Assembly: GCA_024639405.1 (NCBI GenBank)
Contig: JAHEIL010000002.1
Span: 62,001-126,000, forward strand
Origin: Crocinitomicaceae bacterium
GTDB lineage: Bacteria > Bacteroidota > Bacteroidia > Flavobacteriales_D > Crocinitomicaceae
DNA: 64,000 bases
Reading direction: 5' to 3'
Position numbers and translations under genes: made by a program. The notes beneath the pieces are model-generated. The model did no database searches. It was given only the letters and a program-made list of their open reading frames with translations, and had not been told where the DNA came from. The first letter of the stretch is position 1; each line of letters starts with the position of its first letter. Positions 1 to 64,000 of the stretch are shown in pieces.

Positions 1-1
1 A

Positions 2-1573
2 TTCGTAGATGGAAAGCAGGTTTGCATTGCTGGAAGAATGATGAGTCAACGTGTAATGGGTAAAGCTTCATTCGCAGAATTACAAGATTCTTCTGGCAGA
101 ATTCAAGTGTATTTCAACCGCGATGAAATTTGTCCAGGTGAAGATAAAACCTTGTACAATGACGTATTTAAAAAATTATTGGACTTAGGTGATTTCATCG
201 GTGTTAAAGGATATGTTTTCAAAACACAAGTAGGTGAAACATCTATTCATGTGCAAGAATTTACACTTTTAAGTAAATCATTAAAACCGTTGCCACTTCC
301 AAAAATAGATGCAGAAGGCAAAATACACGATGCGTTTACTGATCCTGAAATGCGTTACAGACAACGTTATGCTGATTTAGTCGTAAATCCTCAGGTAAAA
401 GATATTTTCATCAAACGAACAAAATTGTTCTCTGCAATGCGTCAATTTTTCAATGACGCTGGATATATGGAAGTTGAAACTCCTGTTTTGCAATCCATTC
501 CTGGTGGCGCAGCTGCTCGTCCGTTTGTGACACACCACAACGCTTTAGACATTCCTTTGTACATGCGTATTGCGAATGAATTGTACTTGAAACGATTAAT
601 TGTTGGTGGATTTGATGGTGTGTACGAATTTTCTAAAAACTTTAGAAATGAAGGGATGGATCGCACGCATAACCCTGAATTTACAGCAATGGAAATCTAT
701 GTTTCGTACAAAGATTACAATTGGATGATGGATTTCACGGAACGACTTTTAGAACATTGTGCAATTGAAGTGAACGGTTCTTCTGAAACAACATTTGGAG
801 AACATACAATAAACTTTAAAGCACCATACAAACGTGTAACGATGCGTCAATCAATTATTGATTTCACAGGATTTGATATTGCTGGGAAAACGGAAGAAGA
901 ATTGTTTGAAGCTGCAAAAAGTATGGGAATTGCTGTTGATTCAACAATGGGTAAAGGAAAATTAATCGATGAAATTTTTGGGGAGAAATGTGAAGGAAAC
1001 TACATTCAACCAACTTTTATCACTGATTATCCAAAAGAAATGTCGCCATTGTGTAAAGAACACCGCGATAATCCTGAGCTAACAGAACGCTTTGAATTAA
1101 TGGTTTGTGGAAAAGAAGTTGCCAATGCTTATTCTGAATTAAACGATCCAATCGATCAACGTGAACGCTTTGAAGAACAAGTACGTTTATCTGAAAAAGG
1201 AGACGATGAAGCGGGACAATTCATCGATTATGATTTCTTGCGCTCCCTGGAATACGGAATGCCGCCAACATCTGGCTTAGGCATTGGTATGGACCGATTA
1301 ATTATGTATTTAACCAACAATCCTTCGATTCAAGAAGTATTGTTCTTCCCACAAATGCGTCCAGAAGTTCACCAACAAAAAGTGGAACTAAGTGACAATG
1401 AAAAATTCATCTTTGATAGTTTACAAAAAGAACAAAAGATGGCACTTTTACGCTTGAAAGAATTGGTTAATTTAAGTAACAAAGCGTGGGATGTAAGTGT
1501 TAAAAATCTTACGAAACAAGGCTTAGTTAAAGTGACTAAAATTGACGAAGAATTATTAATAGAAATTCTGTAA
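2..1573 (+). CDS. lysS: Lysyl-tRNA synthetase, class II (5' truncated by window)
   Basis: Charges tRNA-Lys with lysine in the cytoplasm. The reading frame is open back to the window edge, so the first ATG at 38 is internal to the gene and the true start lies outside. The visible part begins in the OB-fold anticodon-binding domain ([19 protein letters not shown]). The class II catalytic core follows, with motif 2 ([14 protein letters not shown]) and motif 3 (GLGIGMDRL, about residue 412 counted from the ATG at 38). After the core there is an extra tail of about 70 residues (from [12 protein letters not shown]) that short bacterial LysS proteins lack; I believe such a tail is common in Bacteroidetes LysS. 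The gene is followed directly by a strong terminator. The family assignment is certain; only the N-terminus is missing. Confidence 0.97.
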
Positions 1574-1592
1574 TACTACTTTATTAATTTAT

Positions 1593-1630
1593 AAAAGGCT
1601 GTTCAAGAAATTATTGAACAGCCTTTTTTT
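1593..1630. terminator. Bidirectional intrinsic terminator between lysS and the AAA ATPase gene
   Basis: A perfect 14-bp inverted repeat (1593-1606 with 1614-1627, loop GAAATTA) runs into a T tract on the plus strand. A-richness on the other side gives a short U tail on the minus strand. It sits between two convergent genes, so it can serve both lysS and the gene ending at 1653. Confidence 0.9.
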
Positions 1631-1652
1631 TGAAGTATTTTTCATAAATGAT

Positions 1653-2840
1653 TCAATACAAAAAACCAAACAACCAAAGTGGAATGGTCTTTCCATCTCC
1701 ATATTCGATGTTGTCTGCAGCAATGTAACTTTCTTTTATATTTTTGAGTTGTTTTCGGGTTTTTGATTTTCCACCAATCTCAAATGTATATTTATTGTCA
1801 ACTAAAAAATCACTTGCTACACTACTCGTTACATCATATACATTTGCTACTTGATTGTAAAAAAAACATTCTCGCAAGGTGCCTTCTTGAAAATTTGTGC
1901 GCGTCAATGCATAAATTGTGTTGGGATGATGCAAGAATACTTTTTCTGGTTTTGCCAATACTGCATCCGAAGATGAATTACTTCGCAATAAATTCAAAAT
2001 ACGCGATTCCTCTAAATAAGTAAGGTACAACATAACCGTATTACGGGAAACACCAATATCAGCAGCAAGTTTCGAAACATTTGGTTGAAACGGAACAGCG
2101 GTAGCAACAAGGTATAAAAGTTTTTTTAATTTATGAATGTACTGCACATCAACATGCCGTAAATAAGGTAAATCAACTTCTAACATCAATGTAATGGTAT
2201 TCATTAATTTTCGGTGATACGAATTCGTGCTTTCCAAATAAAACGGATAATACCCATTTTTTAAATAGGCTTCAAAATGAACAAAAGGTTTTACTTTTTT
2301 TACTAGCTCTTTCGACAGTGATTCATGATTTGAAATTATTTCTTCTAAAGAATATTTATCTAATGCTTGTTTTGTTTCAATTTGTAAATATTCTCTAAAC
2401 GATAAGCCATTCATCGTGTATAAAACCGCTCTTCTGCTTAAATCTGCTTTACCTTTATAGATGTGTAACAAAGAAGAGCCTGTGAAAACAACGTTTAATT
2501 TTCGGTAACGATCGTAAATGTTTTTTAATTCTTGCGACCAATTTTCATATTTATGAATTTCGTCTAAAAACAGGTGTGTGCCTCCACGTTTAATCCAATC
2601 ATCTGCAAAATCAACAAGTGTATTCGTTGTGAAATAAATATCATCTACACTTACATACAACGCTTTTGAATCGTTCGGCAATTTATTTTTTATATGGTGA
2701 AGAAGATACGTTGTCTTTCCAACACCTCGCGCACCGGTAACACCAATTAATCGATCGTTCCAATCAATCGATAAATCTCTATCAAATTGCCAATCAAGCT
2801 CTTCTATTGTTCTGTTGTGACTATCAATTAATGAATTCAT
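1653..2840 (-). CDS. AAA family ATPase, DUF4143-type
   Basis: A 395-residue protein of the widespread AAA_14/DUF4143 ATPase family, whose cellular role is unsettled. Visible features: Walker A GARGVGKT (residues 36-43), Walker B LFLDE (90-94), a sensor-1-like VVFTGSS (117-123), paired arginines just after it (DLSRRAVLY), and a C-terminal half containing a predicted winged-helix segment (VSKLAADIGVSRNTVMLYLTYLEESRIL) followed by the nuclease-like DUF4143 fold. It stands alone with its own promoter and shares a terminator with lysS. These genes are often spread by transfer, but codon and base use here look like the neighbours. Function not assigned. Confidence 0.88.
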   Translation of the reverse strand: MNSLIDSHNRTIEELDWQFDRDLSIDWNDRLIGVTGARGVGKTTYLLHHIKNKLPNDSKALYVSVDDIYFTTNTLVDFADDWIKRGGTHLFLDEIHKYENWSQELKNIYDRYRKLNVVFTGSSLLHIYKGKADLSRRAVLYTMNGLSFREYLQIETKQALDKYSLEEIISNHESLSKELVKKVKPFVHFEAYLKNGYYPFYLESTNSYHRKLMNTITLMLEVDLPYLRHVDVQYIHKLKKLLYLVATAVPFQPNVSKLAADIGVSRNTVMLYLTYLEESRILNLLRSNSSSDAVLAKPEKVFLHHPNTIYALTRTNFQEGTLRECFFYNQVANVYDVTSSVASDFLVDNKYTFEIGGKSKTRKQLKNIKESYIAADNIEYGDGKTIPLWLFGFLY

Positions 2841-2857
2841 TGTTCTCTACATTTCCA

Positions 2858-2888
2858 CAAATGTACAAAATTGCATTATATACACAAC
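2858..2888 (-). promoter_or_regulatory. Bacteroidetes-type promoter of the AAA ATPase gene
   Basis: On the minus strand the -7 box is TACATTTG (2858-2865), which fits TAnnTTTG exactly. A GTTG (2885-2888, three of four bases of TTTG) lies 19 bp upstream. The expected transcript starts about 10 bases before the ATG at 2840. Confidence 0.45.
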
Positions 2889-3055
2889 ATTATTTCTGTT
2901 TTTTGCAATCTTAAGATAACATTTTATGTAATATTTGTAATGTATAGATTACAATTTTAGATTATTTTGCAATTTCAAAATAGCATTTTAATAAAATAAT
3001 GTTAAAATCAATAGAATTTTGAGCGAAAAAAAGCTTTGTTGAGACACAAAAATAA

Positions 3056-3868
3056 TTATTTCGGCAACCTTGCTACCATCAATTTGTATTCTTTTTTGAA
3101 ATCTTTTGTTCCTTGGCAACCCATCGTTGTTTTTGTGTTTTTAAAATCAGTAATACGATTTCCTGGATCTGGATGAGTACTTAAAAATTCGGGTTGTTTA
3201 GCTCCGCCTAATGCTTGAATTTTTTCAAAAAAACCAGCGCCTGCATCCGCGTTATATTCTAATGAACATAAATAAAGTACAGAGCGCTTATCCGCTTCTG
3301 ATTCGTGAGAGCGAGAAAATTTAAGTCCAATTAATGAACCTGTAATTTGTTTAAGAGCAGCTAGATCACCAGCCAATGCATCCATTAAAAACTGTAATCC
3401 GTATTGTGTTGTCATTTGTCTGGTAGAATGTCTCATGTCTGCATGGCCAATTTCGTGACCCAAAACTCCTGCAAATTGATCTTCAGAATCTAAAAATTTT
3501 AAAATACCTGTATAAATATAGATGTAACCACCTGGCGTACAAAAAGCATTCATGACGCTATCGTTTTTAATGACTCTTAAACGCCATTTGAATTCATCTT
3601 TGTAATCTACTTTACCAGAATTTAAAATGTTATCTCGAACTTTGTATAAATAAGTGTACACATCTTTGTACTTTACTGAATCCAATAATGGATATTCTTT
3701 CGTGTTTTGATCTATTTCAGCTGCTACTTTTGCTCCTAACTCAATGTCTTGTTGTAGGGTGAACACATTGACTCCTTTCCCTTTACTTTTGGGATCTAAA
3801 AGACTACACGATTGAACAATCAATCCACTAACAATAATAGAGATAAATAGTTTGAATTTTGGTTTCAT
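3056..3868 (-). CDS. M48-family zinc metalloprotease, lipoprotein
   Basis: A membrane-anchored Zn peptidase, probably in the periplasm, in the group of BepA/LoiP-like proteases that handle damaged or misassembled envelope proteins (role inferred from the family). It has a lipoprotein signal with lipobox VQSC (Cys21), the HEXXH zinc site HEIGH (138-142), and the downstream glutamate ligand in SRSHESEADK (E191). At 270 residues it has normal length and no TPR extension as in BepA. It is the last gene of the rpoN operon, 21 bp after the PAP2-like gene. Confidence 0.92.
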   Translation of the reverse strand: MKPKFKLFISIIVSGLIVQSCSLLDPKSKGKGVNVFTLQQDIELGAKVAAEIDQNTKEYPLLDSVKYKDVYTYLYKVRDNILNSGKVDYKDEFKWRLRVIKNDSVMNAFCTPGGYIYIYTGILKFLDSEDQFAGVLGHEIGHADMRHSTRQMTTQYGLQFLMDALAGDLAALKQITGSLIGLKFSRSHESEADKRSVLYLCSLEYNADAGAGFFEKIQALGGAKQPEFLSTHPDPGNRITDFKNTKTTMGCQGTKDFKKEYKLMVARLPK

Positions 3869-3889
3869 AGAATAAGGATTAAATAAAAA

Positions 3890-4540
3890 TTAGATATGTG
3901 GGTAATAATAATTGGCTACAAACGTAATAACTAGAGCCAATGCCCATCCCGAATACACTTCTGTTTCTGTATGTTTTTTAAGATACAAGCGTGACGATAT
4001 TGTCAAAGCAGAAGCTAGAATAACTGCAAAGAACACCCAAAATTGAAATTGCTCTTGGTTCAAATAATACGCAAAAATAAAACCAGTTAAGATTCCAGCA
4101 CCACCACCATGTAAACTAATTTTTATCCAACGATTGATAATGGTGTAGAAAAAAGTCACTAATACACCCGACAAAGGCAGGGAGAAAATAAATTTAGGAT
4201 TACCTGCTGGAACACGCAATAAAAATAGAACATACAACAACAAACAAAAAGATAGCATGATGTACATTGGAATACTACGTTCCCTCCTATTTTCCATGTC
4301 AATGGTTGAAATCACATTTCGCATGCGCAATAACAAAAAAGATGCTGCTGGAGCAATGGCACTAAAAACAACAAACATGTATAACACAATACTTTTTGCT
4401 TCATCATTTAAGTAATATAATGAATCATTGTTGTACAATTCTCCATTACTTGAAGGCATATACAATGCTAAAATTAAACCATAAATTGGCATTAATAATG
4501 GAAGGAAAATCCACGAAAAAAAATGGGCGATGTAATTCAT
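3890..4540 (-). CDS. PAP2-like integral membrane protein
   Basis: A 216-residue protein with about six hydrophobic segments. The C-terminal half resembles the PAP2 phosphatase fold: SLHGGGAG sits where PSGH is expected, and SRLYLKKHTETE matches the SRx5Hx3D motif except that the last Asp is Glu. The first motif (KX6RP) is only vaguely matched by ENRRERSIP. It could dephosphorylate a lipid such as undecaprenyl diphosphate or phosphatidate, or it may have lost activity. The start overlaps the rpoN stop by 4 bp (ATGA), so the two genes are translationally coupled. Confidence 0.7.
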   Translation of the reverse strand: MNYIAHFFSWIFLPLLMPIYGLILALYMPSSNGELYNNDSLYYLNDEAKSIVLYMFVVFSAIAPAASFLLLRMRNVISTIDMENRRERSIPMYIMLSFCLLLYVLFLLRVPAGNPKFIFSLPLSGVLVTFFYTIINRWIKISLHGGGAGILTGFIFAYYLNQEQFQFWVFFAVILASALTISSRLYLKKHTETEVYSGWALALVITFVANYYYPHI

Positions 4541-5988
4541 AATTCTTTTCTTAAACGAGCAACTGGAATGTTCAATTGTTCTCTGTATTTTGCGACTGTT
4601 CTTCGGGCAATGTTATACCCTTTTTCATTTAATAATTCAGCTAATTTCTCATCAGTTAAGGGACGTTTTTTCTTTTCGCCCTCGATTGCTTCTGATAAAA
4701 TTTTCTTTACTTCTCTAGTTGAAACTTCTTCGCCAGAATCAGTTGATAAGGACTCAGAGAAAAAATATTTGAGTGAAAAAATACCAAAACTTGTTTGAAC
4801 GTATTTACTATTAGCTACGCGAGAAACTGTAGAAATATCTAAACCAATTAATTCAGCAATGTCTTTTAAAATCATTGGTTTTAAATTGGTTTCATCGCCT
4901 GTTAAAAAATAGCTGCGTTGATAATTCATGATTGCATTCATCGTTAACAATAAAGTATTTTGGCGTTGTTTTATGGCGTCTATAAACCATTTAGCACCAT
5001 CTAATTTTTGCTTTACAAATTGAACTGCTTCACGCTCAGATTTTGATTTTTTTGTTCCTTCAGAATAGGTTCGAAGCATTTGCTCGTATTCGCGGCTGAC
5101 TTTTAAATCAGGAGCATTTCTACCATTTAATGTCAACTCCAATTTACCTTCGTAATCAACAATCATAAAATCAGGAATGATTTGTTGATGGTTTTTTGAA
5201 GATTCTATCATTGAACCACCTGGCTTTGGATTCAATTTAAGTATTTCTTCGATGGCCTCTTTTAAATCATTGTCTTCGATTTCTAATTTCTTTGCAATTT
5301 TATCGTAGTGCTTTTTGGTAAACTCTTCAAAAAACTGTTCTAAGATTATTTTTGCAGTAAATTTTGTAATATCACCATCTTGTTTGCGATTTATTTGAAG
5401 CAACAAACATTCTTGCAAATTTCTAGCGCCAACTCCAGCTGGATCTAATTCTTGTATAACGTGCAATAAACTACTAACTTCTTCTTTATCAGTAAAAACA
5501 TTTGCTGAAAAGGCTAAATCATCAACGATTGATTCCAATTCTCTATTTAAATAACCCGATTCATCTAAATTTCCTATAAGAGTCGTAGCAATCATAAATT
5601 CATGCTCATCCAAATACAATAAATGCAATTGTTCTTCTAACTTTTCTTGAAAAGATGCTTCGCCTGATAACGGTATAACGCGTTCTTCATCATCTTTAGA
5701 AGAATTATTGGCTTTCGTTTTATAATCAGATCCTTCTTCATCAATGTATTCTGAAATATCAAAATCTTCGGAATCGTTGTTATCGAAATCATCTTCAAAA
5801 TCATCCTGCTCTTCAAAATCATCCTCGTTCTTTTCAAGACCCTCTTCTAATGCTGGATTTTCTTCAATTTCTTGCTTAATTCGTTGATCTAATTCCATCG
5901 TAGGAACCTGCAACAATTTCATCAATTGAATTTGCTGAGGAGAGAGTCGTTGCTCTAATTTTTGAGAAAGATATTGCTTTAAAGCCAT
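4537..5988 (-). CDS. rpoN: RNA polymerase sigma-54 factor
   Basis: Sigma factor for -24/-12 promoters, dependent on AAA activators. Region I is Gln/Leu rich (LKQYLSQKLEQRLSPQQIQLM), followed by a very acidic region II (roughly residues 45-85), the core-binding and central domains, and the C-terminal RpoN box ARRTVAKYRE. I chose the ATG at 5988, because the frame upstream to 6000 offers only a TTG and region I normally begins MxLKQ. The gene heads a minus-strand operon with a PAP2-like membrane protein and an M48 protease. No enhancer-binding activator is in this window. Confidence 0.96.
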   Translation of the reverse strand: MALKQYLSQKLEQRLSPQQIQLMKLLQVPTMELDQRIKQEIEENPALEEGLEKNEDDFEEQDDFEDDFDNNDSEDFDISEYIDEEGSDYKTKANNSSKDDEERVIPLSGEASFQEKLEEQLHLLYLDEHEFMIATTLIGNLDESGYLNRELESIVDDLAFSANVFTDKEEVSSLLHVIQELDPAGVGARNLQECLLLQINRKQDGDITKFTAKIILEQFFEEFTKKHYDKIAKKLEIEDNDLKEAIEEILKLNPKPGGSMIESSKNHQQIIPDFMIVDYEGKLELTLNGRNAPDLKVSREYEQMLRTYSEGTKKSKSEREAVQFVKQKLDGAKWFIDAIKQRQNTLLLTMNAIMNYQRSYFLTGDETNLKPMILKDIAELIGLDISTVSRVANSKYVQTSFGIFSLKYFFSESLSTDSGEEVSTREVKKILSEAIEGEKKKRPLTDEKLAELLNEKGYNIARRTVAKYREQLNIPVARLRKEL

Positions 5989-6057
5989 CTTATTAATCAA
6001 CTAAGTTTGTTTCTGGTTATATTTTGGTATACTTTGTAAAATCTTGCTTTATTGATT

Positions 6058-6091
6058 CAAATATACGTTAAAATTTAAAAAATAAAACAAA
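6058..6091 (-). promoter_or_regulatory. Candidate promoter of the rpoN operon
   Basis: Minus-strand TATATTTG (6058-6065) fits the -7 consensus TAnnTTTG, with TTTG (6088-6091) 22 bp upstream. The leader to the ATG at 5988 would be about 60 nt. Confidence 0.45.
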
Positions 6092-6112
6092 ATTTGAATA
6101 CATCATAACTAT

Positions 6113-6463
6113 TTAGGAGGATACTTTACTGTTAATTGTCCAACCAATTACTGCCGCCCGCTGTTTTGCCATTGTTGCCTTTTCACCACTAAATAACGCA
6201 TCAACTGTTTCATTAAATAAGCTCAACCACTGGTCAAAATGAATTTTTTCTAAGGGCATTTTAAGATGTTTATCCGTCACATTTGTAGTGTAACCTGGTT
6301 CATCTAACAATGCAAACGACCAAAAATGAATCATCTTAGGCAAATGAGCTTCGAAATTTAACCGTTGAAAAAATGGTGCTAATAACGCGTCACCTAATAC
6401 TTTATCATAAAACGTATTGACAAGTAAAGCAACATCTGATTGTGTTTGAATATCTTTCAACAT
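6113..6463 (-). CDS. Group III truncated haemoglobin
   Basis: A 116-residue haem protein of the 2-on-2 globin fold. The pattern FYDKVLGDALLAPFF, then HFWSFALL, then KHLKMP, then HFDQWLSLFNETVDALF is that of group III (Campylobacter Ctb-like) globins; His66 aligns with the proximal haem ligand (F8). Family members bind O2/NO and have been linked to nitrosative or oxidative stress and oxygen handling. It is the last gene of a tight set after the gamma-carbonic-anhydrase-like gene (3 bp gap), which suggests co-expression; the functional link is not obvious. Confidence 0.9.
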   Translation of the reverse strand: MLKDIQTQSDVALLVNTFYDKVLGDALLAPFFQRLNFEAHLPKMIHFWSFALLDEPGYTTNVTDKHLKMPLEKIHFDQWLSLFNETVDALFSGEKATMAKQRAAVIGWTINSKVSS

Positions 6464-6466
6464 GGA

Positions 6467-6982
6467 TTATTTTTTAAACCAACTTGAATACATTAAATAA
6501 TTATCTGCAATGCGTTGCACTTCTCCTTTAAACAGTTCAGGAGAAAGTGTTTTTACTTTTTTAGCAGGAATTCCAGCGTATATACTCCAAGATTCTATTC
6601 GTGTACCCTCTAACAAAACAGCACCTGCTGCAATAATACAATTAGATTCAATGTAGCAATTATCCATTACAATTGCACCCATTCCAATTAATACGTTGTC
6701 CTCAACAGTACAACCATGAACCAATGCATTGTGTCCAACAGAAACATTATTCCCCAATTCAACCGTTGTTTTTTCATAGGTACAATGTAAAACTGCACCG
6801 TCTTGAATATTTACTTTGTTACCCAATTTAATGGAATTCACATCACCTCTTATAACTGCATTGAACCAAACGGAACATTGATCTCCCATTTCAACATCTC
6901 CAACGATCGTTGCATTGGGTGCCAACCAACAATCGTTTCCCATTTTAGGTTCTTTTCCTCTGCATTCTAATAATAAAGCCAT
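6467..6982 (-). CDS. Gamma-carbonic-anhydrase-like hexapeptide repeat protein
   Basis: A left-handed beta-helix trimer-forming protein of the YrdA/CaiE/gamma-CA family, 171 residues, cytoplasmic. Hexapeptide repeats run through residues 15-135. The three metal-binding histidines of the family are present: His66 (AVLHC), His84 (VGHN) and His89 (LVHGC). Many homologues bind zinc but have weak or no measured carbonic anhydrase activity, so the reaction is not certain. It lies 10 bp after the alkD-like gene and 3 bp before the truncated haemoglobin gene. Confidence 0.88.
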   Translation of the reverse strand: MALLLECRGKEPKMGNDCWLAPNATIVGDVEMGDQCSVWFNAVIRGDVNSIKLGNKVNIQDGAVLHCTYEKTTVELGNNVSVGHNALVHGCTVEDNVLIGMGAIVMDNCYIESNCIIAAGAVLLEGTRIESWSIYAGIPAKKVKTLSPELFKGEVQRIADNYLMYSSWFKK

Positions 6983-6992
6983 TTGTATATTT

Positions 6993-7679
6993 TTAAATGT
7001 ATTTCGTTGCTTCTCGATAGGCTAATCCTGACAATTTTATCTCTTTAACAAAATCTCTAACCTCATCAGGAGCAAATTTACTGTATTGTCTTAATGACCA
7101 ACCAATAGCCTTTTGAATAAAAAACTCTTTGTTGGGTTGAAATTGAACGATTAAACTTTTAAGCAACTCAAAATCAACTTCTTTTTTATATTTTAATTGA
7201 AAAATTAAACATGAACGATTGATCCAGAAATTTGATTCGTTCCTCCAATCTTCAACAAATTCTTTTACCATTTCAGGAAATTTCTTAGCAAATTTCCCTA
7301 AATAATTGGAAGCTATTGCATCGACGGAATCCCACCAAGTTTTGTTCTCAATGAGCCATCTTAATTGTTTAATATCTTCTGGATGAATCCATTCTTTTTT
7401 CCATGAGTTCAACCAATCTATAGCAACATATTGGTATTCACGTTGGTCTTTTTCCCATAATTCCATTAGTATTTCCCAACGCTGTTCAAAGGATAAATCT
7501 TTTGGCAACTGAGATACCCATACTTTTTGAATTCGTTTTCTATCTTCTGCTTTTATACCATAAAACAAAAAACGATCTTTCATGTATTTTGACATGGAAA
7601 GACCGTTCTGTTCGTTTCGATATTTTAAAAATTCAGCGGATAAAAAACTTATGAATGCTGAACTATTGAATGTCTCCAT
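6993..7679 (-). CDS. DNA alkylation repair protein, AlkD-like HEAT-repeat family
   Basis: A 228-residue all-helical protein of the DNA_alkylation_repair family (AlkD/AlkC-type glycosylases that excise bulky or cationic N3/N7-alkyl purines). Typical segments are visible: YGIKAEDRKRIQK, the Trp-rich turn WDSVDAIASNYLG and the closing LSGLAYREATKYI. The family assignment rests on overall resemblance; I cannot show which substrate it uses. It starts the three-gene set alkD-like, gamma-CA-like, globin. A TACTTTTG -7-like box lies at 7697-7704 (minus) in the short gap before it. Confidence 0.85.
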   Translation of the reverse strand: METFNSSAFISFLSAEFLKYRNEQNGLSMSKYMKDRFLFYGIKAEDRKRIQKVWVSQLPKDLSFEQRWEILMELWEKDQREYQYVAIDWLNSWKKEWIHPEDIKQLRWLIENKTWWDSVDAIASNYLGKFAKKFPEMVKEFVEDWRNESNFWINRSCLIFQLKYKKEVDFELLKSLIVQFQPNKEFFIQKAIGWSLRQYSKFAPDEVRDFVKEIKLSGLAYREATKYI

Positions 7680-7719
7680 ACTATTTCTGTTGACTTCAAA
7701 AGTAAGGATTTATTAGGTA

Positions 7720-8355
7720 TTAAATTGATAATTGATACACTTCATTTAAACTTTTGTTATCTTTTAATGTAACATTTAAATCATTAATTAAACCATCATG
7801 AATGTCATATACCCATCCATGAATATGTATTTGTTGTTCTTTTTTCCACGCATTTTGAATGATAGATGTTTTAGCTAAATCTAACACTTGTTCACTCACG
7901 TTTAACTCTACAAAGCGATTGAAGCGTTCTTTTTCATTTTCAATCTTATCTAATTCCTCGTAATGAAAACGATATACATCTTTAATATGGCGAATCCAAT
8001 TGTCAATTAATCCAATGTGTGAATTCCCCATTGCTGCTTTTACACCTCCACAACCGTAATGTCCACAAACGATCACATGCTTTACTTTTAAGACATTAAC
8101 AGCATAGTCTAAAACACTTAACATACTAATATCCGTATGAATTACCATGTTAGCGATGTTGCGGTGAACAAATACTTCTCCTGGAGCAGCACCAATGATT
8201 TCATTAGCAGGAACACGGCTATCTGAGCAACCAATCCACAAAAGAGGCGGTTCTTGACCATCTGCTAAACGCGTGAAAAACTCAGGATCTTTCGCCAAAT
8301 TTCTATTGACCCATTCTTTGTTATTTTCTATTAATTTATTGTAAAATGCTTCCAT
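7720..8355 (-). CDS. Beta-class carbonic anhydrase
   Basis: Interconverts CO2 and bicarbonate in the cytoplasm. All active-site residues are present: Cys43, Asp45 and Arg47 in CSDSRVP, and His99 and Cys102 in CGHYGCGG. The length of 211 residues is normal for the family. It follows the SulP transporter gene by only 6 bp, and the pair is a known arrangement in which SulP-type proteins move bicarbonate or other anions. The most likely joint role is supply of bicarbonate for carboxylases (inference). Confidence 0.96.
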   Translation of the reverse strand: MEAFYNKLIENNKEWVNRNLAKDPEFFTRLADGQEPPLLWIGCSDSRVPANEIIGAAPGEVFVHRNIANMVIHTDISMLSVLDYAVNVLKVKHVIVCGHYGCGGVKAAMGNSHIGLIDNWIRHIKDVYRFHYEELDKIENEKERFNRFVELNVSEQVLDLAKTSIIQNAWKKEQQIHIHGWVYDIHDGLINDLNVTLKDNKSLNEVYQLSI

Positions 8356-8361
8356 AAATTC

Positions 8362-9930
8362 TTAATGATTTGAAGAAATAACAACTTCTGGAATGTTCAA
8401 AAGTGTTAAATCAATGTTTTTTTCTTTTGTTGTATAATTTTTAAATTCTTGAATGATTTCAAGAACATCAAAATCTATACTTGATGATTTTGTTCCGTCT
8501 ATTACAACCTTCGTATTTGGTTGAACTGAATTTAATGATTCGAAAATACCACTTTTATTTAAAAAAGTAACTTCTTCAGAAAGTTTAATAATTACTTCAT
8601 TTTGTGTCTGTTCAATCTTAAAATTATTTTTATAATTTCGTTTTAAGATATAAAAAATAGAAACTACTATTCCTGCCAAAATTCCTTTTAATAAATCCGT
8701 CATTAACACTGCAACAATTGTTACAACAAATGGTATAAACTGGTCCAAACCTTGTTGATAAACCTGTTTAAACAATTGTACTTTTGCTAATTTATATCCA
8801 ACCATGATTAAAATAGCTGCCAAGGATGCTAATGGAATTTTATTGATCAATGGCGCTAAAAATAAAACAGCAATCATTAAAAGTAAACCATGAAATATTG
8901 TTGATTTTTTTGATTTCCCTCCAGCATTGATATTCGCGGAACTTCTTACTACAACTTGTGTAATTGGCAAGCCACCTAGTAAACCTGACACAATATTACC
9001 AATACCTTGAGCTTTTAATTCCCTATTCGTTGGTGTATGATTTTTCATAGGATCTAGTTTATCTGTTGCCTCAACACTTAACAACGTTTCTAAACTTCCT
9101 ACTAAGGCAATTGTTGCGCCGATGATGTACACATTCGGATTTCTTAAAAATGAGAAGTCTGGAAAAACAATCAAATTTGAAACATCTGAAATTGAAGCTA
9201 CAACTGGAATTTGTACTAAATGTTCAAGTTGTATTGCAAATCGCTCACTGAACTGTGCAAAAAACATATTCAATAAAACACCAATCACAACAACAAACAA
9301 TGCACTTGGTAAAAACTTAAAGAAACCAATTTTTTTAAAAAAAGGGCGTTCGAAAAGTAGAAGTATAGCAATTGAAATTATACTTATAATGATCGATCCA
9401 GGATGAAGTGCATTCAGTGCATACAGTAATTCACTAAACGTATTGTGACCATCATTTTGAAAAAAAGATTCATCACCAAAGAAATCTTTGTCATAGCCAA
9501 TCGCATGAGGGAATTCTTTTAACAACAATGTAATACCTATGGCTGCTAACATACCTTTTATTACAGATGACGGGAAGTAATTTGCTAAAATACCCAGTTT
9601 TAAAAACCCTGCTGCAATTTGCAAAATACCTGCAAAAATAACCGCAACTAAAAATCCTTCGAAACTTCCCAATGTTGTAATCGCAGCTATTACAATGGTT
9701 ATTAAACCTGCTGCTGGACCAGAAACACCAATTTTACTTTTACTTAAAAAACCAACGACGACTCCTCCAATAACACCTGCAATTAAACCAGAAAAAACGG
9801 AAGGTAAACCTGTAATTGTTGGTACATTAGTAGAAGCCAAACCAACACCTAAACATAAGGGTAAAGCAACCAAAAAGACAACCAAACTTGCTGGCAAATC
9901 ATGTTGCCAAGTACTTTTATTTTTATTCAT
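8362..9930 (-). CDS. SulP-family inorganic anion transporter
   Basis: A 522-residue inner membrane transporter (SLC26/SulP) with about 10-14 hydrophobic segments over residues 10-420 and a C-terminal STAS-like domain from about residue 425 (NEVIIKLSEEVTFLN, VVIDGTKSSSIDFD). The start LPASLVVFLVALPLCLGVGLAST is characteristic. Its 6-bp spacing from a beta-carbonic anhydrase gene suggests bicarbonate as substrate, but sulfate cannot be excluded from sequence. The ion coupling is unknown. Confidence 0.93.
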   Translation of the reverse strand: MNKNKSTWQHDLPASLVVFLVALPLCLGVGLASTNVPTITGLPSVFSGLIAGVIGGVVVGFLSKSKIGVSGPAAGLITIVIAAITTLGSFEGFLVAVIFAGILQIAAGFLKLGILANYFPSSVIKGMLAAIGITLLLKEFPHAIGYDKDFFGDESFFQNDGHNTFSELLYALNALHPGSIIISIISIAILLLFERPFFKKIGFFKFLPSALFVVVIGVLLNMFFAQFSERFAIQLEHLVQIPVVASISDVSNLIVFPDFSFLRNPNVYIIGATIALVGSLETLLSVEATDKLDPMKNHTPTNRELKAQGIGNIVSGLLGGLPITQVVVRSSANINAGGKSKKSTIFHGLLLMIAVLFLAPLINKIPLASLAAILIMVGYKLAKVQLFKQVYQQGLDQFIPFVVTIVAVLMTDLLKGILAGIVVSIFYILKRNYKNNFKIEQTQNEVIIKLSEEVTFLNKSGIFESLNSVQPNTKVVIDGTKSSSIDFDVLEIIQEFKNYTTKEKNIDLTLLNIPEVVISSNH

Positions 9931-9958
9931 ATACTACTTTTAAATTAATTACTTTCTA

Positions 9959-10348
9959 TTAAAAAGCAATCAATTCTGGAGGAGAATAAGGAACAATAAT
10001 AATTGGTTTTAACAATGAATTTTGTTGGTGAAACAAGCTTTTATTTTCTTTCAATTCTAAAAAAACAAGGTGTTCTTCGTTGAAAGTAGCAATATATTCT
10101 TCAAAGAAATCTCTTTCATCAAGAGAATCTTCTTCTGTATCTTCAGTATCATCTTCATTTGATGAAGAGTCTATTGGGTTTTCTTTACCTATTCCACCAA
10201 TTAGTTTTGAATTATTTTGAGTAAGTTTTTGAGTAAGTTTTTTTTCAACTTGAATTGACTGTGTCATAGAAAAACCTGTCAACGACAACATCAATTGTCC
10301 AATAAAAAGGAACAATAATAGATAAGATGAACGTTGATTGTTTTTCAA
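9959..10348 (-). CDS. Small acidic secreted or membrane-anchored hypothetical protein
   Basis: A 129-residue protein I do not recognise. Residues 8-29 form a hydrophobic signal or anchor after a basic N-terminus. It is followed by a Lys/Gln-rich stretch, then a strongly acidic segment (SSNEDDTEDTEEDSLDERDF), and it ends in a proline-containing tail. No ATG fits; the first start in frame is TTG at 10348, only 5 bp after the kbl stop, so it is probably co-transcribed with kbl. The role is unknown. The hydrophobic N-terminus plus the operon position support a real gene. Confidence 0.65.
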   Translation of the reverse strand: MKNNQRSSYLLLFLFIGQLMLSLTGFSMTQSIQVEKKLTQKLTQNNSKLIGGIGKENPIDSSSNEDDTEDTEEDSLDERDFFEEYIATFNEEHLVFLELKENKSLFHQQNSLLKPIIIVPYSPPELIAF

Positions 10349-10353
10349 AATAC

Positions 10354-11544
10354 TTATTGAATTACGTTTAAATCTTTACCAACTTTGATAAATGCAGCAA
10401 TCGCTTTGTCTAAATCTTTTATTGAATGTGCAGCTGAAATTTGCGTTCTAATGCGTGCTTGCCCTTTTGCTACAACTGGATAGAAAAATCCGATGGCATA
10501 AACTCCCTCTTTTAACAAAGCATCTGCAAATTTTTGCGACAAAGCAGCATCATACAACATAATCGGTACGATTGGTGAATCACCTGGTTTAATATCAAAC
10601 CCTGCTGCAATGATTTTTTCTTTAAAATAGCTCGTATTTGCTTCTAATTTATCTCTTAAAGAAGTTGTTGCGCTTAATATTTCGAACACTTTGTTTCCAG
10701 CGCCAACTATAGAAGGAGCTAAAGAATTTGAAAATAAATATGGTCGAGAACGTTGACGTAACATTTCAATGATTTCTTTTTTACCGGTTGTATAACCACC
10801 CATTGCTCCGCCTAACGCTTTGCCTAAAGTACCTGTAATTATATCAACGCGATCCATAACATTGCAATATTCTGGAACTCCTCTGCCCGTTTTACCAATA
10901 AATCCTGCAGAATGACATTCATCTGTCATCACTAAAGCATCGTATTTATCCGCTAAATCACAAATTTTGTCCAATTTAGCGATATCTCCATCCATGGAGA
11001 ATACACCATCAGTTACTATAATTCTAAAACGTTGGTCTTGTGCTTTAATTAATTGTGCTTCCAAATCAGCCATGTCAGAATGCTTGTAACGATAACGTTG
11101 CGCTTTGCACAAACGAATCCCATCAATTATTGAAGCATGGTTTAATTCATCAGAAATAATTGCATCTTCCTCCGAAAAAAGTGGCTCAAAAACACCCCCA
11201 TTTGCATCAAAAGCTGCAGCATATAAAATCGTGTCTTCAGTTCCATAAAACGTTGCAATACGTTGTTCTAATTCCTTATGAATATCTTGAGTTCCACAAA
11301 TAAATCGTACTGATGACATACCAAAGCCATGTGTATCCAATGCGTCTTTTGCTGCTTGAATAACATCTGGATGGGATGAAAGTCCCAAATAATTATTTGC
11401 ACACATGATAACAACATCTTCTCCTGTACTAACATGAACGTTTGCTCCTTGAGGAGTAGTTATAATGCGTTCACGTTTAAAAATACCACCTTCTTTAATG
11501 GCTTGAAGTTCTTCTTGAAGAAATGTTTTTATTTTACCGTACAT
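10354..11544 (-). CDS. kbl: Glycine C-acetyltransferase (2-amino-3-ketobutyrate CoA ligase)
   Basis: PLP enzyme that cleaves 2-amino-3-oxobutyrate with CoA to glycine and acetyl-CoA, the second step of threonine breakdown. It is a 396-residue alpha-oxoamine synthase; the PLP lysine is Lys242 in [10 protein letters not shown] and the PLP aspartate lies in MTDECHSAG. The near-complete match to Kbl (for example [14 protein letters not shown]) favours Kbl over serine palmitoyltransferase or KBL-like synthases. No threonine dehydrogenase is in the window. A -7 box TATCTTTG (11562-11569, minus) lies 17 bp before the ATG. Confidence 0.95.
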
Positions 11545-11583
11545 AATTTATTTATTTGAACCAAAGATACGAAATTTTTAAGT

Positions 11584-14052
11584 TTAAAAATTCCATTTCA
11601 TATCGCGATCATCAAGAATTGCAAATGAAAACTTATAGCTAATCGATGGATCTATTTTATTTCCATCAGCAATTGTTGCATACAAACCTATTCTTAATCT
11701 ACGTTTTGAAAATTTAAAGTTTCGCTCTAGGCCACCAAATAACTCATAATGTTGCCATTGAAATTCTTTTACAAACATTGCGCCACCTCCAATTGCAATG
11801 CTGATACCTGTTTTTTTCATAAAGGGGATTTTATTCATTAATGCGCCATTGTCATGGTGGATAAAATGAAACTCAGCAAACAAATCTTTGGAAGGCAACA
11901 AGGTATCTAAGCCTTGAAATGAATACAAGGGATTTGAAAACCAAATAGGATCACTTCTTCGTTGAAATTTAAAGTCTGCCCATTGTAAATTCCTTGAGCT
12001 TAAAAATTTAGATGCAGTTAAATGATATGAAGTGGTTCCCAATGTGCCTATTTTCAATGTTTGAATCATACCAATTCGAGCATATTCATGATCAATTACA
12101 CTTCCTAAAAAATAAGGAATTCCACGTTCATATTTTGCGTAAAACGTTGGGAATTTTGAACCTAAAAGTACTTTTCGATATGGCTCTCTCAAGTATTTTT
12201 GTTTCGGTGTATAACTTAACGTCAATTCTGCCAAAAATGCATTGTAGGGATTGAACACTAATGGTTCTTTGTTAGGAAAAGTATTGTCTAATTCTGTAAA
12301 AAACTTATAACCGTTTATACTTCTTCTATTGGAAAATTCTGTTTGCAATTCTGTGTAAAATCCATTAAATAGTTCATAAATTCCACCAACTTTTAAAGCT
12401 GTTTTTTCTATGAAATTATCGCGTTGGTAGATTTGAGTAATGGCATCATATGGTCGAATTACATCAAAATCGTTCTCTAATGAGAAATTTACAGTTCCAA
12501 AATGAAAGGGGTCAAATCGATACCTCCACCAAGTTTTACCTTTCAAATCTGCATTTAAAAACCCCATAGACAATTCAGTGTATGAATCTAAGGCCCGTTC
12601 ATCTTTCCACTTTTTAAAATAGAAAAAACTTGGCGCAATTCTAGGACCAGCAATGTATAATGGTCTTGAAACGCCTGCTAATGAACTAATTGTCCACTGC
12701 GTTTTCTTTGCACGATTACGATGATCAATTCCAAACCAAACAACTTTCCAAAAAGTTAGTTTATTAAAAACACGATCTACCGAATCTAAATATTCTGTAC
12801 GATTGTGTGCATCACGAATACTGTCTTTTGCCAAAACAAAGGCTTTTTCTTCTGGTGTAAATTCAATTTTTCTACTCGCATTCCAAAAAGAACTGTCCTT
12901 TTCATAGGCTTCTTGTGTAGTTACTGCTAGTTCGTTTCCAAAGTATTTTTTAGTAAAAGATGAATTAAATTGATACGAAGAAAAATTTGCTTTTGTGTAA
13001 CATTTTGAGGATTGGTCTTTGAATTTTACGCCGTAATCTAAATCTTGTTGACTCAATACACACAGCGAATCACCTTGATTGGTATACGTTTGTTTTATTT
13101 TAAAGTAATCAAAAACCAAGAGATTGCCTTTATTCAAAGACAATTCAATTTTTTGAATCATCCAAAGAGAATCAATGACCCAAATGTATCCTTCTAAAGT
13201 AGAAGTAGATGAGTTGCGAGGAATAATTTTAATACGTGAAATTGTTTGGCCATTTTCCTCATATTTTGCTTCCAAACGATAGCGGTAAGATAAAATACCA
13301 GGGACAGAAATCGGTGAAGTTATGGGTGTTTGGTGTAAATCATCCATATGAATTAAATTTTGGAAAAAGTTAAAATTGGACTTTACAGTTGACAAGTAAT
13401 ATAAATTGCGGTCATTTCCTCTTTTATTGTATCCAGTTCTTTCTTCTTTCACATTATTTGGTGGCGCAAAAGAACGGTTAATTTGAACCTCTACAAAATT
13501 TCGATTGTCAATAGAATCTAATTTTTTCTTTTCTAATTCAAAGGGATCATCAATGCCTGATACGTCTTTGGACTTTTCTTTGTTCTTATCTTTATATGTA
13601 ACTTGTTCACTCGCTTTTATGTAAACATCTACTTTGTGTGGAATGCTCCAAGGACTAATTTTTTCTCTTTTTTCAATAACTTTTAATAAAATATCTCTTC
13701 CAGGATTTGATTTTTTAGTTGTGACCTTAATTTCTTGAATTTCATTGATTTTCTGAGGAAAAAGTTGAATGTTGCGTTGTATCGGTTTTTCCGAAATCAT
13801 CACATAAGACTCACGATCTTCATACCCTTCAGCCGAAAAAATTAAAAAATATTCTCCAGGAAATAAACGCATTTCATAATAACCATTTATGTCGGTTATT
13901 GTTCGTAAATCAGCATTGTTTTTGGCATAAATTGTTGCGTATGGAATGCTTAACTTTTTTTCATCCGTCACGTTTCCACTAACCAATAATTGACTTTGTA
14001 CATGATTAATTAATAAACATGAAAAAAGGAGCTGAAAGATTATTTTTTTCAT
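11584..14052 (-). CDS. DUF5686 outer membrane protein with carboxypeptidase-regulatory-like domain
   Basis: An 822-residue protein with a signal peptide (cleavage near QSQ, about residue 20). A CarboxypepD_reg-like beta-sandwich follows (about 24-105: VSGNVTDEKKLSIPYATIYAKN, ITDINGYYEMRLFPGEY). The long C-terminal part is rich in alternating aromatic strands and ends in an aromatic residue (WNF), typical of an outer membrane barrel. The family is common in Bacteroidetes, where it is of unknown function. It is not a TonB receptor: no plug domain is visible. It lies with envelope genes (lptC, an outer membrane protein) on the same strand. Confidence 0.85.
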   Translation of the reverse strand: MKKIIFQLLFSCLLINHVQSQLLVSGNVTDEKKLSIPYATIYAKNNADLRTITDINGYYEMRLFPGEYFLIFSAEGYEDRESYVMISEKPIQRNIQLFPQKINEIQEIKVTTKKSNPGRDILLKVIEKREKISPWSIPHKVDVYIKASEQVTYKDKNKEKSKDVSGIDDPFELEKKKLDSIDNRNFVEVQINRSFAPPNNVKEERTGYNKRGNDRNLYYLSTVKSNFNFFQNLIHMDDLHQTPITSPISVPGILSYRYRLEAKYEENGQTISRIKIIPRNSSTSTLEGYIWVIDSLWMIQKIELSLNKGNLLVFDYFKIKQTYTNQGDSLCVLSQQDLDYGVKFKDQSSKCYTKANFSSYQFNSSFTKKYFGNELAVTTQEAYEKDSSFWNASRKIEFTPEEKAFVLAKDSIRDAHNRTEYLDSVDRVFNKLTFWKVVWFGIDHRNRAKKTQWTISSLAGVSRPLYIAGPRIAPSFFYFKKWKDERALDSYTELSMGFLNADLKGKTWWRYRFDPFHFGTVNFSLENDFDVIRPYDAITQIYQRDNFIEKTALKVGGIYELFNGFYTELQTEFSNRRSINGYKFFTELDNTFPNKEPLVFNPYNAFLAELTLSYTPKQKYLREPYRKVLLGSKFPTFYAKYERGIPYFLGSVIDHEYARIGMIQTLKIGTLGTTSYHLTASKFLSSRNLQWADFKFQRRSDPIWFSNPLYSFQGLDTLLPSKDLFAEFHFIHHDNGALMNKIPFMKKTGISIAIGGGAMFVKEFQWQHYELFGGLERNFKFSKRRLRIGLYATIADGNKIDPSISYKFSFAILDDRDMKWNF

Positions 14053-14103
14053 AGAAAGAATTACGAAATAGAAACAATTTAAACCATAAATAGTTCTATT
14101 CTG

Positions 14104-14325
14104 TTACTTTTTTTGTTGTTGTTCTTCCAAGTATTGAAGGTGCTTCTTCATGCGATTAACCATCCATTTCTTGAAAAAGTACATCATGAATGCAAGTCCA
14201 CTGAAGATATAATAAACCCACCATTTTCTTGGGTCTTCAACGATACACATAATCGAAACAAAGAAAAGAATTACATTGGCTGCAATCAGCCAAAAGTAGA
14301 GCATTATTTTATTGTATAACTGCAT
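14104..14325 (-). CDS. Small two-helix membrane protein, unknown
   Basis: A 73-residue protein with two hydrophobic segments (about 7-27 and 37-52) and a basic, Gln-rich C-terminal tail. It is placed 6 bp after lptC and 51 bp before the DUF5686 gene on the same strand, which argues that it is real rather than the plus-strand shadow frame over the same bases. No function recognised; it may be part of the envelope operon. Confidence 0.65.
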   Translation of the reverse strand: MQLYNKIMLYFWLIAANVILFFVSIMCIVEDPRKWWVYYIFSGLAFMMYFFKKWMVNRMKKHLQYLEEQQQKK

Positions 14326-14331
14326 ATTTTT

Positions 14332-14877
14332 TTAATTTTTATCAAAATTTATTTTTCCATACGGCTTCAAGAAAACATACGAGGAAAAATCCTGTTTTGT
14401 TTTTATTCCTTCGCCATATAAAACTCCTTGAGGCGATTTCACTACGACATTTGAACGTGTATAAATGGAACTGTCGCGTTGATTCCAATAGAGATTTTCA
14501 GTTAGCATCCGCTGTTTTTTAGCATGGTTGTACAATTGTACTGAATCTCTTACTAACATTGTTCCATCCGTATAATTGATCTCACCATACAAAGCTGTTA
14601 AGGTAGAAGCAACGATTCCTTTTTTATTGTAAAAATTGACCGTTAACCCATCTTTAAACTTCGTAAGAGAATTTGGCTTTGAAAATGTTTCAGCAAGTGC
14701 AGCAGATAACTCAACTTTTGCATAGCCTGAATCTGTAAAAAAAATGTGTAAATTCTTTGTTACATCATCAGGTGATTTAGGATTAAAAGTTACTTTTTCG
14801 ATCGTTTCCAAATCATTTACACAAGCTGAAAAAAGAAAGCCTACAAGTAAAGAAAGAAAGATAAATTTAGCATTCAT
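14332..14877 (-). CDS. lptC: LptC-like LPS export lipoprotein (Bacteroidetes type)
   Basis: Periplasmic component of the LptBFGC system, which moves lipopolysaccharide from the inner to the outer membrane. From the ATG at 14877 the protein starts with a lipoprotein signal and lipobox FSAC (Cys19). The upstream in-frame ATG at 14937 would overlap the preceding gene and bury the signal, so I reject it. The remainder is the OstA/LptC-like beta-jellyroll (YGEINYTDGTMLVRDSV, YGEGIKTKQDFSSY). Assignment is by fold pattern and by position after coaX and the outer membrane gene, an order common in Flavobacteriia. Confidence 0.82.
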   Translation of the reverse strand: MNAKFIFLSLLVGFLFSACVNDLETIEKVTFNPKSPDDVTKNLHIFFTDSGYAKVELSAALAETFSKPNSLTKFKDGLTVNFYNKKGIVASTLTALYGEINYTDGTMLVRDSVQLYNHAKKQRMLTENLYWNQRDSSIYTRSNVVVKSPQGVLYGEGIKTKQDFSSYVFLKPYGKINFDKN

Positions 14878-14887
14878 TCCTTGATAA

Positions 14888-16231
14888 TTAATCCAATCTT
14901 CTTTTTCTAAACCATCGTTCAAAAATCGAAGGGGCAATCGTTATACCAAATTGAATCCCATAATAAGCTTGGTTGAACGAACCAGTTTGCTGTGTAGAAC
15001 GTGTACCGTATGAAAAACCAAAATTCAAATTGGACAAAGATTGTTGTGCGATAATTGGTATTCCAAATCCTAAAGTATAACCTCTTTCCAAGAATTGTTC
15101 ACCATTTAAAGAATATGGTAAAGAGTTCTGATAGAAACCTGCGCGATACCTAATGCGTGAAATAAAAGATGTATTCACCGTGTTTTCAGTGAATTTTCTT
15201 TCTGGTATAAACTGTAAACCAATTGATAAGTTAGCACTATTTTGAAGCGATAATGCAGTACTTTCAAATTCTGTGGAGTAATTATTCCAATCTGTTGACG
15301 AATAATTCACATGCAATGCTATTTCTGAATTTCTTATGTATTTTCTTGATAATCCAGAAGTAAACCAATACGTGTAACTACCACCAATTGTAAAAGTTGT
15401 TGGCATTTTAAAACTTCCTGAAACAGTTGGCGAAAGCGAAATTGTATCATATTTTGTTGGATTTCCTAAGACACCAAAAAATAGTGCTTTTTCTCTATCT
15501 GCAGTAATTTTTTGAGAAGGATCAATCGTTGATGCAATCACAAATGTGTGACGCTCATTGAATGTCTTCTTCATGAAAAGTCCTAAATCAAAATGAAATG
15601 AACTAACAACATAGCGGTTCCAATCTACACCACCATATGTAGAATTAGAATTATACAATTGCGAACGTCTTTCGTTGTTTGTTGCTCCAAATAAGTAACT
15701 CAAATTTGTCCCCAAAGAAATAGCTGTTGATTCATTTTTAAACAAATAAGCACTTAATCCAACAAAAAATTGGTTGGTTCCACCAGTACCTAAATACGTG
15801 TTAATAATAGAATCTGTTCCTGCTTTTACTCCTTCAGTTATAGAATATCCCTTACTCGAAAAAGGTCTTAATCCAAAAGCTAAACCATAACGTTGCTTCA
15901 ATGTAAACCCAAGTGCGAAATGATTTACTGATGCACTTGTAAAATCTTGCGAAGCATTTGTTTGTGTAAATGTTGATATTCTTGCATTTAAACCCAATGA
16001 AAACAACGGCTGTCCATCACCTAAGGTACTATATGAAGCTGGATTTAAAAAATTTAGCATCGTTGAATCTGCCAATGTAATTGCAGTATTTCCCATTCCA
16101 AATGAAGTTGGATGTTCTGAATTATTTACTTCACCTAAACCAACAGTTGAATATGGTGAATAAATAGTTCCTTGAGCTTGTGTTTTCAAAACACACATTA
16201 ATAGGAAGAAAAATAATAGTTTATACTGCAT
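14888..16231 (-). CDS. Outer membrane beta-barrel protein, unassigned family
   Basis: A 447-residue protein with a signal peptide (residues 1-19, ending QAQ) and many alternating strands with glycine and aromatic residues throughout, as in FadL/PorV-like outer membrane proteins. The mature N-terminus contains SPYSTVGLGE and SFGMGNTAITLADST, which recalls the opening of Bacteroidetes PorV/PorQ-like barrels. I cannot decide between a transporter and an assembly role. It lies between coaX (11 bp overlap) and lptC (10 bp gap), so it is part of the same operon. Confidence 0.75.
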   Translation of the reverse strand: MQYKLLFFFLLMCVLKTQAQGTIYSPYSTVGLGEVNNSEHPTSFGMGNTAITLADSTMLNFLNPASYSTLGDGQPLFSLGLNARISTFTQTNASQDFTSASVNHFALGFTLKQRYGLAFGLRPFSSKGYSITEGVKAGTDSIINTYLGTGGTNQFFVGLSAYLFKNESTAISLGTNLSYLFGATNNERRSQLYNSNSTYGGVDWNRYVVSSFHFDLGLFMKKTFNERHTFVIASTIDPSQKITADREKALFFGVLGNPTKYDTISLSPTVSGSFKMPTTFTIGGSYTYWFTSGLSRKYIRNSEIALHVNYSSTDWNNYSTEFESTALSLQNSANLSIGLQFIPERKFTENTVNTSFISRIRYRAGFYQNSLPYSLNGEQFLERGYTLGFGIPIIAQQSLSNLNFGFSYGTRSTQQTGSFNQAYYGIQFGITIAPSIFERWFRKRRLD

Positions 16232-16949
16232 TGAATTTATAAATTAAGTACACTCCTTTTAAGGTTAAATTTTTATCTACAAAGATGTCACTTTTTAAAG
16301 GGAAATCAAAGTTTTCGGCATCTCCACCAGTCACAAAAAAAGTTAAGTCTGAAAAATTAGCCCTGTAAAAGTCCATAAAACCTATGATTTCAGCCAAAAC
16401 ACCATTTATAACACCAGATGAAATACTTTTAGAAGTTGAATTTCCAATCAGTATTTGTGGGCTCTTTTCATTCAGTAATGGCAATTTTGCGGTATAATCG
16501 TTTAACGCTCGATATCGAAGATTAATCCCAGGAGAAATAGATCCACCCAAATAAACACCATTTTCATCAACGCAATCGAATTTTACACACGTGCCAATAT
16601 CGATGCAAACACGTGTTCCTCCTTTTGTATTTTTTAAAAATACGGCATTGCACAAGCGATCTATTCCAAGTGTGGGAGATTGATAATTGGAAATCAAGCC
16701 ATTTGGTGTTGCAGTATCAATAAACTGGCAACCGTTTAATGCTAATTGAAAGTTTTGATTGTAGGCATCACTTCGAACTGATGCAACAATTTTTTTTGCA
16801 TCCTTGAATTGGTTGCAATAAGCAATGATTGATGACTCATCATCCGGATTAAAATACTCAACTTCAATTAGTTCGTCATTCAAAAAACAAGCAGATTTAA
16901 TGCGTGTATTTCCTAAATCAAAAACTAATACATGTTGGTTGTCCTTCAT
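16221..16949 (-). CDS. coaX: Type III pantothenate kinase
   Basis: Phosphorylates pantothenate, the first step of coenzyme A synthesis. The ASKHA fold is visible: the phosphate loop DLGNTRIKSA near the N-terminus, IDIGTCVKFD in the middle and VTGGDAENF near the end. I use the ATG at 16949; the longer frame (to 17033) starts inside the tRNA promoter region and adds an unrelated leader. The resulting 243 residues is normal for CoaX. The stop overlaps the next gene by 11 bp. Confidence 0.93.
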   Translation of the reverse strand: MKDNQHVLVFDLGNTRIKSACFLNDELIEVEYFNPDDESSIIAYCNQFKDAKKIVASVRSDAYNQNFQLALNGCQFIDTATPNGLISNYQSPTLGIDRLCNAVFLKNTKGGTRVCIDIGTCVKFDCVDENGVYLGGSISPGINLRYRALNDYTAKLPLLNEKSPQILIGNSTSKSISSGVINGVLAEIIGFMDFYRANFSDLTFFVTGGDAENFDFPLKSDIFVDKNLTLKGVYLIYKFNAV

Positions 16950-16996
16950 AACAACAAAGATAAGGGAAGAATTGATAAAAAAAATACTATTTCTTC

Positions 16997-17026
16997 TTTG
17001 AAGATTAAAATAAGTTACTATCTTTG
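16997..17026 (+). promoter_or_regulatory. Promoter of tRNA-Phe
   Basis: TTTG (16997-17000), an 18-bp spacer, then TATCTTTG (17019-17026): an exact match to the Bacteroidetes housekeeping promoter form TTTG / TAnnTTTG. The tRNA begins 19 bp downstream. Confidence 0.75.
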
Positions 17027-17044
17027 CCCCCACAATAATGGTAA

Positions 17045-17117
17045 GGTGATGTAGCTCAGTCGGTAGAGCAAAGGACTGAAAATCCTTGTGTCGGGGGTTC
17101 GATTCCCTCCATCACCA
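17045..17117 (+). tRNA. tRNA-Phe (anticodon GAA)
   Basis: A 73-nt cloverleaf. The acceptor stem GGTGATG pairs with CATCACC, the discriminator is A, and the D-arm is GCTCAGTCGGTAGAGC. The anticodon stem AAGGA/TCCTT encloses loop CTGAAAA with anticodon GAA at 17078-17080, and the T-loop is TTCGATT. The following bases read CAC rather than CCA (discriminator A117 then CA), so a complete encoded CCA is not seen and would be added enzymatically. Confidence 0.97.
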
Positions 17118-17120
17118 CAA

Positions 17121-17148
17121 AAGGGAAGATTACATCTTCCCTTTTTTT
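17121..17148 (+). terminator. Intrinsic terminator of tRNA-Phe
   Basis: The 10-bp perfect stem AAGGGAAGAT (17121-17130) pairs with 17134-17143 around loop TAC and is followed by a T run. It begins 4 bp after the tRNA. Confidence 0.9.
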
Positions 17149-17213
17149 ATGCCAATTCTTTTTTAATCTACAATTTGAAATACTATTATCAAATCGAATC
17201 CTAACTCAATAAA

Positions 17214-18851
17214 TTAGTTCAAATACTTTCTCAATAAAAAAGTGGTTGAAGCATCGTGCTGTGCAATGTTTTCAGTATCAATTTCACTCAAAATACTCGT
17301 AGCTAATTGTTTTCCAAGCTCTACTCCCCATTGATCATAACTGAAAATGTTCCAAATAACTCCTTGAACAAACAATTTGTGCTCGTACATAGCAACTAAT
17401 GCGCCCAAACTTGCTGGAGTTAATTTATCAATCAACAAGGTATTGGTTGGTTTATTTCCTTGAAACACTTTGAATGGTATTAAAAATTCAGCTTTTTCAG
17501 GCAATGTATTTTGAGCTTTGAATTCGTCTGCAACTTGATCTGCTGTTTTACCCTTTAATAAGGCTTCTGTTTGTGCAAAAAAGTTCGACATCAATTTGTC
17601 ATGATGGTCTTTGTCCCCATGCAAAGATTGCTTGAAACCAATAAAATCAGTAGGAATTATTTTTGTACCCTGATGAATTAACTGAAAAAATGCATGTTGT
17701 GAATTGGTTCCAGGTTCTCCCCAAATGATTGTTCCTGTTTGGTAATTTACGGGCTTTCCATCTCTTCCAACACATTTACCATTACTTTCCATAATACCTT
17801 GTTGAAGATAAGGTGCTAATTTTTGTAAATACTGTGTATAAGGAATCAAAGCTTCACTTTCTACTCCGTAAAAATTATTGTACCAAACACTCAACAAAGC
17901 TAATATTACAGGAATGTTATTGTCAAATGACTCATTTTTAAAATGCTGATCCATTTCATTTGCTCCAGCTAACATTTCTTCAAAATACTTGTAGCCAACT
18001 GCAAGACTTATGGACAATCCAACTGCACTCCACAAAGAAAAGCGACCTCCAACCCAATCCCACATAGGGAAAATTGAGTCTGGATTGATACCGAATTCTG
18101 TAACTTTTTGAATATTGGTCGAAACTGCAACAAAATGTTGTGCTACAGCTTCTTGTTTACCTGTTTGTAAAAACCACTTACGAATCGTTTGAGCATTCGT
18201 CAACGTTTCTTGTGTGGTAAAAGTTTTAGAAACAATCACAAAAAGTGTTGTCTCTGGATTTAATTGTTTTAATACTTCCTGAACATGATCACCATCTACA
18301 TTCGATACGAAATGCACGTTCAAGTGATTTTTGTAAAATTGTAAGCCTTCAACAATCATCGCTGGACCCAAATCAGAGCCACCGATACCAATGTTTACAA
18401 CATCTGTAAAGGGCTTGCCTGTAAATCCTACACGTTTTGCAGTTATTATTTCATCTGAAAACTGCTTTATTTTGTTTTTTACTGCAGTAATTTCAGGCAT
18501 TACATTCACACTGTCCACAAAAATTGCTTCTTTCCCATTCGCACGTAAAGCTGTATGCAAAACCGCTCTATTTTCTGTTTGATTGATACAATCTCCATCG
18601 AAATATTTTTGGATTGCATCCGCTAAATCGACTTCTTTTGCCAATGAAAGCAATAAAGAAATCGTTTCATCTGAAACTCTATTTTTGGAATAATCTACTA
18701 AAAAGTTATTCCATTCGATGTGCATTTTTTCAGTCCGCAACGGATCAGCCTTAAACAACTCGTGCATGTGCACATTTTTGACCTGTTCAAAATGCGCTGC
18801 AAGTTTTTTCCATGCTTCCGTTTCTGTTGGATTGATTGCTTTTAATGCCAT
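17214..18851 (-). CDS. pgi: Glucose-6-phosphate isomerase
   Basis: Interconverts glucose-6-phosphate and fructose-6-phosphate in glycolysis and gluconeogenesis. At 545 residues it is the long bacterial/eukaryotic form. Signatures seen: NIGIGGSDLGPAM, the sugar-phosphate-binding SKTFTTQET, the PGI signature GRFSLWSAVG, and the region GEPGTNSQHAFFQLIHQG that includes the catalytic Glu and His. It follows the cupin gene by 39 bp on the same strand. Confidence 0.97.
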   Translation of the reverse strand: MALKAINPTETEAWKKLAAHFEQVKNVHMHELFKADPLRTEKMHIEWNNFLVDYSKNRVSDETISLLLSLAKEVDLADAIQKYFDGDCINQTENRAVLHTALRANGKEAIFVDSVNVMPEITAVKNKIKQFSDEIITAKRVGFTGKPFTDVVNIGIGGSDLGPAMIVEGLQFYKNHLNVHFVSNVDGDHVQEVLKQLNPETTLFVIVSKTFTTQETLTNAQTIRKWFLQTGKQEAVAQHFVAVSTNIQKVTEFGINPDSIFPMWDWVGGRFSLWSAVGLSISLAVGYKYFEEMLAGANEMDQHFKNESFDNNIPVILALLSVWYNNFYGVESEALIPYTQYLQKLAPYLQQGIMESNGKCVGRDGKPVNYQTGTIIWGEPGTNSQHAFFQLIHQGTKIIPTDFIGFKQSLHGDKDHHDKLMSNFFAQTEALLKGKTADQVADEFKAQNTLPEKAEFLIPFKVFQGNKPTNTLLIDKLTPASLGALVAMYEHKLFVQGVIWNIFSYDQWGVELGKQLATSILSEIDTENIAQHDASTTFLLRKYLN

Positions 18852-18890
18852 TGTGTATGTCTCTTTCTTTCTAAATCTAACTCCGTTTCC

Positions 18891-19370
18891 TTATCGTCCA
18901 AAATCATCTTGAACACGAACAATATCTGCTTCATCAGAAGGGTTCTGCGCGTCGGTATGTTGCCAAATTTCAGCTATTACCGCATAATCATCCAAGCCGA
19001 TCAAACGATGGCGTTCGCCTTGTTGCAGGGTAATTGTGTCGCCGACATTGAGTACCTGCAATGCGCCTTCTTCGTCTGTATGACTGGTAACTACTCCAGC
19101 CTGACCTTGAATAACACGCCATATTTCCGCTCTGCGGTGGTGGTATTGCCACGATAAACGTTTTTGTGGAGCAACGACTAAAATCTTAGGACTCAATTGC
19201 CCACCGATTTTCAAAGTTGAAACGTCCAAGCCTTCAAAATACACATCAGCGAAAGCTTGTGCTTGTGCTTCAGCAATAACAAAAAATCCACCCCAAGGAC
19301 GGTTGTGATCGTGTGCAACAATTTCAAAAGAATGCGCTGCTAATTGGTTTTGTATAGTTTCGAAAATCAT
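18891..19370 (-). CDS. Mannose-6-phosphate-isomerase-like cupin
   Basis: A 159-residue single-cupin protein. Cupin motif 1 is YHHRRAEIWRVIQG (two His, Glu, Gly with correct spacing) and motif 2 is GDTITLQQGERH, so a full metal site of three His and one Glu is plausible. It resembles the C-terminal cupin of type II phosphomannose isomerases, and its place just upstream of pgi suggests sugar-phosphate isomerisation (inference). The gene is clearly richer in G+C than its neighbours: two 60-base rows counted by hand, 18961-19020 and 19021-19080, have 28 and 30 G/C, against 20 in 17221-17280 inside pgi. This suggests a later arrival. Confidence 0.8.
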   Translation of the reverse strand: MIFETIQNQLAAHSFEIVAHDHNRPWGGFFVIAEAQAQAFADVYFEGLDVSTLKIGGQLSPKILVVAPQKRLSWQYHHRRAEIWRVIQGQAGVVTSHTDEEGALQVLNVGDTITLQQGERHRLIGLDDYAVIAEIWQHTDAQNPSDEADIVRVQDDFGR

Positions 19371-19674
19371 GATAATTTGCTTCTTGATTTATACTAAATA
19401 TTGAAAATTTAAAAACAAAAATTCAATCTTTAAATTTAACAATGTAAATTTAGTTTTATTATATATTCTAAAAAAATGGAAGTTTAAAGTTTATCAACCT
19501 ACCATATTTAAAAAGTACAATAAATAGCTGTAAATAGGTCAAAATGACACTATCCGCATAACTACGTAGTCACTTCTACACAGCTGTTTGTATATTAATT
19601 TCTACTACATAAAAATCACAAATTAGCTGGAAATTGCTCACTTACTTTGTTTCAAGAAATTAAAAAACTTCGCC
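19371..19674. other. Divergent intergenic region, about 300 bp
   Basis: AT-rich spacer between the minus-strand cupin gene and the plus-strand subtilase. It contains a perfect 10-bp palindrome ACTACGTAGT at 19561-19570, which could be an operator. A weak -7-like TTACTTTG (19642-19649) precedes the subtilase ATG by 26 bp. I see no RNA gene and no open frame of note. Confidence 0.5.
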
Positions 19675-21813
19675 ATGAAAACAAAGACTTTTACACAAAT
19701 CATTTTATGCTGTTTACTTGCTCAATCTTCTTTTACGCAAGAAGGTAAAATCTGGGTGACAATTAGTGATCCTGCAATTGTTCGTTCGATTGAAAGTGGA
19801 ACTCAATCAAATCAACCAATGCTACAATCGATTATTCATGATTTTAACATTCAAACGATTGAAAAAGCAGTTCCATCTTCCCGGAAATTATCTCTTCAAT
19901 CGTTGTATGAAATCACTTGTGATTGCAATGACCAACAGTTGTTAGCTGAGCTAAAAAAAATGAAGTCTATTTTTGAAAATCCAGAAATTGGTCCAAAATA
20001 TGAACTACTTTACACTCCAAATGATTATTCATTAGTAACTTCCAACGATTATGCATTAAATTTAATAAATGCGCAAGCAGCTTGGGACATTACCAAAGGT
20101 GATACTTCCATTTACATTGGCATTTCAGATTCAAATTATGACCTCACGCATGAGGAGATGATCGGAAAGTATGTTTTACCATCAACTACTATCAATTACA
20201 ATACAAATATTGCGCATGGAACTGCTGTAGCACTAACAGCTGCAGGAAATACTGATAATGGAATTGGTAAAAGCTCAATTGGATTCAATAGCCGACTTCA
20301 TTTAAGAAAAATGGGGTTCAATGAATTGTTGAATGCAAGTTATGCAGGTGTAAAAGTTGTCAATGCAAGTTGGAATTCTGGTTGTAGTTTTAGTTCCTAT
20401 GCTCAAACAATCATCGATGAAATATATGAAAACGGAACGTTTATAGTTGCTGCTGCTGGTAATGGTGGTACGTGTGGAGGCGCTTCAAATTTAGTCTATC
20501 CTGCTGCGTTAAATCATGTTTTTGCGGTAAGTAGTGTTGGACCAACGAACAATCATGAAGCAACACCTGGGAATGCTGCGACAACATTTCAACACAACGA
20601 TTCAGTTGATTTGTGTGCGCCTGGATATAATGTACTATTAAGTATTGCAAGTGGGAATTATTTAACAGGAAATGGAACATCTTTTTCAGCGCCGTATGTA
20701 TCTGGTACAGTTGCCTTAATGTTAGCAGTCAACCCGTGTTTAACTTTAGAACAAATTGAACAAATTTTGAAAGCATCTGCGTTCCCATTAGATTCATTAA
20801 ACCCATCCTACAGCGGAAAATTAGGTGCTGGAAGATTAGATGCAGGTGCTGCTGTACAACTCGCCGACTCGTTAAATCTAAAATTAAGTGCCATTCAAAG
20901 TTACAAATGTAATGACGGATCGCAACAAATTTCAGTTTCAATAATAGGTTCAACAATCCCTTTTTCAATCTCGTGGAACACCGGAGATTCAACAGCATTT
21001 CTGTCAACTGTACAAGCTGGGATTGAATATACAGCAACTGTTATTGACTCCAATGGTTGCATCGGACACATTAGCGCAATTCCTGATACAATTTTACCAT
21101 TATCATACGAATCTGATATTCAACACTTGACGTGCAACGGCTCGAAAGACGGTACAATTGCATTGGCAATAAGTGGCGGAAAAGAAAATTACAGTTATTA
21201 TTGGTCAAATGGTGCAACATCTGACAGCTTAACTCAACTAGCAGCTGGCGAATACCATGTAAATGTAGTTGATCAATTAGGTTGTTCTTTGTACATTCCT
21301 TTCAGTCTCAACGAACCAGAAAAATTATCATCTGATTTATTTGTCCAAAACGAGGCAAATTCAAATCAATTTTCGGTTGATTTAACAGTTGGTGGAGGCA
21401 CTTTTCCATATACGTTTAATTGGAATAATGGAAGCACAATGGAAGATCTTCAACATGTAGAAGATGGTTTTTACTTCGTTCAGATTAAAGATTACAATAA
21501 TTGTACTGCAGTCGATTCAATTCAAATTAGTCCAATTGTTAGTGTCGGTGGAACAATAGGAATTATCGAAACAACTGAAAAAGATTTTAGTATTTATCCC
21601 AATCCAACAAATGAAGACAAAACGATTCATTGGAATACATCAGAAATTGCAAGGATCGAATGTTATGATATGAAAGGGAAATTACTAGAAAATTATGGTA
21701 TAGAAAAAAATCAAAAAGCTATTGAATTGAATCATTTCACAAGTGGTATTTACTCCATGAAAATTACTTTGAAAAATGGAAAGATTATTCGAAAAAAATT
21801 AATACTCAACTAA
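19675..21813 (+). CDS. Subtilisin-like (S8) serine protease with T9SS C-terminal sorting domain
   Basis: A secreted or surface protease of 712 residues. It has a signal peptide (1-21), then a propeptide-like region to about 125. The S8 catalytic domain carries Asp152 (ISDSNYDLTHE, a divergent form of the usual DTG), His181 (HGTAVA), oxyanion Asn263 (AAAGNGG) and Ser336 (GTSFSAP). About three SprB-like beta repeats follow (400-630; ISGGKENYSYYWSNGATSD, VGGGTFPYTFNWNNGSTME). A type A T9SS domain closes the protein (640-712, FSIYPNPTNEDK ... IIRKKLILN). Export would depend on the T9SS, of which PorW is encoded in this window. Next to it is a convergent regulatory gene with a shared terminator. 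Confidence 0.93.
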   Translation: MKTKTFTQIILCCLLAQSSFTQEGKIWVTISDPAIVRSIESGTQSNQPMLQSIIHDFNIQTIEKAVPSSRKLSLQSLYEITCDCNDQQLLAELKKMKSIFENPEIGPKYELLYTPNDYSLVTSNDYALNLINAQAAWDITKGDTSIYIGISDSNYDLTHEEMIGKYVLPSTTINYNTNIAHGTAVALTAAGNTDNGIGKSSIGFNSRLHLRKMGFNELLNASYAGVKVVNASWNSGCSFSSYAQTIIDEIYENGTFIVAAAGNGGTCGGASNLVYPAALNHVFAVSSVGPTNNHEATPGNAATTFQHNDSVDLCAPGYNVLLSIASGNYLTGNGTSFSAPYVSGTVALMLAVNPCLTLEQIEQILKASAFPLDSLNPSYSGKLGAGRLDAGAAVQLADSLNLKLSAIQSYKCNDGSQQISVSIIGSTIPFSISWNTGDSTAFLSTVQAGIEYTATVIDSNGCIGHISAIPDTILPLSYESDIQHLTCNGSKDGTIALAISGGKENYSYYWSNGATSDSLTQLAAGEYHVNVVDQLGCSLYIPFSLNEPEKLSSDLFVQNEANSNQFSVDLTVGGGTFPYTFNWNNGSTMEDLQHVEDGFYFVQIKDYNNCTAVDSIQISPIVSVGGTIGIIETTEKDFSIYPNPTNEDKTIHWNTSEIARIECYDMKGKLLENYGIEKNQKAIELNHFTSGIYSMKITLKNGKIIRKKLILN

Positions 21814-21828
21814 ACCAAAATCCAAAAT

Positions 21829-21856
21829 GAGGTAGTTCATTGTAACTACCTCTTTT
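21829..21856. terminator. Bidirectional terminator between subtilase and response regulator
   Basis: The 9-bp stem GAGGTAGTT (21829-21837) pairs with 21844-21852, with a 6-nt loop. TTTT follows on the plus strand and AAAA precedes it (giving U's on the minus strand). It lies between convergent genes. Confidence 0.85.
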
Positions 21857-21860
21857 GTAT

Positions 21861-22499
21861 TTAAAAATATCCTTTTTGTTTTGCCCAACTACTTAGTAAT
21901 GCAGCATTGGGTAAACCTAATTTCTTCAAAATATTATGACGGTGTGTTTCTACCGTTCGGTGCGAGATGAATAATTGCTCTGCAATCTCTTTGGATGTTA
22001 ATCCTTCTGCAATTAATTTAATAATTTCAATCTCTTTAGCGGTCAATTCTTTTGAAGGAGTTTTTTGTTCTAATTGCATAATGGAATGAAAGTAGCGGTC
22101 TTTAATTTCATTGGCAATGTAAATTTCACCAGCACTAACTTTTAAAATTGCCTCTATTAATTCTGATTTTGTAGTGTTTTTAGTTAAATAACCTTTTGCA
22201 CCCAACGACAAAAATCGTTTTACCAATGTAATATCGTCGTGTAAAGACAAACCAATAATTTTTGTTTTAGCCAAGCTATTGTAGATCAAATCTGTTGCTT
22301 CAAATCCATTGCTGTCTTTGAGATTTATATCCATTAAAACAATAGATGGTTTGTGTTCAAGAGCAAATTCAAATGCCGATTTTGCAGATTGAGCGGTTCC
22401 AATAACTTGAATGCCTGGAGCATTCTCTAATAATGATGACCAAGCTTCTGAAATAAGCTGATGGTCATCCACTATTAGCACAGTGATAACAGTATTCAT
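21861..22499 (-). CDS. NarL/LuxR-family response regulator
   Basis: A DNA-binding two-component regulator of 212 residues. The receiver domain has the acidic pocket VDDH (10-13), phosphoacceptor Asp57 (VLMDINLKD) and the conserved Lys in YLTKN. The C-terminal LuxR-type helix-turn-helix is LTAKEIEIIKLIAEGLTSKEIAEQLFISHRTVETHRHNILKKLG, broken here as LTAKEIEIIKLIAEGLTSKE then IAEQLFISHRTVETHRHN. HisKA_3 kinases such as the one encoded at 23077-24993 are the usual partners of this class, so the two may work together. Targets are unknown; the neighbouring subtilase is one possibility. Confidence 0.94.
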   Translation of the reverse strand: MNTVITVLIVDDHQLISEAWSSLLENAPGIQVIGTAQSAKSAFEFALEHKPSIVLMDINLKDSNGFEATDLIYNSLAKTKIIGLSLHDDITLVKRFLSLGAKGYLTKNTTKSELIEAILKVSAGEIYIANEIKDRYFHSIMQLEQKTPSKELTAKEIEIIKLIAEGLTSKEIAEQLFISHRTVETHRHNILKKLGLPNAALLSSWAKQKGYF

Positions 22500-22525
22500 T
22501 TTCCAAGAAATATTCGTTGCTATAT

Positions 22526-22556
22526 CAAATATACACTTTTTTAGTTAAACTTCAAA
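22526..22556 (-). promoter_or_regulatory. Promoter of the NarL-type regulator gene
   Basis: Minus-strand TATATTTG (22526-22533) with TTTG (22553-22556) and a 19-bp spacer, both exact matches to the Bacteroidetes promoter form. The leader is about 20 nt. Confidence 0.65.
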
Positions 22557-22671
22557 GAATACTAATTTTTGCTACGAATAACTACTTAAAATTAAATATT
22601 AAGACCTTTTAACTAGCCGTTATAAGTTAAAAATCAGGATCTTTATATTCATATTTACAACATAATAAACC

Positions 22672-23088
22672 ATGAGCAAAGCACTTATTGTTGAAGATTT
22701 TAAACTCATTTCAGACATGTGGGAATCCTTACTCTTAGAAGTTGGTTTCACAGATATTTTCGTGACCTATTGTTTTGATGAAGTTGAAAATTATATTAAA
22801 ACTACATCACCAGAAATAATTCTCATGGATTTAAATTTACCAACATCAAAAAATGGCATCGACATGACGAGTTGGTTAATTGATCAGGACAAAAGAATGA
22901 AAATAATTATATTGACCATTCACAATGATCCTACAATAATAAAAAGAGCTTTTGATGCAGGCGCAAGAGGATTTGTTACAAAAAATTCAGGCTTGAAAGA
23001 AATAAAAGTAGCAATTCAAAAAATATTGGATGGAGAAAAATACCTATGTCAAGAAGCGTCCCAATACAACTATTTATTAAAGTCCTAA
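22672..23088 (+). CDS. Stand-alone response-regulator receiver protein
   Basis: A 138-residue CheY-like protein with no output domain. Visible: acidic pair Glu8-Asp9 (IVEDF), phosphoacceptor Asp53 (IILMDLNLP), a Thr in ILTIHND and the Lys in FVTKNSG. It is as close in style to the receiver of the NarL regulator next door as to CheY, so it may have arisen by loss of the HTH half, or may act as a phosphate sink or protein-binding partner. Its 3' end overlaps the convergent sensor-kinase gene by 12 bp. Confidence 0.85.
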   Translation: MSKALIVEDFKLISDMWESLLLEVGFTDIFVTYCFDEVENYIKTTSPEIILMDLNLPTSKNGIDMTSWLIDQDKRMKIIILTIHNDPTIIKRAFDAGARGFVTKNSGLKEIKVAIQKILDGEKYLCQEASQYNYLLKS

Positions 23089-24993
23089 GTATAATTTCAG
23101 TTTACTTCCACTTCCAACTTTACTTGTAATAGAAATTTTCGCATTCATTAGATTGGCTCTTTTTTTCATATTTTGAATACCAAAACCATATTTTACTTGT
23201 TCAAAATCAAACCCGATTCCATTATCAATAAGTTCAATAATCAGAGTTTTATTGTTGAGATTCACTTTTAATTTGCACGTAATATTCGAACAATTGGCAT
23301 GTTTAATCGAATTATTGGAAAATTCTTGAATAATTCTGAAAACATTATAATTATCAATCGTGTCTAATTTTATATGTTTTAACAAAGGGTCTTCAATCAC
23401 GTTAAATGTTATTCCTTTTAAACGATTCAACCGTTCATATAAAGCTTTTATTGCGATTATTAATCCATCATCCAATTCTGGAGGTGAAACGGTATAACAC
23501 AACATTCGTGTTTGCTGCAGACTCTCTGAAACCAATTGTTTACATATTGTATAACGGTCTTTGTTCACTTCGTCAATTGCTGGTTCTAATTGAATTAAAT
23601 ACAAATTAAGCGCTACCAATTGTTGTGCTAAACCATCATGTAACTCCATTGAAAATTGATTGCGCTCAAATGCCTGCGTTTCGTTAATAAGTTCTTTTTT
23701 TTGTTTTTCAAACAACGTAGATTCTGTTAAATCATCAATTTCAATTAAGAGTTGTATATGATCGCCTGTGAATATTTTTTTTGTGACAAGGTGTAAATAC
23801 TTGACATGTTCGCTGGAAATTCGATATTCAACTTTTTCATCTACTTGATTAAAATCTATTAATCCACTATTAATCATGTCCAAATCTTCTCCTTTTAGAT
23901 GTTGTTCATTAAATAAAGATTGTATATGTTTTAAAAATAGTTCCTCTTTAGTTAAATTAAAAAGTTGATTGAACGCTTGGTTGTTCCATGTGATTTCTCC
24001 ATTCAAATTGAGGGTTGCAAATGCTTTAATTGCGTTCTCTGAGACGATTGATAATTTTTCTATTTCCCTAAAAATTGCATAATAATCAAATATTTTTTTA
24101 ACGAATAATTGAAGTTTTGAATTCAATAGTTTGATGTTTTGTAATTCATTTTTTTCTTGAATTGTATGAAGAAAAAAGACGCCTTTATTGTTAAGATCAC
24201 TTTTAAAGGGACTGCTAAAAATGACTGAGAAATCATTTAATGTAAATAACTCACTGAGGTAGTTGAAATAGATATTGTTCTCTTCAATGAGAACTTCATT
24301 TGTGATTAAATATTGAAATCCTAAAAAGTCATTTTTGATTGGTTTTGGAACCGTCGCTATTGGCGGGTAATATCCTGAAGAAAAAAAATAAAGTTCATCG
24401 TTGGTGTCATTTAATAAGTAAACCGATAGGAAAGAACCTTTAAATAAATCTTGAAATCGATCCATCGCTTTTGCGAAAATCTCATAGAATGAAATGGTTC
24501 GTTTTGAAAAATCTGCTAACACATCACGTTCTGTTTCACTCATAATTACTTCGATCTTCTCTAAAGTATTCTCATATAAATACAAAATAAATCCATTGTT
24601 CTTTACGGTTATTAATTTTAAATTATACCAAGATGCTTTTGCTTGTATGAATAAATCAAACTCATATTCTTGTTGTTGGGTTGCTACAAATTCAACAATT
24701 AAATGAAAATCTGTTGTGTTAAATTCATCAAACAAATCTGAAAGACAGCGCTTGTTTAGTTCTTCTTCTGTTAACCTGAAATATTTCAAAACATAACAAT
24801 TGTAATTTAAGATGGTTAAATTTTGGTCCAAATACAAATAACCATCTCTTGAAGAAGAATTAATTGTTTGATCCAAATTTATCTCTACTACTTTTTTAGA
24901 CAAATAACGATTTTTCCTAATTACCAATATTGTAATGCCAATGAGAATGATAAGTAGTAAACTGATAAAGAATATCGTCTGTGCTGGTTCCAT
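23077..24993 (-). CDS. Sensor histidine kinase, HisKA_3 type with PAS domains
   Basis: A membrane-anchored sensor kinase. There is one N-terminal transmembrane helix (about residues 4-26), then a PAS-like domain (about 50-140), a GAF-like middle region (about 155-300), a second PAS (about 310-420), the HisKA_3 dimerisation segment with phospho-His about residue 452 (ELHDGLAQQL) and the HATPase domain (N box EFSNNSIKHA, G boxes DNGIGFDF and YGFGIQNM). I chose the ATG at 24993 directly before the helix; 25026 is also possible. The lack of a periplasmic loop points to cytoplasmic sensing. It converges on, and overlaps by 12 bp, the receiver gene. Confidence 0.9.
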   Translation of the reverse strand: MEPAQTIFFISLLLIILIGITILVIRKNRYLSKKVVEINLDQTINSSSRDGYLYLDQNLTILNYNCYVLKYFRLTEEELNKRCLSDLFDEFNTTDFHLIVEFVATQQQEYEFDLFIQAKASWYNLKLITVKNNGFILYLYENTLEKIEVIMSETERDVLADFSKRTISFYEIFAKAMDRFQDLFKGSFLSVYLLNDTNDELYFFSSGYYPPIATVPKPIKNDFLGFQYLITNEVLIEENNIYFNYLSELFTLNDFSVIFSSPFKSDLNNKGVFFLHTIQEKNELQNIKLLNSKLQLFVKKIFDYYAIFREIEKLSIVSENAIKAFATLNLNGEITWNNQAFNQLFNLTKEELFLKHIQSLFNEQHLKGEDLDMINSGLIDFNQVDEKVEYRISSEHVKYLHLVTKKIFTGDHIQLLIEIDDLTESTLFEKQKKELINETQAFERNQFSMELHDGLAQQLVALNLYLIQLEPAIDEVNKDRYTICKQLVSESLQQTRMLCYTVSPPELDDGLIIAIKALYERLNRLKGITFNVIEDPLLKHIKLDTIDNYNVFRIIQEFSNNSIKHANCSNITCKLKVNLNNKTLIIELIDNGIGFDFEQVKYGFGIQNMKKRANLMNAKISITSKVGSGSKLKLYLGL

Positions 24994-25106
24994 GAAATAT
25001 AAATTGCATTTAAACAAAGTTATCATAATATATGTAAATAATTAGTCAAGTTGTAAATATTCAAATGATACTGTTTAAAAGCTTTTATTAATTTTACACT
25101 AAAAAA

Positions 25107-25868
25107 ATGAAATTGCATTTTCGTGAATTAGGAGAAGGCCAGCCATTAATTATCCTTCATGGACTTTTTGGCTTTTCAGATAATTGGCAAACGCACGCTA
25201 AGAAATTTGCAGACTATTATAAAGTTATTCTTGTCGATTTGCGCAATCATGGTCATTCTTCTTGGTCTGACGACTTTTCTTATGAACGAATGGCAGAAGA
25301 TTTGAACGAATTAATTGCCGAAAATAACTTTTTAAACCCACTTATAATAGGTCACTCAATGGGTGGAAAAGTAGCTATGACCTTTGCACAAAAGTATCCG
25401 AAATCACTTGAAAAACTCATTATTGTTGATATGGGTATAAAAGCCTACCCGCCACATCATCAGCACATTTTAGCGGGAATTCATGCCTTAGATTTAACAA
25501 AAGTTACCGTTAGAAGTGAAGCTGAAAAAATATTGAAAGAATACATTGAATCAGAAGGTGTGCGTCAATTCCTTTTAAAAAATCTTTATTGGAAAGAAAA
25601 GGGGAAATTGGCCTGGCGAATGAATGTTGAGGTATTAGAGCGCGAAATGAATGAAATTCTAAGTCCATTGCCTTCAATTGATGTGTTCACTCCTACGCTC
25701 TTTATACGAGGAGAATTATCTAATTACATTTTAGATGAGGACTTTGAAGAAATTGAATCAACGTTTCATGATGCAGAATTAATTACGATACCTAATGCTG
25801 GACATTGGGTACATGCTGAAAATCCAGAATTATTTGTAGATACCGTTTTAGGCTTTTGTCTGCGCTAA
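25107..25868 (+). CDS. Alpha/beta-fold hydrolase, esterase-like
   Basis: A 253-residue cytoplasmic hydrolase resembling YbfF-type esterases. The nucleophile elbow is GHSMGG (Ser84), the oxyanion region is LHGLFGFSDNW, and the catalytic His is in NAGHWVHAE near the C-terminus. The acid is probably the Asp/Glu after ISPLPSIDVFTPTLFIRGE-like strand 6-7 (not fixed). Substrate unknown. It is transcribed divergently from the sensor kinase and ends in its own terminator. Confidence 0.88.
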   Translation: MKLHFRELGEGQPLIILHGLFGFSDNWQTHAKKFADYYKVILVDLRNHGHSSWSDDFSYERMAEDLNELIAENNFLNPLIIGHSMGGKVAMTFAQKYPKSLEKLIIVDMGIKAYPPHHQHILAGIHALDLTKVTVRSEAEKILKEYIESEGVRQFLLKNLYWKEKGKLAWRMNVEVLEREMNEILSPLPSIDVFTPTLFIRGELSNYILDEDFEEIESTFHDAELITIPNAGHWVHAENPELFVDTVLGFCLR

Positions 25869-25882
25869 TTAGTGGACAAAAA

Positions 25883-25910
25883 AAAAGACTGCCATTACTG
25901 ACAGTCTTTT
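25883..25910. terminator. Bidirectional terminator, hydrolase / atpG
   Basis: The 9-bp stem AAAAGACTG (25883-25891) pairs with CAGTCTTTT (25902-25910), with a 10-nt loop. The stem arms themselves supply U runs on both strands. It lies between the hydrolase stop and the atpG stop. Confidence 0.85.
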
Positions 25911-25928
25911 CTAAAAATATCGAATTAA

Positions 25929-26804
25929 TTATCCATTCAACGCCTCTGCACCACCAACGATCTCAAGGATTTCGTTTGTAATGGCTGCTTGACGTGCTTT
26001 ATTGTATGATAATTTCAAACTTTTCTGTAATTCACTAGCATTGTCTGTTGCTTTGTGCATTGCAGTCATTCGAGCGCCATGTTCAGAAGCGTTTGAATCT
26101 AACAAACTTTTGAATAATTGTATTTTCAATGATTTAGGGATCAAATCCGATACAATTTCTTCTTTAGATGGTTCAAAAATATAATCGCCAGCAGCTTTAG
26201 AATCATCAGAAACAGTTGGAATAATTGGTAAATATTCTTCTGTTTTAACATCTTGAGTTGCTGCATTTACAAATTGATTGTAAACAATAACAATTTTATC
26301 AAATTCTTTCGTTACAAACAAATGCATTAATTCTGTTGCAATTGTTGCATTGTTTTCAAACGTCAATTGATTGAAAATGTCTTCAACAGGAGCTAAAGCA
26401 TCGTTGATGTAATAAAAATCTGAGCGTTTGTATGCATCTTTGATTTTTTTACCCAAGCACAATACACGAGGATTTGCATCTTTAAAATCGTTATTAACCA
26501 ATTGATTAACACGTTTAATGATGTTGTTATTAAATCCGCCACACAAACCTCTATTTGAAGTAACACCAACGATTAAAACGTTTTTAACTTCACGATTATC
26601 AGAATATGCATTTTCAGACAAATCCAATGTTGCGCTCAAATTACTTAAAATCTCTTGTAATTTAACAGAATAAGGACGCATCTGAGTAATTGCATCTTGT
26701 GCGCGTTTCAACTTCGCTGCAGAAACCATTTTCATTGCTGAAGTGATCTGCATCGTTGACCCAACGGATGTAATTCTATTACGTATTTCTTTTAAACTTG
26801 GCAT
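25929..26804 (-). CDS. atpG: ATP synthase F1 subunit gamma
   Basis: Central rotor shaft of the F1Fo ATP synthase, 291 residues. The N-terminal coiled coil (MPSLKEIRNRITSVGSTMQITSAMKMVSAAKLKRAQ, read as MPSLKEIRNRITSV then STMQITSAMKMVSAAK) and the C-terminal helix (ARQAAITNEILEIVGGAEAL) are typical. It is the last gene of the minus-strand atp cluster and is followed by a terminator; atpD and atpC do not follow it. Confidence 0.97.
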   Translation of the reverse strand: MPSLKEIRNRITSVGSTMQITSAMKMVSAAKLKRAQDAITQMRPYSVKLQEILSNLSATLDLSENAYSDNREVKNVLIVGVTSNRGLCGGFNNNIIKRVNQLVNNDFKDANPRVLCLGKKIKDAYKRSDFYYINDALAPVEDIFNQLTFENNATIATELMHLFVTKEFDKIVIVYNQFVNAATQDVKTEEYLPIIPTVSDDSKAAGDYIFEPSKEEIVSDLIPKSLKIQLFKSLLDSNASEHGARMTAMHKATDNASELQKSLKLSYNKARQAAITNEILEIVGGAEALNG

Positions 26805-26871
26805 TTTAATTGCAAATATCAGATTCCAACTTACAGCTTAAACTTGTCAACCTGTAAGTTAGAATTTGTAA

Positions 26872-28446
26872 TTAATATTTATCAGCTATTTCTTTCGCTA
26901 CTTTTGAAAGCGTATCTGTAATTTCATCTGTGTATTTACCAGCTTTCAATGCTACTAAAACATCAGCATGTTTAGCTTCTAAGAAATTCAAGTATTCTTT
27001 TTCGAATTCTTTCACTTTATTCACAGGAACATTTTGCATTAAACCTTTTGTACCAACATAGATAATTGCAATTTGTTTCTCTACAGACATTGGATCTCCT
27101 TCACGTTGTTTTAAAATTTCAACGTTACGTGCTCCTTTATCCAAAACAGATTTTGTAGCAGCATCTAAATCCGAACCGAATTTAGCAAATGCTTCTAATT
27201 CTCTATATTGTGCTTGATCTAATTTTAATGTACCAGCAACTTTTTTCATTGATTTAATCTGAGCATTACCTCCAACACGCGATACAGAAATACCTACGTT
27301 GATTGCTGGACGAACACCTGCGTTAAATAAATCACCTTCCAAGAAGATTTGACCATCTGTAATTGAAATCACGTTTGTTGGAATGTATGCAGAAACGTCA
27401 CCCGCTTGTGTTTCAATAATTGGTAAAGCTGTTAACGAACCACCACCTTTTACTAAATGTTTGATTGATTCTGGTAAATCATTCATTTGAGCAGCAATTT
27501 TATCATCAGCAATGATTTTTGCAGCTCTTTCTAATAAACGTGAGTGTAAGTAAAATACGTCACCTGGGTAAGCCTCACGACCTGGAGGACGACGTAATAA
27601 CAAAGAAACTTCACGGTAAGCAACCGCTTGTTTTGATAAATCATCATAAATAATTAATGCTGGACGACCTGAGTCACGGAAAAATTCTCCAATTGCTGCT
27701 CCAGTCATCGGCGCATAAAACTGCATTGTAGCAGGATCAGATGCATTTGCAGCAACGATAACCGTATACGCCATCGCGCCTGCATCTTCTAATTTCTTAA
27801 CAATTCCAGCTACTGTTGAACCTTTTTGTCCAATAGCAACATAGATACAAAATACAGGCTCGCCACGATCGTAAAATTCACGTTGGTTGATAATTGTATC
27901 GATTGCAACTGTAGTTTTACCTGTTTGACGGTCACCAATAATTAACTCACGTTGTCCACGACCAATTGGAATCATTGCATCTACCGCTTTGATACCTGTT
28001 TGAAGAGGCTCAGTTACTGGTTGACGGAAAATAACTCCTGGTGCTTTTCGCTCGATTGGCATTTCATACGTTTCACCTTGAATTGGACCTTTACCATCGA
28101 TTGGGTTACCTAAAGTATCCACAACACGACCTACCATTCCATCTCCAATTTTCACAGAAGCAATACGTCCTAAACGTTTTACAGTATCACCTTCTTTTAC
28201 ACCTGAAGAACGACCTAACATTACAGCTCCTACATTGTCTTCTTCTAAGTTCAATGCAATTCCTTGCAATCCACCATCGAATTCAATTAATTCACCGTAC
28301 TGTACGCCATTTAATCCATAAATACGTGCAATACCATCACCAACTTGTAGAACGGTACCTACTTCTTGAAGTTCAGTTTCAGAACGAAATCCTGATAACT
28401 GCTCTCTTAAAATTGCAGAAACTTCTGCTGGTTTTACATCTGCCAT
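26872..28446 (-). CDS. atpA: ATP synthase F1 subunit alpha
   Basis: Nucleotide-binding, non-catalytic F1 subunit, 524 residues. Walker A is GDRQTGKT and the signature region is [14 protein letters not shown]. Strongly conserved throughout, with normal length. It lies between atpH and atpG in the atp cluster. Confidence 0.98.
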
Positions 28447-28537
28447 TTTGCTTTTTATTTAAAATGAGATTACTTTATTGCTTTCGATTCATGATAACCA
28501 GCATTTAGCTGATTTGATTCGAAGCCTTAGTTTTCTC

Positions 28538-29071
28538 TTATCTTGTTAAACGTTGTTTTAAATTATTAAATTGACTTGCAATGCTTGTGTCAATTTGTTT
28601 ATCATCTAATTGAATAATAAAACCTCCAACTAAAGAAGGGTCTATTTGTTCAGTTACTTCTAATGTTCCACTTACACTTGTTTGTACCTTTGCTAAAATA
28701 GCAGTTTTAGTCGCTTCATTTAATGAAACAGCCGAAACAATTGTAATAGGAGTAATTCCTTTGTGTGCTTTTAATTGCTTTATAAAAGATTTAGCAATTT
28801 CTGGCAACATACTTTCTCTTTTGTTTTTAATAATTAAATTCAAAAACAAAATTGTCATCCCATCAAAAACAGGAAATATAGCAGCAAATGCAGTAATTTT
28901 TTTATCTGCATTAATTACTGGTGAATTGATCAACGTGTGAAATTCTTTCACATCATTATTTACTTGAATCAAGTAAGACATGTTCGCTTCAACAGTATCT
29001 AATTTGTTTTGCTCAATCGCTAATTCCAATAAAGCTTTTGCGTATCGCGTAGCGCCTTTTGTACTTTTCAT
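28538..29071 (-). CDS. atpH: ATP synthase F1 subunit delta
   Basis: Peripheral-stalk subunit (OSCP) linking F1 to the b subunits, 177 residues, almost all helical with the typical C-terminal motif IDPSLVGGFIIQLDDKQIDTS, where residues PSLVGGF are characteristic. It lies 8 bp after atpF and 91 bp before atpA. Confidence 0.95.
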   Translation of the reverse strand: MKSTKGATRYAKALLELAIEQNKLDTVEANMSYLIQVNNDVKEFHTLINSPVINADKKITAFAAIFPVFDGMTILFLNLIIKNKRESMLPEIAKSFIKQLKAHKGITPITIVSAVSLNEATKTAILAKVQTSVSGTLEVTEQIDPSLVGGFIIQLDDKQIDTSIASQFNNLKQRLTR

Positions 29072-29079
29072 GGTTGAGA

Positions 29080-29574
29080 TTAATTCAAATTAATATCACC
29101 AGCCATTTTTTCAGCCAATGCTTTTTGTTTTTCGTCAGATGCTAAATCAGCACGAACGATTTTCTCGGCAATTTCAATTGAAAATGTAGCAACTTGATTT
29201 TTCAAATCAGCAATTGCAGCATTTCTTTCAGCAGCAACAGTCATACGAGCAGCTTCAGCAATTTTTTCAGCCTCTAACTTAGCTGATTTTTTTGCATCTT
29301 CAACCATTTTAGTAGCTGTTTCCTTTGCATCTTTAACAATAGCATCACGTTCAGCTCTTGCTTCTTTCAACAAGTTTTGATTTTCTGCTTGCATTGTTTT
29401 CATTTCAGCTTTCGTTTTTTCAGCCAATTCTAGTGCTTCTGTGATTTTTTGTTCACGTGTATTAACAGCAGTTAAAATCGGTTTCCAAATGAATTTTGTT
29501 AAAATAAAAAGTAAGATGCAGAAAACTAATCCTGTCCAAAATAAAAGACCTAAGTCTGGTGTAATCAAATCCAT
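29080..29574 (-). CDS. atpF: ATP synthase Fo subunit b
   Basis: Peripheral stalk subunit of 164 residues: one N-terminal transmembrane helix (about 8-28) then a long Ala/Glu/Lys-rich helix that forms the b-dimer stalk. It lies between atpE (77 bp) and atpH. Confidence 0.95.
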   Translation of the reverse strand: MDLITPDLGLLFWTGLVFCILLFILTKFIWKPILTAVNTREQKITEALELAEKTKAEMKTMQAENQNLLKEARAERDAIVKDAKETATKMVEDAKKSAKLEAEKIAEAARMTVAAERNAAIADLKNQVATFSIEIAEKIVRADLASDEKQKALAEKMAGDINLN

Positions 29575-29651
29575 TATCTTTTGTATTTAATGTTTTTTAA
29601 ATCAATGTAAAGATCTTGTCACAACCAACCGTTGTGACAAGAATACTTTAA

Positions 29652-29894
<243 letters not shown>

Positions 29895-31016
29895 TTAATG
29901 GTGCGCCTCTTCAACAGCCGCTCCGATAAACAATGCTGATAACATCGCAAACAAGAAACCTTGTAAAAATGCTACCAACAACTCCAACACAGAAATAAAC
30001 AATGCCATTGGCACTGACAATCCTCCCCATGCTATATTTTGATTGATAAAAATTATTGAAATCAATGCTAAGACAATAATGTGACCAGCGGTCATGTTCG
30101 CAAACAAACGAACCATCAAAGCAAATGGTTTTGTAAATATCCCAACTAATTCAATTGGAATCAAAATGATTAATACTGGCCAAGGAACTCCTGGTGTAGC
30201 AAAAATATGTGACCAATAGTTTTTGTTAGAAGAAGCCAATGTAACAACCAAAGTTGCAACCGCTAAAAATAACGTTACAGAAATGTTTCCCGTTAAATTT
30301 GCTCCACCTGGAAGAAATGGAATCAAACCTAATAAGTTATTGATAAAAATAAAGAAAAATATTGTCAATAAATAAGGTACATATTTTTTGTATTTGTGTC
30401 CAATGTTTGCTTTAGCAACATCATCACGCACCATAACAATCAATACTTCTAAGTATTTTGCCAAACCTTTTGGAGCAACAGGACCGTTTTTTTTGTAGAA
30501 ACGAGCAACAATACCCATTAATATCAAAATTAAAACAGCACCTATAAACAACGATAAAACATTTTTAGTGATCGAAAAATCCAATGGTTTAACGTTGTGC
30601 GGATGTCCATCTACAAATTTCAATTCTCCATTGTGTAATTTATAGATTTTTTCATGGAACATGGCATAATTACTTGCAGCACCCTTTCCAACAACATAAT
30701 CAGTTGTTTCATTCGTAATAGGATCAATAACCTCAACCGATTTTCCGTGGTAAAATAATTCTGATGAAAAAGTTTTCAATCCACCATCCAACAAAATAAT
30801 AGGTAAATAAATAGATGTTGAATTGTGATGTCCACCCCATAAATGCCATTCGTGAGCATCTTTAATGTGGTGCATAATCATTTCACCTACATTGAATTCT
30901 TTTTCAGCATGCGGTTTTTTAGACGTGTGCTCAGCATTATTTGCGCGAACAAGCGTTAAACTAAAAACTGCTAATAGCGTGATAAATACCGACTTAATTA
31001 CTTTTGTTAATGCCAT
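29895..31016 (-). CDS. atpB: ATP synthase Fo subunit a (long Bacteroidetes form)
   Basis: Stator subunit that forms the proton half-channels, with the essential Arg in MVRLFANMTAGHI. At 373 residues it is longer than the usual 240-270. The extra N-terminal part has a cleavable-looking signal segment (about 10-26) and a His-rich soluble region (HIKDAHEWHLWGGHHNST) that would lie in the periplasm; this extension is known from Bacteroidetes homologues. The role of the His-rich part is not known to me. Confidence 0.95.
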   Translation of the reverse strand: MALTKVIKSVFITLLAVFSLTLVRANNAEHTSKKPHAEKEFNVGEMIMHHIKDAHEWHLWGGHHNSTSIYLPIILLDGGLKTFSSELFYHGKSVEVIDPITNETTDYVVGKGAASNYAMFHEKIYKLHNGELKFVDGHPHNVKPLDFSITKNVLSLFIGAVLILILMGIVARFYKKNGPVAPKGLAKYLEVLIVMVRDDVAKANIGHKYKKYVPYLLTIFFFIFINNLLGLIPFLPGGANLTGNISVTLFLAVATLVVTLASSNKNYWSHIFATPGVPWPVLIILIPIELVGIFTKPFALMVRLFANMTAGHIIVLALISIIFINQNIAWGGLSVPMALFISVLELLVAFLQGFLFAMLSALFIGAAVEEAHH

Positions 31017-31056
31017 TGAACTTGTATTTATTTAAAAAAGCTTTCAAATTTTGGTG

Positions 31057-31087
31057 CAAAAGTAGATAAATTTTCGGAAGAAACAAG
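31057..31087 (-). promoter_or_regulatory. Candidate internal promoter before atpB
   Basis: Minus-strand TACTTTTG (31057-31064) matches TAnnTTTG; CTTG (31084-31087, three of four bases of TTTG) lies 19 bp upstream. It sits in the 127-bp gap after the atpI-like gene and would allow separate expression of atpB-E-F-H-A-G. Confidence 0.45.
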
Positions 31088-31143
31088 GTAAAAAGTCAAG
31101 AAATTTCAAGCTATTTTTATGATGCGATAATTGTAATAAAAAT

Positions 31144-31545
31144 TCAATCTAAATCTTCCTCGATTATCTTCTTATTTTTCAACTTAACCAGCAAAAAAGA
31201 TTGAACACTCATTAAGAATAAAAACACAAAAAGCAGTTGGAATCCAATTGCTTTTGCCTGAGGATATTTAAGATATACCAAAGCTAGAATGATTGAAAGA
31301 ACTGCCAACATCTGAACAGTTGTTAAAATTAAAAAACGACCTACAAAATTCTCCTCACTCTTCACCAAACCTGGTGCTATAATAAATGTTCCACCAACAA
31401 ACACGATGCCTTCTGATAGTAATACCAACTGAAGCCCTTTAGGAGACAATAAAATAAATTCGGCATGAACGATTCCGTAAAACGCAACCAAGGTTAAACT
31501 TAATACGACTAAAAACATGAATACGTATTGCTTATTTTTTTTCAT
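31144..31545 (-). CDS. AtpI-like small membrane protein of the atp cluster
   Basis: A 133-residue protein with four predicted transmembrane helices and a charged C-terminus. By position (after atpZ, before atpB) it takes the place of atpI/UncI, which helps assemble or supply the c-ring; sequence similarity to classical AtpI is not evident to me. It overlaps atpZ by 14 bp, so translation is coupled. Confidence 0.75.
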   Translation of the reverse strand: MKKNKQYVFMFLVVLSLTLVAFYGIVHAEFILLSPKGLQLVLLSEGIVFVGGTFIIAPGLVKSEENFVGRFLILTTVQMLAVLSIILALVYLKYPQAKAIGFQLLFVFLFLMSVQSFLLVKLKNKKIIEEDLD

Positions 31546-31765
31546 CTTCTTTACTCATTTTAATTACCTCCTTTATAACCAATACCAAACCTGCTGTAAC
31601 ACCAAATAAAGAAAAAAACAATGTCCACCAAGGTGTATTATTCATGGTTTTTGTATCAAGATAATTCCCTAACCAAGTAAACAACGCAATGATAACTCCC
31701 ATCTGAATACCGACAGATGAGAAACGCGCAAACTTTGAGATGGAGGAACTTGATTTTTTTTCCAT
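31532..31765 (-). CDS. atpZ: AtpZ/AtpI-family small membrane protein
   Basis: A 77-residue, two-helix protein. The first helix contains SSVGIQMGVIIALFTWLGNYLD, here cited by its core GIQMGVIIALFTWLG, and the second WWTLFFSLFGVTAGLVLVI: the typical AtpZ pattern of a Gly-rich first helix followed by a hydrophobic hairpin. AtpZ proteins accompany Fo genes and have been tied to assembly and Mg2+/Ca2+ handling. It is the first gene of the atp cluster. Confidence 0.85.
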   Translation of the reverse strand: MEKKSSSSISKFARFSSVGIQMGVIIALFTWLGNYLDTKTMNNTPWWTLFFSLFGVTAGLVLVIKEVIKMSKEDEKK

Positions 31766-31779
31766 TTGCTAAAGGTAAG

Positions 31780-31787
31780 CAAATTTA
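31780..31787 (-). promoter_or_regulatory. atpZ: -7 box of the atp cluster
   Basis: Minus-strand TAAATTTG, an exact TAnnTTTG match 14 bp before the atpZ ATG. No clear TTTG is seen at the expected -33 distance; TTTCG lies near 31804-31808. Confidence 0.4.
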
Positions 31788-31817
31788 AACGCACAATTTT
31801 TAACGAAAGCTTATTTA

Positions 31818-34487
31818 TCAATAAAATTCGTCGTAAAATAATTCGTATTCTTTGAAATCCTTTCGTTCAAAAAGAATTTTCATATTATCTTGAGAAATCA
31901 ACAAGATTTTAGCATCTTTTAAATCTAGTAAATGTTTTTTAGTGCTTTTGTAAATTCTCAGGTAAGCCTGACCTTTCGTGTCATTTGAGAACTTTTGTAC
32001 TAAAACAACACTTGTGTCATTTCCGAAAATTTTGGAAGAAACCTTTAATTTGTCACGACTAAAATATTCATGATTAAAATCTGATATTTTATTTTTAGCC
32101 ATATTAGAATTGTCTTTCGCATCTAAAACAATAATTGCCCAATGTTCAGCATCTTCATTGTAAGAGTAAACAGATTTAGAAGTAAAATCAGCAGGTTCAT
32201 TTTTAGAATAACCTTTATTAATAATGTTAATCATTTCTTGTGCTTTTGCTTCCTCCTCAGATTTGGGATATTCCTTAATGATAAGATTTAAAATTGGCAA
32301 TATTTCTTTTTTATCCGATGAAGTTTGCCCAATTGAAAGCGCCTTCAATAACATGTATTTTGCCCTAAATTTATTGTCTTTTTCTTGTTCTATAACAATG
32401 TCAGCTCGCGCAATTACAGGTGCATACAATGCTCTGTTGTAACGATCAAGTACTACTAAATACTCTTTTTCTGATAATGCTTCTATTTCTTTACGTTTGA
32501 TAAAATATTCTGGATCACGAATGTAATTTGCATAATCAGAATTTGGATAAACGTTTAAAATATGATTTTTATGCTCATTACTTGTTGCATCGTTGAACTT
32601 AAACAACTGATAAGATGCGGCCAAATCAACTGAATTTTCTTTTTCTTTACTGATAATCTTACCAAATTGTTGTTTTGCTAAACCTGGTTCGTTTAATTGC
32701 TCTTTGTAAATCATTCCAGAAGTATACAAAGCATCAAACATTCGATTCATTGAAGAAGTTAAGCTAGAATCTGTTAATGGAAGTTTAGCCATGTAATTCT
32801 CTACACTTGCAGAGTCTCTTGGTTGTTGTAACAAACTATCAATTGCCGTTGTATCTGTTCCTAGTGCACTTAAATTCAGTACTGGTGTTTTTTCACTTCT
32901 CCTCCAATTGTCTTCGTTTTCTCTGGAACCCCATAACTTACGGAATTCATTAAAACCTTCATCGCGGGTTTTTGAATTATTGAAATACCATTTGCCACTA
33001 TTTGTTTGTGCTACAGGAGCTTGTAATTGTTGCAATTCTCTTAAGCGTTCAGCTTCTTTCTTTTTACGCGCAATTTCTTCTTCTTTTTGCTGTTTGATTA
33101 CTTTTTCTAAAAACTTTTCTCTTTCACCTTCTGGTAATTTTGCAATTCGCTGCAAACTGTCTTCATATTCAGCAATTTCAACAGCTGCAACTAAATCTGC
33201 TAATTTTTTGGCTTTATTTTTAATAGCTTCACCATTCGGATAAAGTGTATCCATTGATACAGCACACGAATCATAATACTTTTGAGCAACAATGTATTTT
33301 TTTTCAGCAAATGCTAAGTCGGCTAACTTTTCAAATGCTAAGCCCTTTTGACGCTTATTAGAAATCGCATAAAAAGCAGATTCTGTTAAGTAATTTTTAG
33401 CCAACGGAACATTGTTTTCTTGTAATTCAGTTGATGCTAGCGCATAATAAATTTGATCTTTGAAAGGGGCGTTTTTACCATCTTTCAACATCTTTTGCAG
33501 GTCTTTTTTAATTTTTTCGTCGCCACCCATAAATGCTCTTTTCATTTTTGCATTGAAATGCATTTCATAAGGCGCGTTGTATTTTAAACATTTACCATAA
33601 TATTCTTTAGCAGAAGAACGATTACCGGCAATTTCGTAAAATTGTGCAATGTTGAAGTTTAAGCGAGATTTATCTAATTGTTTGCGCGCTAATTTTAAAG
33701 CTGCCAATAAATGTTTTAATCCTTCTTCAGGATTTTTTCGACGCAATTCTAAATCAGCATATGTTTTTTCATACTCCAAACGAATGGATTTTGGTACGAT
33801 TGCTGGTTTATCTTTTTTTAATTTAAGTCGTTCTTTTAAACTTAACTTTTTCTTAGATTTTGAAGAAGATTTCGCCTCTTTTTTTGCTTCTTTTGCCTCT
33901 TTTTCAGCTTCTAATGCTTTTTCTATTTTTGCTAAGTTAAATCCTGCATCTGTTAAATTACCCAATTGAAGATTTGTTTTAGCCATCCACAAATCTGCGA
34001 CATAAATAGAAGGATCATTGCTGTAAAATTTGCGCACAAAATCAAAACTTTTTAACGAAGCCTCATAATCTCTGCGGTAAAAATTAGCTTTCCCAATTGT
34101 AATCCAGTTTTCATCAATCCATGCGTTGTGTTCCACTTTTTTCTTAGATGGACGATCATTACTAGGCATGCTGTGATTTTGAATCACTTTCGTACATTTA
34201 ACAATGGCTGTATCTATTGCAGCATACATTGATTTTGCTTCATTTTCAAGTGGAATTGGCTCAATTGGAAGTGTTCCGTAATAATCCTCTTTCAAAGAAG
34301 ATCGGTAGGTTAACATCGATGCTTTTAATAGTTCATTGGCATTGAACAATCCATTGTAACGGGCAGTCATTCCATGGTAATTTCTACTCAAAAAAGTATT
34401 CTTTTCCGTTGAACAAGCATTCAAAAGAAGGAGTACAAGTTGAAGTAAAATTAATTTTTTTAGCACTCGATAAAGTTTAAAATCCAA
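31818..34487 (-). CDS. porW: T9SS / gliding lipoprotein PorW (SprE), TPR-rich
   Basis: A large (about 889 residues) periplasm-facing lipoprotein of the type IX secretion system; SprE/PorW is needed for T9SS function and gliding in related bacteria. Seen: a lipoprotein signal with lipobox LNAC (Cys25), helical TPR-like repeats over about 140-440, a Lys/Glu-rich linker, and the diagnostic segment WYFNNSKTRDEGFNEFRKLW, then GSRENEDNWRR (about residues 500-530). More TPR-like helices and a C-terminal domain follow. No ATG start fits: either TTG at 34487 or GTG at 34466, the latter giving a compact lipoprotein signal. It sits between yebC and the atp cluster. Confidence 0.87.
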   Translation of the reverse strand: MDFKLYRVLKKLILLQLVLLLLNACSTEKNTFLSRNYHGMTARYNGLFNANELLKASMLTYRSSLKEDYYGTLPIEPIPLENEAKSMYAAIDTAIVKCTKVIQNHSMPSNDRPSKKKVEHNAWIDENWITIGKANFYRRDYEASLKSFDFVRKFYSNDPSIYVADLWMAKTNLQLGNLTDAGFNLAKIEKALEAEKEAKEAKKEAKSSSKSKKKLSLKERLKLKKDKPAIVPKSIRLEYEKTYADLELRRKNPEEGLKHLLAALKLARKQLDKSRLNFNIAQFYEIAGNRSSAKEYYGKCLKYNAPYEMHFNAKMKRAFMGGDEKIKKDLQKMLKDGKNAPFKDQIYYALASTELQENNVPLAKNYLTESAFYAISNKRQKGLAFEKLADLAFAEKKYIVAQKYYDSCAVSMDTLYPNGEAIKNKAKKLADLVAAVEIAEYEDSLQRIAKLPEGEREKFLEKVIKQQKEEEIARKKKEAERLRELQQLQAPVAQTNSGKWYFNNSKTRDEGFNEFRKLWGSRENEDNWRRSEKTPVLNLSALGTDTTAIDSLLQQPRDSASVENYMAKLPLTDSSLTSSMNRMFDALYTSGMIYKEQLNEPGLAKQQFGKIISKEKENSVDLAASYQLFKFNDATSNEHKNHILNVYPNSDYANYIRDPEYFIKRKEIEALSEKEYLVVLDRYNRALYAPVIARADIVIEQEKDNKFRAKYMLLKALSIGQTSSDKKEILPILNLIIKEYPKSEEEAKAQEMINIINKGYSKNEPADFTSKSVYSYNEDAEHWAIIVLDAKDNSNMAKNKISDFNHEYFSRDKLKVSSKIFGNDTSVVLVQKFSNDTKGQAYLRIYKSTKKHLLDLKDAKILLISQDNMKILFERKDFKEYELFYDEFY

Positions 34488-34526
34488 GCTATAACTTGAA
34501 AAGTTGATTTTTATTGCGTTAAACGC

Positions 34527-35237
34527 TTAAGAAATGTTGGTGAATACTTGCTGGATATCGTCATCGTCTTCGATTTTATCCAATAATTTTTCAACATCAT
34601 TCATTTGCTCTTCAGTTAAATCAATTGGAGATGTTGGGATGCGTTGTAAATTAGATTTTTGCACTTCGATGTTCATATCTTCCAATGCTTTGGCAATGGT
34701 TCCAAATGCTGTATAATCTCCGTAAACAAATATTTTATCTTCGATTACTTCAATTTCATCACATCCAGCATCGATTAATTCCAATTCTAATTCTTCTGGA
34801 TCTAATTCAGGTGTTTTGATAATTTCAAAGACTGATTTACGGTTGAACATAAATTCTAAAGAACCATTTGGAACAACACTTCCACCTGCTTTATTAAAAT
34901 ATGATTTTACGTTAGCAACTGTTCGCGTTGAATTATCAGTTGCACATTCAACCATCACTAAAACTCCATGTGGACCTTTGCCTTCGTATATTATTTCTGA
35001 AAAAGAACTAATGTCTTTTTGTGTTGCTCTTTTTACAGCCGCTTCGATGTTATCTTTCGGCATGTTTTCAGCTTTCGCATTTTGGATTGCTGTTCTTAAT
35101 TTTGCATTGGTTGCAGGATCTTCACCGCCTTCTTTTGCAGCCATTGTGATGGCTTTACCTAATTTCGGAAACAACTTAGACATTTTGTCCCATCGTTTTT
35201 CTTTCGCAGCTCTTCGGTATTCAAACGCTCTTCCCAT
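34527..35237 (-). CDS. yebC: YebC/PmpR-family protein
   Basis: A 236-residue member of the universal YebC family (described as a transcriptional regulator and, more recently, as a translation factor that eases ribosome stalling at proline runs). Opening [21 protein letters not shown], cited as [17 protein letters not shown], plus [11 protein letters not shown] and [14 protein letters not shown] are family hallmarks. It has its own good promoter. The stop lies 39 bp before the porW start. Confidence 0.95.
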
Positions 35238-35258
35238 TTTGTAATTTTTTATTTAGCA

Positions 35259-35288
35259 CAAAAATAATTTTTTTCTATTGGAATCAAA
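35259..35288 (-). promoter_or_regulatory. yebC: Promoter of yebC
   Basis: Minus-strand TATTTTTG (35259-35266) and TTTG (35285-35288) with an 18-bp spacer: both boxes match the Bacteroidetes consensus exactly. The leader is about 15 nt. Confidence 0.65.
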
Positions 35289-35393
35289 GCAATGTTTGAG
35301 ATATTGGTCAAAGATTTCTGATTTTTAAAACTAAAAAATCGCTATTTCATTTAGAATCTTTGTTTACATTTGCCAACGAACATAACGTATAAA

Positions 35394-36743
35394 ATGAAAA
35401 TAATTTTAATTCTAGGTGCTGGTTTATCTTCTTCAACTTTGATCCGTTATTTATTGGAGAATTCCATTGAAAACAAATGGCAAGTAAGAGTCGTAGATCA
35501 AGATATCAACTTGGCCAAGCGTAAAATAAATCAACATCCTAATGGAGTTGCACTTTCATTTAATGCTTTAAGTTCTGAAGAAAGAATGCCTGAAATTGAA
35601 AAAGCTGACATTGTCATTTCAATGTTGCCCGCTCGTTTTCATGTAGAAGTTGCATTGGATTGTATCGCGTTAAAAACTAACTTAATTACACCTTCATACA
35701 TTTCTCCAGAAATGAAAAACCTGGATGCCGCAGCAAAATCTGCTGGCATTGTTATTATGAACGAAATTGGTGTTGATCCAGGAATTGATCACATGAGTGC
35801 TATGAAAATCATTCATGAAATCAAAAAAAAAGGGGGTGATTTACATTCCTTTAAGTCGTATTGTGGAGGGTTAATTGCGCCTGAATACGATAACAATCCA
35901 TGGAATTATAAATTCACATGGAACCCACGAAATGTTGTTGTTGCAGGTCAAGGTGGCGCATCGTGTTTCATTGATCACAATGAATACAAATACATTCCAT
36001 ATAACCGCTTGTTTGGACGATTAATGCGTTTATCAATTGATGGCTATGGTGACTTCGATGGTTACGCCAACCGTGATTCTTTATCTTACAGAAAAACATA
36101 TGGTATTGAAAACATCCCAACCATATTTAGAGGAACATTGAGAAGGCCTGGATTTTGTCAGGCATGGAATGTATTTATAGAATTGGGAATGACAGATGAT
36201 TCCTACAAAATGGAAAATTCAGAGCATTTAACCCCACGTTCTTTCTTAAACGCATTTTTACCTTACCATGTTAACCGTTCAGTTGAAAATAAATTAAAAG
36301 ACTTTTTACGTGATGAACGTATTTCTCTTTTCGAACGTTTCGAATGGCTTGGTTTATTTGATGGTACAACTCCTCTTGGAATTGAAAATGCGAGTCCTGC
36401 TCAATTATTAGAAAAAATATTAGTTGGTAAACTTGTGTTATCTGAAGAAGACAAAGACATGTTGGTAATGCACCATGAATTTGAATATTCTTTTAACGGC
36501 CAAAATTATCAAATCACCTCTTCAATGGTTAATATCGGTGAAAATCATGTGTATACATCAATGTCAAATACAGTTGGTTTACCGGTAGCAATTGCCGCAA
36601 AAATGATCGTAAATGGCAGTTTAATATTAAAAGGTGTTCAGTTACCGATTCAACCAGAAGTTTACACGCCAATTTTAGAAGAATTAGCAGAATACAACAT
36701 TCAATTTATTGAAAAAGAAGTACAATTAGATTGTAAAATCTAA
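35394..36743 (+). CDS. Saccharopine dehydrogenase-family protein
   Basis: An NAD(P)-dependent enzyme of about 449 residues. It has a Rossmann N-terminus (KIILILGAGLSSS), an intact central SDH domain (MNEIGVDPGIDHMSAMKII) and a C-terminal domain matching saccharopine dehydrogenase (saccharopine to lysine or to glutamate plus aminoadipate semialdehyde). The likely role is lysine breakdown (inference). The start is the ATG at 35394; the in-frame TTG at 35370 lies inside a -7 box, TACATTTG (35365-35372), so it is not used. Confidence 0.9.
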   Translation: MKIILILGAGLSSSTLIRYLLENSIENKWQVRVVDQDINLAKRKINQHPNGVALSFNALSSEERMPEIEKADIVISMLPARFHVEVALDCIALKTNLITPSYISPEMKNLDAAAKSAGIVIMNEIGVDPGIDHMSAMKIIHEIKKKGGDLHSFKSYCGGLIAPEYDNNPWNYKFTWNPRNVVVAGQGGASCFIDHNEYKYIPYNRLFGRLMRLSIDGYGDFDGYANRDSLSYRKTYGIENIPTIFRGTLRRPGFCQAWNVFIELGMTDDSYKMENSEHLTPRSFLNAFLPYHVNRSVENKLKDFLRDERISLFERFEWLGLFDGTTPLGIENASPAQLLEKILVGKLVLSEEDKDMLVMHHEFEYSFNGQNYQITSSMVNIGENHVYTSMSNTVGLPVAIAAKMIVNGSLILKGVQLPIQPEVYTPILEELAEYNIQFIEKEVQLDCKI

Positions 36744-36786
36744 GAGCTTAACTTAAAATGATTCACCCTTTTTTCAACTAAAAAGC

Positions 36787-36794
36787 TATCTTTG
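36787..36794 (+). promoter_or_regulatory. metG: -7 box before metG
   Basis: TATCTTTG, identical to the tRNA-Phe -7 box, 23 bp before the metG ATG. No convincing TTTG at -33; the matching region is T-rich instead. Confidence 0.45.
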
Positions 36795-36816
36795 TGTTTC
36801 AAAATTCAATCTTAGC

Positions 36817-38871
36817 ATGTCAAAAACAAAATATACGATAACAGCTGCTTTGCCTTATGCAAACGGGCCTCTTCATTTAGGACACGTTGCAGGCGTTTAC
36901 CTTCCAGCAGATATTTTTGTTCGGTTTTTACGAATGAACCAACACGACGTTGCGTTTATTTGTGGTAGCGATGAACACGGTGCCGCAATTACATTACGTG
37001 CTAAGAAAGAAGGAATTACTCCACAAGAAATTGTCGATAAATACAACCAAATTATCGGCAAAGCATTCAAAGATTTTGATATTTCATTTGATATATTTCA
37101 CCGAACTTCTGCTGAAATTCATCACAAAACTTCGCAGGATTTCTTTTTAAAATTATACGAAAACGGTCATTTTACAGAAGAAACATCTGAACAATATTTT
37201 GACGAAGAATACCAACAATTTTTAGCAGATCGCTATATAACAGGAGAATGTCCTAAGTGCCAAAATCCAAATGCCTATGGCGATCAATGTGAAAAATGTG
37301 GTTCTGATTTGAGTCCAACGGAATTGAAAAATCCAATTTCTACGCTAAGTGGAAAAACACCTGTGTTAAAAACAACATCTCACTGGTATTTACCAATGAA
37401 TCGTCACGAAGATTGGTTGCGCGATTGGATCAAAGAAGGTAAGTTGGATGGTGTGCAACAACACGACCCAAAACCTTGGAGAAATCAAGTGATTGGCCAA
37501 TGTATGTCTTGGATTGATGGCGGATTACATTCACGCGCAATGACCCGTGATTTGGATTGGGGAGTAAAAGTACCATTACCAAATGCAGAAGGAAAAGTAT
37601 TGTATGTTTGGTTAGATGCACCAATAGGTTACATTTCTGCGACCAAACAATGGGCATTAGACAACAATAAAAACTGGGAAGATTATTGGACTGGAGATCG
37701 TAAATTAGTTCATTTTATTGGTAAAGATAACATCGTTTTTCATGCGGTTATTTTCCCAATTCTTCTTAAAAATCATGGTGGTTTAATTTTACCAGATAAT
37801 GTTCCAGCCTATGAATTCTTAAATTTAGAGGGCGATAAATTCTCTACTTCCCGCAACTGGGCTGTTTGGCTGCATGAATATACTACAGCTTATCCAGATA
37901 AAATGGATGAATTGAAATACGTACTAACAGCAATCGCTCCTGAAACAAAAGACGCTGAATTTACGTGGAAAGAATACCAAACACGTGTCAATAGTGAATT
38001 AGCAGACATCCTGGGGAATTTTGTCAATCGTGCTTTGGTATTAACACAAAAATATTACGAAGGAAAAGTACCACAGCAAGGCGAATTAACAGCTTTCGAC
38101 AAAGAAGTTTTAGCAGAAATGCAAGCCATTCCAGAACGAATCAGTAAATTGGTTTATGCATACAAATTGCGTGACGCTCAAGCTGAAGCTATGAATTTAG
38201 CCCGTTTAGGGAACAAATATTTGGCTGAATTAGAACCATGGAAGTTGATTAAAACGGATGAGAAACGCGTTGAAACGATTATGAATATTGCGTTGCAAAT
38301 TACGGCAAACTTAAGCATCGTTTTACAACCATTCTTGCCTGCAACAGCAGAGAAACTATCCCAATTCTTGAATTTTAAAACAACAGATTGGACAAAAGCT
38401 GGAAAACCAGATTTATTAGAAGCAGGTTCAATGACCAATCCTCCAAGCATTATCTTCCAAAAAATAGAAGATAGTTTGGTTGAAACAGAAGTGAGTAAAT
38501 TAACGGCAACACAAATTATGGAAACATCCTTTGAACCACAAAAACCATCCGTTGAATTTGATGATTTCACGAAATTAGACATTCGTTTAGGAACCATTTT
38601 AGAAGCTGAAAAAGTGGAAAAAGCGGATAAATTATTGAAATTATTGGTCGATACTGGAATCGATAAAAGAACCATTGTTTCAGGAATTGCTGCTCATTAC
38701 AAACCAGAAGAAATTATTGGAAAAACAGTTCAAGTTTTATTGAACTTAGCGCCACGTAAAATAAGAGGTATTGAATCACAAGGGATGATTTTAATGGCAG
38801 AAGATGCTGAAGGGAATTTAAGTTTTATGTCGCCCGAAAAAGATTTTCCAGCAGGTGGAGGAATTTCCTAA
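36817..38871 (+). CDS. metG: Methionyl-tRNA synthetase
   Basis: Class I synthetase of 684 residues that charges tRNA-Met. Signature 1 is HLGH (20-23). The four-Cys zinc knuckle begins at about residue 145 ([17 protein letters not shown]). The KMSKS-type loop is KFSTS (from residue 341), followed by the anticodon-binding helical domain. A C-terminal EMAP/tRNA-binding OB domain (about 575-684, [20 protein letters not shown]) makes this the long form. Its end overlaps the small gene that follows. Confidence 0.98.
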
Positions 38872-39214
38872 GCATAACGAAGCGCTACAATTTGTTTTTT
38901 CAACGGAAGAATTTGTTGTCAAAACACAATGTCAATTAGCCAAAGATTTTGGACAATTCCATTTAATGTTTCCAGACAACTTTACAACACAAGCCTTTTC
39001 TAAAGCTGAAATCACTTCACTTATAGAAGAAAACATTGCAAAGTTATTAGAAGAAGGAGAAACGCGCTTATTGCAATTGCTTTACACGATAGATCTTTCT
39101 GAGAAAACTTTTCTAGCATTAACTTTAACTCCAAATTTTCTAAACTTAATCTCCAATAAAATCCTTGAACGCGAAGCGTATAAAGTGTATTTGAAAAGTA
39201 TTTTTAGTAATTAA
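38855..39214 (+). CDS. Small conserved-looking protein overlapping metG end
   Basis: A 119-residue acidic, helical protein with no signal or membrane segment. It starts at GTG 38855, 17 bp inside the metG 3' end; the next ATG would cut off a third of the protein. Motif-like text [19 protein letters not shown] suggests a folded domain. I recall similar uncharacterised proteins in Flavobacteriia but cannot name a family. Same strand and tight overlap imply co-translation with metG. Confidence 0.65.
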
Positions 39215-39266
39215 TTGTAAATATTAAATTTTTAAATATATTAGCATATAATTTAAAATCAACCAC

Positions 39267-40148
39267 ATGCGTACTCTATTTACTATTATTGCCATTTGTT
39301 TTATAAATATTTCTTTCGCTCAAAACAACTATTCTCATTTTCCAGATTCTAATGCTGTTTGGTCTATTTGGGATCGAAAGATTACTGTAAATGGAGATAC
39401 AACAATTAATGGTTTTCAATATAAAAAATACTACAATACTGATTCCATCTTTAGTAATCCATTTTATCTGGCAGCACTTCGAGAAGATGTAACAACACAA
39501 AAAGTGTTTGCTTTTCATCCTACTGATAGCGTTGAACGTATTTTATACGATTTTTCAGCAACTGTTGGTGATACCGTTGAATCTCAATCAATTTATACTG
39601 GATGGTTAGGATGGAGCCAACCTTTTTTATTTCAAGTACTTGCAGTTGATAGCATTTCAATTTTGGGTAATTACCACAAACGTTTAAAGGTTAAAAGTTT
39701 GTGTGAAATTCAACCAATAGAAGATTATTGGGTAGCAGGTATTGGGTCTGTTTCAGCTGGTTTATTTGATGCAGGAATGTACGGTTTTTGTGGTGCAATT
39801 TGTTTTTCTGCTCCACCAGTTTTATTATGCTATGAAAGAGATGGTAATTTATTAATTGATAATCCTTCCTATGACAATTGCATTGAATTTCCACTAGGAA
39901 CTAAAGAATTGGAACAAGAAATTGGAGTATCCATTTATCCAAATCCAACGTCTGATATAGTAACAATTACCTCAAAAGAAATAATTGATAATTATTCAAT
40001 TTACTCCATCAACAACCAGTTGATACTATCAAAAAAGAATAACTCCAATTTTGTTGAAGTTTCTTTCGCAAATTTACCATCAGGGGTTTATTTTGTAAAA
40101 ATCAATACATCAAAAGGTTCAATATTGAAGAAAATTAGCAAAAACTAA
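39267..40148 (+). CDS. Secreted protein with T9SS type A sorting domain
   Basis: A 293-residue protein with a signal peptide (1-18, ending SFAQ), a beta-rich middle with no recognised domain (about 20-210), and a C-terminal T9SS domain (about 220-293: VSIYPNPTSDIVTI ... GVYFVKINTSKGSILKKISK, cited in part). It would be exported by the T9SS and fixed on the cell surface or released. No enzymatic motif is seen; three or four Cys occur in the middle. It has its own short upstream gap of 52 bp. Confidence 0.85.
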   Translation: MRTLFTIIAICFINISFAQNNYSHFPDSNAVWSIWDRKITVNGDTTINGFQYKKYYNTDSIFSNPFYLAALREDVTTQKVFAFHPTDSVERILYDFSATVGDTVESQSIYTGWLGWSQPFLFQVLAVDSISILGNYHKRLKVKSLCEIQPIEDYWVAGIGSVSAGLFDAGMYGFCGAICFSAPPVLLCYERDGNLLIDNPSYDNCIEFPLGTKELEQEIGVSIYPNPTSDIVTITSKEIIDNYSIYSINNQLILSKKNNSNFVEVSFANLPSGVYFVKINTSKGSILKKISKN

Positions 40149-40292
40149 TACAGAATTAAACATTTAGTATAGTTGTTGATTTGGAAGAAAAATGATGAAC
40201 ATGCTTGCTATTTTTACCTTTCAAAATGTTCAGCACATTTAAAAAATTAAAAATCTGTTTATTTTCTAACTTTTTGCTAAGTTTTTATAGTT

Positions 40293-40327
40293 TTTGGCCT
40301 TAGTTCCTAACTAAATGTCTAAATTTG
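40293..40327 (+). promoter_or_regulatory. sucA: Candidate promoter of sucAB
   Basis: TTTG (40293-40296) and TAAATTTG (40320-40327) with a 23-bp spacer, slightly long. The ATG of sucA follows 27 bp later. The box also covers the TTG at 40325, an in-frame false start. Confidence 0.5.
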
Positions 40328-40354
40328 TCACTCCATAAAAGTGTACAAAAAACC

Positions 40355-43066
40355 ATGGATAAAGTATCATATGTAGGGAATGCAGATGTGAATGCAATTG
40401 ATCACCTGTACAAAATGTATCAACAAGACCCTGAAAGTGTTGATATTGGCTGGAAAAAATTCTTTGAAGGCTTTGATTTCGCACGAACAAACTTCGATGA
40501 CGACGGAACTATTCCAGAAAATTTTCAAAAAGAGTTTAAAGTAATTAACCTCATCAATGGATATCGCAACCGTGGACATCTGTTCACAAAAACGAATCCG
40601 GTACGCGAGCGTCGTAAACACACTCCTACCCTTGAACTTGAAAACTTTGGTTTAGAATCAGCTGATTTAGAGTTAGTTTTTCAAGCAGGTGAAGAAATAG
40701 GTATCGGGGCAGCTAGTTTGCGCGATATCATTCATCATTTGGAAGAAACATATTGCCAATCAATTGGTATTGAATATGTTTACATGCGTGATCCAGAACG
40801 TATCGAATGGTTTAAAAATAAAATAGAAATTAAAAATCGCCCACAATTCGATAAAACTCGAAAAATGGCAATTTTCAACAAATTGAACCAAGCTTCTAAT
40901 TTTGAAGCTTTTTTAGGTAAGAAATTTGTTGGACAAAAACGCTTTTCGATTGAAGGTGGAGAAGCTTTGATTCCTGCTTTAGACACCTTAGTTACTAAAG
41001 GTTCTGAATTAGGTGTTGAGTACTTTGTTATGGGAATGGCACATAGAGGCCGTTTGAATACATTGACAAATATTTTCGAAAAACGTCCGAAAGATATTTT
41101 CTCAGAATTTGAAGGAAAAGAATTTGATTCAGTTGATTATTTTGATGGTGATGTAAAATACCACCAAGGATTTACATCACATGTAAAATTAGCAAATGGT
41201 AAAGAAGTTGGATTAACACTTTCTCCTAACCCATCTCACTTAGAAGCTGTTAATACAGTTGTTGAAGGAATTGCTCGTGCAAAAGTAGATCATTTATTAC
41301 ACGACGAAAAGAAAATTTGTCCTGTATTAATTCATGGTGATGCTGCGATTGCAGGTCAAGGAATTGTGTACGAAACAATCCAAATGGCGCAATTGGATGG
41401 ATACAGAGCTGGAGGAACGGTTCACATCGTTGTTAATAATCAAGTTGGATTTACAACGAATTATTTGGATGGTCGTTCTTCAACATATTGTACGGATGTT
41501 GCAAAAACTACACTTTGCCCTGTTTTCCATGTGAATGGAGATGATGTGGAAGCAGTTGTTCAAACCATTGAAATTGCAATGGAATACCGCCAACAATTCA
41601 ACCGTGATATTTTCATTGATTTATTGTGCTACCGTAAATATGGTCACAACGAAGGAGATGAGCCAAAATTCACGCAACCTCATTTATACAACATCATCGC
41701 TAAACACCCTAATCCAAGAGAAATTTATTTCAAACAATTGGAAAGTGAAGGTGTAATATCCCAAGCAGATGCTAAAAAAATTGAAGAGGATTATTCGAAT
41801 TTCTTAGAAAAAGAATTTGAGATTTCTCGTCAAAATGATAAAGCCTTAGTTTACGACTTTTTAAGTCAAACATGGGAAGGTTTCCGACATGGAAAATTAG
41901 AAGATTTTGAAAAATCACCTGAAACGGGAGTTGCTAAAAAAACGTTACAAGAGTTAGGTTTAAAATTAGCTTCATTGCCAGAAGGAAAAAAATACTTCCG
42001 TAAAATTGCTAAAATATTTGATGACCGTTTAAATGCAATTCAATCGGATAAATTGGATTGGGGTTCTGCAGAAATGTTAGCATATGCTACTTTATTAGTT
42101 GAAGGACACCCTGTGAGAATTTCTGGTCAAGATGTAGAGCGCGGAACATTTTCTCACCGTCATGCTGTAGTAAAAACAGAAGATACAGAGGAAGAAATCA
42201 TTACATTGAATTTATTGAACGACAAACAAGCACCATTTACAGTTTACAATTCATTGTTATCTGAGTATGGTGTGTTAGGATTTGAATACGGTTATTCTTT
42301 AGCAACTCCAAAAGGTTTAACTATTTGGGAAGCGCAATTTGGTGATTTCTTCAACGGAGCACAAATTATGATTGACCAATTCATCTCTGCTGGAGAAGAC
42401 AAATGGGCGACACAAAGCGGTTTAGTGATGTTATTGCCACACGGTTATGAAGGTCAAGGAGCAGAACATTCTAGTGGTAGAATGGAACGTTTCTTACAAC
42501 AATGTGCAGATACAAACATGCAAATTGTAAATACTTCTACTCCTGCAAACCATTTCCATTTATTACGTCGCCAAGTAAAACGTGATTTCAGAAAACCATT
42601 GGTTGTTTTTTCACCTAAAATGTTATTACGCTACCCAAGTGCAGTTTCTTCATTAGATGAAATGGCAAAAGGTGGATTCCAAGAAGTAATTGACGATACA
42701 CAAGTAGATGCGAAAAATGTTGATACTGTAGTTTTATGTTCTGGTAAGTTTTACTATGAAATGAAAGAGAAAGCAGTTGAAATGGGGGTTAAAAACATGG
42801 CGTTTGTTCGTGTAGAGCAATTGTATCCTTTGCCACAGAATCAAATTGAAGCAATCCTTGCAAAATACAAACCAACAAACATTTTGTGGGCACAAGAAGA
42901 GCCTTCAAACATGGGAGCTTGGACACACATTGCGATGTCGATGCGTCACTTACCAATTATTGGAATCCATAGAAATGCTACTGCTGCAGCTGCTGAGGGT
43001 TCTAAAAAATTACACGAGAAAAGATTAAAACAGCTTTTTGCTGATTTGTTTAAATTTGCGAAATAA
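40355..43066 (+). CDS. sucA: 2-oxoglutarate dehydrogenase E1 component
   Basis: Thiamine-diphosphate enzyme of the citric acid cycle that decarboxylates 2-oxoglutarate and passes succinyl groups to E2. About 903 residues, full length. Seen: the E1 N-terminal segment (YVGNADVNAIDHLYKMYQQDP), the central HGDAAIAGQGIVYETIQM, the TPP-binding part CYRKYGHNEGDEPKFTQP and the transketolase-like LPHGYEGQGAEHSSGRMER. The ATG at 40355 is chosen over TTG 40325. It is followed 36 bp later by sucB. Confidence 0.97.
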   Translation: MDKVSYVGNADVNAIDHLYKMYQQDPESVDIGWKKFFEGFDFARTNFDDDGTIPENFQKEFKVINLINGYRNRGHLFTKTNPVRERRKHTPTLELENFGLESADLELVFQAGEEIGIGAASLRDIIHHLEETYCQSIGIEYVYMRDPERIEWFKNKIEIKNRPQFDKTRKMAIFNKLNQASNFEAFLGKKFVGQKRFSIEGGEALIPALDTLVTKGSELGVEYFVMGMAHRGRLNTLTNIFEKRPKDIFSEFEGKEFDSVDYFDGDVKYHQGFTSHVKLANGKEVGLTLSPNPSHLEAVNTVVEGIARAKVDHLLHDEKKICPVLIHGDAAIAGQGIVYETIQMAQLDGYRAGGTVHIVVNNQVGFTTNYLDGRSSTYCTDVAKTTLCPVFHVNGDDVEAVVQTIEIAMEYRQQFNRDIFIDLLCYRKYGHNEGDEPKFTQPHLYNIIAKHPNPREIYFKQLESEGVISQADAKKIEEDYSNFLEKEFEISRQNDKALVYDFLSQTWEGFRHGKLEDFEKSPETGVAKKTLQELGLKLASLPEGKKYFRKIAKIFDDRLNAIQSDKLDWGSAEMLAYATLLVEGHPVRISGQDVERGTFSHRHAVVKTEDTEEEIITLNLLNDKQAPFTVYNSLLSEYGVLGFEYGYSLATPKGLTIWEAQFGDFFNGAQIMIDQFISAGEDKWATQSGLVMLLPHGYEGQGAEHSSGRMERFLQQCADTNMQIVNTSTPANHFHLLRRQVKRDFRKPLVVFSPKMLLRYPSAVSSLDEMAKGGFQEVIDDTQVDAKNVDTVVLCSGKFYYEMKEKAVEMGVKNMAFVRVEQLYPLPQNQIEAILAKYKPTNILWAQEEPSNMGAWTHIAMSMRHLPIIGIHRNATAAAAEGSKKLHEKRLKQLFADLFKFAK

Positions 43067-43102
43067 TAAGTCGAACACTTATTCGTATTAAAAATAGAAA
43101 GT

Positions 43103-44353
43103 ATGTCAGTTTTAGAAATGAAAGTACCAAGTCCAGGAGAATCAATCTCTGAAGTGGAAATTGCACAATGGTTGGTAGCTGATGGAGATTACGTTGAAAA
43201 AGACCAAGCAATTGCCGAAGTTGATTCAGATAAAGCAACTTTAGAATTACCTGCTGAAGAAAGTGGTATAATTACGTTGAAAGCAGAAGAAGGCGATGTT
43301 GTGAAAGTTGGACAAGTAGTTTGTTTGATAGATACAAGCGCTGCACGACCTGCAGGAGCTCCTGTAGCTGAAAAAGTTGCGGAAGTTCAAGCGGCACCTG
43401 TTGTTGAAAAAACGACAGCTGCACCAAGTCCAGACCCAATTAAAAAAGAGACGTATGCTGCTGGAACACCATCAGTTGCTGCTGCAAAAATAATGGCAGA
43501 AAACAATGTGCCTGCTGCTAAAGTTGCTGGATCAGGAAAAGATGGTCGCATCACCAAACAAGATGTTGTTGCTGCAATGTCGGGTGGTTTCTCTGCTGAC
43601 GCTGCTCAAGGTTGGGGTGGTACACGTGATCAATCGCGTGAAAAAATGTCGATGCTTCGTCGTAAAATTGCTGAACGATTAGTTGCTGTAAAAAGCGAAA
43701 CTGCGATGTTGACTACGTTCAACGAAATTGACATGAAACCAATTATGGATTTGCGTAACAAATACAAAGATTTGTTTGCAAAACACCATGAAGTGAATTT
43801 AGGATTTATGTCGTTTTTCACAAAAGCAGTTACAGAAGCTTTGAATATATTTCCTGCCGTGAATGCACAAATTGATGGGAATGAAATCGTTTACCATAAC
43901 TATGCTGATATCGGAATTGCTGTGTCTTCACCAAAAGGATTAATGGTACCTGTTGTTCGCAATGCAGAGCAAATGAGTTTAGCGGACATCGAACGTGAAA
44001 TCAAACGTTTAGCAATCAAAGCGAGAGATGGAAAAATTACACCTGATGATATGACAGGTGGAACATTTACCATTACAAATGGTGGTGTTTTTGGTTCAAT
44101 GTTATCTACACCAATTATCAACCCACCACAATCTGCCATTTTAGGAATGCATAACATTGTTGAGCGTCCAGTTGCAATCAATGGTAAAGTTGAGATACGT
44201 CCAATCATGTATTTAGCATTGTCGTATGATCATAGAATCATTGATGGGAAAGAATCCGTTGGGTTCTTAGTGAAAGTGAAAGAAATGTTAGAAAACCCAG
44301 AAAGAATGTTGTTTGGAGCGAAAGATCCACACGCTGTTTTATTGGGATTATAA
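43103..44353 (+). CDS. sucB: 2-oxoglutarate dehydrogenase E2 (dihydrolipoyl succinyltransferase)
   Basis: A 416-residue core of the complex. The N-terminal lipoyl domain carries the lipoylated Lys44 (DSDKATLEL). An Ala/Pro-rich linker (about 85-120) leads to the E3-binding domain ([20 protein letters not shown]) and the catalytic acyltransferase domain (about 185-416) with [10 protein letters not shown] strong terminator follows, so sucA-sucB is a two-gene operon; the E3 gene is elsewhere. Confidence 0.97.
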
Positions 44354-44371
44354 TCGATCTATAAAGAATTG

Positions 44372-44404
44372 AAAACCGTTGCAGCAATGTAGCGGTTTTT
44401 TTTT
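44372..44404 (+). terminator. Terminator after sucB
   Basis: Stem AAAACCGTTGC (44372-44382) pairs with 44389-44399 (two G-U pairs) around a 6-nt loop, followed by a run of Ts. Confidence 0.85.
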
Positions 44405-44475
44405 GCTTTAATAAGTGTAACATACATGACATTCGTTTTGTATTCGTTTATGTAGATTTATCAAAAAATAAATTT

Positions 44476-46080
44476 ATGAAACGTTTCGCTTTTTTTAGTT
44501 TAATCCTATTCAGTTGGTTGAATAATTTTGCTCAAATTGCACCATTTACGATTGAAATAGAACCAATTTCAATAAATGGATTAGGGGGAATTCAATCTTT
44601 TGCTTTTGGACAAGGGAATGGCAAATGGTTAATCATTGGTGGGCGTTTAGATGGATTACACAAAAGACAACCCAATGCTTCTTTTGATCTTGCTGGACAT
44701 AACAATCAATTAATTGTTGTAGACCCAATTACACTTCAAAAATGGACTGCACCATTAACATCATTGAGTATTGAATTACAAGAGCAATTGAAATCAACCA
44801 ATATGCAGTTTCATCAAAGAGGAGACTATTTATATATAACGGGAGGATATGGATTTAGCAGTCAATTAAATGATCATACAACGTTCAATAAAATGATTGC
44901 TATTCAGATTTCTTCTACAATTGACGCAATTGTTAATGCGACAGCTTTAACCCCTTATTTTCGTCAAATCACGGATAATCAATTTCAAGTAACTGGGGGA
45001 CGTTTAGAGAAAATAAATCACACGTTTTATTTAGTAGGAGGACACAAATTTATTGGCCGATACAATCCAATGAATAATCCAACATACACACAAACTTATA
45101 CGAATCAAATTCGAAAATTTAACATTTTTGATGATGGTACGAATTTACAAATCACACATTTATCTGCATACTCAGACCCAATCAATCTTCATCGACGTGA
45201 TTACAATGTAACACCACAAATTTATCCAGATGGCTCTGAAGGATTAACTGCATTTTCAGGTGTATTTCAACCTAACGTTGATTTACCATATCTAAATTGT
45301 GTAAACATTGATAGCACAATTTATACAGTAAATACTAATTTTTCTCAATATTACAATCATTACCATTGTGCAAATTTTCCTATTTATTCAGTCCAAAACA
45401 ACACGATGAATACTGTATTTTTTGGTGGGATCGCACAATATTATGACAGCTCGGGGATATTGGTTCAAGACAATAATGTACCATTTGTCAAAACGATTGC
45501 CCGCGTAGAGAGAACAAGTAATGGACAAATGTCGGAATATAAATTACCTGTTGAATTACCTAATCTATTGGGAGCTGGCGCAGAACTAATTCCAAATGAA
45601 GCATTGCCAAAATATGCCAATGGAGTAATTAAATATGATGATTTAGTAGACGATACAACTTTAATCGGTTACATTTTCGGAGGAATAAGTAGTAGTTCAA
45701 AAAATATTTTCTTTGTGAATAATGGCACACAAAGTTCCGCTAGTAATCAAATTTTTAAAGTTAAATTAATTAAAAATGAAGCAGCAGCTATTGATGATCT
45801 AAATGAACAAAGTATAGGGACGTTAAAACTAGTTACAGCTCCTAATCCTTCCAATGGAAGTTTTGAAGCAACCTATAATTTGATTGCTCCATCTGATGTT
45901 ACCATTACATTTTCAAAACTATCAGGAGAAATAACGGAAACTGTTAAACTTAAAAACCAACCACAAGGAACAAACACGTACAAACAAGATCAACTTAAAA
46001 ATCTAGCGGATGGGGCATACTTTATTCGAGTGGATACACAAAACGAAACAGCTATTCAAAAAATAATCATTAAAAAATAA
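44476..46080 (+). CDS. Kelch-like secreted protein with T9SS C-terminal domain
   Basis: A 534-residue protein with a signal peptide (1-20, ending NFAQ). Repeated blocks of the type LIIGGRLDG, LYITGGYG, FYLVGGHKF, FFGGIAQ, IFGGISS, each spaced by 50-100 residues, resemble Kelch beta-propeller blades. The C-terminal T9SS domain is at about 455-534 (LVTAPNPSNGSFEATY ... IQKIIIKK). It is probably surface exposed. It lies 3 bp upstream of a cytochrome c lipoprotein gene, so the two are co-transcribed; a shared role in surface redox or ligand binding is inference only. Confidence 0.82.
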   Translation: MKRFAFFSLILFSWLNNFAQIAPFTIEIEPISINGLGGIQSFAFGQGNGKWLIIGGRLDGLHKRQPNASFDLAGHNNQLIVVDPITLQKWTAPLTSLSIELQEQLKSTNMQFHQRGDYLYITGGYGFSSQLNDHTTFNKMIAIQISSTIDAIVNATALTPYFRQITDNQFQVTGGRLEKINHTFYLVGGHKFIGRYNPMNNPTYTQTYTNQIRKFNIFDDGTNLQITHLSAYSDPINLHRRDYNVTPQIYPDGSEGLTAFSGVFQPNVDLPYLNCVNIDSTIYTVNTNFSQYYNHYHCANFPIYSVQNNTMNTVFFGGIAQYYDSSGILVQDNNVPFVKTIARVERTSNGQMSEYKLPVELPNLLGAGAELIPNEALPKYANGVIKYDDLVDDTTLIGYIFGGISSSSKNIFFVNNGTQSSASNQIFKVKLIKNEAAAIDDLNEQSIGTLKLVTAPNPSNGSFEATYNLIAPSDVTITFSKLSGEITETVKLKNQPQGTNTYKQDQLKNLADGAYFIRVDTQNETAIQKIIIKK

Positions 46081-46083
46081 CGT

Positions 46084-46518
46084 ATGAAAATCACAAAAAC
46101 ATTTGGTCTTATTATTGGAACTGGAATTATTCTTTATGCTAGTTCTTGTTCAAAAAAAGAAGTAACATATTCAACTAATGGCGAAACAATCTTTAGAACT
46201 GGAAAAAACATAGATGGAACAATCCTTCAAGATATGAGTGCATCAATTTACAACTCAAAAGTACATGGATGTGCTGATTGTCATGGTGAAAACGGTAAAG
46301 GAAAATACCGAGGAGGTGATGAGAAAGAAACATTTTCAATTACCTACAATGATTTAACCAATTCTAATATCTATTCACCAGTATACAATGACAGTCTGAT
46401 TGAACGTTTTATTGATAGTGAAACAAAAAGTAATGGAACACATGCAAATACAGGCGTGGTTTTTAAAATGAGCAAAACAGAAAAAGTAGCTTTAATAGAA
46501 TTTTTGAAAACTCTTTAA
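46084..46518 (+). CDS. Mono-haem cytochrome c lipoprotein
   Basis: A 144-residue lipoprotein (lipobox ASSC, Cys22) with one CXXCH haem site, CADCH (Cys63, Cys66, His67), and a likely distal ligand Met129 in VFKMSKTEK, giving a class I cytochrome c fold. It sits in the periplasm or outer membrane. Its partners are unknown. The upstream neighbour is the Kelch-like T9SS protein, whose stop is 3 bp before this start. Confidence 0.9.
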   Translation: MKITKTFGLIIGTGIILYASSCSKKEVTYSTNGETIFRTGKNIDGTILQDMSASIYNSKVHGCADCHGENGKGKYRGGDEKETFSITYNDLTNSNIYSPVYNDSLIERFIDSETKSNGTHANTGVVFKMSKTEKVALIEFLKTL

Positions 46519-46586
46519 CATAGTTGATTTTTACCATTGCATGTTAAAATATTTAAGCGATATTTGATCGTTTTAATTATATTGAA

Positions 46587-47228
46587 ATGGAAAAATCAGT
46601 TGAAGCGTATTTAGCAAAAATCACCCAGTGGAAGGATGAAGTCAATCAATTAAGAAGAATTGTTTTAGATTGTAATTTGGTGGAAGTTGTAAAATGGGGA
46701 GTACCTTGTTATACGTTTCAAAATAAAAACATTTTATTGTTCCATGCTTTTAAAGAATATTGTGCCATTGGTTTTTTTAAAGGTTCGTTATTACAAGATT
46801 CAGAAAATATATTGAGCCAACCTGGAGAAAACTCTCAAGCTGGAAGACAAATCAGATTTACATCTGTCAATGAAATTAGTGCTTTAGAACAAATCATTAA
46901 AGCATACATCTTTGAGGCCATAGAAGTTGAGCGTGCTGGATTGAAAGTTAAAATGAAAACAACGAGTGAGTATGCAATGCCTGATGAATTTGTTGACGAA
47001 TTGAAAAAATCTGAAGAACTTAAAAAAGCATTTGAGGCATTAACACCTGGAAGACAACGTGGATATTTATTGTATTTTTCTTCTGCTAAACAATCTGAAA
47101 CCAGAACACAACGAATAGATAAATGCAAAAATAAAATATTGGCAGGAAAAGGCTTTAACGATTGCACGTGTGGTTTATCGAAACGCATGCCAGGGTGCGA
47201 TGGTTCACATAGATTTTTAGAAAAATAA
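46587..47228 (+). CDS. DUF1801/YdeI-family protein with C-terminal CDGSH iron-sulfur motif
   Basis: A 213-residue cytoplasmic protein with three parts. Residues 1-115 are a DUF1801 domain (VVKWGVPCYTFQNKNILLFHAFKEYCAIGFFKGSLLQD, in part). Residues 125-190 are a YdeI/OmpD-associated segment (LKKAFEALTPGRQRGYLLYFSSAKQ). Residues 193-208 give a full CDGSH motif CTCGLSKRMPGCDGSH with Cys193, Cys195, Cys204 and His208 (C-X-C-X2-S-X3-P-X-C-D-G-S-X0-H, as in mitoNEET-type 2Fe-2S proteins, except that H follows S directly). The combination is unusual and its function is not known to me. Confidence 0.82.
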   Translation: MEKSVEAYLAKITQWKDEVNQLRRIVLDCNLVEVVKWGVPCYTFQNKNILLFHAFKEYCAIGFFKGSLLQDSENILSQPGENSQAGRQIRFTSVNEISALEQIIKAYIFEAIEVERAGLKVKMKTTSEYAMPDEFVDELKKSEELKKAFEALTPGRQRGYLLYFSSAKQSETRTQRIDKCKNKILAGKGFNDCTCGLSKRMPGCDGSHRFLEK

Positions 47229-47335
47229 TTATAGGTGACAAAATAAGTCGTTTTTCATTGATTTTTTTTTATTTTTATTCTGAATTAATTAAAGTCGAAT
47301 GACTCTAATTGTTTGATTTAACTATATCTACTACA

Positions 47336-48415
47336 ATGAAAATAACTATAATTAAAACATTTTTTATTATAAGTTCAATTTTACTTTTACAAAGCTGTTC
47401 AATTGAAAAAAGAGCTTTTAGACCAGGATATTACATTGATTGGCATGCTAAAAAAAACCTATTAAATTCACAAAAATTATATGAATCACATTTTGAAAAT
47501 CAAAATGATGACACTTTAGATGAATTAATAACAAATGATTATGTAGTTCAGGAAATAAATAACAATTTAAATTCTTTTTTTATCAATGACTCGAATTCGA
47601 AAGGAATAATTTTAAAAAAAGAAAATTTAAACTTAAAAACACATTCAAAATCAAAAAAAAATGAAAATAGGATAAATGTTTCTAGATCTTATTTTCAAAA
47701 AAAAATTCGCAACAAAAAAATATCAAAACCAACAGAAAAATCTAATCATTTAGGCCTCTTTTCCTTTATACTCGGTATAATATCTTTGATTATGCTATTA
47801 GTAGCTTTGTTCAACCCTTTAACTTTTGGAACTAAACCACTTCCAATTTTATTTTATTTAATTGAAATTGTAATAACGCTTTTGGCTATAATTTTTGGGA
47901 TTATAACAAAACAACAATTCAAAAAGAAAAAAAGGATTTATAATAAAAGAGCTCAGAAATTGGCAACAATTGGAATTTACTTTGGTTCTATTGGTGGTTT
48001 TTTATTTTTAGGTTTTATTATTGCTCCAATAATTAATTATGTGCTTGGAGAAAAAACTAAAAACACGAAACAAGAAAAAAAAATAATATTCAATGAAAAC
48101 CAAACACAACCTCAAAACACAACTTCAATAGTTAAAAACAAAAAAAATACTTGGGCATTAATCTCATTTATTTTAGGTTGTTTAGCATTAATAGTTAGTT
48201 TATTAAGTATAATTTCATCTCCAACATTTGCTTTTTTCATACCATTCTTATCTACATTTGGAATAATTACAGGAATTGTAAGTATAAAGCAAATACATAA
48301 AACTAAAAATTATAATAAATCGTCGAATACCTTTTCGGTTTTGGGCTTGATTTTTAATTTAATATCTTTTCCTATAATTATTTATAGTTTTTCTAAATTA
48401 ATTGTTGTACAATGA
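47336..48415 (+). CDS. Lipoprotein with two DUF4190-like membrane blocks (copy 1 of a tandem pair)
   Basis: About 359 residues. The start is the ATG at 47336, which places a lipobox LQSC at Cys21; an in-frame TTG at 47309 is less likely. After the signal comes SIEKRAFRPGYYIDWH, then a long polar, Asn/Lys-rich linker (about 40-135) and two hydrophobic blocks of DUF4190 type (about 140-240 and 270-355; GLFSFILGIISLIM, WALISFILGCLALIV). A lipidated N-terminus combined with inner-membrane-like hairpins is odd. The next gene is a close paralogue. Function unknown. Confidence 0.75.
   Translation: MKITIIKTFFIISSILLLQSCSIEKRAFRPGYYIDWHAKKNLLNSQKLYESHFENQNDDTLDELITNDYVVQEINNNLNSFFINDSNSKGIILKKENLNLKTHSKSKKNENRINVSRSYFQKKIRNKKISKPTEKSNHLGLFSFILGIISLIMLLVALFNPLTFGTKPLPILFYLIEIVITLLAIIFGIITKQQFKKKKRIYNKRAQKLATIGIYFGSIGGFLFLGFIIAPIINYVLGEKTKNTKQEKKIIFNENQTQPQNTTSIVKNKKNTWALISFILGCLALIVSLLSIISSPTFAFFIPFLSTFGIITGIVSIKQIHKTKNYNKSSNTFSVLGLIFNLISFPIIIYSFSKLIVVQ
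47354..47445 (+). repeat. Direct repeat unit 1, lipoprotein leader of the tandem pair
   Basis: The region coding for the signal peptide and SIEKR motif is nearly identical to 48466-48560: the stretch from ATTATAAGTTCAATTTTACT through CAAAGCTGTTCAATTGAAAA is unchanged. This is a sign of recent duplication or gene conversion. Confidence 0.85.
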
Positions 48416-48448
48416 ATCTAAAACAAAATATTGACTAAAAAAACAACT

Positions 48449-49159
48449 ATGAATACAACCATACATAAAACATTTTTCATTATAAGTTCAATTTTACTTT
48501 TACAAAGCTGTTCAATTGAAAAAAGAACTTTAAGATCAGGATACTATATTGATTGGAACCAACGATCTCATCACTTTTCAAATGATGATTTAACAAGTGA
48601 TTTTAATCCAAAAATGGAGAGAGATAACAATCAAGCACTTCAATTGACGCATATACCGTCTGAAGAAATAGAAACGAATGATATAAAACAGGAGCAGTTA
48701 GATACAACTTATGAAAAAAATCATGAAGCTGTAAAAATTGATGACTTGTATTCCAATCATACCATTAAATTACCAACTTTTCAACTGTCAAAAAAACTTG
48801 AAAACAAGTATTTAATGCAAGATAATTTAGACCATAAAAAAAACGATACGGTTGAAACAAAGAAAAAATTAAATAGTTGGAGTTTAATATCTTTTATTTC
48901 TGGTAGTTTTACATTGCTCTTACTTTTAATATTTGTTTCAGCTGTTGCTTCTGAATTATTAATTCTAGCATTTATTTCTTCAATCGTTGCTTCTATAACT
49001 GGAACTATTAGCATGAAACAATTAAAATCAAAAGGAGGCTATAATAAAACATCTAAAGTGTTTACAATTTTTGGTATAATTTTAAGTTTTACACCAATAC
49101 TTTTAGGTATTATCTACTTAATTAATTTTTTAAATAAATTACCAGGATTTTTTCATTAG
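48449..49159 (+). CDS. Lipoprotein with one DUF4190-like membrane block (copy 2 of a tandem pair)
   Basis: About 236 residues. The ATG at 48449 puts the lipobox LQSC at Cys21, as in copy 1. The same opening SIEKRTLRSGYYIDWNQ is followed by a polar linker (about 40-135) and only one hydrophobic block (about 140-230: WSLISFISGSFTLLLLL ... YNKTSKVFTIFGIIL, in part). The linker has diverged fully from copy 1 while the leader has not. The gap to copy 1 is 33 bp. Function unknown. Confidence 0.75.
   Translation: MNTTIHKTFFIISSILLLQSCSIEKRTLRSGYYIDWNQRSHHFSNDDLTSDFNPKMERDNNQALQLTHIPSEEIETNDIKQEQLDTTYEKNHEAVKIDDLYSNHTIKLPTFQLSKKLENKYLMQDNLDHKKNDTVETKKKLNSWSLISFISGSFTLLLLLIFVSAVASELLILAFISSIVASITGTISMKQLKSKGGYNKTSKVFTIFGIILSFTPILLGIIYLINFLNKLPGFFH
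48466..48560 (+). repeat. Direct repeat unit 2, lipoprotein leader of the tandem pair
   Basis: Second copy of the repeat at 47354-47445. Differences are limited to a few bases over the signal peptide and grow quickly after the GYYIDW codons. Confidence 0.85.
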
Positions 49160-49167
49160 TATTGAAC

Positions 49168-49644
49168 ATGCAATTCAACGAAAAACAACGCTTCAGTCAA
49201 TGGTGGTTATGGTTACTTCTGTTGTTGGTAATTAGTAATTTAATTCGTGAAATTATTAATGGAACAACAGAGGAAAAACATGCTTTATTTTTTAGTGCAT
49301 TGACACTCACCTTAACCTCCGTTTTGTTTGGAATAATGAAACTTGAAACTTCAATTGATATAAACGGCATTTCTGTTCGTTTTTTTCCCTTTCACCTGAA
49401 GAAAAAACATTTCAACTGGGATCAACTAGAAAGTTGCTTTATCAGAACATACAACCCAATTATTGAATACGGTGGTTGGGGAATTCGAAAAACATTTTCA
49501 GGCAAAGGAACAGCATACAATGTTAAAGGAAAAATTGGATTACAACTGATTTTCATCAATGGTGATCGCTTATTAATTGGCACTCAAAAAACTGAAGAGC
49601 TAAAAGAAGTACTTCTTGCTTTGGGAAAAATAAATGAAGTATGA
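49168..49644 (+). CDS. Membrane protein with PH-like C-terminal domain, unknown
   Basis: About 158 residues with two N-terminal transmembrane helices (about 12-28 and 38-56) followed by a beta-rich cytoplasmic part (SIDINGISVRFFPF, YNPIIEYGGWGIRKT, GLQLIFINGDRLLIGTQKTEEL). The pattern resembles bacterial PH-like membrane proteins known from many Bacteroidetes, without assigned function. The ATG at 49168 is preferred to the TTG 6 bases earlier. It overlaps the next gene by 4 bp (ATGA). Confidence 0.72.
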   Translation: MQFNEKQRFSQWWLWLLLLLVISNLIREIINGTTEEKHALFFSALTLTLTSVLFGIMKLETSIDINGISVRFFPFHLKKKHFNWDQLESCFIRTYNPIIEYGGWGIRKTFSGKGTAYNVKGKIGLQLIFINGDRLLIGTQKTEELKEVLLALGKINEV

Positions 49645-49838
49645 ATCAAGTAAAATTCTTCTTAACTACACTTAGTCAACCTGCTCAGCGTGCTTTAATA
49701 AATGAAGGTATAACATCAGCAGAGCTATTAGCTAAGAAAACGAAGAAAGAACTTTTAGCTCTTCATGGACTTGGTCCGAGTGCTATTCCAAAAATAAACG
49801 AATATCTAGCCCTAAAAGGTATGGCTTTAAAGAAATGA
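49641..49838 (+). CDS. Small helix-hairpin-helix (RNAP alpha-CTD-like) protein
   Basis: A 65-residue protein: LSQPAQRALINEGITSAELL and ELLALHGLGPSAIPKINEYL form the helix pattern of the RNA polymerase alpha C-terminal/HhH fold, with the GLGP hairpin. Probably DNA or nucleic-acid binding. It is translationally coupled to the preceding membrane protein by a 4-bp overlap. Confidence 0.75.
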   Translation: MNQVKFFLTTLSQPAQRALINEGITSAELLAKKTKKELLALHGLGPSAIPKINEYLALKGMALKK

Positions 49839-49871
49839 TTTGTTCTGTTTCTTGAAGAATTCGTATATTTG
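49839..49871 (+). promoter_or_regulatory. fabV: Promoter of fabV
   Basis: TTTG (49839-49842), a 21-bp spacer, TATATTTG (49864-49871): both exact. The ATG is 23 bp downstream. Confidence 0.65.
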
Positions 49872-49893
49872 TTAACGTTTAAAAATTACAATT

Positions 49894-51087
49894 ATGATTA
49901 TAGAACCTAGAATGCGTGGATTTATTTGTTTAACGTCTCACCCAAAAGGAAGTGAACAAAATATTATAAATCAAATTAACTATGTTAAAACGAAAGGTAA
50001 AATTGAAGGCCCAAAAAATGTACTCGTAATTGGTGCATCAACTGGATTTGGATTAGCTTCTCGTATTACGAGCGCATTTGGATCTGACGCAGCTACTATT
50101 GGTGTGTTTTTTGAAAAACCGCCACAAAAAGGTAGAACAGCGTCTCCAGGTTGGTACAACAGTGTTTTCTTTCAAGAACAAGCTGAAAAAGCTGGTATTT
50201 ATGCAAAAAGTATCAATGCTGACGCATTTTCGTTTGAAACAAAAAAGAAAACTATCGATTTAATTAAAGCCGATTTAGGAAAAATAGATTTAGTTGTTTA
50301 CAGTTTAGCTTCTCCAGTTCGAACCAATCCACGTACAGGAGAATTACACCGATCAGCGTTAAAACCAATTGGAAGTAACTTTACAGATAAAACAGTTGAT
50401 TTTCACACAGGAATTGTTTCTACTGTTTCAATCGATCCTTGTACAGATGAAGATATTGAAAACACGGTTGCTGTGATGGGCGGAGAAGATTGGGAAATGT
50501 GGATAGATGCATTATTAGAAGCTGATGTATTAGCTGAAAATGCGAAAACAATTGCCTATTCGTATATTGGACCAAAATTAACGGAACCTGTATACCGTAA
50601 AGGAACAATTGGAAAAGCAAAAGATCATTTGGAAGCAACTGCTTTTGAAATCACTAAAAAATTAAATTCTTTAAACGGAAATGCATTTGTTTCTGTCAAC
50701 AAAGCCTTGGTAACACAAGCTAGTTCAGCTATCCCTGTGATTCCTCTTTACATTTCACTTTTATACAAAGTAATGAAAGCAAAAGGTATTCACGAAGGTT
50801 GTATCGAACAAATCTATCGATTATTTGACGAACGTTTGTATGTAAATGGAAGTACTCCTTTAGATGAAAATGGACGTATCAGAATTGATGATTGGGAAAT
50901 GAGAACTGACGTTCAAGAAGAAGTTGCCGCTTTATGGTTGAAAGCTACAACAGAATCATTACCTGAATTAGGCGATTTAAATGGGTATAAAGATGATTTC
51001 TTAAACTTATTTGGATTTGGTTTCGATGGAGTTGATTATGCTGCTGATACAGAAGAAGATTTAATGATGAACGGTTTGGTTGAGTAA
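49894..51087 (+). CDS. fabV: Enoyl-[acyl-carrier-protein] reductase, FabV type (trans-2-enoyl-CoA reductase)
   Basis: NADH-dependent reduction of the enoyl intermediate in fatty-acid elongation. The 397-residue length, the opening MIIEPRMRGFICLTSHPKG, the nucleotide loop GASTGFGLASR and the FabV-type catalytic pair Tyr234-X8-Lys243 (YRKGTIGKAK) identify the long FabV family, which is insensitive to triclosan in studied members. No FabI is visible in the window. It complements the accBC-fabH-plsX operon at 52.7-57.4 kb. Confidence 0.96.
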   Translation: MIIEPRMRGFICLTSHPKGSEQNIINQINYVKTKGKIEGPKNVLVIGASTGFGLASRITSAFGSDAATIGVFFEKPPQKGRTASPGWYNSVFFQEQAEKAGIYAKSINADAFSFETKKKTIDLIKADLGKIDLVVYSLASPVRTNPRTGELHRSALKPIGSNFTDKTVDFHTGIVSTVSIDPCTDEDIENTVAVMGGEDWEMWIDALLEADVLAENAKTIAYSYIGPKLTEPVYRKGTIGKAKDHLEATAFEITKKLNSLNGNAFVSVNKALVTQASSAIPVIPLYISLLYKVMKAKGIHEGCIEQIYRLFDERLYVNGSTPLDENGRIRIDDWEMRTDVQEEVAALWLKATTESLPELGDLNGYKDDFLNLFGFGFDGVDYAADTEEDLMMNGLVE

Positions 51088-51101
51088 ATTCACTTCACCC
51101 A

Positions 51102-51893
51102 ATGGAAGAAGAATTTTTTAACTTAAATAAAGCATCTTGGAACAAAAGGACTGAGACGCATTTTCATTCTTCTTTTTACGATGTCCCTGGTTTTATTGCA
51201 GGTAAATCAACCCTTAATTCTATAGAGTTGGAGCTCTTAGGTAATGTGCGTGGCAAGAAAATCTTACACTTACAATGTCATTTCGGACAAGATACACTAT
51301 CACTTGCTCGATTAGGTGCTGAAGTTACTGGTGTAGATTTTTCTGAAAACTCAATAGAAACAGCAAGAAAATTAGCGAAAGAAACACATCTTGAAGCAAC
51401 ATTTATTTGCTGTAACATCTACGATCTTCCAACACTTTTAAACGAAGAATTTGACATCGTCTATACTTCATACGGAACAATAGGTTGGTTGCCTGATTTG
51501 GATAAATGGGCACAAATTATCTCTCAATTCCTCAAGAAAGATGGGCAATTTATTTTTGTGGAATTTCATCCTGTTGTTTGGATGTTTGACGATGATTTCA
51601 CGAAGGTACAGTACAATTATTTCAACAAAGGTGTGATCATCGAAGAAGAAAACGGAACGTATGCAGACCGTTCGGCAGAAATATCTTCGCGCTATTGTTG
51701 GTGGAATCATAGTTTAGGTGAAGTATTCAATAGCCTACTTAAAATCGATTTATCAATTGCATCTTTTAATGAATACGATTATTCGCCGTATAATTGTTTT
51801 ATGCATACAAAAGAATTCGAACATTCTAAATTTCGGATACAACACATAGACGATAAGATCCCAATGGTATATTCAATTAAAGCATTAAAATAA
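51102..51893 (+). CDS. Class I SAM-dependent methyltransferase
   Basis: A 263-residue enzyme. The SAM-binding motif I is ILHLQCHFGQDTLSLARLGA, followed by the acidic VTGVDFSE loop, ICCNIYDLP (motif II) and KDGQFIFVEFHPV (motif III). The substrate cannot be named. It starts 14 bp after fabV and may be co-transcribed with it and with the small DUF1801 gene that follows 5 bp later. Confidence 0.87.
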   Translation: MEEEFFNLNKASWNKRTETHFHSSFYDVPGFIAGKSTLNSIELELLGNVRGKKILHLQCHFGQDTLSLARLGAEVTGVDFSENSIETARKLAKETHLEATFICCNIYDLPTLLNEEFDIVYTSYGTIGWLPDLDKWAQIISQFLKKDGQFIFVEFHPVVWMFDDDFTKVQYNYFNKGVIIEEENGTYADRSAEISSRYCWWNHSLGEVFNSLLKIDLSIASFNEYDYSPYNCFMHTKEFEHSKFRIQHIDDKIPMVYSIKALK

Positions 51894-51898
51894 TTCGT

Positions 51899-52243
51899 AT
51901 GGATGTAATTCAAAACTATCTTCTACAATTTCCTAAAGACGTACAAGAAAAATTAGCTAAAATCCGAAGTATTGTGCAAGCTGTCGCTCCAGATGCAATA
52001 GAAAGTATATCATATGGAATGCCTGCTTACAAACTCAATAAAAAGCCATTGGTTTATTTTGCAGGATATAAAAATCACATTGGCTTGTATGCTACACCTT
52101 CAGGTCAAGCGCACTTTAAGCAAGAATTAGCTGGATACAAACAAGGCAAAGGTTCTGTTCAATTTCCGTTAACAGAAGAGCCGCCATATGAATTAATCAC
52201 ACAAATTATTAAGTTCAAAAAAGAAGAAATAGAACGCAAGTAA
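51899..52243 (+). CDS. DUF1801-family protein
   Basis: A 114-residue single-domain member (ESISYGMPAYKLNKKPLVYF, NHIGLYATPSGQ). The family has a TBP-like/YdhG fold of unknown function, sometimes compared to ferredoxin-like iron-binding folds. It lacks the CDGSH tail found in the larger relative at 46587-47228. It lies 5 bp after the methyltransferase gene. Confidence 0.85.
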   Translation: MDVIQNYLLQFPKDVQEKLAKIRSIVQAVAPDAIESISYGMPAYKLNKKPLVYFAGYKNHIGLYATPSGQAHFKQELAGYKQGKGSVQFPLTEEPPYELITQIIKFKKEEIERK

Positions 52244-52276
52244 TGGTAGAATAATTTTTTGTTGTAAATTGCATCC

Positions 52277-52675
52277 ATGAAACATAGAAATTTATTATTC
52301 GTAGCAATATCTAGTCTATTACTTATCACAATAGGTTGTGAAAAAATTCCATTTGATGATCGCAATGATTATTTAGGTGATTGGACCTTCACTACAGAAA
52401 TTACTGAATTGAATACAGATAGTGTAGGTTATTTTTTTCAAGATTCAATAACCTATCAAGGCACGATCAAATATGGCAATGAAAAAAACGAATTGTCAAT
52501 TGATTATCATAATGGAACACCTCTAATTGTAACACTAGGTGAAAACGGAAAATTAGAAAATTTACCAACGCATTATTGCAGTGGATCTTTTTCAAATACC
52601 TCAACTTTGGATATCTATTTAAAATGGGGAGGACTTGGAGGAGGTGTCACCCACCAGGTTTATGCAACAAGGTAA
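52277..52675 (+). CDS. Small lipoprotein, unknown
   Basis: A 132-residue lipoprotein (lipobox ITIGC, Cys21) with a short beta-rich domain (YLGDWTFTTEITELNTD, WGGLGGGVTHQVYATR). It resembles lipocalin-like 'YLG-W' lipoproteins common in Bacteroidetes, but I would not name a family. It is followed by a strong bidirectional terminator. Confidence 0.75.
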   Translation: MKHRNLLFVAISSLLLITIGCEKIPFDDRNDYLGDWTFTTEITELNTDSVGYFFQDSITYQGTIKYGNEKNELSIDYHNGTPLIVTLGENGKLENLPTHYCSGSFSNTSTLDIYLKWGGLGGGVTHQVYATR

Positions 52676-52679
52676 TATA

Positions 52680-52710
52680 AAAAAACCCGACATATTCTGT
52701 CGGGTTTTTT
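52680..52710. terminator. Bidirectional terminator, lipoprotein gene / accC
   Basis: A 13-bp perfect stem (52680-52692 with 52698-52710, loop TATTC) whose arms begin and end in A/T runs, so it can act on both strands. It sits between convergent genes. Confidence 0.92.
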
Positions 52711-52716
52711 GCTGTA

Positions 52717-54051
52717 TTAAAACTCAAATGTTTCCATGAATTTCGTTGTGAAATTTCCTGATCTAAAATCAGGATCGTCCATTAATTTTTGATGGAAAGG
52801 AATCGTTGTTTTCACTCCTTCAATAATGTATTCATCCAATGCTCGTTTCATTTTCAAAATCGCTTCTTCACGTGTTTGTGCAACAGCAATTAATTTACCA
52901 ATCATTGAATCGTAATTAGAAGGAATCACATATCCTGCATACGCGTGTGTGTCAATTCGAACACCGTGTCCGCCTGGTGAATGGTAAGAAGTAATTTTTC
53001 CTGGTGATGGTCTGAAGTCATTGTATGGATCTTCAGCGTTGATACGACATTGAATTGCATGCATTTGTGGGAAATAATTCTTTCCTGAAATTTTTTCTCC
53101 AGCAGCTAATTTGATTTGTTCTTTTATTAAATCAAAATTAATTACTTCTTCCGTAATTGTGTGTTCAACTTGAATACGTGTATTCATTTCCATGAAATAG
53201 AAATCACGGTTCTTATCAACTAAAAACTCAACAGTTCCAACACCTTCGTATTTAACAGCTTTAGCAGCTTTTATTGCAGCTTCACCCATTTTGTTTCGCA
53301 ATTCATCAGTCATGTATGGAGAAGGAGTTTCTTCTACCAATTTTTGATGACGACGTTGAATAGAACAATCTCTTTCTGATAGATGACAAGCATTTCCGAA
53401 TTGGTCACCAGCGATTTGAATTTCAATGTGACGTGGTTCTTCAATGAATTTCTCCATATAGATTCCATCATTACCAAAGGCAGCACCCGCTTCTTGGCGT
53501 GCAGAATCCCATGCGTTTTCCATTTCGTCTTTATTCCAAACGATACGCATTCCTTTTCCCCCACCTCCAGCAGTTGCTTTTAATATAACTGGGTAACGAA
53601 CTACTTCTGCCGTTGCAAATGCATCGTCTAAATCTGTTAACAATCCTTTTGAACCAGGAATACAAGGAACTCCAGCTGCAATCATTGTTGCTTTTGCTGT
53701 TGCTTTATCTCCCATGCCAGCAATTTGTTCTGGCAAAGCACCAATAAATTTAATGCCGTGCTCTTGACAAACACGTGAGAATTTTTCGTTCTCAGAAAGG
53801 AATCCGTAACCTGGATGAATCGCATCAGCATTGGTAATTTCTGCAGCAGCAATGATATTTGCAATTGACAAATACGATTTTGAACTCACTGCTGGACCAA
53901 TACAAACAGCTTCATCAGCAAAACGAACTGGTAAACTTTCTTTGTCAGCAGTTGAATAAACAGCTACTGTTTTAATTCCCATTTCTTTGCACGTACGAAT
54001 AATACGCAAGGCGATTTCACCTCTATTTGCAATCAATATTTTCTTGAACAT
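52717..54051 (-). CDS. accC: Acetyl-CoA carboxylase, biotin carboxylase subunit
   Basis: Carboxylates biotin on AccB using ATP and bicarbonate. 444 residues, ATP-grasp enzyme: [19 protein letters not shown] at the N-terminus, the ATP loop [12 protein letters not shown], and [16 protein letters not shown] in the active site. It is the last gene of the minus-strand operon yceD-rpmF-plsX-fabH-accB-accC; the terminator follows at once. Confidence 0.97.
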
Positions 54052-54097
54052 ACTTTCGTTTTAATGTTAATTTGGTTTCTTGAAAGGCCAAATTAAA

Positions 54098-54571
54098 TTA
54101 TGCAGGATCTACTAAAAACAATGGTTGATCATACTCTACTGGAGAAGCATCATCTACAAGTACTTTCACAATTCTTCCTGTTACTTCTGATTCAATTTCG
54201 TTGAATAATTTCATTGCTTCAATGATACAAATTGTATCTCCTTTACCAATAGAATCACCAACATTAACGAAAGGTGCTTTATCAGGTCCTGCAGAACGGT
54301 AGAAAGTACCGATCATTGGAGATTTAACAGTAATGTAATTTGCATCTTCTGCAGGTGCAGCAACAACTGGTGCAACTGGAGCAGCGGCAACAGGAGCAAC
54401 TGGAGCAACTGGAGCAGCTGGAGCAGCAGCTTGAACGATAACCTGATGTTCTGGTTTCCCTTTAACTTCAGATTTGATACAAATTTTAAAATCTTTTTGC
54501 TCGATTTCTACTTCGCTTACGCCTGATTTAGCAACGAATTTGATTAAATCTTGTATTTCAGTTAAATTCAT
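54098..54571 (-). CDS. accB: Acetyl-CoA carboxylase, biotin carboxyl carrier protein
   Basis: A 157-residue carrier with a short N-terminal domain, an Ala/Pro/Val linker (about 48-75, built of short GCAACTGGA-like DNA repeats) and the biotinyl domain with the biotin site EAMKLF (Lys121). It lies between fabH and accC (46 bp gap), the standard partner. Confidence 0.97.
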   Translation of the reverse strand: MNLTEIQDLIKFVAKSGVSEVEIEQKDFKICIKSEVKGKPEHQVIVQAAAPAAPVAPVAPVAAAPVAPVVAAPAEDANYITVKSPMIGTFYRSAGPDKAPFVNVGDSIGKGDTICIIEAMKLFNEIESEVTGRIVKVLVDDASPVEYDQPLFLVDPA

Positions 54572-54607
54572 ACTATTTAGATTTTAGAGTTTTAGAGTTG
54601 TTTTAAA

Positions 54608-55591
54608 TTAATAAGCCCATTTCAAATAAACCGCACCCCAAGTAAATCCTCCACCAAAGGCAGATAAAATAAGTGTGTCGCCTTTTTTCAATTGACTTTC
54701 ATAATCCCACAAACACAACGGCAATGTTCCAGCTGTTGTATTTCCATATTTTTGGATATTGATCATTACTTTTTCACTTGGTAAACCCATGCGTTTAGCA
54801 GTAGCATCAATAATTCTTAAATTAGCTTGATGAGGAACTAACCAATCAACGTCTTCACTTGAAAGGTTGTTTTTTTCCATGATTTCAGCAGAAACTTCTG
54901 CCATATTCGTTACAGCAAATTTGAATACTTGTTGTCCTTCTTGCTTAACAAAGTGCATGCGTTCGTCTACAGTCTTGTGTGTTGGAGGGTTTGCAGATCC
55001 ACCAGCTGGTTGAATCAAATACTGTCTTCCAGCTCCATCACTTTTTAAAATAGAATCTAAGACCCCATTTCCTTCTGTGTTTGGTTCTAATAAAACAACA
55101 CCTGCTCCATCTCCAAATATCACACACGTAGTTCTATCTTCGTAATCTAAAATTGATGACATTTTATCAACTCCAATTACCAATACTTTTTTGTGGTGAC
55201 CACTTTCAATGAATTTTGCACCCGTTGTTAAAGCGTAAATAAATCCAGAACATGCTGCAATTAAGTCGTAACCCCATGCATTTTTCATTCCTGTTTTATC
55301 ACACACAACATTTGCTGTACTTGGAAAAGGATAATCTGGCGTCACTGTAGCTACAATTACCAATTCGATGTCCAAAGGATCAATTCCTTTTTTGTCCAAT
55401 AATTGTGCAACAGCAGCAGCTGCCATGTCAGATGAAGCGCCTTCAGTTAAGATTCGACGTTCTTTAATTCCAGTTCTTGTTGTGATCCATTCATCTGATG
55501 TATCTACAATCTTAGCTAGATCTTCGTTTGTCATTACGTTGTCAGGAACATATCCTTGAACAGCCGTAATTGCTGCTGTAATTTTTTCCAT
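54608..55591 (-). CDS. fabH: 3-oxoacyl-[acyl-carrier-protein] synthase III
   Basis: Condenses acetyl-CoA (or branched starters) with malonyl-ACP to start fatty-acid synthesis. 327 residues with catalytic Cys114 (AACSGF), His in VPHQANLRI and Asn in [10 protein letters not shown]. It lies 2 bp after plsX. Because iso-branched lipids are usual in Bacteroidetes, it may use branched starters (inference). Confidence 0.97.
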
Positions 55592-55593
55592 AA

Positions 55594-56532
55594 TTAATTA
55601 AACGCTTTACTTACGCTGCTTACTAAATCAGATTTAGCAACCTCATATGCATGTAAAAGCATGTTTTTAACCGCGATATCGTTCGAGATTCCATGTCCAA
55701 TTATAACATTACCTTTCACACCTAAAATAGGTGTTCCGCCATAATTTTCATAATTGAAACGTTCAAAAAACTCGTCTTTAATACCGCGCTTTTTGATTAA
55801 TGTATAAATCCCTTCGGCTTCTTTCAAAACGATGTTACCAGTAAATCCATCACAAACGATAACGTCAGCTTTTGCACTAAACACATCTCTACCTTCTAAG
55901 TTTCCAATAAAATTAATTTCATCAGAATCTTTCAATAATTGGTGTGTTGCAATCGTTAACAAATTACCTTTTGTTTCTTCTTCACCGATGTTTAACAAGG
56001 CAACGCGTGGTTTCTCAATTCCATATACTTCTTTCGAATACAACGAACCCAAAACTGCAAACTGGTATAAAACATCTGCTTTACAATCGGCATTCGAGCC
56101 AACATCTAACAAAATTGTTTTACCGCCATCAATTGCAGGGATGGTTGAAGTGATACATGGACGAATAATTCCTGGAATTGAATTGATTTTAAAAATCGCT
56201 CCAACTAACATTGCACCTGTATTTCCTGTACTTGCAAAAGCATTAATTTCTTTTGCTGCCAATAAATCAAACCCAACAGCAATACTACTATTCGGTTTTT
56301 GAGGGATTGCTCGGGTTGGATGATCATGCATTGTGATAACATCTGGAGCATGAACAATGTCATACCCAGACACATCTTCACCAAGCGACAAAAGGCCACT
56401 CGAGATTTGATCTCTGTCGCCTATAAGAACTAGTCTTACGTCGTTTGGAAGTTCTTTTTTTGCAAGAATTGCCCCTGAAATATTTGCGTCAGGAGCAAAA
56501 TCACCACCTAAAATATCAATTCCAATCTTCAT
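55594..56532 (-). CDS. plsX: Phosphate acyltransferase
   Basis: Makes acyl-phosphate from acyl-ACP for phospholipid synthesis (partner PlsY). 312 residues, opening [20 protein letters not shown], with the family segments [11 protein letters not shown] and [12 protein letters not shown]. It lies 22 bp after rpmF and 2 bp before fabH, the classic rpmF-plsX-fabH order. Confidence 0.96.
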
Positions 56533-56554
56533 ACGTGTAGAAGATTTAAGTAGC

Positions 56555-56746
56555 TTAAATTGCTACTTCTTTTTCCGCTACTACTCTACCTTTATAGTAA
56601 AGTTTCCCTTCATGCCAGTGCGCGTGGTGAAACAAATGCGGTTGTCCAGTTGTTGGACAAGTAGCGATGTTTTTTGCAACTGCATTCTTGTGAGTTCTTC
56701 TCTTGTCACGGCGAGTTTTCGATATTTTTCGCTTAGGATGTGCCAT
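56555..56746 (-). CDS. rpmF: 50S ribosomal protein L32
   Basis: A 63-residue basic ribosomal protein, [19 protein letters not shown] at the start. Only one Cys is seen (ATCPTTGQ), so this is the zinc-free C- form rather than the four-Cys form. It sits between yceD and plsX. Confidence 0.96.
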
Positions 56747-56765
56747 TTTATCTTATTTATATTTG

Positions 56766-57377
56766 TTATTTTAACTCTTTTAATTTTTTCCAACGAGGAT
56801 CAATCGGATCATCATCGTCGTCATCATCTTCATCTTCCCAATCTTCATCGTCTTCCCAGTCTTCATCATCGTCAAAATCCCAATCGTCTTCATCGTCTGA
56901 ATCTTCATCAGATCCTGAAGGAATTTGTTGAACAGAATATTGGTTTAACAATGTGATCATTTCTTCGTTACATTCACCTTTTGGATGAATTAAACGTGTT
57001 GGTAATGAAATGATTAATAATTCATACAAGTGATCTCTTAAATCTAACTCGTATTCATCAGGATGCATCACAATTAAGGATTCATCATCGCTTGGTTCAT
57101 TACCAAATGTAAAAATCAATCTAAAACTTCCTTTAATGGGAACTTCTATAGGATCGTTACACCTGTCACAATCTGTAGAAACAGAACCTCTGATTTCGAA
57201 TTCACCGATCATCATCGTTTCTTTTTTCTCCAGAACTAGTCGAACATTCGCTGTACCACTATGGATACTTGAATATTCTCTATCTTCAAAGAACGCATCT
57301 TGAATTTGAAATTCAAACTCATGAAACCCCAGTTTCAAGCCTATGAATGGAATAATATATTCTCTTTTTGACTTCAC
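56766..57377 (-). CDS. yceD: DUF177 (YceD) protein with long acidic tail
   Basis: A 203-residue protein of the YceD family linked to 23S rRNA maturation in bacteria and plants. It has the core FEIRGSVSTDCDRCNDPIEVP with paired Cys (CDRC) and a C-terminal stretch (about 158-195) made mostly of Asp and Glu with regularly spaced Trp, then a basic end. The start is GTG at 57375-57377; no ATG is near. It is the first gene of the fatty-acid operon, with a -7 box TACCTTTG at 57398-57405. Confidence 0.85.
   Translation of the reverse strand: MKSKREYIIPFIGLKLGFHEFEFQIQDAFFEDREYSSIHSGTANVRLVLEKKETMMIGEFEIRGSVSTDCDRCNDPIEVPIKGSFRLIFTFGNEPSDDESLIVMHPDEYELDLRDHLYELLIISLPTRLIHPKGECNEEMITLLNQYSVQQIPSGSDEDSDDEDDWDFDDDEDWEDDEDWEDEDDDDDDDPIDPRWKKLKELK
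56799..56915. repeat. Degenerate trinucleotide (TCA/TCG/TCT) repeat in yceD
   Basis: About 115 bp built of TCATCG/TCTTCA/TCTTCC-type triplets that code on the minus strand for the Asp/Glu/Trp tail of YceD. Such repeats can change length by slippage without shifting frame. Confidence 0.8.
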
Positions 57378-57397
57378 ACTGAATAAAAATTGGAGGG

Positions 57398-57405
57398 CAA
57401 AGGTA
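57398..57405 (-). promoter_or_regulatory. -7 box of the yceD-rpmF-plsX-fabH-accBC operon
   Basis: Minus-strand TACCTTTG, an exact TAnnTTTG match 20 bp before the GTG start of yceD. No clear -33 TTTG is seen. Confidence 0.4.
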
Positions 57406-57460
57406 ATAATTTTAACTTATATATGTTAATATCTTGCATTTTTTTATTTAAAAGCCTCAA

Positions 57461-58561
57461 TTATTCGATATCACTTGAAGATCTTCTTTTTTCTTTAGGT
57501 GATATTTTCAAAGGGTTTTGATTGATTTCTTTGTTGAATTGACGTGCCTTGTAAACATCCATCGCTACAAATAAGGCGCTTCTAAATGAATGTTCCGAAG
57601 CTTTGTTTTGTCCTGCAATATCAAACGCTGTTCCGTGATCTGGAGAAGTTCGAACAATCGGCAAGCCAGCCGTATAATTCACACCATCGTCAAACGCCAA
57701 TGCTTTGAATGCTGCTAATCCTTGATCGTGGTACATCGCCAATACGCCATCGTAATTCATGCGTGCAGCCGAACCAAAGAACCCATCTGCTGGATAAGGA
57801 CCAAAAGCCAGTATGTTTTCTTGTCGTGCTTGATTGATGGCAGGCGCGATAATTTCTTGTTCTTCAGAACCCATTTTGCCGTTTTCACCAGCATGTGGAT
57901 TCAAGCCAAATACTGCAATTTTTGGTTTTATAATGCCGAAATCTTTGACCAAACTTGCTTCAAAGGTTTTGATTTTTTGAAAAATCTTCTCCTTCGTCAA
58001 CGCTGTATTGACATCTTTTAATGGAATGTGACTCGTTACTAATGCAACGCGTAAATTACCAGAAACCATTACCATCAACGCTTCTTCTTCGCCTGCTAAA
58101 TCTGCTAAATATTCGGTGTGTCCCGGGAATTTAAATCCTGACTTCGCCATTGCTTCTTTAGAAATTGGCGCCGTAACCAATACATCAATTTTACCTTCTG
58201 CTAAATCTTGTGTTGCACGCTCCAAGGATAAAAAAGCATATTTCCCACCATTTTCAGTCACTAAACCTGTTTGGAATTCAATTTCTTCTTGCCAAACATT
58301 GATAATGTTTACTTTACGTTGTTGTGCTTCTCCTGCATCTTTACAAGACAAATAACTAAATTCAGGAAGCTCAAATTCTTTCTTATAATATGAAAACACT
58401 TTTGTAGAACCATATATGATTGGTGTACAATCCAAAACCATGCGTGTGTCTAAAAATGATTTCATAATCACTTCAGGACCTATTCCATTGATATCCCCAA
58501 TAGAAATACCAACACGAATTGGATTAGGATTGCTATATTCCTTTTCTTTCTCTTTTTCCAT
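57461..58561 (-). CDS. pdxA: 4-hydroxythreonine-4-phosphate dehydrogenase
   Basis: NAD-dependent oxidation in pyridoxal 5'-phosphate synthesis (DXP-dependent route). 366 residues, with opening RVGISIGDINGIGPEVI, metal-binding HTEYLADL and YHDQGLAAFKAL, and RTSPDHGTAFDIAG near the end. It follows pepA by one base, so the two share a transcript. The C-terminal 20 residues are charged and variable. Confidence 0.96.
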   Translation of the reverse strand: MEKEKEKEYSNPNPIRVGISIGDINGIGPEVIMKSFLDTRMVLDCTPIIYGSTKVFSYYKKEFELPEFSYLSCKDAGEAQQRKVNIINVWQEEIEFQTGLVTENGGKYAFLSLERATQDLAEGKIDVLVTAPISKEAMAKSGFKFPGHTEYLADLAGEEEALMVMVSGNLRVALVTSHIPLKDVNTALTKEKIFQKIKTFEASLVKDFGIIKPKIAVFGLNPHAGENGKMGSEEQEIIAPAINQARQENILAFGPYPADGFFGSAARMNYDGVLAMYHDQGLAAFKALAFDDGVNYTAGLPIVRTSPDHGTAFDIAGQNKASEHSFRSALFVAMDVYKARQFNKEINQNPLKISPKEKRRSSSDIE

Positions 58562-58562
58562 C

Positions 58563-59954
58563 TTAATAATTTTTCAAGAAGGTGTACAACAAACGAACAC
58601 CTGCACCTGTTCCACCTTGCGTTCTATAATCTTCTTTGGCATCTAACCATGCTGGTCCTGCAATGTCCATGTGAATGTAAGGACTTTTTACAAAATGCTC
58701 TAAGAATTTACCTGCTGTAATCATTCCTGCATTTGGCCCTCCTAAATTTTTCAAATCTGCAATTGACGATTTAATTTCTTTGGCATAATCATCCCAAAAA
58801 GGAAAACGTACCACGCGTTCATGAACTTCGTTTCCAGCAGCTTCCAATTTTGAAAAATTGTCATCTGAAGCATTCCCCATAACAACTGAAGCCTTGGTAC
58901 CAATAGCTCTTAACGCTGCGCCAGTTAACGTTGCGGCATCAATGACCAATGCGGGGTTGAATTTATTGGAATACGCTAAGGCATCTGCTAAAATCATTCT
59001 TCCTTCTGCATCTGTGTTTAACACTTCAACAGATGTGCCATCATACATTGTAATCACATCGCCTGGTGCATACGCATTCAATCCTGGTCGATTATCTGTT
59101 GCTGGAATTAATCCAATCAAATGAATTGGTAATTTTTGTGCTGCTGCCAAATAAATCGTTGCTGCCATACACGCTGCTCCGCCCATGTCACTTTTCATGC
59201 AATCCATTGAGCCAGGTGTTGGTTTTAAACTTAAACCACCTGTATCATAAACAACGCCTTTACCAACTAACACAATTGGTTGCGTGTTTTTAGCATTGCT
59301 TGGTTTGTATTCAATAATTGTGAATGTTGGTGGATCGATTGAACCTTTGTTTACGGCTAATAAACCACCCATTTTCAAAGATTCAATTTGTGTTTTTTCC
59401 AAAACCTGCACATGGCAACCAACAGAAGTACATAATTCACTCATTTTTTCACTTAATTGCACCGCATTTAAATGAGAAACAGGTTCGTTCACGCGATCTC
59501 TCGCCCAACAAACTGCGTTGACAGTATTGCTTAATTCTTCGATTTTTTCCTTTTCTATAGAACTTGGTAGAATCACTTCTTGTAAACCGTTTTTCTTTTT
59601 GTCCTTGTCTGTAAAATAGGTCAAGAATTGATACGAAGCCAAAGCAATTCCTTCAGCAACCAATAAGGCAGCTAATGGGTTTCCATCCAGAACTATCGCT
59701 TCTGTCGTTTTATTCAATTGACTAAACAAAGTTGAACCAGCTACACGCAATGCTTCACTTTGTTGATCTTCTTTAATGAAAAAATGATACGTTGCCCCTA
59801 CTTTAATAAAATCTGAATTTTCTGTTCCTTGAACAAAGGCGTGAAAATAAGCGTGAAATTCTGTTGGTAAAGTAGTAGGTGCCACACTTGTTTTTTGAAC
59901 AAGTGTTACAAATGACAAATTCGTTGAATCAGTCGTATAATTGAATGCTATCAT
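58563..59954 (-). CDS. pepA: Leucyl aminopeptidase, M17 family
   Basis: Cytoplasmic hexameric zinc/manganese aminopeptidase that removes N-terminal residues from peptides. The metal motif NTDAEGRM is at about residue 311, with the active-site Lys in VGKGVVYDTGGLSLK and the Asp in MKSDMGGAA. I chose the ATG at 59954; the in-frame upstream extension (to 59981) begins with a weak leader. A -7 box TATTTTTG (59969-59976, minus) fits this start. About 464 residues, normal for the family. Confidence 0.94.
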   Translation of the reverse strand: MIAFNYTTDSTNLSFVTLVQKTSVAPTTLPTEFHAYFHAFVQGTENSDFIKVGATYHFFIKEDQQSEALRVAGSTLFSQLNKTTEAIVLDGNPLAALLVAEGIALASYQFLTYFTDKDKKKNGLQEVILPSSIEKEKIEELSNTVNAVCWARDRVNEPVSHLNAVQLSEKMSELCTSVGCHVQVLEKTQIESLKMGGLLAVNKGSIDPPTFTIIEYKPSNAKNTQPIVLVGKGVVYDTGGLSLKPTPGSMDCMKSDMGGAACMAATIYLAAAQKLPIHLIGLIPATDNRPGLNAYAPGDVITMYDGTSVEVLNTDAEGRMILADALAYSNKFNPALVIDAATLTGAALRAIGTKASVVMGNASDDNFSKLEAAGNEVHERVVRFPFWDDYAKEIKSSIADLKNLGGPNAGMITAGKFLEHFVKSPYIHMDIAGPAWLDAKEDYRTQGGTGAGVRLLYTFLKNY

Positions 59955-60118
59955 CTTTTTAATTTTTACAAAAATAAGCAAGTTAACGCAATAGTTGGAG
60001 AAATGATGCAGGTATTTGTAAACAAGCTTTTAACCATTTTTAAACGTGGGGTAAAAACAATGTTACTTTTTAAATGTTTGAACAGAAACTGTCGTTAAAT
60101 AATTAATTTATTTATCCG

Positions 60119-60126
60119 TATTTTTG
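60119..60126 (+). promoter_or_regulatory. -7 box 5 bp before the ygiQ start
   Basis: TATTTTTG matches TAnnTTTG and lies 4 bp before the ATG at 60131, so transcription from here would give a nearly leaderless mRNA. No TTTG at -33. Confidence 0.3.
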
Positions 60127-60130
60127 TACT

Positions 60131-62023
60131 ATGATTGATGAAAGGCCAATAACGGACTGGTTACCGATAACAAAAAAAGAAGTTGAAAAAAGAGGTTGGG
60201 ATGAATTAGATGTCATCTTGATTTCCGGTGATGCCTACGTGGATCACCCATCCTTTGGTACGGCTGTAATTGGGCGCATTATCGAAGATGAAGGTTTTAA
60301 AATTGGCATCATTGCGCAACCGAATTGGCAAGACGATTTACGTGATTTCAAGAAATTAGGGAAGCCTAAATACTTTTTTGGAGTAACTGCTGGATGTATG
60401 GATTCCATGGTAAACCATTACACGGCCAACAAACGTTTGCGGTCAACAGATGCATACACTCCAGGAGGAGCAGCAGGTTTTCGTCCAGATTATGCAACGA
60501 CTGTTTACTCCAAAATATTAAAAGATTTATATCCAGATGTTCCAGTTATGATTGGAGGCATCGAAGCTTCATTGCGTCGTGTAACCCATTACGATTATTG
60601 GAAAGATGAATTGATGCCTTCTATTTTAGTAGATTCTAAAGCGGATATACTCGTTTATGGTATGGGTGAACAACCTTTGCGTGAAATGTTGCAATTGTTG
60701 AAAAAAGGGGTTCCTTTTAACAACCTTCACACGATCAAACAAGTTGCATTTTTACAAGATGCTGCGATAGAATTACCAAAAAATAAAAACTGGGAAACGG
60801 TTGAACTAGCTTCGCATGAAGACTGTTTAGAAGATAAATTAAAATACGCTGCCAACTTTAAAATAGTTGAGGTAGAATCCAATAAATGGCAAGCAGATCG
60901 CATCATTCAAAAAGTGGGCGAACAGATTTTGGTGATTAATCCGCCGTTTAAAACAATGACGGAAAAAGAAATCGATCGTTCATTTGATTTGCCTTACACG
61001 CGTCAACCTCATCCAAAATATAAGAAACGTGGTGCCATACCAGCCTACGATATGATTAAGTTTTCGGTCAATATGCACCGAGGCTGTTTTGGAGGTTGTA
61101 GTTTTTGTACTATTTCTGCCCATCAAGGAAAATTCATTGCTTCTAGAAGTGAAGCTTCTATTTTAAAAGAAGTGGATCAAGTGGTGAATGACCCTGATTT
61201 TAGAGGTTACATTTCCGATTTAGGTGGACCTTCAGCCAACATGTACAAAATGAAGGGTAAAGACGAGGCAATCTGTGCACGTTGCTCCTCGCCGAGTTGC
61301 ATTCACCCCGTGATTTGCAGTAATTTAGATACTTCTCACAAACCAATGACCGAATTATACCGCAAGGTAGATGCGCATCCAAAAGTGAAAAAAGCGTTTG
61401 TAGGATCTGGAATTCGTTACGATTTATTAGTGGATGATTTCAACAAAAACAACGAAGACGGTAACCACGATGAATACATTGAACAAGTAATTACACGTCA
61501 TGTTAGTGGCCGATTGAAAGTTGCCCCAGAACATACTGCAGATGCAACCTTACGCATGATGCGAAAGCCATCGTTTAAGTACTTCCATAAATTCAAAGAG
61601 AAATACGACAAAATATCTGCCAAACATAATTTAAAGCAGCAATTGATTCCATACTTTATTTCGTCGCACCCTGGATGTGAAGAAGAAGACATGGCCAACT
61701 TAGCAGCCGAAACAAAAGACATGGGCTTCCAATTGGAGCAAGTGCAAGATTTCATGCCTACACCAATGACAGTGGCAGAAGTTATTTACTACACAGGCGT
61801 TCATCCATACACACTTAAACCAGTGAAAACGGTGAAAACGAGAGAAGAAAAACAAAATCAAAATAAGTATTTCTTCTGGTACAAGCGTGAAAATCAAGAT
61901 TGGATTCGTCAGCGCCTTACGAAAGCAAACCGCCCAGATTTAATTGAAAAATTGGTTGGACAAGAAAAACCTGCTGCGCGTAAAACACCCAATTGGTTGG
62001 AAGAAAAACGAAGAAAAAGATGA
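60131..62023 (+). CDS. YgiQ-family radical SAM protein
   Basis: A 630-residue radical SAM enzyme of unknown substrate. It has an N-terminal B12-binding-like part (VILISGDAYVDHPSFGTAVI), the 4Fe-4S site CFGGCSFC (Cys319, Cys323, Cys326), a second Cys cluster CARCSSPSCIHPVIC (about 379-393) and the C-terminal DUF3362 end rich in basic residues. The family is widespread but its reaction is unassigned. Its stop overlaps the next start by 4 bp (ATGA). Confidence 0.93.
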   Translation: MIDERPITDWLPITKKEVEKRGWDELDVILISGDAYVDHPSFGTAVIGRIIEDEGFKIGIIAQPNWQDDLRDFKKLGKPKYFFGVTAGCMDSMVNHYTANKRLRSTDAYTPGGAAGFRPDYATTVYSKILKDLYPDVPVMIGGIEASLRRVTHYDYWKDELMPSILVDSKADILVYGMGEQPLREMLQLLKKGVPFNNLHTIKQVAFLQDAAIELPKNKNWETVELASHEDCLEDKLKYAANFKIVEVESNKWQADRIIQKVGEQILVINPPFKTMTEKEIDRSFDLPYTRQPHPKYKKRGAIPAYDMIKFSVNMHRGCFGGCSFCTISAHQGKFIASRSEASILKEVDQVVNDPDFRGYISDLGGPSANMYKMKGKDEAICARCSSPSCIHPVICSNLDTSHKPMTELYRKVDAHPKVKKAFVGSGIRYDLLVDDFNKNNEDGNHDEYIEQVITRHVSGRLKVAPEHTADATLRMMRKPSFKYFHKFKEKYDKISAKHNLKQQLIPYFISSHPGCEEEDMANLAAETKDMGFQLEQVQDFMPTPMTVAEVIYYTGVHPYTLKPVKTVKTREEKQNQNKYFFWYKRENQDWIRQRLTKANRPDLIEKLVGQEKPAARKTPNWLEEKRRKR

Positions 62024-62817
62024 AAAAAACCTACTATAAAGAAGTAAAAGATTATTATGATGAAGATTCCACCAACTTTGAAAATAGGTATTGGGATAAT
62101 CAAACATTGCAACGTATTCGTTCAAGTTTTAGAAAAGAAAGTATCGGATTAATAACTAAATCTGTTCTTGAAATAGGTTATGGACCAGGCTTGGACGTGA
62201 TTTTTTTTGCAGAAACTTTACCAGAAATTGCAGTTTATGGCATTGACATTTCACAAGGAATGCACGATTGGGCAAGTGAACAAGCTCAGAAAAAAGGATT
62301 AACAAACGTTCAACTTACTGTTGGTTCTGTTGAACATATTGAAGAAAAATTCATTGGTCAACAATTTGATCATATTTACGTCTATTTTGGCGCATTGAAT
62401 ACAGTAGAAGACATTTCAATTGTGCAGGATTATTTAAAAAAATGTTTAAAACCAAACGGCACAATGGTACTGACATTTGTAAACAAATGGTACATGATGG
62501 CAATAATCAAGCCTCTTATAAAATTCAAATTCAAAGAAAGTAAACGCCGTTTAAATAAGGTTTGGGGTGGTTATTCGCCTAATAAATTTTTAGCCAGTAA
62601 ATGTTATTCTTCGAGCGAAATCAAAAAACATTTCAATCAATTTTCAATAGAAAAGAAGCGTGGTTACAGTATATTGTATCCTGCATGGTATGAAAATCAC
62701 ATAACGGTAAAATATCCAAAATTGACCAATTTTTTATGGAAATGTGACAAAATGTTGCAAAAAACACCGTTTTGGAATTTTGGTGAATATACGTTGTATG
62801 TGATGCGGAACAAATAA
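62020..62817 (+). CDS. Class I SAM-dependent methyltransferase
   Basis: A 265-residue enzyme with SAM motif SVLEIGYGPGLDVIFF, acidic loop VYGIDIS and the C-terminal half with basic helices (KFKFKESKRRLNK). The ATG at 62020 overlaps the ygiQ stop by 4 bp, which is a strong sign of coupled translation. Substrate unknown; it may act on lipids or small molecules. Confidence 0.87.
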   Translation: MKKTYYKEVKDYYDEDSTNFENRYWDNQTLQRIRSSFRKESIGLITKSVLEIGYGPGLDVIFFAETLPEIAVYGIDISQGMHDWASEQAQKKGLTNVQLTVGSVEHIEEKFIGQQFDHIYVYFGALNTVEDISIVQDYLKKCLKPNGTMVLTFVNKWYMMAIIKPLIKFKFKESKRRLNKVWGGYSPNKFLASKCYSSSEIKKHFNQFSIEKKRGYSILYPAWYENHITVKYPKLTNFLWKCDKMLQKTPFWNFGEYTLYVMRNK

Positions 62818-62818
62818 T

Positions 62819-63739
62819 TCAACCAATTTCCCCTAAAAAATCATCAATTTTTCCTTCAACAGATGTATTATTTAATATAAAATCACATTCTTTCAATTCC
62901 GAACCTAATTTAATGGATGAAGTAAATGCCTCTTTTATTGCGCGTTCAAATGAATGGATTGGAATTGTTGTTAAAGGCAAGTGCAATTTATTTGCAATTT
63001 TTTGCGAAAACTCCGCTTGTGTACAATAGTAATCGTAAGCTAAATTGACAACAGGTTGAAAAGGATTATCGAGCAAATGAACCATGCATTTTGCAATGTC
63101 TTGATTTAAAATAAAAGCCATTGTATTTCTACCATCTCCATAAATTGGTACGGTTTGTTCAGTTTTTATTTTTTTCAAATAAAACGCATCAAACCAAGAC
63201 CCGAACCCTAAAACCCAAGGAACTCTGACAAATGTCACATCAATATTTTTTAGTTGGTTAGTCAAAAATGGTTGCTCGGCATGAATGTATTCTTTTGCAA
63301 AACTGATGGGTTGTAAAGGTGTTTTTTCTGTTACAATTTCAGTGTGATTGCCATACATTAAACTTCCTGATAAATAAAAAACCCGACATTTTTTGTTTTG
63401 TATGGACAAATAATTTAGTAATCTATTGTTACCAAAATAACCTTTAAAGCTTGCCAATAAACGCCCCCATTTTCTGCCGCGTTTGGAGGAATTACGTGCG
63501 AAATGAATTACAATATCTGGTGAACTTGGTAAAGAAGTCCAATCAAAATGGGTGAAATCACCTTTGAAATAATGAACGCCCTCAATTTTTTGAGCAGGAA
63601 ACGTTCGATTTAAAAAGTAAAATTGATCATTTTCACGTTTGATACTGAGCAATTCTTTTACAAATTCACGACCGATGAATCCATTACTCCCAAGCACTAA
63701 AATTGTTCGCTTATCAGATGCTGTTTGTTTTGTCTTCAT
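62819..63739 (-). CDS. NAD-dependent epimerase/dehydratase-like protein
   Basis: A 306-residue extended short-chain dehydrogenase fold. The nucleotide loop is GSNGFIG (17-23) and the active-site Ser region is FYLSGSLMYG. The usual YxxxK catalytic pair is not intact: Tyr151 is followed by IHAE, with Glu155 in the Lys place. This makes normal epimerase chemistry doubtful. It resembles sugar-nucleotide epimerases used in polysaccharide synthesis. The start overlaps the upstream gene by 26 bp. Confidence 0.8.
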   Translation of the reverse strand: MKTKQTASDKRTILVLGSNGFIGREFVKELLSIKRENDQFYFLNRTFPAQKIEGVHYFKGDFTHFDWTSLPSSPDIVIHFARNSSKRGRKWGRLLASFKGYFGNNRLLNYLSIQNKKCRVFYLSGSLMYGNHTEIVTEKTPLQPISFAKEYIHAEQPFLTNQLKNIDVTFVRVPWVLGFGSWFDAFYLKKIKTEQTVPIYGDGRNTMAFILNQDIAKCMVHLLDNPFQPVVNLAYDYYCTQAEFSQKIANKLHLPLTTIPIHSFERAIKEAFTSSIKLGSELKECDFILNNTSVEGKIDDFLGEIG

Positions 63740-64000
63740 ACTTTTTCAAGATTTTTTCTTGGTAATTTTTATCGTGATTTTTAGATACGTACAAACGCGT
63801 TTTAAAGGCTAAATCATACGCTTCCATTGGGAAGTTTTTCCGTGCCCATTTTTTTCGCCATTTCTTATTGGTCAACTCCATGAAAAAGTGATTCAACTTT
63901 TTCGATCCAAGAACAAATTCAATTATTCGTTTGAAAATGTTTGTTTTATCTTCTGTTTTTTGAGTAATTGGACGATTATAATTCGGTAAGAATTCTATTA
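63714..64000 (-). CDS. Unrecognised protein, C-terminal part (continues past the window edge)
   Basis: The frame is open from its stop at 63714 to the right edge, so only the last 95 or so residues are seen (PNYNRPITQK, then a Lys/Arg/Trp-rich segment TNKKWRKKWARKNFPMEAYD). The TTG at 63896 is internal. It has a basic composition and no signal or membrane segment in this part. It overlaps the epimerase-like gene by 26 bp, which suggests a common operon, perhaps in surface polysaccharide synthesis. Function not assigned. Confidence 0.65.
   Translation of the reverse strand, partial: IEFLPNYNRPITQKTEDKTNIFKRIIEFVLGSKKLNHFFMELTNKKWRKKWARKNFPMEAYDLAFKTRLYVSKNHDKNYQEKILKKYEDKTNSI

Follow-up and report, generated by a model that had tools for sequence, protein, structure and literature searches.

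A conserved leader peptide shared by predicted lipoproteins with diverse linkers and membrane tails in Bacteroidia

Introduction

Two adjacent genes in the genome of a Crocinitomicaceae bacterium encode proteins that begin almost identically and then differ, and the question they raise is what keeps that beginning constant. The genes lie in a window of 64,000 nucleotides (assembly GCA_024639405.1, contig JAHEIL010000002.1, positions 62,001 to 126,000), which is the whole stretch of DNA analyzed here. The sequence-only reading of the window described them as tandem paralogues with a common lipoprotein signal, "fully diverged" linkers, and DUF4190-like membrane blocks, and proposed that gene conversion or a selected N terminus preserves the leader and that the pair may mark an undescribed family.

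Results

Two tandem genes share a signal peptide and leader

Both genes are open reading frames on the + strand, with copy 1 running from an ATG at 47336 to a stop at 48415 (359 residues) and copy 2 from an ATG at 48449 to a stop at 49159 (236 residues). Their leader sequences read ...ISSILLLQSCSIEKRAFRPGYYIDW in copy 1 and ...ISSILLLQSCSIEKRTLRSGYYIDW in copy 2. The two products have the same layout of a lipoprotein signal peptide, the motif SIEKRxxRxGYYIDW, a polar stretch, and hydrophobic blocks, and by sequence each signal comprises an n-region, a hydrophobic core, and a lipobox with a terminal Cys. In copy 1, the sequence and the family alignment place the signal peptide at residues 1–20 (47336..47395, lipobox LQS followed by Cys) and the conserved leader CSIEKRAFRPGYYIDW at 47396..47443. 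The polar linker, recognized from hydropathy and from its divergence from copy 2, occupies residues 37–135 (47444..47740) and is followed by a first DUF4190-like membrane block at residues 136–239 (47741..48052), which is supported by Pfam and hydropathy. The whole protein matches PF13828 with an E-value of 2.7e-9, with its best stretch at residues 174–224, and two Pfam stretches together with block-to-block identity (28/75 residues identical to the first) mark a second DUF4190-like membrane block at residues 270–353 (48143..48394). In copy 2, the same sources of evidence place the lipoprotein signal peptide at residues 1–20 (48449..48508) and the conserved leader CSIEKRTLRSGYYIDW at 48509..48556. 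Its polar linker, at residues 37–143 (48557..48877), is predicted by AlphaFold2 to be disordered, with pLDDT <50 across nearly all of residues 41–116, and its DUF4190-like membrane block, at residues 144–229 (48878..49135), is suggested by a sub-threshold Pfam match and by the model, where the tail forms helices at 127–193 and 201–230. The first transmembrane segment begins 116 residues from the Cys in copy 1 and 123 residues from it in copy 2.

Comparison of the copies bears out the tandem arrangement with a shared lipoprotein signal and motif, with 88% identity over 33 leader residues and 33% over the aligned tail residues. The best ungapped DNA segment between them pairs 47353–47443 with 48466–48556 on the + strand at 85/91 identical bases, and is a putative conversion tract. 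The description "fully diverged" applies to the linkers but not to the membrane parts, which are homologous at about one third identity; in local alignments the tail of copy 2 can be matched to either block of copy 1 (37/88 residues identical with the first, 32/87 with the second). For DUF4190, copy 1 scores 37.1 bits with two stretches against a PF13828 gathering cut-off of 35 bits, and the single block of copy 2 lies below it at 17.5 bits (E 0.0035). A weak match of copy 2 to BamJ (E 0.1) was judged to be due to chance, and NCBIfam SLATT matches in both copies were discarded as hydrophobic and below the cut-off. The search with copy 2 and the leader profile found these two copies as the only family members in their own genome, although their leader-profile scores of 67 and 63.7 bits are too high, as each copy contributes a row to that profile.

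The leader recurs across Bacteroidia

With copy 2 as the query, 50 of the 150 genomes searched in the window's family gave matches (E 0.001), and the loci read after this search have the N-terminal stretch in common, with different linkers and many different tails. A leader profile with 29 rows (A1) detects it in at least 87 of 150 genomes of the family (13 of 23 genera, E 1e-5) and at least 73 of 150 genomes of the order (27 of 55 genera, E 1e-4). A broader profile (A7), built from 18 seeds of which five are leaders missed by the narrow pattern, detects it in at least 76 of 296 genomes of the class (40 of 166 genera, E 1e-4), with some of the best matches being near-copies of seeds. All of these profile counts are lower bounds, as the number of first-look candidates scored per genome was at most 50 for the family and order, 26 for the class, and 19 for the phylum. 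Over the phylum, A1 matched 44 of 392 genomes at E 0.01, with scores above 50 bits only in the window's own genome and one family member and scores of at most 22.3 bits in the other 42 genomes. That search was first read as confining the leader to one order, a reading overturned by the class-level search with A7. A full-protein scan of genome contigs returned no match. Thirty-six named leader loci are labeled as Crocinitomicaceae, Cryomorphaceae, Fluviicola, other Flavobacteriales, and Bacteroidetes MAGs, with a few carrying unlikely bin names.

The leader has the consensus C-[TS]-[IV]-x-KR-x-[YH]-x-x-G-[YFW]-[HY]-[VI]-x-W. Nine loci that were duplicates or came from an already counted family were removed before a set of 157 proteins was assembled, and two of 159 proteins, both of which read QR instead of KR, were dropped for failing the strict core. 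In this set the core residues are K in 154 proteins, R in 152, and G in 157, counts that come from members passing a pattern with few alternatives at some positions, along with Y or H three residues after the K in 142, Y, F, or W in 152, V or I in 142, and W in 106. The K lies four residues after the Cys in 130 of the 157 and five to 13 residues after it in the remainder, and this spacing is identical in 87% of paralogue pairs from the same array compared with 70% of random pairs. The leader carries a net charge of +3.1 over 20 residues, and an adjacent acidic pair at positions +2 to +6 occurs in 0/157 members. In the alignment of 96 order-level members, S, A, or G precedes the Cys in 88; the Cys itself was a criterion for collection, so its presence in 96/96 carries no evidential weight. 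The core of the signal peptide varies freely across the family, with an entropy of ~3 bits per position. A looser form of the leader, with exactly 13 residues from Cys to KR (KRKY), is found in the TM2/DUF4190 lipoproteins L312, L340, L341, and L344, which suggests that the true spread of the leader is larger than counted.

The leader recurs in dozens of genera, more than chance would give, and the absence of the motif elsewhere, which would have counted against the sequence-only reading, is not observed. No model of the leader is found among the Pfam families listed (25 of 41 for the 96 members, and the table for 63 class-level members) or among the NCBIfam families listed (25 of 59 for the 96 members, and the 63-member table), and the generic lipid attachment site LPAM_1 matches one of the 63 class-level members. 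These results fit the proposal of an undescribed family. A description of the leader was also not found in the portions of the literature covered by our search, including PMC5080379, PMC12846838, PMC10907165, and PMC8824477, which is weak evidence because motifs with wildcards cannot be searched. Judged by their sequences, the pair belongs to a Bacteroidia-wide modular family of predicted lipoproteins that have the leader in common and that is larger than the pair first described.

The distance from the leader to the membrane is nearly constant

S, E, K, N, and T are abundant in the linkers, which are poorly conserved, and the distance from the Cys to the first transmembrane segment stays steady while the linker sequence turns over. 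Among 149 proteins, this distance has a 5th centile of 109, a median of 123, and a 95th centile of 195 residues, with 90 proteins at 110–130 and two under 100, one of which is cut by the end of its contig. In 19 of the 149 members (L113, L118, L246, L262, L276, and others), the linker and the membrane part are separated by a beta-like domain of ~58 residues that carries an NG motif and two conserved cysteines, and no Pfam family is prominent for it in the tallies listed. In these members the first transmembrane segment is found at 156–204 residues, or at 98–146 (median 109) when the beta-like domain is subtracted. The linker of L127:4203-5102 is enlarged by SQDASQD, SENLSKN, and QGRSEG repeats relative to its shorter relative L124, and provides a natural experiment in linker length.

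By the threshold used, no transmembrane segment was called in eight of the 157 proteins, among them L133, whose tail is clearly TM2-like. Three of the 96 order-level members and four class-level members lack one, some looking truncated and others not. Three such leader proteins (L260:4794-5099, L260:5158-5481, and L263:3401-3766) have basic C termini (GPRxDKKGKK) and share arrays with TM2-tailed members.

We compared the linker with two groups of proteins. In TonB proteins of the same order, the transmembrane segment and the YP motif are separated by a median of 112 residues (range 13–246, measured for 21 of 30 loci), and by 106–120 residues in nine TonBs picked by eye as having a plain N-terminal transmembrane segment, although this is a rough measure, with YP located within the TonB domain itself, the plain L308 and L309 at 135–137, and L280 at 190. 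Three TonB_C proteins (L293, L297, and L302) have an N-terminal hydrophobic stretch that ends like that of a lipoprotein, with 109–114 residues to the TonB domain motif. TM2 proteins that lack the leader and have a non-lipid secretion signal show gaps of 23–75 residues with a median of 63 (12 of 27 rows), where all 12 resemble one orthologous group and the gap of 23 (L329) may reflect a mis-called transmembrane segment. This comparison excludes the leader lipoproteins L312, L313, and L318, the apparent signals of L314 and L315, which are TM2 helices, and ten rows with no called signal.

Tails vary, and TM2 and Pmp3 tails accompany DUF2752

At E 0.001, Pfam assigns the tails of the 96 members to Pmp3 (12), TM2 (11), and DUF4190 (11), and those of the 63 class-level members to DUF4190 (17), TM2 (10), and Pmp3 (3); we prefer these tallies to the pattern-based labels of the 157-protein set, which are too narrow for DUF4190. 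NF040945, a CCC motif membrane protein, matches 8/96 members at E 0.01 and 7/63 at E 0.001. Of the 22 loci with a TM2 or Pmp3 tail, 16 have an open reading frame with a DUF2752 motif within 1.5 kb, compared with 0 of 59 others (p 2e-12), a test in which relatives are not independent and tails are labeled by pattern. Pfam upheld the DUF2752 identity of all five open reading frames submitted, and by eye the DUF2752 product resembles a small membrane protein. Examples of DUF2752 genes next to TM2- or Pmp3-tailed leader proteins are L116:3821-4075, L154:4941-5192, L133:3470-3745, L132:4856-5137, and L109:3708-4028. At L133, TM2-like and Pmp3-like proteins sit side by side with leaders 82% identical over 33 residues and an adjoining DUF2752 gene. 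Given the tie of DUF2752 to both tail types, a TM2 hairpin and a Pmp3 hairpin may be able to substitute for each other as its partner, and some role common to all members may fall to the leader.

Other recurrent neighbors among those listed each occur at four or fewer loci, mostly apparent relatives. No DUF2752 gene lies beside the window pair, as expected from its DUF4190-like tails, and Pfam searches of the genes flanking the pair gave no functional lead. No paper on DUF2752 or on DUF4190 was found in the literature searched.

Probable maintenance of the leader by selection and occasional gene conversion

The history of the pair can be followed at one syntenic site that holds no copy in one congener (G017), one copy in a second (G106), and two in the window. 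The site is flanked by a kelch protein, a cytochrome c, and a DUF1801 fusion on one side and by a 158-residue protein and FabV on the other, and the flanking proteins are 76–94% identical between congeners except for a 65-residue protein at 61% in G106. Among these neighbors, the protein at 46587–47228 of the window combines DUF1801 with an OmdA/YdeI domain and a CDGSH motif that falls below threshold, and is represented by homologues in 23 of 26 congeneric genomes, its own included. The kelch-like secreted protein at 44476–46080 has a C terminus that by eye resembles a sorting domain, is 94% identical in two congeners, and adjoins a lipoprotein-like cytochrome c at 46084–46518.

The family member in G106 is 45% identical to copy 2. 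The tail of copy 2 is closer to this orthologue (47%) than to copy 1 (33%), whereas its 33-residue signal plus leader is 88% identical to copy 1 and 33% identical to the orthologue. Most of that contrast comes from the signal peptide, as over the 16 motif residues copy 2 agrees with copy 1 at 13 positions and with the orthologue at 10. Codons for shared residues in the pair are identical at 24/28 positions in the leader and 36/63 in the tail, in line with the suggested gene conversion. Because the 85/91 identical bases include a signal-peptide core that otherwise varies freely, leader DNA was probably copied between the two genes, although exchange of tails would look alike.

Conversion as a general rule was considered and ruled out. 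Leader codons in 56 pairs drawn from the same arrays (22 loci) are identical at 380/742 positions compared with 0.41 between loci, but the excess comes mainly from five loci with raised silent identity (L142, the window, L103, L133, and L111), and the remaining 17 arrays together give 192/465 = 0.41 with no excess. In these comparisons single-pair tests are uncorrected, codons are not independent, and, as the alignment is ungapped, some pairs with low leader identities are out of register. Between loci, tail codon identity is 0.40, close to that of the leader, though the residues of the leader stay conserved. The absence of a silent excess in 17 of 22 arrays suggests that conversion is occasional and that selection is the general cause, and the selected N terminus envisaged at the outset agrees with the retention of the motif in 157 proteins whose linkers vary and whose tails are unrelated. 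Multiple copies occur at 38 of 99 loci, a figure that is not a frequency because regions were partly picked for tandem matches. We propose that tandem copies would arise by duplication, that linkers and tails would then diverge or be exchanged, and that the leader would be held by selection and at times re-copied by gene conversion, as in the window pair.

Discussion

A tentative model in which the proteins bridge the two membranes

The predicted topology, unusual in pairing a lipid anchor at one end with a membrane hairpin at the other, could place these proteins in several ways. Our working model, to which we give somewhat less than an even chance, is that they are trans-envelope lipoproteins whose lipid and leader sit in the outer membrane and whose hairpin sits in the inner membrane, with a disordered spacer connecting the two. 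The Cys, which we infer to be lipidated, would anchor the lipid end in the outer membrane, on the leaflet facing the periplasm, a destination suggested by a leader that has no acidic surface-export signal. The leader would act as a docking peptide whose charged KR sits against the bilayer and whose alternating Y-x-V-x-W strand pairs with an envelope partner common to the family, by analogy with the TonB D-box and ExbD. The linker would span the periplasm while the hairpin remained in the inner membrane, so that the protein would join both membranes, and the tail would select an inner-membrane partner, such as DUF2752 for TM2 and Pmp3 tails. The more ambitious version, in which the leader is an unnamed sorting-and-docking peptide of Bacteroidia shuffled onto unrelated modules, with periplasmic width determining linker length and the tail determining the partner, strikes us as rather unlikely.

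Bridging is favored by the near absence of spacers under 100 residues, by the rough match to the reach of TonB in the same order, by the smaller gaps of secreted TM2 proteins with no lipid anchor, and by the disordered linker and helical tail predicted with AlphaFold2. The wider model also draws on conservation of the leader across the sets of 96 and 157 proteins, on its joining to unrelated tails, and on the DUF2752 neighbors of TM2 and Pmp3 tails. Several observations disfavor it. In DUF4190-type tails whose first hydrophobic block could accommodate two helices, the next loop has a mean charge of +2.4 (24 proteins) compared with +0.3 in 63 other members, and this positive loop would fall outside if the N terminus were periplasmic. 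The leader is basic, which is unusual directly after a signal peptide, the constant length of the linker may be inherited rather than selected, and members with no transmembrane segment indicate that the leader is not always paired with an inner-membrane anchor.

The same features can be arranged differently. Lipid and helices may both lie in the inner membrane, with the linker serving for binding or as a loop in the periplasm and the leader as a motif for assembly of a protein complex or for inner-membrane retention. Lipidated polytopic inner-membrane proteins such as CyoA and Gram-positive YidC are known, the helices here are strongly hydrophobic with many matching membrane families, and the DUF2752 partner of TM2 and Pmp3 tails itself looks like a small membrane protein; yet this arrangement leaves the rarity of spacers shorter than 100 residues and the likeness to TonB linkers unexplained, and we regard it as possible but doubtful. 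Improbable, in our view, is a topology in which the N-terminal segment is a membrane anchor, the Cys is unlipidated, and the linker is cytoplasmic. It would suit the loop charges of DUF4190-type tails, and the net charge of the 20 residues from the Cys exceeds that of the first six residues in 78 of 93 proteins, but the residue that precedes the Cys in most members (S, A, or G) is typical of signal peptidase II substrates.

An outer-membrane lipoprotein with its hydrophobic hairpin in the same membrane would resemble SlyB-type lipoproteins, which bear glycine-zipper hairpins. Glycine is common in some tails, but the tails match TM2, Pmp3, and DUF4190 instead, Rick_17kDa_Anti, which we take to be the family of SlyB, is absent from the Pfam families listed for the window, for the 96 members (25 of 41), and for the 63 class-level members, and a 110-residue spacer would not be needed, all of which makes this arrangement very improbable. 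SlyB is mentioned in PMC12846838. Recent tandem duplication alone, with leaders alike because the copies are young or converted, accounts for the five loci with raised silent identity and for the zero, one, and two copies in three congeners, but leader and tail codons agree equally between loci while leader residues are conserved regardless, 17 of 22 arrays give 0.41, and the motif spans many families and is conserved class-wide, so that there is very little chance that duplication is the whole explanation.

Consequences for annotation and envelope biology

Because models exist for the tails only, annotation would split what appears to be one common Bacteroidia lipoprotein family into DUF4190, TM2, and Pmp3 proteins, when their sequences suggest that the members form one group with a common N-terminal function. 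The family offers a handle on how Bacteroidota treat lipoproteins with no surface-export signal, and the tie between DUF2752 and TM2 or Pmp3 is a clue to the function of domains that have received little study. Should the tether reading hold, the proteins could also give insight into what keeps both membranes at a set distance. As lipoproteins with membrane tails they are of a known kind, and would amount to a new system only if bridging is real.

Comparison with known systems

Many tails belong to or resemble DUF4190 (PF13828), TM2 (PF05154), and Pmp3 (PF01679), with a minority of members matched by NF040945. Positioned matches to DUF4190, TM2, and Pmp3 all lie in the tail, with the leader, lipid anchor, and long linker outside them, and a single leader occurs with all three. 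Like the export signals of Bacteroidota lipoproteins, given as K-(D/E)2, Q-A-(D/E)2, SDDDD, and SDDFE in PMC5080379, the leader is a short conserved stretch immediately after the presumably lipidated Cys; unlike those acidic signals, it is basic and aromatic and has an acidic pair at +2 to +6 in none of the 157 members. Placement also recalls the strand of lipoproteins bound by LolE, although PMC12846838 calls that contact sequence-independent, which disfavors a Lol role for a conserved motif. The TonB D-box is a strand just downstream of the membrane anchor, according to PMC10907165, and the family resembles TonB in having a membrane anchor, an adjoining short strand motif with a similar alternating pattern, and a linker of similar length, which in TonB spans the periplasm. 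In contrast to TonB, with its inner-membrane transmembrane helix and folded C-terminal domain, the N terminus here is that of a predicted lipoprotein and the C terminus is the membrane part. The parallels with the TonB D-box and the LolE-bound strand are analogies, a similarity of working and not of membership.
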